A stretch of 34,154 nt of DNA from an uncultured Clostridia bacterium. GTDB taxonomy: Bacteria > Bacillota > Clostridia > Oscillospirales > Oscillospiraceae. Position 1 is the stretch's first letter, and every line of letters starts with the position of its first letter. Positions 1 to 34,154 of the stretch are shown here, piece after piece. The position numbers were made by a program, and so were the translations under genes. The notes beneath the pieces were generated by a model that was given only the letters and a program-made list of their open reading frames with translations, was not told the DNA's origin and ran no database searches. Where the stretch lies: NCBI GenBank assembly GCA_945873295.1, contig CAMCCS010000007.1:1-34154 (forward strand), in the 5' to 3' direction.

Positions 1-67
1 ATGCAAAATCGGTTCATTTCGCCGTTCCTCATCAGTCTCGCTGCGCTCGACAGCTATAAATTATGGT

Positions 68-88
68 ATGATTGCCCCCGGCAATCAT
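68..88. repeat. Perfect inverted repeat / hairpin ATGATTGCC-ccc-GGCAATCAT in noncoding DNA at the left edge
   Basis: 9-bp perfect arms 68-76 and 80-88 with a 3-nt loop. Confidence 0.6.
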
Positions 89-185
89 TTGGATTTTGAT
101 TCGCTGCGCGGAGCACCACCCCCGGGGGAAGCGATTGCGCTGCGCGTCAGTGCGCCAAATTCCAATTTATCTCATTTCTTTTTCC

Positions 186-217
186 GCTCCATCCTGCGAA
201 AAGAACCAGGATGGAGC
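186..217. repeat. Perfect 11-bp inverted repeat GCTCCATCCTG / CAGGATGGAGC with 10-nt loop
   Basis: Arms 186-196 and 207-217 are exact reverse complements, upstream of the DUF3343 gene. Confidence 0.6.
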
Positions 218-225
218 AAAATTCG

Positions 226-257
226 CCTCCCGGGCATAGATTGTGCCGGGAGGTTTT
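226..257 (+). terminator. Terminator-like or leader hairpin followed by TTTT, just upstream of the DUF3343 gene
   Basis: CCTCCCGGGCA ... TGCCGGGAGG (one bulge), then TTTT. Confidence 0.45.
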
Positions 258-263
258 GCTGTT

Positions 264-518
264 ATGATGACGGATTATATTACCTTCCGCTCGGTGACAG
301 TGGCACAGCGGGGGGAGAAGATACTGAATGCTGCGGGGATTCGCTGCGCGGTCCGGCGAACGCCCCGATGGATGGAGGAACAGGGCTGCGGTTACTGCAT
401 CCGGCTTTCCGGGGCGGAGGTCCCGGACGCGCTGGCGCTGCTTCGGAAAAACCAGCTGAGCTGGCGCAAGGTCTACCACCAGGGAGAAAATGGGGTTCTG
501 GAGGAGCGGAGGGTATGA
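264..518 (+). CDS. DUF3343 family protein (putative Se/S carrier-like)
   Basis: Protein MMTDYITFRSVTVAQRGEKILNAAGIRC...CGYCIRL...; start placed at ATG 264 rather than the track's GTG 243; directly precedes a cysteine desulfurase, a common pairing. Confidence 0.7.
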   Translation: MMTDYITFRSVTVAQRGEKILNAAGIRCAVRRTPRWMEEQGCGYCIRLSGAEVPDALALLRKNQLSWRKVYHQGENGVLEERRV

Positions 519-1621
519 TCTATCTGGATAGTGGAGCCACTTCCTTTCCCAAGCCGCCGGGTGTGGCCCGGGCCATGGAGACGGCTCTGCGTACCTGCGC
601 GAATCCCGGCCGGGGCGGGTATCCCGCGGCGGAGGCGGCATCCCGGACGGTGTACCGCTGCCGGGAGCAGGCGGGGAAGCTCTTTCAATGCCGCCCGGAG
701 CAGGTTGTCCTCACCGGAAGCTGTACCCATGGTCTCAACATTGCGATCCGCACTTTGGTAAAACCGGGAGCCAAAGTGGCGGTATCCGGTTTTGAACACA
801 ATGCGGTGACCCGGCCTCTCCACGCCCTGAATGCCCAGCTTATCGTCTGCGGACGGCGGCTGTTCGACCAGGAAGACACCCTGTCCGATTTTCGCCGGGC
901 GCTGCGGTCCGGGGTGGACGCGGCGGTATTTACCCATGTTTCCAATGTGTTCGGCTGCATTCTCCCGGCGAAAGAAATGGCGGCCCTGTGCAGAACCTAC
1001 GGTGTGCCCTTCATCGTGGACGCGGCCCAGTCGGCCGGGGTCCTGCCGGTGGAGCTTGCCGGGTGGGGTGCGGATTTTATCGCCATGCCCGGGCATAAGG
1101 GACTGCTGGGCCCCCAGGGAACCGGACTGCTGCTGTGCGCCGGGCAGGCCCAGCCTCTGCTCTACGGCGGAACCGGCAGCCAGTCCCTGATGCAGACCAT
1201 GCCGGAGGAGCTTCCGGAACGGTTGGAGCCGGGGACGGTGAATGTGCCCGGTGCGGCTGGGCTGCTTGCAGGGATGCAGGCGGTGGAGCGTTTGGGCATG
1301 GAAACGATTGCCGCCCGGGAGGCCGCGCTGGCGAAAAAATGCGCCGCAGGACTGGAAAAATTGGGAATGGAGGTTTTCTCCGGGGAAAACCAGGGGGGCA
1401 CGGTTTCTTTCCGGGCCGGATGCGGCTGTGAAGAGGCCGCGCAGATGCTTTCAGACCGGGGCTTTGCCCTCCGGGCGGGGCTGCACTGCGCGCCCCTGGC
1501 CCACGAGAGCGCCGGGACCCTGGACACCGGTACGGTGCGGGTCAGCTTCGGCTGGAACAGCACGGCAGGGGAGCTAAACGCCTTCCTCCGGGTAGCGCGG
1601 AGCCTCCCCCCGGCAAAATGA
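515..1621 (+). CDS. Aminotransferase class V / cysteine desulfurase family protein (TIGR01977-like)
   Basis: MIYLDSGATSFPKPPGV..., PLP-lysine region DFIAMPGHKGLLGPQGTG, C-terminal GLHCAPLAHE...VRVSFGWNST. The start is ATG 515; the 517-aa track ORF is an upstream in-frame extension. Confidence 0.88.
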   Translation: MIYLDSGATSFPKPPGVARAMETALRTCANPGRGGYPAAEAASRTVYRCREQAGKLFQCRPEQVVLTGSCTHGLNIAIRTLVKPGAKVAVSGFEHNAVTRPLHALNAQLIVCGRRLFDQEDTLSDFRRALRSGVDAAVFTHVSNVFGCILPAKEMAALCRTYGVPFIVDAAQSAGVLPVELAGWGADFIAMPGHKGLLGPQGTGLLLCAGQAQPLLYGGTGSQSLMQTMPEELPERLEPGTVNVPGAAGLLAGMQAVERLGMETIAAREAALAKKCAAGLEKLGMEVFSGENQGGTVSFRAGCGCEEAAQMLSDRGFALRAGLHCAPLAHESAGTLDTGTVRVSFGWNSTAGELNAFLRVARSLPPAK

Positions 1622-1632
1622 ACGGGCTGCAA

Positions 1633-1665
1633 GCGCCGGGGCGGGAAGTAGCCCGGGCCCGGCGC
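1633..1665 (+). other. Strong GC-rich hairpin after the cysteine desulfurase (possible 3' end structure, no U-tract)
   Basis: GCGCCGGG (1633-1640) / CCCGGCGC (1658-1665), with inner CGGG/CCCG pairing. Confidence 0.4.
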
Positions 1666-1714
1666 AGATAAATTTGAGGCCGGGAACGAATCTGATTTTT
1701 ATGCAGAATATCAC

Positions 1715-1743
1715 TTGCTATCGGCGAGGGAATCCGCTATAAT
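1715..1743 (+). promoter_or_regulatory. Predicted sigma-A promoter for the cdaA operon
   Basis: TTGCTA (1715-1720), 17-bp spacer, TATAAT (1738-1743). Confidence 0.65.
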
Positions 1744-1819
1744 AGAGCGGAAAATAGGTTAGTATACCATTGGACAGTATACGCTTTCAAAAGTTGACAT
1801 AAAAGAGGTCGGAGAACGT

Positions 1820-2695
1820 ATGATGGAGGCAATTCACAGTTTGATGCAGCAGCTCACCAGAATGCAGTGGTCGGATTATTTGGATATTGCCGTGGTCGCG
1901 TTTCTGATCTACAAGCTGCTGCCCCTGATCCGCGCCCCCGGAACCATGCGCATTGCCCGGGCGGTGATAGCAGTGATGGTTGTCGCAGGTCTGGCGGCAG
2001 CCCTTCGGCTTTACACCCTGAGCTTTATTCTGAACCAGTTTATGGCGGTTGGACTGCTGGCGCTGGTCATCCTGTTCCAGCCGGAGCTGCGGCGGATGCT
2101 GGACCGGCTGGGCAGCGTGAAATTCCGGGCCCTGTTCGGCTACACCAAGCCTACCCAGGATCTGGAGTCGGTGATCGCCCAGACGGTAATGGCCTGCGAG
2201 ATTATGAGCAGGGAGCGTGTGGGCGCTCTGATCGTCTTTGCCCGGGAGGCCCGGCTGGATGATTACTTCAAGACCGGCACCCCCATCGACGGACAGGTGA
2301 CGGAGCAGCTGATCCGCAACATTTTCTTTGTGAAAGCGCCCCTGCATGACGGCGCCATGATTATTCGGGACGGCAGGATCGCCGCCGCGGGCTGTGTGCT
2401 GCCCCTGTCGGACAGCAGCCATCTCAGCGCGGACCTGGGTACCCGGCACCGGGCCGGTGTGGGCATGAGCGAGGTCTCCGACGCGGTGGTGGTCATTGTA
2501 TCCGAGGAGACCGGCACCATCTCCGTGGCGGTGGGCGGCATGCTGAAACGGCATCTGGCATCCCAGACCCTGGAGAAGCTGCTGTGCAACGAGCTGTGCC
2601 CCAAGAATGATCCCGATGGAGAGCAGGCGCTTGCCCTCCGGCTGAAAAAGGGTCTGCGTAAAACAGGCAAGGAGGCGAATACCCGTGAAAAGTAA
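1820..2695 (+). CDS. cdaA: Diadenylate cyclase CdaA (c-di-AMP synthase, DisA_N/DAC domain)
   Basis: N-terminal TM segments, DGAMIIRDGRIAAAGCVLPLS and GTRHRAGVGMSE catalytic motifs. The track start codon ATG at 1820 is used. Confidence 0.93.
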   Translation: MMEAIHSLMQQLTRMQWSDYLDIAVVAFLIYKLLPLIRAPGTMRIARAVIAVMVVAGLAAALRLYTLSFILNQFMAVGLLALVILFQPELRRMLDRLGSVKFRALFGYTKPTQDLESVIAQTVMACEIMSRERVGALIVFAREARLDDYFKTGTPIDGQVTEQLIRNIFFVKAPLHDGAMIIRDGRIAAAGCVLPLSDSSHLSADLGTRHRAGVGMSEVSDAVVVIVSEETGTISVAVGGMLKRHLASQTLEKLLCNELCPKNDPDGEQALALRLKKGLRKTGKEANTREK

Positions 2696-3917
2696 AATCG
2701 GCTACATTGCGCTCTCCGTGCTGATTGCCTTTGGACTGTGGCTGTATGTGATTACTTCCGTCAGTCCCGGTTCCGAGGATACCTACGACGATGTTCCCGT
2801 GATTCTCAGCGGAGAGACGGTGCTTCAGGAACGGGGACTGATGATTACCAGCGTATCGTCGGACACGGTGACGCTGAAGCTGTCCGGCAACCGGTCGGAC
2901 CTTGCCCAGGTGAACCGGGGAAACATCACCGTGAAAGCGGACCTTTCCAAGATCTATGAACCCGGCAGCCAGCTGCAGCTTAGCACTACCGTGAGCTTTC
3001 CGGGGAATCTTCCCAGCAACGCCTTCGTGATAGAGTCCAAGAATCCGGGCTACCTGTATGTTACCGTGGAGCGCCGGGTGACCAAGGAGGTCCCCGTGGA
3101 GATCCAGTGGATCGGTTCCGCGCCGGAGGGCTATCTGTCCGACCGGGAGAACAGCACCCTGGACTATACCTCCGTTTCCGTTACCGGACCGGAGTCCGTT
3201 ACGGACCGGATCGAAAAGGCCGTCATCCAGGCGGATCTGACGGATCAGCGGGAATCCATCAGCCAGAGCTTCCGCTATACCCTGTGTGACGGGGAGGGAA
3301 ATCCGGTGGATGCCGAGCTCATTACCACCAATGTGGAGGAGGTTCGGCTGGATGTCCGGATCCAGAAGGTAAAGGATATTACCCTTGTCTACAATATTGT
3401 GGAAGGCGGCGGCGCTACCCGGGACAATGTTTCCGTCACTATGAGCGCGGAAACCATCCGTGTCTGCGGCAGTGAGGTGGCCATCGATGCCATGGAAGAC
3501 CAGCTGGTGGTGGGCACCATCAACCTGGCGGAGCTGACCAAGTCCGGCAATCTGACTTTCCAGGTAGTGCTGCCCGAGGGGATTACCAATCTGTCCGCCA
3601 TCACGGAGGTGGAAGCTACAGTACTGCTTTCCGGCCTGACCACCCGGGACTATGTGCTGGAGAATATCCAGAGCATCAACATTCCGGAGGGCATGGAAGC
3701 GGAACTCATTACGGAAAAGCTGACGGTCACCGTCCGGGGGCCGGCGGAGCTCATGAGCAAGCTGACCGCGGAAAACATTACCGCAACGGTGGACTTTACC
3801 GGCGCCGAGGCGGGGACCACAACCTTCCGCACGGTCATCACTTTCGGTGAGGGCTTCACGGGGGTCGGCGTACTGCGCTCCGATCCGGTATCCGCTGCCA
3901 TAACGCCGGCGAAGTAA
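2685..3917 (+). CDS. cdaR: YbbR-like domain protein CdaR (regulator of CdaA)
   Basis: Single N-terminal TM, repeated YbbR-type beta modules, overlaps the cdaA 3' end; GTG start. Confidence 0.88.
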   Translation: MKSKIGYIALSVLIAFGLWLYVITSVSPGSEDTYDDVPVILSGETVLQERGLMITSVSSDTVTLKLSGNRSDLAQVNRGNITVKADLSKIYEPGSQLQLSTTVSFPGNLPSNAFVIESKNPGYLYVTVERRVTKEVPVEIQWIGSAPEGYLSDRENSTLDYTSVSVTGPESVTDRIEKAVIQADLTDQRESISQSFRYTLCDGEGNPVDAELITTNVEEVRLDVRIQKVKDITLVYNIVEGGGATRDNVSVTMSAETIRVCGSEVAIDAMEDQLVVGTINLAELTKSGNLTFQVVLPEGITNLSAITEVEATVLLSGLTTRDYVLENIQSINIPEGMEAELITEKLTVTVRGPAELMSKLTAENITATVDFTGAEAGTTTFRTVITFGEGFTGVGVLRSDPVSAAITPAK

Positions 3918-3983
3918 ACGGGACCGCGAAAAAAACCATATGCCGGGCGGCGGAAAGCTGCCTTTGAAAAGGGGATAATAACC

Positions 3984-4862
3984 ATGGTGAAAAGCATGAC
4001 CGGCTACGGCAGAGCCGTGGAGACGGTGAACGGACGGGAATTCACGGTAGAAGTGCGCAGTGTCAACAACCGTTACCTGGACTGCACGGTGAAGCTTCCC
4101 CGGAGCCTGTCCTTTGGCGAGGACGCAGTGAAGCAGGCGGTAAAGAATACCGTCTCCCGTGGCAAGGTGGATGTCTTTGTGTCCGTGCGCAGCGAGGGCG
4201 GCACGGAAGGTAAGGTAACCTTAAACAGCAGCCTGGCAGCGGGCTACGCCGAAGCCATGCGCCGGATGAAGGCGGAGCTGCAGCTTTCCGGCGACATCAG
4301 CCTGGAGCTGATTGCCCGGATGCCGGAGGTGTTTACCGTAGAAAAACCGGAGGTGGACGAAGAGCAGCTTCTCAAGGATCTGCTTTTCGTGGCGGACAAG
4401 GCTTTCGCGGGCTACGATGCCATGCGTTCCCGGGAAGGACAGGCCCTGGAAAATGACCTGCGCAGCCGGGGACAGACCATCCTCTCGTTGGTTTCCCAGG
4501 TGGAGGCGGGCAGTGCCCAGACGGTGGCGGACTACCGCGCCCGGCTGGAAAGCAAGCTCCGGGAGGTTCTGTCAAGCACCACCATTGACGAAGGCCGGAT
4601 CCTGACCGAGGCGGCAATCTTTGCCGACAAGGTGGCGGTGGACGAGGAAACCGTCCGTCTGCGCAGCCACCTGGAGCAGATGGATGCCATGCTCACCGCG
4701 GGCGGCAGCGTGGGCCGGAAGCTGGACTTCCTGCTCCAGGAGATGAACCGGGAGGCAAATACCATCGGCTCCAAGTGCTCCGATGTGCGCCTTGCCCGGC
4801 TTGTGGTGGAGATCAAGGCGGAACTGGAAAAGATCCGGGAGCAGACCCAGAATATCGAATAG
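3984..4862 (+). CDS. YicC family endoribonuclease-like protein
   Basis: MVKSMTGYGRA...EVRSVNNRYLD...KLDFLLQEMNREANTIGSK motifs. Confidence 0.93.
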   Translation: MVKSMTGYGRAVETVNGREFTVEVRSVNNRYLDCTVKLPRSLSFGEDAVKQAVKNTVSRGKVDVFVSVRSEGGTEGKVTLNSSLAAGYAEAMRRMKAELQLSGDISLELIARMPEVFTVEKPEVDEEQLLKDLLFVADKAFAGYDAMRSREGQALENDLRSRGQTILSLVSQVEAGSAQTVADYRARLESKLREVLSSTTIDEGRILTEAAIFADKVAVDEETVRLRSHLEQMDAMLTAGGSVGRKLDFLLQEMNREANTIGSKCSDVRLARLVVEIKAELEKIREQTQNIE

Positions 4863-4871
4863 GAGCGGGAT

Positions 4872-5141
4872 ATGAAGCTTGTAAATATCGGCTTCGGGAG
4901 CATGGTGGCGTCAAACCGGATCCTGGCGATTGTTGCGCCGGATTCCGCACCTATCAAGCGGCTGATCCAGGAGGCGAGGGACCGGGGAATGCTGATTGAT
5001 GCATCCTTCGGGCGGAAAACCGCCGGTGTGCTGCTGATGGACACGGACCATGTGATCCTCTGCGCCGTATCCCCCGAGGTGCTGGGGCAGCGCCTGCGGG
5101 AAGAGAAAGAGGAGGATAACCAATGGGAGAAGGAAAGCTGA
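4872..5141 (+). CDS. remA: Extracellular matrix regulatory protein RemA (DUF370)
   Basis: [57 protein letters not shown]; sits between yicC and gmk. Confidence 0.9.
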
Positions 5142-5668
5142 TCGTCCTTTCCGGCGCTTCCGGTGTGGGAAAGGGAACAGTGCTGAACCAAATGATGAAG
5201 CTGCGGGAGGATCTGAGTCTTTCCGTTTCCGCTACCACCCGGTCCCCCAGGCCGGCGGAGCAGGAGGGCGTTCACTATTACTTTGTCACCCCGGAGCGGT
5301 TCCGGGAGATGATCGAAAACGATGAGCTTCTGGAATACGATGCCCATATGGATAACTGTTACGGCACACCCTGGAAGCAGCTGGAGGAAAAACGGAGTCG
5401 GGGGCCGGTGATCCTGGACATTGACCCCAAGGGCGCCAGAATCGTAAAGGACAAGATTCCCGATGCCGTTCTGGTGTTTATCATGCCTCCCTCCATGGCG
5501 GAGCTGGAGCAGCGGCTGCGGGGGCGCAACGACACCTCCGAGGAACAGATCCGCCTGCGGCTGCAGCGTGCTGAATGGGAAATGGACCAGCGCAGCTGGT
5601 ATGACCATGTGGTGGTCAATGACGATGCCCGGCGCTGCGCCGGGGAGATCCTGAGCTTCATTCAATAA
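5123..5668 (+). CDS. gmk: Guanylate kinase
   Basis: P-loop [30 protein letters not shown]; overlaps the remA end. Confidence 0.95.
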
Positions 5669-5829
5669 GGGCAACACCGCACAATGGGAACTGCGGGCTT
5701 CGGCGGATCTTTTGCCCCAATCGTGCAGTATGAAAAATGGGAAATACATCCAGTATTCCCGCATTTTTCATACTTTCGCTTGTGCCAAAACACTGCCCGA
5801 ATCTCCTTGCCCCATTATGCGGTGCTGCC
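5669..5829. mobile_element. MITE-like long imperfect palindrome between gmk and rpoZ
   Basis: Terminal inverted repeats GGCAACACCGCACAATGGG / CCCCATTATGCGGTGCTGCC; central near-perfect palindrome TATGAAAAATGGGAAATAC (5729-5747) / GTATTCCCGCATTTTTCATA (5753-5772); flanked by TAA on both sides. Confidence 0.65.
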
Positions 5830-5860
5830 TAAGAATTTTTGTAAATTGCGCGGACGGCGA

Positions 5861-5878
5861 TTCCGGCCTGTGCCGGAA
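5861..5878. repeat. Perfect hairpin TTCCGGC-ctgt-GCCGGAA upstream of rpoZ
   Basis: 7-bp perfect arms with a 4-nt loop, followed by GAATTTT. Confidence 0.5.
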
Positions 5879-5920
5879 GAATTTTGAATATACTAAACTG
5901 CTTTTTTGGAGGAATGAATC

Positions 5921-6124
5921 ATGCTTTATCCACCTGTTGCGGATTTGCTGGAAAAGGTTGAAAGCCGGTATCTTCTGGTGAACGTGGTCGCCAAGCGGGC
6001 CCGCCAGATTGCCGAGGAAGCCGAGGAGCTTCACGAGGACCTGCCTGAGAAGCCTGTCACCATGGCAATCAACGAGGTCGCAAACGGCGAGCTGTCCGGC
6101 TCGTTGAAGGAAGAGTATATGTAA
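5921..6124 (+). CDS. rpoZ: DNA-directed RNA polymerase omega subunit
   Basis: MLYPPVADLLEKVESRYLLVNVVAKRARQIAEE; between gmk and priA. Confidence 0.92.
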   Translation: MLYPPVADLLEKVESRYLLVNVVAKRARQIAEEAEELHEDLPEKPVTMAINEVANGELSGSLKEEYM

Positions 6125-6144
6125 GCAGGAAAGGGAGGCCACGC

Positions 6145-8592
6145 ATGATTGCAAAAATTGCCGTGGAAGCGGCCTCCTTTGCCATTGACAAGCCCTATTC
6201 CTACCGCATCCCGGAGGGGATGACCCTGTGTCCCGGCCACCGGGTGCGGGTAAGCTTTGGCAGGGGCAGCCGGATTACCGAGGGCGTTGTGCTCGCGGTA
6301 GAAGACGGAGATGAAACAGGACTTAAGCCAGTGGAGGCTCCCCTGGAGGAGACCCCGCTGCTCACGGCCCATCAGCTCCGTCTTGCTGCATTTCTGCGGG
6401 AGCGGTATTTCTGCACCTTTTATGACGCTGTTCGGGTTATGCTTCCGGCGGGGGCATGGTTCCGGGTCCGCAGTACCTTTGCTCTGACGGAAGACCGGGG
6501 CTGGAAAGACAAGAAGCTGCGAAAGCCGGGAGCCGAAGCGGTGCTCAGCCGTTTGGAATCTCTGGGCGGCACGGCGGATACCCAGGCGCTGCGCCAGGTG
6601 GTTCCCGACGAGGAACAGCTCAGCGGCGTTCTTTCCTATCTTCTGCAAAAGAAGTGGGTCTCGGGAGAAAAGGAGTATATCCGGCGAACCGGGGACAGGA
6701 CCGAAAAGATTGCGTCCCTCGCGGTCAGCTCCGAGGAAGCCATGGAATTTGCCGCTTCCCGTCCGAAATCCGCGGCAATGCAGCAAAGCGTTCTGGAGCT
6801 GCTGTGCAGCGTTGGCAGCGCGGCGGTAAAGGACATTCTCTACTATACCGGTGCTTCCGCCGCCACGGTAAACCGGCTGGAAAAGCTGGGCTATCTGACC
6901 CTGAGCCAGCGGGCTGTACTCCGGTGCAGCGAGATAAAACCGGTAAAACTGGATGGCCCTCTGATTCTCAACGAGGAACAGCAGCAGTGCTTTGAAGGCT
7001 TGTTGGAGCAGATGGGCCGTGAGGATCCCGGCGCGGCCCTGCTGTACGGCGTCACCGGCTCGGGAAAAACCTCGGTGTATATCCGATTGATCCAGGAATG
7101 CTTAAGCCGGGGCAGGAGCGCAATGCTTCTGGTTCCGGAGATTGCCCTGACGCCCCAGCTTCTGGGACTGCTTGCGGCCTGGTTTCATGATCTGGTGGCG
7201 GTGCTCCACAGCAGCCTCAGTGCCGGAGAGCGGTATGACCAATGGAACCGGGTCCGCCGGGGAGAGGCCAGAGTAGTAGTGGGCACTCGTTCTGCGGTGT
7301 TTGCCCCCTGTGAAAACCCGGGGCTCATCATTCTGGATGAGGAACAGGAGCATTCCTACAAATCGGAAATGAACCCCCGGTACAGCGCCCGGGATGTGGC
7401 GCTGTGGCGGGGAATCAAGGAAAAAGCCCTGGTGGTGCTGGGGTCTGCTACCCCCGCCATCGAGACAATGTACCACGCAAAGCAGGGAGACTACACCCTC
7501 TATACCCTGCGCCGCCGGTTCAACGGGCGGCCCCTGCCCCAGGTGGAGATCGTGGACATGGCGGACGAGCTGCGCCAGGGAAACGATACGTCTCTGAGCT
7601 ATCCCCTCCGGGAGGGGATCCTGGAAACAAAGGAAGCGGGAAAGCAGGCAATCCTCCTGTTAAACCGCCGGGGAAACAGCCGGGCGCTTACTTGTGTGGA
7701 CTGCGGGAAGGCCCCGGAGTGCCCCCGGTGCAGCATCCGTATGACCTACCACAGTGCCAACAACCGGCTGATGTGCCACTACTGCGGCTACTCCCAGCCG
7801 GTTCCGGCCAGGTGCCCCGACTGCGGCGGCCCCCTGAAGACCATTGGCACCGGGACCCAGAAGGTCCAGCAGGAGCTAGCCGAACTGTTTCCCGATATGC
7901 AGGTGCGGCGGATGGATGCGGACACCGTCAGCGCCGTAAACACCCACGAAAAGCTCCTGTCCGAATTTCAGTCCGGGGAGGACACGGTGCTGGTGGGCAC
8001 CCAGATGGTTGCCAAGGGGCTGAATCTGCCCCGGGTGACCCTGGTGGGAGTGCTGGACGCGGACATGAGCCTGTACACCGGCGGCTACCGGTCCGGGGAG
8101 ATGACCTTCGACCTGATTACCCAGGTGGTGGGCCGGGCCGGACGGGGGGACTGCCCCGGTAGGGCCATCCTGCAGACCATGACCCCCGGGCATACCGTGC
8201 TTCGCCTGGCGGCGGAGCAGGACTATGACAGCTTTTACGATTTAGAACTGCGGCTGCGCCGGGTGCAGAACGCACCCCCCTTTGCCGACTTCGCCATGGT
8301 CACGTTCCAGGGCCAGGAGGAAACCCAGGTGCTGCGCTGCGCGGTAAAATTCCGGGACAGCCTGCTTGATTGCCTGGCCCGGCCGGAGTACCGGGAAGAA
8401 ACCGTCCGGTGCCTGGGGCCTGCCCCCTGCCCGGTGCCCAAGATTAACTACCATTTTCGTTACCGGCTGACGGTGAACTGCCGGCTGAACCGGAGGCTGC
8501 GGCAGCTTTTGGCTTTCTTACTGCGGCAGTTCGGCGCGGATAAAGGAAGCCGGGGCGTCACCGCCTTTGTGGATGTAAACGGATTTGAATAA
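6145..8592 (+). CDS. priA: Primosomal replication protein N' (PriA helicase)
   Basis: YGVTGSGKTSVY Walker A, DEEQEHSYKSE (DExH variant), paired CxxC zinc motifs CVDCGKAPECPRCSIRMTYH...CHYCGYSQPVPARCPDCGG. Confidence 0.96.
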   Translation: MIAKIAVEAASFAIDKPYSYRIPEGMTLCPGHRVRVSFGRGSRITEGVVLAVEDGDETGLKPVEAPLEETPLLTAHQLRLAAFLRERYFCTFYDAVRVMLPAGAWFRVRSTFALTEDRGWKDKKLRKPGAEAVLSRLESLGGTADTQALRQVVPDEEQLSGVLSYLLQKKWVSGEKEYIRRTGDRTEKIASLAVSSEEAMEFAASRPKSAAMQQSVLELLCSVGSAAVKDILYYTGASAATVNRLEKLGYLTLSQRAVLRCSEIKPVKLDGPLILNEEQQQCFEGLLEQMGREDPGAALLYGVTGSGKTSVYIRLIQECLSRGRSAMLLVPEIALTPQLLGLLAAWFHDLVAVLHSSLSAGERYDQWNRVRRGEARVVVGTRSAVFAPCENPGLIILDEEQEHSYKSEMNPRYSARDVALWRGIKEKALVVLGSATPAIETMYHAKQGDYTLYTLRRRFNGRPLPQVEIVDMADELRQGNDTSLSYPLREGILETKEAGKQAILLLNRRGNSRALTCVDCGKAPECPRCSIRMTYHSANNRLMCHYCGYSQPVPARCPDCGGPLKTIGTGTQKVQQELAELFPDMQVRRMDADTVSAVNTHEKLLSEFQSGEDTVLVGTQMVAKGLNLPRVTLVGVLDADMSLYTGGYRSGEMTFDLITQVVGRAGRGDCPGRAILQTMTPGHTVLRLAAEQDYDSFYDLELRLRRVQNAPPFADFAMVTFQGQEETQVLRCAVKFRDSLLDCLARPEYREETVRCLGPAPCPVPKINYHFRYRLTVNCRLNRRLRQLLAFLLRQFGADKGSRGVTAFVDVNGFE

Positions 8593-8606
8593 GGAGAACG
8601 ACAGAT

Positions 8607-9083
8607 ATGGGACTTCGAAGGATTTTTACGGATCAGGACCCTGCGCTCCACAAGGTATGCAGGCCGGTGGAGAAATTTGACTGGCGGCTGCGCAAGCTTC
8701 TGGACGATATGAAGGAGACCCTGGTGGATGCCGAGGGTGTGGGCCTGGCGGCTCCCCAGGTGGGGATCCTCCGCCGGGTTGTGGTGGTGGATACCGGCGA
8801 GGAGATTCTGGAGCTGGTGAACCCCACTTTGGTGGAAACTGCCGGGGAGCAGTGCGGCGCGGAGGGCTGCCTCAGCGTGCCGGGGAAATACGGCCTGGTG
8901 AAGCGGCCCAATTATGCCAAGGTCCGCGCTCAGGACCGGGACGGAAACTGGTTCGAGGCAGAGGGCGAGGAACTGATCGCCCGGTGCTTCTGCCATGAGC
9001 TGGACCACCTGGATGGCATTCTGTATACGGAAGTAATGGAGCGGTTCCTGACGGACGAGGAACTGAAAGCGGACGAGGCGTAA
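8607..9083 (+). CDS. def: Peptide deformylase
   Basis: GVGLAAPQVG, EGCLSVPG, HELDHLDGILY motifs. Confidence 0.96.
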   Translation: MGLRRIFTDQDPALHKVCRPVEKFDWRLRKLLDDMKETLVDAEGVGLAAPQVGILRRVVVVDTGEEILELVNPTLVETAGEQCGAEGCLSVPGKYGLVKRPNYAKVRAQDRDGNWFEAEGEELIARCFCHELDHLDGILYTEVMERFLTDEELKADEA

Positions 9084-9096
9084 ATTTTTTACGCCT
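9076..9096 (+). other. Perfect 9-bp hairpin AGGCGTAAA-ttt-TTTACGCCT overlapping the def stop codon
   Basis: Arms 9076-9084 and 9088-9096 are exact reverse complements. Confidence 0.5.
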
Positions 9097-9109
9097 GCGG
9101 AGGAATGGC

Positions 9110-10021
9110 ATGCGTATTGTTTTTATGGGCACCCCGGATATTGCGGCGGTATGCCTGGACAGAATTCTGAAAGACGGCTTTGAGGTGGTAGGCGTATACA
9201 CCCAGCCGGACCGCCCCCGGGGCAGGGGGATGAAGCTGACAGCCTCTCCTGTAAAGGTGCTGGCCCAGAGTGCCGGAATCCCCGTGTTCCAGCCGGATTC
9301 TTTCCGGGAGGAAGAAACGGTGGAACAATTGCGGGCATTGAAGCCGGATATTTGCGCGGTGGTGGCCTACGGACGGCTTCTGCCCCAGAAGGTGCTGGAT
9401 ATTCCAAAATACGGCTGCATCAATATCCATGCCAGCTTGCTTCCCAAGTACCGGGGCTCCGCGCCCTACCAGTGGGCGGTGCTGAACGGGGAAAAGGAGA
9501 CCGGTGTCACCGCCATGTATCTGGTGCGGGAAATGGACGCCGGGGATATGATCGACGCGGTGCGCACCCCCATCGGGGAAAATGAGACGGCAGGGGCCCT
9601 TTTGGACCGCCTGGCGGAGCTGGGGGCGGGACTTCTCAGCAAGACCCTTGCCCGGTTCGTGTCCCAGGGCAAGGTTCCCGCCCAGCCCCAGGACCCGGCC
9701 CAGGTGAGCTTTGCTCCCATGCTGGATAAATCCTTCTGCCCCATCGACTGGACGAAGCCCGCGGGACAGGTCCATGACCAGGTCCGGGGCCTGAATCCCT
9801 GGCCCGTTGCCACCATGGTGCTGGGGGGCAAGCTGTTTAAGGTATATGAAACGGTCCTGACGGAGGGACATGGAACCCCAGGGGAGGTTCTGGGGCTGAC
9901 GAAGACCGGACTGCGCATCGCCTGCGGCGAGGGCGCGGTGGAGATCCGCACCCTCCAGGCCGAGGGTGGAAAGCGGATGGGTGCTGCGGATTACTTCCGG
10001 GGCCACCCGCTGGAAATGTAA
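9110..10021 (+). CDS. fmt: Methionyl-tRNA formyltransferase
   Basis: MRIVFMGTPDIAAV..., INIHASLLPKYRGSAPYQWAVLNGEKETGVT. Confidence 0.96.
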   Translation: MRIVFMGTPDIAAVCLDRILKDGFEVVGVYTQPDRPRGRGMKLTASPVKVLAQSAGIPVFQPDSFREEETVEQLRALKPDICAVVAYGRLLPQKVLDIPKYGCINIHASLLPKYRGSAPYQWAVLNGEKETGVTAMYLVREMDAGDMIDAVRTPIGENETAGALLDRLAELGAGLLSKTLARFVSQGKVPAQPQDPAQVSFAPMLDKSFCPIDWTKPAGQVHDQVRGLNPWPVATMVLGGKLFKVYETVLTEGHGTPGEVLGLTKTGLRIACGEGAVEIRTLQAEGGKRMGAADYFRGHPLEM

Positions 10022-11332
10022 ATGGGCGCAAGGGAAACAGCGCTGAACGCGCTGATGGCCTGCAGGGTCTCCGGCGCCTGGGTCAACGAGGCGGTCAAGG
10101 AGCTTTCTGCCCGGGACCGGCTGGAAAGCCGGGACGCTGCCCTTGCTGCCCGGCTGTGCTACGGTGTGGTGCAGAACCGGGCCAGACTGGACTTCTATCT
10201 GAATCAGCTCTATCACGGCAGGAAACTGCATCCCGTGGTGCGGGATGTGCTGCACCTGGGGCTGTATCAGATCTATGACATGGACAGAATCCCTGCCAGC
10301 GCGGCGGTGAATGAAGCCGTGGCGCTGACGAAAAAATATTGTCCCGGCCAGCCCAAGGCGCCGGGACTTGTAAACGGTGTCCTCCGGGGTGCGATCCGCA
10401 CCAAGGGCACCCTGGCGGAGCCCACTGCCTATGAAGATAAGTACAGCCATCCGGCGGAGCTTGTGGCCCAGCTGAAGCAGGCCCTGCCAAAGGGGAAGCT
10501 GGAGCCCATGCTCATTGCGGATAACCAGGCCCCGCCGCTGGCGGTACAGGTGAACACCGTGAGAACCACTTCCGCGAAATTGGTCGAAATTTTGGAGTCA
10601 GAGGGGGTAAGTGCCAGGGCCCATTCCTGGTGTCCCGACTGTCTGACTCTGGAAAACTCCGGGCGGCTGGAACAGCTGAAAGTGTTCCGGGAGGGGCTTC
10701 TGTATGTTCAGGACCCTGCCTCCCGTTTGAGTGTCCTGTGCGCAGATCTCCCGGAGACGGGGGGCCGGGTGCTGGACTGCTGCGCGGCTCCCGGCGGCAA
10801 GAGCTTTGCCGCGGCCATGGCTATGGGGGGCAGGGGGCAGATCCTTTCCTGCGATATTCACCCCCACAAAATCGATCTGATCCGGGCGGGAGCGGAGCGG
10901 CTGGGCTTCCATACTATCGAGCCCATGCTCTGTGACGCATCCGTATTTAACCCCGAATGGGAAAAGGGGATGGACGCGGTCATCGCGGATGTGCCTTGCT
11001 CCGGCCTGGGGATCATCCGGAAGAAGCCGGACATCCGGTATAAAAACCTGAAAGAGGCGGAGGCACTTCCCGGCCTCCAGCTTCAGATTCTAAAAAACGT
11101 TTCCCGGTATGTCCGCCCGGGCGGGGTGCTGATGTACTCCACCTGTACGGTGCTGCCCCGGGAGAATGAACAGGTGGTTTCCGCTTTCCTGGGGGATAAT
11201 CCGGACTTTGCGCCTGAAAAGCTGCCGCTGCCGGAGGTATTTCCCCGGAATGAAACCGGGATGCTGACCCTCATTCCCGGGGAATACGATACCGACGGCT
11301 TCTTTATCTGCCGGCTTCGCAGGAAGCATTGA
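10022..11332 (+). CDS. rsmB: 16S rRNA (cytosine(967)-C(5))-methyltransferase RsmB
   Basis: NusB-like N-terminus, DCCAAPGGKS, ADVPCSGLGIIRKKPDIRY, YSTCTVLPRENEQVV. Confidence 0.94.
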   Translation: MGARETALNALMACRVSGAWVNEAVKELSARDRLESRDAALAARLCYGVVQNRARLDFYLNQLYHGRKLHPVVRDVLHLGLYQIYDMDRIPASAAVNEAVALTKKYCPGQPKAPGLVNGVLRGAIRTKGTLAEPTAYEDKYSHPAELVAQLKQALPKGKLEPMLIADNQAPPLAVQVNTVRTTSAKLVEILESEGVSARAHSWCPDCLTLENSGRLEQLKVFREGLLYVQDPASRLSVLCADLPETGGRVLDCCAAPGGKSFAAAMAMGGRGQILSCDIHPHKIDLIRAGAERLGFHTIEPMLCDASVFNPEWEKGMDAVIADVPCSGLGIIRKKPDIRYKNLKEAEALPGLQLQILKNVSRYVRPGGVLMYSTCTVLPRENEQVVSAFLGDNPDFAPEKLPLPEVFPRNETGMLTLIPGEYDTDGFFICRLRRKH

Positions 11333-11372
11333 TACCGGGCGGCACCCCGGAAATGAAATGTGGAGGTAAGCC

Positions 11373-12413
11373 ATGAATCTTCGGTCCCTGACGCTGGCGG
11401 AGCTGGCGGACCTTCTGAAAACCATGGGACAGCCGTCTTTCCGGGCAAAGCAGGTCTACACCTGGCTTCACCGGGGGATTCGCAGCTTCGACGAGATGAC
11501 GGATCTTCCCAAGACCCTGCGGACTGCTCTGGCAGAAAACTATCCCCTCTATGCCCCCCAGGCGGTGCGCAGGCAGGAATCCGCCCGGGACGGCACTATC
11601 AAATACCTCTGGCGGTTATCTGACGGCAACTGCGTGGAGACGGTGCTCATGCGCTATCACTATGGCAATACCGTGTGCATTTCCACAGAGGTGGGCTGCC
11701 GGATGGGCTGCGCCTTCTGTGCCTCCACCCTGGGCGGTCTGGTGCGGCGGCTGGAACCGGCGGAAATGCTGGACCAGGTGCTCTTTACCCAGCTGGATTC
11801 CGGCCTGCCCATTTCCCACATTGTGCTCATGGGCATCGGCGAGCCCCTGGATAATTTTGATAACGTAATGAAATTTTTGGAGAATGTGAACAGCCCCTTG
11901 GGCCTTAACATCTCCATGCGCCATATCAGCCTTTCCACCTGCGGCCTGGTGCCGAAGATTGACGCCCTGGCGGAAAAGAAGCTGCAGCTGACCCTGTCCG
12001 TCTCCCTCCATGCCCCCAACAATTCTGTGCGGGATACGATTATGCCGGTGAACCGGGCATATCCTATGGAGGAGCTGATTGCTGCCTGCCGCAGGTACTA
12101 TCAGGCTACCTCCCGGCGGATCTCCTTTGAGTATGCCATGATCGACGGGGTGAACGATACCCCGGCGGCAGCCAGGGAGCTTTTGGAGAAAATGCGGGGT
12201 CTGCCGGCCCATTTTAACCTGATTCCGCTAAACCGGGTGGAGGAAAGCCCCCTGAAGCCCAGTTCCCGGGCGGCGGTGGCGGAATTTCAGAGAATCTTGG
12301 AGCGGGGAGGCATCCCTGCCACGGTGCGCAGGACCCTGGGCGGAGATATTGACGCCTCCTGCGGCCAGCTGAGAAGAAAGTACAACCAGTCCGCTAAGGG
12401 ACGGGAAGAATAA
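11373..12413 (+). CDS. rlmN: 23S rRNA (adenine(2503)-C(2))-methyltransferase RlmN
   Basis: Radical SAM CRMGCAFCAST, GIGEPLDN, FNLIPLNRV. Confidence 0.96.
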   Translation: MNLRSLTLAELADLLKTMGQPSFRAKQVYTWLHRGIRSFDEMTDLPKTLRTALAENYPLYAPQAVRRQESARDGTIKYLWRLSDGNCVETVLMRYHYGNTVCISTEVGCRMGCAFCASTLGGLVRRLEPAEMLDQVLFTQLDSGLPISHIVLMGIGEPLDNFDNVMKFLENVNSPLGLNISMRHISLSTCGLVPKIDALAEKKLQLTLSVSLHAPNNSVRDTIMPVNRAYPMEELIAACRRYYQATSRRISFEYAMIDGVNDTPAAARELLEKMRGLPAHFNLIPLNRVEESPLKPSSRAAVAEFQRILERGGIPATVRRTLGGDIDASCGQLRRKYNQSAKGREE

Positions 12414-12435
12414 TTCGGGAAAGGAGCGGCTTACC

Positions 12436-13167
12436 ATGCAGTATTGGGGCCTGACAGATCCGGGCAGCGTCCGAAAACAGAATCAGGATGCCTATCAGAT
12501 TGCGCAGCTGGATAAAAACAGCTTATTGTGCGTTGTCTGCGACGGCATGGGCGGCGCGAAATCCGGAAATATCGCAAGTTCTTTGGCGGTGGATGTGTTT
12601 GTGCAGGAGGTTCAGCGCCGGTGGAGTCCCGGTACGGATTGGGACAAGGCCGACCAGATCCTGCGCGGTGCGGTGAAGCTTGCCAATTTCACCGTTTATG
12701 ACCAGGCAAAGCAGTTTGTGGAGTTTGACGGGATGGGCACCACCCTGGTGGCGGCCCTCGTCCGGGGCCGGAAGGTCACTGTGGTCAACGTGGGAGACAG
12801 TCGTGCCTACGGCATTACCGAAAACGGCATCCGTCAGCTTACCCGGGATCACAGCCTGGTGCAGCTGATGGTGGAGCGGGGGGAGCTGCGCCCGGAGCTG
12901 GCCAAATCCTATCCCGGCAAAAATCTCATCACCCGGGCCATCGGCACCGAGGCGGTGGTATTGTGTGACATGTTCCGTCAGGAATTTCAGCGGGGGGATT
13001 TTCTCCTGCTGTGCTCTGACGGCCTGAGCAATATGATGGACGATCAGGAAATTCTGTTTGAAGTGGTCCACGGCGTAAATAAGGGCCGCTGCTGCCAGCG
13101 CCTGCTGGAGATCGCCAAAACCCGGGGCGCCCCGGATAATGTGACCAGTGTTCTGGTCGCTCTGTAA
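12436..13167 (+). CDS. prpC: PP2C-family Ser/Thr phosphatase (PrpC/Stp)
   Basis: LTDPGSVRKQNQDAY, CDGMGGAKSG, GDSRAYGI, LLCSDGLSNMM. Confidence 0.93.
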   Translation: MQYWGLTDPGSVRKQNQDAYQIAQLDKNSLLCVVCDGMGGAKSGNIASSLAVDVFVQEVQRRWSPGTDWDKADQILRGAVKLANFTVYDQAKQFVEFDGMGTTLVAALVRGRKVTVVNVGDSRAYGITENGIRQLTRDHSLVQLMVERGELRPELAKSYPGKNLITRAIGTEAVVLCDMFRQEFQRGDFLLLCSDGLSNMMDDQEILFEVVHGVNKGRCCQRLLEIAKTRGAPDNVTSVLVAL

Positions 13168-13196
13168 AACCGGCTGAAAGGAGCTTTTTTGCGCGT

Positions 13197-15284
13197 ATGA
13201 ACTATTATATTGGACAGCTGCTGGATGACCGGTATGAGCTTTTGGAGGTAATCGGTACCGGCGGCATGGCAGTGGTCTATAAGGCCCGGTGCCACCGGCT
13301 GAACCGGCTGGTTGCCATTAAGATATTGAAGGACGAGTTTTCCGGGGATGAGGAATTCCGCCGCCGCTTCCGGGCGGAGGGTGAGGCGGTGGCCATGCTC
13401 AGCCACCCCAATATCGTCCAGGTTTACGACGTTTCCTCGTCGGACAGCGCCAACTATATTGTTATGGAGCTGATCGACGGTATTTCCCTGAAGCAATACA
13501 TGGAGGTCAAGGGGGTTCTGAACTGGAAGGAGACCCTGCACTTTGCCATGCAGATCGCCAAGGGTCTGGAGCACGCCCACAGCCGGGGCATCGTCCACCG
13601 GGACATCAAGCCCCATAATGTGATGGTGCTGAAAAACGGCTCGGTCAAGGTGATGGACTTCGGCATTGCCCGGGTGATGAACAAGAGCAACACCCTGACC
13701 AAGGAGGCCCTGGGCTCCGTTCACTATATTTCCCCGGAGCAGGCCAAGGGCAGCTACACCGACAACCGCTCGGATATTTACTCTCTGGGTGTTGTCATGT
13801 ATGAGATGATGACGGGACGGCCGCCCTATGACGGGGAATCTCCTGTGGCGGTGGCCATCCAGCATATCAACGGCGGTGCCCCCCTGCCCTCCGCCCTGAA
13901 TCCCAACATTCCCAAGGGCCTTGAGCAGATCATTATGAAAAGCATGGCCCTGGATGTCAACGACCGGTACGCTTCCGCCACGGAAATGCTCCGGGATATG
14001 GAGGAATTCCGGAAGAATCCGGAGATCCGCTTTAACTACCACAGCGTTCTGGATGACGCCACCCGGCCCCTGCGGGGAATGGAGAATCTGCTGCCCAGAA
14101 ATACCGCCCAGCGGGTTGCAAAGGCCGGAGGCGGCAGCACCTCTGTCAGCCGGGAAACCGGGAGAACGGAAAACATGCGCCCCGTCCAGAATACAGGAAC
14201 CGCCCGCAGCAGTGATGCCATCCGCCGGGCTCAGCAGCGCCGCCGGGAGGAGGAGCGCCGGGAGGCCGAGCGCAGCCGGGTAGCCGCCATCGCGGTGGTA
14301 GCCTGCAGTGTGGTGGCGGTAGTTGCCATTGTGGTGTTCCTGGTGGCAATCTTCAATGGCGCCCTTCTTGGTCAGGAGCAGACTCTGGTGGATGTGCCCT
14401 ATCTGGAGGGTGTGCCGTACAGCGAGGAGCTGGCAGACCGGTATCCCGACTTTATCCTGCGCCTGCAGCCCCAACAGTACAGTGATCAGTACGCCAAGGG
14501 GCAGATCATGCACCAGGAGCCGGTGGGCGGCAGCCGGGTAAGCAAGGGCACGGAGATTTTCCTCACGGTGAGCATGGGCGTGGAGCCGGAGGTCAAGGTG
14601 ATGGAAAACCTCATCGATGTGACGGAAGAGGAGGCCAAGGCCTTCCTCAGCGGCCAGGGCTTCAATCCCCTGTCCCGGTATGAAAACAGCTCCGTGTATG
14701 CAGAGGGCCGTGTTATCCGCACGGATCCCGCCTACGGTACGGAACTGAAAAGCGGGCAGACCATCAACCTTTGGATCAGCACCGGTCCCAAGACCGTGTT
14801 CGCCAAGATGCCGGGTGTGGTGGGGATGATGAAGCAGGAGGCGCTGGACCTGCTGGAAAGAAAGGGCTTTACCAATGTAGTGCCGATAGATGTAGCCAGC
14901 GATGAGCCAAAGGGGAAAGTCGTCAGCCAGTCTGCGGAAAAGAACACGGAGCTGGATGTGAATACCGAGATCCGCCTGGAAATTTCCGAGGGACCGGAGC
15001 CTACGGAGGAAACCACCGAGGCCACCCAGGCGCCCACAGCACCCCCGGAAACGGAGACCACCCCTACGGCTCCGTCCCCTGTGAACGTTACCTTCTCCCT
15101 CCCCGTCCGGGAGGAGGCCTACTATCTGAGCATTCTGCAAAACGGAACGGAAATTGCAAGCAATGTGGAGATCGCGCCGGGGAGCAACGGCTATGTGCTG
15201 GCCCTTACCGGCAGTGGGACCCAGACCTATGACCTGTATATCAACGGACAGTTTTATCAGACCCAGAGGGTGGAGTTCAGCTGA
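13197..15284 (+). CDS. prkC: Membrane Ser/Thr protein kinase PrkC/PknB with three PASTA-like repeats and a C-terminal extra domain
   Basis: Hanks motifs VAIKILK, HRDIKPHNVM, DFGIAR; one TM; PASTA-like repeats; TP/E-rich linker then a terminal beta-rich module. Confidence 0.94.
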   Translation: MNYYIGQLLDDRYELLEVIGTGGMAVVYKARCHRLNRLVAIKILKDEFSGDEEFRRRFRAEGEAVAMLSHPNIVQVYDVSSSDSANYIVMELIDGISLKQYMEVKGVLNWKETLHFAMQIAKGLEHAHSRGIVHRDIKPHNVMVLKNGSVKVMDFGIARVMNKSNTLTKEALGSVHYISPEQAKGSYTDNRSDIYSLGVVMYEMMTGRPPYDGESPVAVAIQHINGGAPLPSALNPNIPKGLEQIIMKSMALDVNDRYASATEMLRDMEEFRKNPEIRFNYHSVLDDATRPLRGMENLLPRNTAQRVAKAGGGSTSVSRETGRTENMRPVQNTGTARSSDAIRRAQQRRREEERREAERSRVAAIAVVACSVVAVVAIVVFLVAIFNGALLGQEQTLVDVPYLEGVPYSEELADRYPDFILRLQPQQYSDQYAKGQIMHQEPVGGSRVSKGTEIFLTVSMGVEPEVKVMENLIDVTEEEAKAFLSGQGFNPLSRYENSSVYAEGRVIRTDPAYGTELKSGQTINLWISTGPKTVFAKMPGVVGMMKQEALDLLERKGFTNVVPIDVASDEPKGKVVSQSAEKNTELDVNTEIRLEISEGPEPTEETTEATQAPTAPPETETTPTAPSPVNVTFSLPVREEAYYLSILQNGTEIASNVEIAPGSNGYVLALTGSGTQTYDLYINGQFYQTQRVEFS

Positions 15285-16172
15285 ATGGGAGATAGGTTTC
15301 AGGGCCGGATCATTCGGTCCATCAGCGGCTTTTATGATGTAGCCACCCCCCGGGGAACCGTTACCTGCAAGGCAAGGGGAATCCTCCGTAAGGAGCGGGT
15401 CACCCCCCTTACGGGTGACCTGGCGGAAATCAGCCTGGAGGGAAACAAGGGGATGGTGGAAGCCATTCTCCCCAGAAAAAACTGCTTTATTCGTCCGGCG
15501 GTAGCCAATGTGGACGCGCTGGTGGTGTTTGCCTCCAATGTAAACCCGGTGACGGAGCCGTTCCTCATTGACCGGGTGGCAGCCATTGCCCTGAGCCAGG
15601 GGGTGGAGGTCATCCTGTGCATCAATAAGGGGGACCTGGACCCGGCGGAAGCTCTGGCGGGAATTTATACCCGGGCAGGTTTCCCGGTGATCCGCACCAG
15701 CGCTGTGACCGGCGAGGGTGTGGAGGCACTGCGGGAAAGTTTGCGGGGCCGGATCACCGCCTTTACCGGAAACTCCGGGGTAGGGAAGAGCAGTATCCTG
15801 AACCGGCTGTGCCCGTATCTGGCGCTTCCCACCGGGGAGGTGTCGGAGAAGCTGGGCCGGGGGCGGCATACCACCCGGCATGTGGAGCTGTACCAGCTGG
15901 GGGAAAATACCTATGTGGCGGATACCCCTGGTTTTTCCTCCTTTGATACGGACCGGATGGAGTGGATCCTGACAGAAAACCTGCCCCTGGCCTTCCCGGA
16001 CTTTGACCCGTTTCTGGGGCGCTGCCAGTTCCGGGACTGCACCCACCGGAAAGAACCGTGCTGCGCTGTGCGGGAGGCGGTGGCGGCGGGGAAAATTGAA
16101 AAGACCCGCTACGAAAGCTACCTGCGCCTGTATGAGCAGGCAAGCTCCCATAAGGAATGGGAAATGAAATAA
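15285..16172 (+). CDS. rsgA: Ribosome small subunit-dependent GTPase A
   Basis: Circularly permuted GTPase: NKGD, GNSGVGKSS, DTPGF, zinc motif CQFRDCTHRKEPCC. Confidence 0.95.
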   Translation: MGDRFQGRIIRSISGFYDVATPRGTVTCKARGILRKERVTPLTGDLAEISLEGNKGMVEAILPRKNCFIRPAVANVDALVVFASNVNPVTEPFLIDRVAAIALSQGVEVILCINKGDLDPAEALAGIYTRAGFPVIRTSAVTGEGVEALRESLRGRITAFTGNSGVGKSSILNRLCPYLALPTGEVSEKLGRGRHTTRHVELYQLGENTYVADTPGFSSFDTDRMEWILTENLPLAFPDFDPFLGRCQFRDCTHRKEPCCAVREAVAAGKIEKTRYESYLRLYEQASSHKEWEMK

Positions 16173-16266
16173 GAAAAGCGGCGTATTCGGACAGCTTTGA
16201 CCAGTGTGTGTTGATAGTTCCGGCAAGGCCGTCTGCCGGGATGCGTTATGAAAAAGGAGTGCGTTT

Positions 16267-16863
16267 ATGAAAAGACTGGTGATTTTCCTGGTGGCCCTTG
16301 TGCTGCTGTTTGCCGGGTGTGCCCGGGAGGCGAGCCCTGGCAGTGTAACAACTGCTCCGGAAAAAAGCGGGCAAACCGATGTCTCCCAGACGACTGCGGA
16401 TACGGCTCCCTCCCAGGAGGCAACTGCCCAGGCGGGTCTTGCGGAAGCCTTTGCTCCTGATTTTACATTCACCACCACGGACCGGGATGGAAACGAATGG
16501 ACGGAAGACTGCTTTGCTGCCTGTAAGCTGACGATCCTCAATTTCTGGGAGCCCTGGTGCGGGCCCTGCGTGGGGGAGATGCCGGATCTGCAGAAGATCA
16601 GCGAAGCCTATGCTGATCAGGGCCTGCAGGTCATCGGCATCTACCAGACCCCGAACGTTGAGGATGATGTGCGGCAGGTTTTGGCTGGCGCGGGCATCAC
16701 CTATCCCATTCTGCATTACACTTCCGCCTTTGATTCCCTGCAAACCGGCTATGTTCCCACCACGGTTTTCGTGGACCAGCAGGGAAAAATTGTTGTACAG
16801 CCCTTTGCCGGGTCCATGGACTATGATGGCTGGGCGGAAATGGTGGAGGAAAACCTGAAATGA
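16267..16863 (+). CDS. TlpA/ResA-like thioredoxin-fold lipoprotein
   Basis: Signal peptide with lipobox LLFAGC; FWEPWCGPCVGEMPDLQKI thioredoxin CXXC site. Confidence 0.88.
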   Translation: MKRLVIFLVALVLLFAGCAREASPGSVTTAPEKSGQTDVSQTTADTAPSQEATAQAGLAEAFAPDFTFTTTDRDGNEWTEDCFAACKLTILNFWEPWCGPCVGEMPDLQKISEAYADQGLQVIGIYQTPNVEDDVRQVLAGAGITYPILHYTSAFDSLQTGYVPTTVFVDQQGKIVVQPFAGSMDYDGWAEMVEENLK

Positions 16864-16997
16864 AACGGAATATCCCCTGTATGCTCCTGGCATCTGCCGG
16901 AGTAGTGCTTATTGGGATCGGTATTGCTCTTGGACAGCCAGGGCAGGTGTTGATGAAAGCGGTGCGGATTTGTATGGAGTGTGTGGGAATTGGATAA
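16860..16997 (+). CDS. 45-aa single-TM CXXC mini-protein (resembles the CD1871A family CXXC motif-containing proteins)
   Basis: Not in the ORF track. Manual translation: MKRNIPCMLLASAGVVLIGIGIALGQPGQVLMKAVRICMECVGIG*. ATG overlaps the TlpA stop (ATGA) and its 3' end overlaps the next ORF. Confidence 0.72.
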   Translation: MKRNIPCMLLASAGVVLIGIGIALGQPGQVLMKAVRICMECVGIG

Positions 16998-17844
16998 GAG
17001 ACGGTTTTCCATTCAGGCGGTTTCCGCCCTCCTTCACAATGCCAATCTGAAAGGCTTCCTTACCGGAAAAATTTATCAGGGCGCCGGGAAAAATATATGC
17101 GTCCCAGGGCTTAACTGCTATTCCTGTCCCGGCGCCGTGGGTGCCTGCCCCATTGGAAGCCTGCAGGGCTTTCTGTCTGGGCTCAAGTTCCGGTTCCCTT
17201 ATTATGTCCTGGGCTTTCTCATTTTCTTCGGCGCTTTGCTGGGCAGGGCCGTCTGCGGCTTTTTGTGCCCCTTTGGCTTCTTTCAGGAGCTGCTCCATAA
17301 GATTCCCTTTCCCATAAAGAAAAACAGTTTTGCCGGAGACCGGCAGCTGCGGTGGGTGAAATATGCCGTGCTGCTTCTGATGGTCGTTATCCTCCCTCTG
17401 TGCTTCGCGCTGACCCCTTTCTTCTGCAAGTACCTCTGTCCTGCCGGAACCCTTTCGGGTATTCTCCTCGCGGTACACGACAGCATGCTCCGGGCACAGC
17501 TGGGCGGGATCTTCCTTTGGAAGGCTTTTGTGCTGGCGGTGGTTATTGTGGGCTGTCTGATTGTTTTTCGTCCGTTCTGCAAGTACCTGTGCCCACTGGG
17601 GGCCATCTACGGCTTTTTTAACCGAATCGCTCTGTACCGGATGGACCTGGACGCCGACAGGTGCGTATCCTGCGGCAAGTGTAAAAAAGTATGCCAAATG
17701 GGGGTGGACCCGGTGAGGGAATGCAACAGCGCCGAGTGCATCCGTTGCGGCGACTGCGTAAGGAATTGTCCCGTCAATGCCATCCATATGGGCATCAAAT
17801 ACGGGCAGGCAAAAAAACACAGCGAAAAAACCACCGCATTATAG
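16981..17844 (+). CDS. NapH-like 4Fe-4S membrane polyferredoxin
   Basis: Several TMs with CGFLCPFG, CKYLCPAG, CKYLCPLG motifs and C-terminal CVSCGKCKKVCQMG...CIRCGDCVRNCP ferredoxin clusters. Start codon (GTG 16981 or TTG 16990) uncertain. Confidence 0.86.
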   Translation: MWELDKRRFSIQAVSALLHNANLKGFLTGKIYQGAGKNICVPGLNCYSCPGAVGACPIGSLQGFLSGLKFRFPYYVLGFLIFFGALLGRAVCGFLCPFGFFQELLHKIPFPIKKNSFAGDRQLRWVKYAVLLLMVVILPLCFALTPFFCKYLCPAGTLSGILLAVHDSMLRAQLGGIFLWKAFVLAVVIVGCLIVFRPFCKYLCPLGAIYGFFNRIALYRMDLDADRCVSCGKCKKVCQMGVDPVRECNSAECIRCGDCVRNCPVNAIHMGIKYGQAKKHSEKTTAL

Positions 17845-17874
17845 AAGCCGGGAATTTTCCCGGCTTTCTTTTTT
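17845..17874 (+). terminator. Strong intrinsic terminator after the redox cassette
   Basis: AAGCCGGGAA-TT-TTCCCGGCTT followed by a T-rich tail (TTTCTTTTTT). Confidence 0.9.
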
Positions 17875-17920
17875 GAAGGCTGTTTTTATTCTGGAACGGA
17901 AAGAAGAAATTCTCCGCTTT

Positions 17921-17955
17921 TCACGAAAATCATGATGATTTTTTGTGATTTTTTC
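17921..17955 (+). other. AT-rich imperfect inverted repeat with T-tract between the terminator and the S10 promoter
   Basis: TCACGAAAATCA-tga-TGATTTTTTGTGA then TTTTTTC. Could be a second terminator or an upstream regulatory/UP-type element. Confidence 0.4.
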
Positions 17956-17966
17956 TGAATTTCTCC

Positions 17967-17995
17967 TTGACAAATGGACACAAAGGTGGTAAGAT
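17967..17995 (+). promoter_or_regulatory. Predicted sigma-A promoter of the S10 operon
   Basis: Consensus TTGACA (17967-17972), 17-bp spacer, TAAGAT (17990-17995). Confidence 0.82.
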
Positions 17996-18001
17996 ATTCG
18001 A

Positions 18002-18272
18002 GCGTGCGCAGGAGAAAACTGCGCTATGCAAATGCGATGATGCGGGAGATTGCGTCTTATGGCGGTAACTTCCGCGGAGTATGTCCGGTCATCGGGCGGC
18101 TGAACGGCTTCTGTCGGCGCTGGTGTATATCGCCAGGCGGGAAGAATGGTCGGCGCATGTCGGCTATTTTTCTTGCCCCGGAGTGATACACGCGGCGGCG
18201 CGGATAGAACCGCTCGACCGTACCCAGCCATCCCAAGCAAACTGAGTACGTTTTTCAAGGAGGAAAACAAAC
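18002..18272 (+). promoter_or_regulatory. Long structured 5' UTR (leader) of the S10 operon
   Basis: About 270 nt between promoter and rpsJ; perfect hairpin GCGCAG-gagaaaa-CTGCGC (18006-18024) near the predicted 5' end; further GC-rich helices such as GCGG-ataGaa-CCGC. Confidence 0.55.
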
Positions 18273-18584
18273 ATGGCAAACCAGCAAATGATCCGTATCC
18301 GGCTGAAGGCTTATGACCATCAGCTCATCGACTCCAGCGCAGCCAAGATCGTGGAGACCGCCAAGCGCAACGGCGCCCAGGTTTCCGGCCCCATCCCCCT
18401 CCCCACCAAGAAGGAGATCGTCACCATCCTCCGCTCCCCCCACGTCAACAAGGACAGCCGGGAGCAGTTTGAGCGCAGAACCCACAAGAGACTGATCGAT
18501 ATCCTCAACCCCAGCCAGAAGACCATCGAGGCTCTGATGAGCCTGGACCTCCCCGCCGGCGTTGAGATTGAGATAAAGCTGTAA
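18273..18584 (+). CDS. rpsJ: 30S ribosomal protein S10
   Basis: [42 protein letters not shown]. Confidence 0.98.
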
Positions 18585-18665
18585 TCGCGTAAGCGAAAAC
18601 AGCTGCCCGCACTGTCTGGCATCGGGCGGACGGGTCAAGTTGGCGGACCGTCCCAATGCGGCTGT
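18585..18665 (+). ncRNA. Candidate structured cis-regulatory RNA (GNRA hairpin plus three-way junction) between rpsJ and rplC
   Basis: TCGC-GTAA-GCGA hairpin; P1 ACAGC (18599-18603)/GCTGT (18661-18665); P2 GCCCG (18605-18609)/CGGGC (18623-18627); P3 GGACGG (18628-18633)/CCGTCC (18648-18653). Confidence 0.55.
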
Positions 18666-18699
18666 CAACCAATAACCTATTAAAAAGGAGAAACCAATC

Positions 18700-19419
18700 A
18701 TGCAGAAAGCAATCATCGGCAAAAAAGTGGGCATGACCCAGATCTTCGATGAGAGCGGCAAAGTGATCCCTGTGACCGTCGTGGAAGCAGGTCCCTGCGT
18801 CGTGACCCAGAAGAAGACTGTGGAGACGGACGGCTACACCGCCGTTCAGCTCGGCTTCGGCGACGTGAAGGAGTCCAAGCTGTCCAAGCCCGAGGCAGGC
18901 CACCTGAAGAAGGCTGGCGTTGCCCCCAAGAAGTACCTGAAGGAGTTCAAGCTGGAGAAGGCCGCCGAAATGAACGTCGGCGATGTCGTGAAGGCTGACA
19001 CCTTCGCCGCCGGCGACAAGATCGATGTCACCGGTATCAGCAAGGGCCATGGCTACCAGGGCGTTGTGAAGCGCTATGGTGCCGGCCGTACCCCCATGAC
19101 CCACGGCGGCGGCCCTGTCCACCGTCATGCCGGTTCCATGGGCGCTTCCTCTCACCAGTCCCGGATCTTCCCCGGTAAGATCGGCGCAGGCCAGATGGGC
19201 TGCGAGCAGGTCACCATCGAGAACCTGGATGTGGTCAAGGTGGATGCGGAGCTCAATATGCTGGTCATCCGCGGCGCCATCCCCGGCCCCAAGGGCGGAC
19301 TGGTTTATATCCGCAACACTGTGAAGAACAACAAGATTAAGCAGGCTGGTGCTGACATCAGCAAGAACCCGCAGAAGGCTTCCGGCAGAAACCCCCAGAA
19401 GGCTTCCGCAAGAGGCTAA
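18700..19419 (+). CDS. rplC: 50S ribosomal protein L3
   Basis: [33 protein letters not shown]; extended C-terminus with NPQKAS duplication. Confidence 0.98.
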
Positions 19420-19438
19420 GGAAAGGAGATCTTAAATC

Positions 19439-20059
19439 ATGCTTACTAAGGTTTTTAACATGGCTGGCGAGCAGGTTGGCGAGATCGAGCTCTCCGAAGC
19501 TGTGTTCGGCATCACCCCCAATCAGGCTGTGGTCCATGAGGCTGTCAAGCATCATCTGGCCGCTTGCCGTCAGGGCACCCAGAGCGCTCTGACCCGGGCT
19601 GAGGTTTCCGGCGGCGGCCGGAAGCCCTGGCGTCAGAAGGGCACCGGCCGGGCCCGCCAGGGCAGCACCCGTGCTCCCCAGTGGACCCACGGCGGCATCG
19701 TGTTTGCTCCCAAGCCCCGGGATTACACCTACTCCATGAACAAGAAGGCCAAGCGGCTCGCTCTGAAGAGCGTGCTCAGCGCCAAGGCTGCCGAGGAGAA
19801 TGTGGTTGTCATTGACGCCATCACCATGGCCGCCCCCAAGACCAAAGAGTTCGCCGCGTTCCTGAAGGCTGTCGGCTGCACCGGCAAGACCCTGGTGGTC
19901 ACCGCTGCTCCCGACCAGAATGTGGTCCGCTCCGGCCGCAACATTGCCGGCTGCGAGGTCACCTTCGCGGGTCTGCTGAACACCTACGACGTGGCCAACG
20001 CCGACAAGCTGGTGGTCGATCAGGCTGCCCTGGCCCGGATCGAGGAGGTATTTGCGTAA
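19439..20059 (+). CDS. rplD: 50S ribosomal protein L4
   Basis: [35 protein letters not shown]. Confidence 0.98.
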
Positions 20060-20355
20060 TGAAGAATGTGTATGACATCATCCGCCGTCCGGTGATCACC
20101 GAGCAGTCCATGGAAGGCGTTGCCGACAAGAAGTACGTCTTCATGGTGGATGTGGATTCCAACAAGACTGAGATCAAGGCTGCCGTGGAGGCTATCTTCG
20201 GCGTCAAGGTTGCCAAGGTCAACACCATCCGGATGCAGGGTAAGCTGAAGCGCACCGGCGCTTATCCCCAGGGCCACCGTGCCGCCTACAAGAAGGCCGT
20301 CGTCACCCTGACTCCCGATTCCAAGACCATCGAGTTCTTCGAGGGCATGGTCTAA
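20059..20355 (+). CDS. rplW: 50S ribosomal protein L23
   Basis: [13 protein letters not shown]...[19 protein letters not shown]. Confidence 0.97.
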
Positions 20356-20384
20356 ACCAATCTCAATAAAGGAGAGAAACGCTA

Positions 20385-21221
20385 ATGGCTATCAAAACTT
20401 TCAAGCCTTACACCCCGTCCCGCAGAAACATGACTGTTTCCGGCTTCGACGGCGTGGACAAGAAGGCAAAACCTGAGCGTAGCCTGGTTGAGACCCTCAA
20501 GAAGAACGCAGGTCGCAACAGCTATGGTCATATCACCGTCCGCCACCGCGGCGGCGGCAACAAGCGCAAGTACCGCGTTATCGATTTCAAGCGGCTGAAG
20601 ACCGAGATGCCCGCCACCGTGCAGCGCATCGAGTACGACCCCAACCGGTCCGCCTTCATTGCCCTCATCAAGTATGAGGACGGCACCCTGAGCTACATCC
20701 TGGCTCCCTACGGCCTGAAGGCCGGCGATGTGGTTGTGGCTTCCGCCAACGCCGACATCAAGCCCGGCAACTGCCTGCCCATCGCCAACATCCCCGTGGG
20801 TACTGTGATCCACAATGTGGAGCTGCAGCCCGGCCACGGCGCCCAGCTGGTTCGCTCCGCCGGTGCCGCTGCCCAGCTGATGGCTAAGGAAGGCGAGCTG
20901 GCCCAGATCCGTCTGCCCTCCGGTGAAGTCCGTTACGTCCGGATGAACTGCACCGCCTGCATCGGTCAGGTGGGCAACCTGGACCACGAGAACGTCCACA
21001 TCGGCAAGGCCGGCCGGACCCGCCACATGGGTGTCCGTCCCACCGTCCGCGGCTCCGTCATGAACCCCAATGACCATCCCCACGGCGGCGGCGAGGGCCG
21101 CGCGCCCGTTGGCCGTCCCGGCCCTGTGACCCCCTGGGGCAAGCCCGCTCTGGGTTACAAGACCCGCAAGACGAAGAACCGTACCAATAAGTTCATCGTC
21201 AAGCGCAGAAACAGCAAGTAA
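20385..21221 (+). CDS. rplB: 50S ribosomal protein L2
   Basis: [42 protein letters not shown]. Confidence 0.98.
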
Positions 21222-21233
21222 GGAGGAAATGAA

Positions 21234-21512
21234 ATGAGCAGAAGCGTCAAAAAGGGCCCTTTCGTAGCTCCCGAGCTGTATAAGCGCGTTGAGGAGCTGA
21301 ACAAGGCCGGTGAAAAGAAGGTTCTGAAGACCTGGTCCAGAGCCTCCACCATTTTCCCCTCCTTTGTCGGTCACACCATCGCTGTCCACGACGGCCGCAA
21401 GCATGTTCCCGTCTATATCACCGAGGATATGGTGGGTCATAAGCTGGGCGAGTTCGTGCCTACCAGAACCTTCCGGGGCCACTCTGGCAGCAAGACCGCC
21501 AACGCGAAATAA
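21234..21512 (+). CDS. rpsS: 30S ribosomal protein S19
   Basis: [19 protein letters not shown]...[12 protein letters not shown]. Confidence 0.98.
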
Positions 21513-21524
21513 GGAGGTACGAAA

Positions 21525-21860
21525 ATGGAAGCATTTGCACACGTTAAGTACGTCCGGATGTCCCCCCGTAAGGTTAAGCTGGTCTGCGACATGATCCGCG
21601 GCAAGGATGTGAAGACTGCCGCCGCGTATCTGAGCCAGACCTCCAAGGCCGCCTGCGAGCCCATGGCCAAGCTCCTCAAGAGCGCCGTGGCCAACGCCGA
21701 GCACAACCACGAGATGAACGCGGACAACCTGTTCGTGTCCACCGCGGTGGCCAACCCCGGCCCCATCCTGAAGCGTGGCCGCATCGCGTCCCGCCGCGGA
21801 TTTGTTCGGATCAATAAGAGAACCACTCACATCACCATCGGTGTGAGCGAGAAGGCTTAA
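21525..21860 (+). CDS. rplV: 50S ribosomal protein L22
   Basis: [20 protein letters not shown]; operon position. Confidence 0.97.
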
Positions 21861-21873
21861 GCAGGAGGTAGCT

Positions 21874-22668
21874 ATGGGACAGAAAGTCAATCCCCATGGA
21901 CTGCGGGTCGGCGTCATCAAGGACTGGGATTCTCACTGGTACGCCCGTGAGGACAAGGTCGGCGATCTGGTCGTCGAAGATTACAACGTCCGGAAGTATC
22001 TGAAGAATAAACTGTACGCCGCCGGCGTGGCAAAGATCGAGATCGAGCGCTCCAACGGCAAGGTCAAGATCAACATCCACTGCTCCCGTCCCGGCGTCGT
22101 CATCGGCAAGGCCGGCGCGGAGATCGAGAATCTGCGCAAGGACATGGAAGCCCGTCTGGGCAAGAGCGTGAACCTGAACATCGTTGAGGTCCGCTCTCCT
22201 GACCTGAACGCCCAGCTGGTTGCCGAGAACATCGCCCAGCAGCTGGAGAAGCGTATCTCCTTCCGCCGGGCCATGAAGAAGGCCATGCAGCAGGCTACCC
22301 GCCTGGGTGCCAAGGGCATCAAGGTTTCCTGCGGCGGCCGTCTGGGCGGTGCTGAAATCGCCCGGAGCGAGAGCTATCACGAGGGCACCATTCCCCTGCA
22401 GACCATCCGTGCCGACATCGACTACGGCTTTGCTGAGGCTGCCACCACCTACGGCCGCATCGGCGTGAAGGTCTGGATCTATAAGGGCGAGGTGCTGAAC
22501 ACCACCCTGCGCGCCGCTGCTCCCGAACCCGAGAAGCGCGAGCGCCGGGACCGCCGGAATGACCGCCGCGGCGACCGCCGGGACGGAAACCGCGGTGAGC
22601 GTCGGGACTATCGCGGCGACCGCCGGAATGACCGCCCCGATAACCGCAGAGAAGGAGGAAACCGCTGA
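21874..22668 (+). CDS. rpsC: 30S ribosomal protein S3 with Arg/Asp-rich C-terminal tail
   Basis: [23 protein letters not shown]; tail [47 protein letters not shown]. Confidence 0.97.
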
Positions 22669-23099
22669 TGCTGATGCCCAAGAGAGTCAAATACCGCAAG
22701 GTTCAGCGTGGCCGTATGACCGGCACCGCCTCCCGCGGTAATAAGGTTTCCTACGGTGATTTTGGTATCCAGGCTCTGGAGCCCGGCTGGATCACCGGAA
22801 ACCAGATCGAAGCCGCCCGTATCGCCATGACCCGTTACACCAAGCGTGGCGGTAAGGTGTGGATCAAGATCTTCCCCGACAAGCCTTATTCCAAGAAGGG
22901 CCTGGGCACCCGTATGGGTTCCGGTAAAGGCGCTCCCGAAGGCTGGGTCGCAGTTGTTAAGAATCAGAAGGTGATGTTTGAGATCGGCGGCGTGCCGGAG
23001 GATGTGGCCCGTGAGGCTCTGCGTCTGGCTCAGCACAAGCTGCCCATCAAGACCCGCATCATCGCCAAGGAAGCCGATACTGAGATTGGTGGTGAATAA
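22668..23099 (+). CDS. rplP: 50S ribosomal protein L16
   Basis: [17 protein letters not shown]; start either 22668 or in-frame ATG 22674. Confidence 0.97.
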
Positions 23100-23296
23100 T
23101 GATGAAGGCAAAGGAAATCAGAAATCTGTCCACGGACGAGCTGAACAAGAAGCTGGAGGAGCTGAAGAAGGATCTGTTCATGCTGCGGATGCAGCATGCC
23201 ACCAACCAGCTGGACAACCCCATGCGCCTGAATGCCGTCAAGAAGGACATTGCCCGCATCAAGACCATTATTCGTGAGAAGCAGACCAATATCTGA
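23099..23296 (+). CDS. rpmC: 50S ribosomal protein L29
   Basis: [30 protein letters not shown]. Confidence 0.96.
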
Positions 23297-23310
23297 GGAG
23301 GTAAGCAGTT

Positions 23311-23574
23311 ATGAGTGAAAATACCAGAGCTTTCCGCAAAACCAGAATTGGCCAGGTCGTCTCCGACAAGATGGACAAGACCATTGTGGTTGCGATCGAG
23401 GATAGCGTGCAGCATCCTCTGTACAAGAAGATTATGAAGCGTACCTACAAGCTGAAGGCCCACGACGAGAATAACGAGTGCGGCATCGGCGATACCGTAG
23501 AGGTCATGGAGACTCGTCCCCTGTCCAAGGATAAGAGATGGAGACTCGTGAGAATCATCGAAAAGGCGAAGTAA
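23311..23574 (+). CDS. rpsQ: 30S ribosomal protein S17
   Basis: [24 protein letters not shown]...[18 protein letters not shown]. Confidence 0.97.
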
Positions 23575-23589
23575 GGAGGTCGGACAGCT

Positions 23590-23958
23590 ATGATTCAACA
23601 GGAAAGCTACCTGAAGGTTGCCGACAACACCGGCGCTAAGGAAATCCATTGCATTCGTGTCCTGGGCGGCTCCAAGCGGAAGACCGGCAACATCGGTGAC
23701 ATCATCGTCGCTTCCGTCCGCAAGGCTGCTACCGGCGGCACTGTGAAGAAGGGCGAGGTCGTTAAGGCCGTGATCGTCCGTACCAAGCGGGGTGTCCGCC
23801 GTGAGGACGGCACCTATGTCCGCTTCGATGAGAACGCTGCCGTTATCATCAAGGAGGACAAGAACCCCCGCGGTACCCGTATCTTTGGACCGGTGGCCCG
23901 TGAGCTCCGTGAGAAGGACTTCATGAAGATCCTCTCCCTGGCGCCCGAAGTCATCTAA
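23590..23958 (+). CDS. rplN: 50S ribosomal protein L14
   Basis: [28 protein letters not shown]. Confidence 0.98.
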
Positions 23959-23973
23959 GGGGGAACCGAAGGA

Positions 23974-24279
23974 ATGAACATTAAGAAGAATGATACCGTT
24001 ATCGTCCTGTCCGGCAAGGACAAGGGCGTGAAGGGCAAGGTCCTGGTCGCCATGCCCAGCGAAAACAAGGTCATTGTGGAGAAGGTCAACGTTGCTACCT
24101 GCCACACCAAGCCCCGCCGTCAGGGTGAAACCGGCGGCATCGTCAAGCGGGAGACCCCCATCCGCGCCTGCAAGGTCGCTCTGTTCTGCGACAAGTGCGG
24201 CAAGGGCGTCCGCGTGGGCTACAAGGTGGAAGACGGCAAGAAGACCCGTATCTGCCGCAAGTGCGGCGCCGAAATCTGA
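23974..24279 (+). CDS. rplX: 50S ribosomal protein L24
   Basis: KKNDTVIVLSGKDKGVKGKVL KOW motif; C-terminal CxxC pairs CDKCGKG...CRKCGAEI. Confidence 0.97.
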   Translation: MNIKKNDTVIVLSGKDKGVKGKVLVAMPSENKVIVEKVNVATCHTKPRRQGETGGIVKRETPIRACKVALFCDKCGKGVRVGYKVEDGKKTRICRKCGAEI

Positions 24280-24295
24280 GAAAGGAGCGTAAAGT

Positions 24296-24838
24296 ATGGC
24301 TAGCAGACTGAAAGAAAAATACACGGCTGAAATCGCTCCCGCTCTGAACAAGAAGTTCGGCTACAAGAGCGTCATGCAGATCCCCAAGCTGGACAAGATC
24401 ATCGTGAACGTTGGCTGCGGCGAAAGCAAGAACAACGCCAAGGAGATCGAGGCCATCTGCAAGGATATTGCCGCTATTACCGGCCAGAAGCCCATCACCA
24501 CCAAGGCCCGGAAGTCCGTCGCGAACTTCAAGGTCCGTGAGGGCGAAACCGTCGGCGTGAAGGTCACCCTCCGGGGCGACAAGATGTACGAGTTCCTGGA
24601 CCGTCTGTTCAGCGTGGCTCTGCCCCGCGTCCGCGACTTCCGCGGCATCAACCCCAACTCCTTTGACGGCCGCGGCAACTACGCCTTCGGTCTGAAGGAG
24701 CAGCTCATCTTCCCTGAGATCGAGTACGACAAGGTGGACAAGATCCGTGGTATGGATATTTGCATCTGCACCACCGCCACCACCGATGAGGAAGCCAAGG
24801 AGCTGCTGACCCAGCTCGGCGCTCCCTTCCAGGCTTGA
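24296..24838 (+). CDS. rplE: 50S ribosomal protein L5
   Basis: [14 protein letters not shown]...[25 protein letters not shown]. Confidence 0.98.
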
Positions 24839-24854
24839 TTAGGAGGATTGAAAC

Positions 24855-25040
24855 ATGGCAAAGAAGTCTATGATCCTGAAGCAGCAGGAAGAGCCCAAGT
24901 TCTCTACCCGCCGCTATAACCGCTGCAAGATCTGCGGCAGACCCCATGCTTACCTGCGTGACTACGGCGTGTGCCGTATCTGCTTCCGTGAGCTGGCCTA
25001 CAAGGGCCAGATCCCCGGTGTCCGCAAGGCCAGCTGGTAA
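24855..25040 (+). CDS. rpsZ: 30S ribosomal protein S14 type Z (zinc-binding)
   Basis: [24 protein letters not shown], 61 aa. Confidence 0.97.
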
Positions 25041-25043
25041 AAA

Positions 25044-25203
25044 GGCAAAGCCGGTTTGACCGGTACTGCCAGAACGTTCGGGTGGGCTGTTTAGGCAGCC
25101 CAGGTCGAATTTCAATGTAAAAAAGCGCGGGAAGTCCCGGGAAGATGGGCAGGCTCCCTGCCGCATTCCCCGGATACCCCCGCGACTTAACGGGTATAGC
25201 CCG
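25044..25203 (+). ncRNA. Candidate structured cis-regulatory RNA upstream of rpsH with two S8-binding-core-like hairpins
   Basis: Hairpin A 25044-25070 (GGC AAAG CCGG ... CCGG UACU GCC); hairpin 25084-25101 (GGGCTG/CAGCCC); hairpin B 25126-25184 (CGCGGG AAGU CC... GG AUACC CCCGCG); small hairpin 25191-25203 (CGGG/CCCG). Confidence 0.6.
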
Positions 25204-25228
25204 TAACTTCTATAAGGAGGATAACAAC

Positions 25229-25627
25229 ATGCAAATCACCGATCCCGTAGCGGATATGCTGACCCGAATCCGGAACGCGAACTCCGCCAAGCACGAAACC
25301 GTTGACGTGCCCGCTTCCAACCTGAAGAAGGCCATTGCCCAGATCCTGCTGGATGAGGGCTACATCAAGGCCTACAATGTGGTTGACAACGGCAATCAGG
25401 GCGTGATCCACATCACCCTGAAGTACCTGGGCAAGAAGCAGGCGGCACTGTCCGGCCTGCGCCGGGTGTCCAAGCCCGGTCTGCGGGTTTATGCCGGCGC
25501 CGATGAGCTCCCCCGTGTGCTCAAGGGCCTGGGCATTGCCATCGTATCCACCTCCCAGGGCGTCATGACCGACAAGAAGGCCCGGGAAAAGCACATTGGC
25601 GGCGAAGTCCTGGCTTTCGTTTGGTAA
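25229..25627 (+). CDS. rpsH: 30S ribosomal protein S8
   Basis: [34 protein letters not shown]. Start is ATG 25229 with SD AAGGAGG; the track's 25145 start is an upstream extension. Confidence 0.97.
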
Positions 25628-25640
25628 GGAGGATTCGTAA

Positions 25641-26186
25641 ATGTCTAGAATTGGTAAGAAGCCGGTTATCATTCCGGCAAACTGCACGGTGGATATTGCC
25701 GCTGACAATACCGTCACCGTTAAGGGCCCCAAGGGCACTCTGAGCCACACCTTCCATCCCGACATGATCCTGAAGGTCGAGGGCAACGTCCTGACCGTCT
25801 CCCGTCCCGATGAAGAGCACCTGCACAAGTCCCTCCACGGTCTGACCCGTACCCTGATCAACAACATGGTCGAGGGTGTGGAGAAGGGCTTCTCCAAGGA
25901 GCTGGAAATCAACGGCGTCGGCTACCGTGCCGAGAAGAAGGGCAACCAGCTGGTCATGCGTCTGGGCTTCTCCCACGAGGTTATCGTCAGTGAGATTCCT
26001 GGCATCACCATCGAGGTTCCCGCCCCCAACAAGATCATCATCCACGGCATCGACAAGCAGGCTGTCGGTCAGTTCGCTGCCGAGGTTCGCGGCAAGCGTC
26101 CCCCCGAACCCTACAAGGGCAAGGGCATCAAGTATACCACTGAGGTCATCCGCCGCAAGGTTGGTAAGACCGGTGGCAAGAAGTAA
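25641..26186 (+). CDS. rplF: 50S ribosomal protein L6
   Basis: [17 protein letters not shown]...[12 protein letters not shown]. Confidence 0.98.
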
Positions 26187-26201
26187 TGGAGGTGTGCCGA
26201 A

Positions 26202-26561
26202 ATGGTTAGCAAGATTGATAAGAAAGCAATGCGCGCCCGGCGGCATGTCCGTGTTCGCGCCAAGATCTCCGGCACTCCTGAGCGTCCCCGTCTGAACGTG
26301 TTCCGCAGCAACGCGAACATCTACGCCCAGATCATCGACGACGTGAACGGCGTCACCCTGGTTTCCGCCAATACGCTGGAGAAGGACTTCGAAGGCTCCA
26401 CCGGCAACTGCGAGGCTGCCAAGAAGGTGGGCACTGTTCTTGCCGAGCGTGCCAAGGCAAAGGGCATCACCCAGGTCATCTTTGACCGGGGCGGCTATGT
26501 GTACCATGGCCGGGTTGCCGCTGTTGCCGATGGCGCTCGCGAGGGCGGGCTGGAGTTCTAA
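26202..26561 (+). CDS. rplR: 50S ribosomal protein L18
   Basis: [35 protein letters not shown]. Confidence 0.98.
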
Positions 26562-26579
26562 GGTAGAGGAGGAAAAGAA

Positions 26580-27089
26580 ATGGCTTACAATAAGACTCCG
26601 AACAATGAGGCCTCCGAGCTCATTGAAAAGGTCGTTTACCTGAACCGGGTCAGCAAGACCGTTAAGGGCGGCCGTGTTATGAAGTTCTCCGCCCTGGTGG
26701 TTGTCGGCGACGGCAAGGGCACCGTGGGCTACGGCCTGGGCAAGGCTGCCGAGGTTTCCGAGGCCATTCTGAAGGGCATCGCCGATGCCAAGAAGAACAT
26801 GGTCAAGGTTTCTCTGGCCGGGGACACCATCCCCCACGACATCATTGGCATCTTCGGCGCCGGCTCCGTTCTGCTGAAGCCCGCTCCCGAAGGCACCGGC
26901 GTTATCGCCGGCGGCGCTGTCCGTGCCGTTATGGAGGCTGTGGGCATTAAGAACATCTGCGCCAAGTGCCTGCGCTCCAACAATCCCCAGAACGTGGTCA
27001 AGGCCACCATGGCCGGTCTGACCACCCTGCGCTCCCCCGAGCAGGTTGCTGCCATCCGGGGCAAGAGCGTGGAAGAAATCGTTGGTTAA
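26580..27089 (+). CDS. rpsE: 30S ribosomal protein S5
   Basis: [39 protein letters not shown]. Confidence 0.98.
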
Positions 27090-27103
27090 GGAGGGCAATT
27101 AAC

Positions 27104-27286
27104 ATGGCAAACCTGAAGATTAAGCTTGTTAAGAGCCTGAATGGCCGCCTGGATAAGCACATCGCTACCGCCGAGTCCCTGGGCCTTCGCAAGATCGGCC
27201 AGGTGACCATCCAGCCGGACAATACCCAGACCCGCGGCAAGATCGCCAAGATCGGCTACCTGCTGCAGGTTACCGAAGTAGAATAA
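27104..27286 (+). CDS. rpmD: 50S ribosomal protein L30
   Basis: [39 protein letters not shown]; start ATG 27104 (60 aa). Confidence 0.95.
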
Positions 27287-27299
27287 GGAGGAGATACCC

Positions 27300-27740
27300 A
27301 TGAAACTCTCTGAACTCTCTCCTGTCCCTGGCTCCACCCAGGTTGGCAAGCGCAAGGGTCGGGGCACCGGTTCCGGCAACGGCAAGACCGGCGGCCGCGG
27401 CCACAAGGGCCAGAAGGCCCGTTCCGGCGGCAAGATCCGCGTCGGCTTCGAAGGCGGCCAGATGCCTCTGGCCCGCCGGATCCCCAAGCGCGGCTTCAAC
27501 AACATTTTCGCCAAGCCCCTCACTTCTGTGAATGTGAGCATGCTGAACCGTTTTGAGAATGGCGCAGTGGTGGACGCGGAAGCTCTGATCGAGGCTGGCG
27601 TGATCGCCGGCTGCCCCTACGGCCTTAAGGTCCTCGCCGGCGGCGAGCTGACCAAGAGCGTCACCGTTAAAGCTGCGGCTTTCTCCCAGACTGCCAAGGA
27701 AAAGATTGAGCAGGCAGGCGGAAAGGCCGAGGTGGTTTAA
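27300..27740 (+). CDS. rplO: 50S ribosomal protein L15
   Basis: [44 protein letters not shown]. Confidence 0.98.
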
Positions 27741-29015
27741 GTGCTGCAGACCCTTCGCAATGCGTGGAACATCCCGGAGCTGCGTAAGAAGATCATCTTC
27801 ACGCTGTTTATCCTCCTGATTTACCGCGTAGGCAATGTGATCCCGGTGCCCTTCATCGATGTGACCACACTGGGCAACTACTTCGACAGCGTTCTTTCCA
27901 CCACCATCCTTGGGCTGTACAACGCAATGTCCGGTTCCGCTTTCAGCCGCGCAACCGTGTTCGCGCTGGGCATTCAGCCCTACATCAACTCCTCCATTAT
28001 TATCCAGCTTCTCACCATCGCCATTCCCGCTCTGGAGCGGATGGCGAAGGATGAGGGCGAGGAGGGCAAGAAGAAGATCGCCAAGATCACCCGGTACACC
28101 ACCGTTGCTCTCGGCCTTCTCATGGGTTGGGCATACTACATGATGCTTTCCAACTACGCTTCTGCCGGATATTCCATCATCACCCAGACTGGGTTCCTGC
28201 CCGCCCTGGTGATTATCCTGGCCTTTACCGCGGGCTCCGCCTTCGTGATGTGGCTGGGTGAGCAGATCACCGAGTTCGGTATCGGCAACGGCATCTCCAT
28301 GATCCTGTTCGCCAATATCATCTCCGGCATCCCCTCCATGGTCGGCACCCTGTTCACCATGGTGTGGTGGCAGATCATCATTGTGCTGATCGGCATTGCC
28401 GCTCTGATCCTCTTCATCGTGTTCATCAATGACGCTGAGCGCCGGATCCCCATCCAGTACGCCAAGCGGGTTGTGGGCCGGAAGATCTACGGCGGCCAGA
28501 ACACCAACCTGCCCATTAAGGTGAGCATGTCCGGTGTTATGCCCATCATCTTCGCCCAATCTATCTGCTCTCTTCCTGCTACGATCTGTACCTTTACCGG
28601 CCATATTGATGGCTGGTGGTACAAAAACGTGTGGAGCTCCACCAGCTGGACCTACGCGGTTGTCTACTTCCTGATGATCTTCTTCTTCAGCTGGTTCTAC
28701 TCCACCATTCAGTACGATCCCGTGGAGATTTCCAACAACCTGAAGAAGAACGGCGGCTTCATTCCCGGCTTCCGTCCCGGCAAGTCCACCGCTGACTTCA
28801 TTCATCGGGTGATCAACAAGATCGTCATTTTCGGTGCTGTTTATCTTGGCATCGTTGCCCTGCTCCCCATCGTTGCGGGCAACCTGATGACCGGTGTGCG
28901 GAACCTGGCCATCGGCGGTACTTCCGTCATCATCGTTGTGGGCGTTGCCCTGGAGACGGTGAAGGCTCTGGAGGCGCAGATGCTCATGCGGCACTACAAG
29001 GGCTTCCTGGACTAA
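27741..29015 (+). CDS. secY: Preprotein translocase subunit SecY
   Basis: Multi-TM; GTG start immediately after the rplO stop; YAKRVVGRKIYGGQNTNLPIKVSMSGVMPIIFA. Confidence 0.98.
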   Translation: MLQTLRNAWNIPELRKKIIFTLFILLIYRVGNVIPVPFIDVTTLGNYFDSVLSTTILGLYNAMSGSAFSRATVFALGIQPYINSSIIIQLLTIAIPALERMAKDEGEEGKKKIAKITRYTTVALGLLMGWAYYMMLSNYASAGYSIITQTGFLPALVIILAFTAGSAFVMWLGEQITEFGIGNGISMILFANIISGIPSMVGTLFTMVWWQIIIVLIGIAALILFIVFINDAERRIPIQYAKRVVGRKIYGGQNTNLPIKVSMSGVMPIIFAQSICSLPATICTFTGHIDGWWYKNVWSSTSWTYAVVYFLMIFFFSWFYSTIQYDPVEISNNLKKNGGFIPGFRPGKSTADFIHRVINKIVIFGAVYLGIVALLPIVAGNLMTGVRNLAIGGTSVIIVVGVALETVKALEAQMLMRHYKGFLD

Positions 29016-29033
29016 ATCAGGAGGTATGGCAGG

Positions 29034-29672
29034 ATGAATCTCATTCTACTGGGCGCGCCCGGCGCTGGAAAGGGGACACAAGCGGAGCTGCTTGTTAAAA
29101 AGCTCTCCATCCCCGCCATTTCTACCGGGAATATGCTCCGGGAGGCCATCGCGAATGGCACTGACCTGGGCAAAAAAGCAAAGGAATACATGGACGAGGG
29201 CAACCTGGTTCCCGACGATCTCATTCTTGGGATCGTCGCGGAACGGGTGTCCCGCCCCGACTGCGCCCGGGGCTTTATCCTGGACGGCGTACCCCGTACG
29301 CTGGCCCAGGCGGAAGCGCTGGAAGATAGGGGCGTGAAGATCGACCATGTGATCTCCATTGAGGTTGACGACTCCGAGATCGAGCGCCGGATGACCGGCC
29401 GCCGGGTTTGCGCCAAGTGCGGCGCCAGCTACCATGTCAGCGCCAATCCTCCCAAAGTGGAGGGTGTCTGCGATGATTGCGGCGGCGAGCTCACCATCCG
29501 AAAGGATGACGCGCCGGAGACTGTCCGTAAGCGCCTGCAGGTCTACCACTCCACCACCGAGGTCCTGAAGGACTTCTACGGGAAGCTGGGAAGACTGTGC
29601 ATCGTAAACGGCAGCCAGTCCATCGAGGACGCCAACCGGGACATTTTGAAAGCAATCGAGGCACAGGTATGA
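29034..29672 (+). CDS. adk: Adenylate kinase (zinc-lid type)
   Basis: NLILLGAPGAGKGTQAELL; CAKCGASYH...CDDCGG lid. Confidence 0.97.
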   Translation: MNLILLGAPGAGKGTQAELLVKKLSIPAISTGNMLREAIANGTDLGKKAKEYMDEGNLVPDDLILGIVAERVSRPDCARGFILDGVPRTLAQAEALEDRGVKIDHVISIEVDDSEIERRMTGRRVCAKCGASYHVSANPPKVEGVCDDCGGELTIRKDDAPETVRKRLQVYHSTTEVLKDFYGKLGRLCIVNGSQSIEDANRDILKAIEAQV

Positions 29673-30424
29673 TCACGATCAAAAATGAGCGTGAGCTTAC
29701 ATCGATGCGCAAGGCCTGTAAAATTACCGCGGCAGCCCGTGCTTTGGCAGGGGAATTGGTAAGGCCGGGCGTGTCGACAAAGGCTATCGACCGGGCCGTC
29801 CACGATTTTATCGTGAGTCAGGGCGCGAAACCGTCGTTCCTGAACTATAACGGCTATCCCGCCAGCGTATGCGTCAGCGTCAACAGCACCGTGATCCACG
29901 GAATTCCGGATGGTTACATCCTGAAGGAAGGGGACATCGTGTCCGTGGACGTGGGGGCGTTTTACGAGGGATTCCATGGTGATTGTGCAGCGACCTATGC
30001 CTGTGGTGCCATCAGCACCGAAGCCCAGCGTCTGATCGACGTGACCCGGCAGAGCTTCTATGAGGGCATTGCCTGGGCAAAAAAGGGCAATCGGGTGCAG
30101 GATATCTCCCATGCCGTCCAGACGTATGTGGAGTCTAACGGTTTTGCGGTCGTCCGTTCCTTCGTAGGTCACGGCGTAGGACGGAAGATGCATGAGGAGC
30201 CGGAGGTGCCGAACTTCGGCATGCCCGGGCGGGGTCCAAGGCTTCTGCCCGGAATGACCATCGCGGTCGAGCCAATGGTGAACGCCGGAACCTATGAGGT
30301 TCGGGTGCTCAAGGATGGCTGGACCACGGTTACCGCCGACGGGAAGCTGTCCGCCCACTATGAAAATACTGTACTCATCACCGACGGCGAGCCGGAAATA
30401 CTCACCGTCACCGAAGGACTTTGA
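29669..30424 (+). CDS. map: Type I methionine aminopeptidase
   Basis: ITIKNERELTSMRKACKI, GHGVGRKMHEEPEVPNFG; start ATG 29669 overlaps the adk stop. Confidence 0.96.
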   Translation: MITIKNERELTSMRKACKITAAARALAGELVRPGVSTKAIDRAVHDFIVSQGAKPSFLNYNGYPASVCVSVNSTVIHGIPDGYILKEGDIVSVDVGAFYEGFHGDCAATYACGAISTEAQRLIDVTRQSFYEGIAWAKKGNRVQDISHAVQTYVESNGFAVVRSFVGHGVGRKMHEEPEVPNFGMPGRGPRLLPGMTIAVEPMVNAGTYEVRVLKDGWTTVTADGKLSAHYENTVLITDGEPEILTVTEGL

Positions 30425-30426
30425 CT

Positions 30427-30729
30427 ATGGACCCAGACAAACCGGATATACAAATCTCCGATGTGGTGGTCTCCACCGCGGGAAGGGATGCGGGCAGCTA
30501 CTTCTATGTCATTGCTGTGGAGGAAGCGTACGTGTTCCTGGCCGACGGCAAAGGCCGTACACTGGATAAGCCAAAACGCAAAAAGCGCAAGCACATAGAA
30601 AAGGTACTTCGATCTGAGACCAGAGTTGCCGCGAAGCTTCTTTCCGGCGACAAAGTGCTCAACGGCGAATTACGAAGAGACCTGGCAAGCCTTTGCCGGG
30701 GAATGCAAGCGGAAAACCGAGGAGGTTAA
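30427..30729 (+). CDS. KOW domain-containing RNA-binding protein (L14e-like)
   Basis: [49 protein letters not shown]; between map and infA. Confidence 0.85.
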
Positions 30730-30733
30730 CAAC

Positions 30734-30952
30734 TTGGCAAAAGACGACGTAATCGAACTTGAGGGCATCGTAACCGATGCACTGCCGAATGCAATGTTCA
30801 AAGTGGACATCGGCAATGGACACACCATTCTGGCACACATTTCCGGCAGGCTCCGAATGAACTTCATTAAGATCTTGCCCGGTGACAAGGTAACCGTACA
30901 AATGTCTCCCTATGATCTGACCCAGGGCCGGATCACGTGGAGAAGCAAGTAA
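30734..30952 (+). CDS. infA: Translation initiation factor IF-1
   Basis: (M)[55 protein letters not shown] start at 30734 behind GGAGG, 72 aa. Confidence 0.95.
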
Positions 30953-30989
30953 TTTTAGAGATACGATTCTCAAATGGAGGTTAAACAGT

Positions 30990-31103
30990 ATGAAGGTAAG
31001 ACCGTCCGTGAAACCCATGTGCGAAAAGTGCAAGATTATTAAGCGCAAGGGCCGCGTTATGGTAATTTGCGAGAACCCCAAGCACAAGCAGAGACAAGGA
31101 TAA
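30990..31103 (+). CDS. rpmJ: 50S ribosomal protein L36
   Basis: Manual translation [37 protein letters not shown] (37 aa); below the ORF track length cutoff. Confidence 0.97.
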
Positions 31104-31116
31104 CAGGAGGGAGAAT

Positions 31117-31485
31117 ATGGCACGAATTTCTGGTATCGACCTGCCCCGCGATAAGCGGATCGAGGTCGCACTCACCTATATCTACGGCATCGGACCCTCC
31201 CGGGCGAGTGAGGTCCTGGCCAAGACCGGGATCGATCCCGACACCCGGGTGAAGGATCTGACGGAAGAGCAGGAGGCCCTGCTCCGCGAGACCATCGAGC
31301 ATCACTACCTGATCGAAGGCGATCTGCGTCGTGAGACCGCTATGAACATCAAGCGGCTGAGTGAAATCGGCTGCTACCGGGGCCTGCGGCACCGCCGTGG
31401 CCTGCCCGTCCATGGCCAGCGGACTAAGACCAACGCCCGTACCCGCAAGGGTCCCAAGAAGACCATCGCCAATAAGAAGAAGTAA
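31117..31485 (+). CDS. rpsM: 30S ribosomal protein S13
   Basis: [52 protein letters not shown]. Confidence 0.98.
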
Positions 31486-31497
31486 GGAGGGATATTC

Positions 31498-31896
31498 ATG
31501 GCTGCGAAAACTGCAAAGAAAGTCGTCAAGCGCCGTCGCGAGCGCAAAGTTGTAGAAAAAGGTGCGGCACATATCCGCTCCTCGTTCAATAACACCATGG
31601 TGACCATCACCGACCTGGAAGGCAATGCCCTGAGCTGGGCTTCCTCCGGCGGACTGGGCTTCCGTGGTTCCCGGAAATCCACTCCCTACGCTGCCCAGAC
31701 TGCGGCGGAGACCGCTGCCAAGGCGGCTATGGAGTATGGCCTGAAGACCGTCGAGGTCTATGTCAAGGGCCCCGGCCAGGGACGTGAGGCTGCGATCCGC
31801 GCCCTGCAGACCGCCGGTCTGGAAGTCGTCATGATTAAGGACGTGACTCCCATTCCTCACAATGGCTGCCGTCCCCCCAAGAGACGTCGTGTCTAA
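31498..31896 (+). CDS. rpsK: 30S ribosomal protein S11
   Basis: [44 protein letters not shown]. Confidence 0.98.
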
Positions 31897-31921
31897 TAAG
31901 CAATAGGAGGAATTTTGCGTT

Positions 31922-32518
31922 ATGGCTAAGAATATGCAGCCCGTGCTGAAGCGTTGCAGAACGCTGGGCGTTTCTCCTGCCGCAATGGGTTATTCCAAGA
32001 CTTCCAACAAGAACCCCGGCGGTCAGAGAAGAGCAAAGAAGTCTGAGTACGCTACTCAGCTGACCGAGAAGCAGAAGGTCAAGTTCGTTTACGGTATCCA
32101 GGAGAAGCAGTTCCGGAACTACTATGACAAGGCCGCCCGTGCCGAGGGCAACACCGGTGAGGTGCTGCTGAGCCTGGTGGAGCGCCGTCTTGACAACGTG
32201 GTTTACCGTCTGGGCTTCGCCGCTACCCGCCGTCAGGCCCGTCAGCTGGTCAACCACGGCCACTTCACCGTCAATGGCAGCCGGGTGAACATCCCCAGCT
32301 ACCTGGTGAAGACCGGTGATGTGGTTGCCGTCTGCGAGAAGAGCGCCTCCAATGCTTTCTTCAAGAAGCTGAAAGAGGATGACGCGTTTGTTGCTGCTCC
32401 CAAGTGGCTGGACCGTGATAAGAATACCCTCCAGGGTAAAGTGATTGCTATGCCTACCAAGGCCGATATCGACTTCGATATCGCTGTGCACCTTATCGTC
32501 GAGTTGTACTCCAAGTAA
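31922..32518 (+). CDS. rpsD: 30S ribosomal protein S4
   Basis: EKQKVKFVYGIQEKQFRNYYDKA; S4 domain RLGFAATRRQARQLVNHGHFTVNG. Confidence 0.97.
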   Translation: MAKNMQPVLKRCRTLGVSPAAMGYSKTSNKNPGGQRRAKKSEYATQLTEKQKVKFVYGIQEKQFRNYYDKAARAEGNTGEVLLSLVERRLDNVVYRLGFAATRRQARQLVNHGHFTVNGSRVNIPSYLVKTGDVVAVCEKSASNAFFKKLKEDDAFVAAPKWLDRDKNTLQGKVIAMPTKADIDFDIAVHLIVELYSK

Positions 32519-32596
32519 CGCTTTCCCCTCTGTCTGTACGCTGGTTTTTAACGTGGGGAAGAGATTCCTCACACGATTAAGGAGGGTTTTGATTTA

Positions 32597-33556
32597 ATGG
32601 TTGAAATTGAAAAGCCTCGCATTACCTGTTTCGACTCTGCGGAGGATCCCTCCTACGGCAAGTATGTCGTGGAGCCTCTGGAGCGCGGTTACGGCATGAC
32701 GCTGGGCAACTCCCTGCGTCGGATCCTGCTGTCCAGCCTGCCTGGCTATGCTGCGACCTCCGTGAAGATTCAGGGTGTACAGCATGAGTTCTCCACCATC
32801 CCCGGGGTTACCGAGGATGTGACGGAGATCGTGCTGAATGTGAAGCGGATCACTCCCAAGCTGCACTGCACCGGAGTGAAGACCGTCCACATCGATGCCG
32901 TCGGCCCCTGCGAAGTAAAGGCAGGGGACATCAAGGCGGATGCCGAGGTGGAGATCCTGAACCCCGAGCTGCACATCTGCACGCTGGGTGAGGACGCCAC
33001 TTTCAATATGGAGATTACCATGTCCCAGGGCCGGGGTTATGTTTCCGCTGACCGGAACAAGACACCCCAGACTGTCATCGGCGTGATCCCCATTGACTCC
33101 ATCTATTCCCCTGTGGTCAAGGTGAATTACACGGTGGAGCCCACCCGTGTGGGTGATAAGACCGACTTCGATAAGCTGACCCTTGAGGTCTGGACCGATT
33201 CTACCATCTCTGCAAAGGACGCGGTGTCCCTGGGCGCGAAGATTCTCAGCGACCATCTGACAGTGTTCACTAACTTGTCCGACACCGTGACCACCAGCTC
33301 CACCATCGTGGAGAAGACGCCGGACCGCCCGGATGCCAAGCTGTCCATGACCATTGACGAGCTGGATCTGTCCGTGCGGAGCTTCAACTGCCTGAAGCGC
33401 GCCAATATCAACACCGTTGCCGATCTGATCGGCAAGACCGGTGAGGATATGATGCGGGTGCGGAACATGGGCAAGAAGTCCCTGGACGAGGTGCAGAAGA
33501 AGCTGGAGATGATGGGCCTGTCCCTGGCCAGTGAAGAATCCGGCAGCAACAACTAA
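32597..33556 (+). CDS. rpoA: DNA-directed RNA polymerase alpha subunit
   Basis: [28 protein letters not shown]-type motif; C-terminal [22 protein letters not shown]. Confidence 0.98.
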
Positions 33557-33586
33557 CATTTATTCTTCTAAAAAGGAGGAAACGTC

Positions 33587-33928
33587 ATGTTTGGCACTCG
33601 TAAGCTGGGTAAGACCAGCGCGCAGAGAAAGGCCCTGCTTCGGCAGCAGGTGACTGACCTGCTGGAGAATGGCAAGATGGAGACCACCTTCTATCGCGCC
33701 AAGGAAGTGCAGCCCGTGGTTGAGAAGATGATCACCCTGGGCAAGAAGGGCGGCCTGTCTGCCTACCGCAGAGCCCTGGGCTATATCACCAAGGAGTCTG
33801 TTGCCAATAAGCTCTTCAAGGAGATCGCCCCCAAGTACGCCGACCGTAACGGCGGCTACACCCGGGTGACCCGGATTGGCGAGCGCCGCGGCGACGCCGC
33901 GGAGATGGCCATCATCGAGCTGGTGTAA
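33587..33928 (+). CDS. rplQ: 50S ribosomal protein L17
   Basis: [55 protein letters not shown]. Confidence 0.98.
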
Positions 33929-33943
33929 TTTCCAAAATAGAAA

Positions 33944-33973
33944 CAGCCCGCGTACAATTCCGTACGCGGGCTG
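33944..33973 (+). terminator. Hairpin terminator closing the ribosomal superoperon
   Basis: Perfect 12-bp stem CAGCCCGCGTAC-aattcc-GTACGCGGGCTG just after rplQ; weak T tail. Confidence 0.75.
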
Positions 33974-34051
33974 CTAATATTTCAGGGAGCCATTTATCCG
34001 TCTGAAGGTTATCTTTCGCAAGCACACTGACAAATTGGAATTTGACGGGCT

Positions 34052-34120
34052 GCCGACTTCCCGGTCATTGCGAACCCGACTTCCCGGTCATTGCGAGCCC
34101 GAATTCCCGGTCATTGCGAA
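34052..34120. repeat. Three tandem 23-bp repeats (consensus CCCGACTTCCCGGTCATTGCGAA)
   Basis: Copies 34052-34074, 34075-34097, 34098-34120 with few substitutions. Confidence 0.85.
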
Positions 34121-34145
34121 CCAGTCCGCAGACTGGTGTGGCAAT
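34113..34145. repeat. REP-like palindrome ATTGC-gaa-CCAGTC-cgca-GACTGG-tgtg-GCAAT at the end of the tandem array
   Basis: Nested inverted repeats CCAGTC/GACTGG and ATTGC/GCAAT. Confidence 0.7.
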
Positions 34146-34154
34146 CTCCATCGA

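Follow-up and report, generated by a model that had tools for sequence, protein, structure and literature searches.

Feedback by ribosomal protein S8 (uS8) on spc mRNA is established in Escherichia coli (PMC10931766). The E. coli operator mimics helix 21 of 16S rRNA, lies at the rplE initiation region and runs into the rplE coding region, with its two strands permuted so that U+11 precedes A+80 (PMC4176348). Among the S8 contacts in rRNA, A642 is invariant, is contacted through its base and makes the only conserved base-specific contact; G597 is contacted as well, and the site contains a (597-643)-641 base triple (PMC4176348). A passage of PMC10931766 calls the situation in subtilis or other species unknown and describes phylogenetic work as stalled. 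Beyond S8, other ribosomal protein leaders, some of them rRNA-mimicking (e.g. S4, S15, L1), place a structured RNA ahead of a ribosomal protein gene. Both ribosomal protein leaders acting by rRNA mimicry and S8 control of spc are known kinds of regulation.

The window considered here is a stretch of 34,154 nt from an uncultured Clostridia bacterium of the family Oscillospiraceae. Its spc operon is tight, with gaps of about 0-20 nt, except between rpsZ and rpsH where the gap is 188 nt; an earlier sequence-only reading had rightly singled this out as the only long gap in the operon. The predicted fold of the gap has an energy of -87.6 kcal/mol compared with -61.1 in shuffles (z -5.6; equalled by 0 of 200 shuffles) and consists of four hairpins (A, a middle one, B and C) followed by AGGAGG and the rpsH start at 25229. 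Hairpins A and B are both present where the sequence-only reading had placed them. Hairpin B proved to be conserved. The element has two further conserved parts that had been overlooked, hairpin C and a weak hairpin D that pairs with the Shine-Dalgarno sequence. No sigma-70-like promoter and no + strand terminator were detected when the gap was scanned, and no Rfam 15 family scored above its gathering score at this gap or in nine relatives. The rpsH leader is absent from Rfam 15, and no description of it was found among open-licence papers. The features discussed below are as follows.

25041 to 25228, + strand: rpsZ-rpsH intergenic leader region, 188 nt, from the ORF layout and the fold score given above
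25044 to 25070, + strand: hairpin A, an S8-like loop with one extra A, probably fortuitous and absent from relatives
About 25076 to 25110, + strand: middle hairpin, from the predicted fold
25124 to 25188, + strand: hairpin B, mimicking the S8 site, with a lower stem, the S8 core, a bulged inner stem and a variable apical stem
25132 to 25136, + strand: 5' strand of the S8 core, A595 A596 G597 U598 C599 (E. coli 16S numbering)
25141 to 25148, + strand: 5' strand of the inner bulged motif, GAAGAUGG, with the 3' strand CGCAUUC at 25162 to 25168
25173 to 25178, + strand: 3' strand of the S8 core, G639 A640 U641 A642 C643 C644
25190 to 25204, + strand: hairpin C, a short stem that covaries and is closed by invariant A-U and C-G pairs, then AAC
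25207 to 25219, + strand: hairpin D (tentative), CUUCU pairing with AGGAG of the Shine-Dalgarno sequence
25215 to 25220, + strand: Shine-Dalgarno sequence AGGAGG of rpsH, from the sequence
25229 to 25627, + strand: rpsH (uS8), presumed ligand and regulated gene, with RVY and STS motifs kept

Judged from sequence and predicted structure, this region is likely to be an S8-binding, rRNA-mimicking autoregulatory leader. A conserved, covarying structure sits 5' of the very gene whose product's rRNA site it mimics, and hairpin B, hairpin C and the Shine-Dalgarno sequence together form one structured leader. It lies directly ahead of rpsH in nearly every family genome examined. In some 90 genomes of the family (f1, the Oscillospiraceae, whose named relatives include Faecousia, Oscillibacter, Dysosmobacter, Flavonifractor and Pseudoflavonifractor) the rpsZ-rpsH gap measures about 90-576 nt; members of the class from other orders mostly have fewer than 85 nt here, and the phylum members sampled from other classes have 16-41 nt, apart from a single gap of 84. 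Comparison of the gaps across the family identified hairpin B, hairpin C and the Shine-Dalgarno sequence as the common parts, a set that does not include hairpin A or the middle hairpin.

The sequence-only reading had proposed a covariation check and a covariance search in related gaps. Alignment A1 was made with MAFFT, using no structural knowledge, from 34 genomes comprising the genus and its nearest relatives. Compensatory changes occur in 21 of its 32 pairs, including 16 of the 23 across the two helices of hairpin B; hairpins C and D are its helices 3 and 4. There are 163 double-change cells as opposed to 47 in shuffles (0/500), and the covariation of 0.466 compares with 0.179 for shuffled alignments and at most 0.137 for slid structures. 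While the stems vary by compensatory substitutions, the core GUC...GAUAC is unchanged in 34/34 genomes of A1, whose members were picked from hairpins containing a GAUAC-like sequence. Alignment A3, with 41 other and more distant family genomes, also covaries (0.459 versus 0.137 shuffled); part of it was chosen by an AGG/ACC pattern, so core invariance there is partly built in. The same holds for invariance at G597, A642 and C643 in divergent genomes, which the descriptor used to locate the core presupposes.

A strict descriptor of E. coli geometry matched 13 of 95 loci, some of them spuriously, and missed many family sites because the bulges vary; covariance models were therefore used instead. 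Model R1, built from A1, matched 94 of 97 family sources with E-values under 0.001, with the window counted twice in the 97 (as itself and as L001). In the window the match spans 25121-25232 (117.7 bits, E 1.3e-31) and is the only one in the window's own genome. In a second collection, which overlaps the first in genomes and in which A1 members match by construction, 78 of 80 loci gave sense-strand matches whose end coincides with the S8 start codon. The longer gaps of three family members (L029, L061, L195) contain a recurrent hairpin with a CUUUUGAUAUGGG-type loop upstream of B, and in L087, L089, L094 (and L082) the apical loop of hairpin B holds insertions of about 70-140 nt with the S8 core intact. 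Inverted repeats of the GAAGAGUGAA type abound in these insertions, which look like a small mobile repeat that entered at a tolerated spot.

Turning to the core itself, E. coli 16S rRNA reads AAGU at 595-598 and AUACU at 640-644, exactly as the earlier reading had numbered them. In hairpin B, A595, A596, G597 and U598 map to 25132, 25133, 25134 and 25135, and A640, U641, A642, C643 and C644 map to 25174, 25175, 25176, 25177 and 25178. The comparison with the family's own rRNA was made with the genes of relatives, of which 20+ 16S genes read AAGUC...GAAACU and one genus member reads AAGUU...AAAACU. The leader core across the family is AAGUC...GAUAC(C/U) or AGGUC...GAUACC, in the strand order of the rRNA. 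The window's 5' core strand, AAGUC, is identical to that of both the E. coli and the family 16S sequences; on the 3' side, E. coli 16S reads GAUACU. The G597-C643 and 598-640 pairs, which close the loop, are invariant in 34/34 genomes of A1, as is A642; in A3, 598-640 covaries, switching from U-A to C-G inside the core. The positions that are decisive according to the S8 literature (A642, G597-C643 and N641) are, on sequence comparison, fixed or vary as in rRNA.

Hairpin B resembles helix 21 in its AAGUC/GAUAC core, its strand order and the stems on both sides of the core. It differs in being mRNA, in its apical stem, in carrying U at 641 where the family's 16S rRNA has A, and in a relaxed 596-644 pair. 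The sequence-only reading had given this pair as A-C and the other essentials of the core as present; in the window's genus the pair is mostly A-C or C-C, as compared with mostly A595-(G596-C644) in the rest of the family. Since 596-644 is not a Watson-Crick pair in the genus, the A595-(A596-U644) triple does not persist in that form, and the non-standard pair is the one weak point of the mimicry. The inner bulged motif GAAGAUGG/CGCAUUC is kept only in the genus and its nearest relatives. Overall, covariation and core identity support the proposal of a helix 21 S8-core mimic ahead of rpsH.

Like the E. coli operator, hairpin B would be an S8-binding site within spc mRNA and mimics 16S helix 21, in the same operon with the same gene content and with feedback by uS8 presumed. 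Unlike the E. coli operator, it is located 5' of rpsH and not at rplE, its strands are not permuted but follow the rRNA order (AAGUC before GAUAC), and the element includes hairpin C, which is conserved, and an inner stem specific to the family. Its origin is probably independent of the E. coli operator. With the S4, S15 and L1 leaders and with RF03136 it shares its place ahead of a ribosomal protein gene and the expectation of feedback by the gene's own product; from all of these it differs in ligand, structure and operon position. The rpsH leader would answer how this family regulates its spc operon. As a candidate S8 operator it is concrete and conserved across a large family of gut bacteria, differs from that of E. 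coli in gene and strand order and, if the reading is true, would mean that mimicry of the S8 rRNA site was invented a second time, probably independently. Its dozens of natural S8-core variants could also serve studies of RNA recognition.

S8 is very probably the ligand of the leader, as its core sequence suggests. When aligned to S8 chains from the PDB, the window's uS8 retains two motifs of its RNA-binding face, RVY and STS. In the proposed mechanism, S8 in excess over 16S rRNA would bind hairpin B with the same face that it uses on rRNA, and bound S8 would repress initiation at rpsH; through tight gene spacing the repression would extend to rplF-rplR-rpsE-rpmD-rplO-secY behind it. In this way S8 probably governs its own production. 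Translational repression is a reasonably probable outcome, and simple blocking of initiation is its likeliest mode: S8 on hairpin B, beside hairpin C and a hairpin D that pairs weakly with the Shine-Dalgarno sequence, could hinder 30S loading by a steric block or by stabilizing local structure. This steric detail is put forward with less confidence than repression itself. Hairpin C recurs in the distant family genomes of A3, where 99% of cells are paired and the third pair varies (AU:20 CG:12 GC:9). The Shine-Dalgarno sequence has an unpaired probability of 0.28 natively versus 0.36 with the linker shuffled, and the native value is the lower one in 74 of 90 loci. When folding was repeated with hairpin B enforced or blocked, accessibility of the Shine-Dalgarno sequence was nearly the same (about 0.25 in the genus in all three states). 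Since its accessibility in folding is unaffected by B, a structural switch is unlikely, and a B-driven Shine-Dalgarno switch was rejected.

The main rival to an initiation block is an effect on mRNA decay, whereby S8 bound to B would act on processing or stability, either by shielding or exposing an RNase site or by retro-regulation of rplN-rpsZ. Hairpin B ends about 40 nt before the rpsH start codon, with hairpin C between it and the Shine-Dalgarno sequence, which it does not overlap and so leaves uncovered. This spacing and the lack of any sign of a switch in folding are in keeping with such an effect, and the E. coli case includes destabilized mRNA of the upstream cistrons (PMC10931766). 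However, conservation of hairpin C and of the linker that pairs with the Shine-Dalgarno sequence, both right beside B, points to initiation, and an action through decay in place of initiation is possible but unlikely.

A more elaborate and rather doubtful idea is that the leader is a two-input device, with S8 on B and a second factor (a protein or the 30S subunit) on the invariant AC...GUAAC base of hairpin C, and that S8-core leaders have arisen more than once in Clostridia (f2, f19 and f35, below). Were this true, the level of rpsH would be set by the balance of S8 and the second factor. The base of hairpin C, including its AAC, equals the S8 core in conservation, and no S8-related role is known for it; in addition, the genus has lost the 596-644 pair. 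From these facts it might be supposed that another protein, or none, reads the leader, which would then stabilize the mRNA or enhance translation, with the likeness to helix 21 a coincidence. This is improbable, given that the core agrees with the S8 site at precisely the important positions, does not vary while its flanks change and is located ahead of the S8 gene.

That hairpins A and B act together as tandem S8 sites, in the cooperative or dose-sensing layout suggested by the sequence-only reading, is highly improbable. Hairpin A folds well (z -4.1) and presents the G-C pair, the bulged UA and the A-U pair of the S8 core, provided that one extra A is allowed. However, when this gap is dinucleotide-shuffled, a descriptor loose enough to accept hairpin A finds at least one match in about 7% of cases, so that two sites sharing one loop do not exceed chance. 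Hairpin A is also absent from every relative inspected, and among 49 family loci only that of the window has an S8-like site upstream of B, where shuffles predict 2.4. Of the two hairpins, B alone is conserved; A occurs in this genome only and is probably fortuitous, and the tandem arrangement was rejected. A coding role, as an upstream ORF or an N-terminal extension of S8 from the AUG at 25145, can be dismissed: the genus conserves the AUGG, and in the window the ORF 25145-25627 shares the rpsH frame, but the frame relative to rpsH varies among 41 loci and 37 of them have a stop before rpsH. As a practical matter, gene callers could be misled by this in-frame AUG within hairpin B and add 28 residues to the N-terminus of S8.

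Beyond the family, no clear S8 core is seen in the long gaps of f12 and some others. Long structured gaps of about 150 to 900 nt occur in L146, L151 and L152 (family f58 of the class) and in L192 and L194 (family f12 of the order); they likewise lack a clear S8 core and may be leaders of another kind. By eye and descriptor, S8-core hairpins in the rRNA order were seen ahead of rpsH in f2 (e.g. L217, AUAGGUUUGGG...CCCAAAUACC) and in f19 (GGAAA...UUUAACC, which makes 598-640 an A-U pair). Another family of the class, f35, has S8-core hairpins before rpsH in three genomes, with the cores GACCAGGUGGU...ACCAAACCGGUC and GAUUAGGUGGU...ACCAAACCAAUC, the latter with a compensated lower stem. In these genomes (L156, L157 and L158) the hairpin precedes rpsH by about 38 nt. 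It has a compensated lower stem and reproduces the S8-core topology exactly, with A595, G596-C644, G597-C643, U598-A640 and an AA bulge. It is a possible independent S8 leader in another Clostridia family, and the f2, f19 and f35 hairpins are regarded as leads. Within the window itself, the S10-Clostridia ribosomal leader RF03136 was found at 18029-18102 (39.5 bits) ahead of the S10 operon; the window thus carries two ribosomal protein leaders, RF03136 and the rpsH leader.
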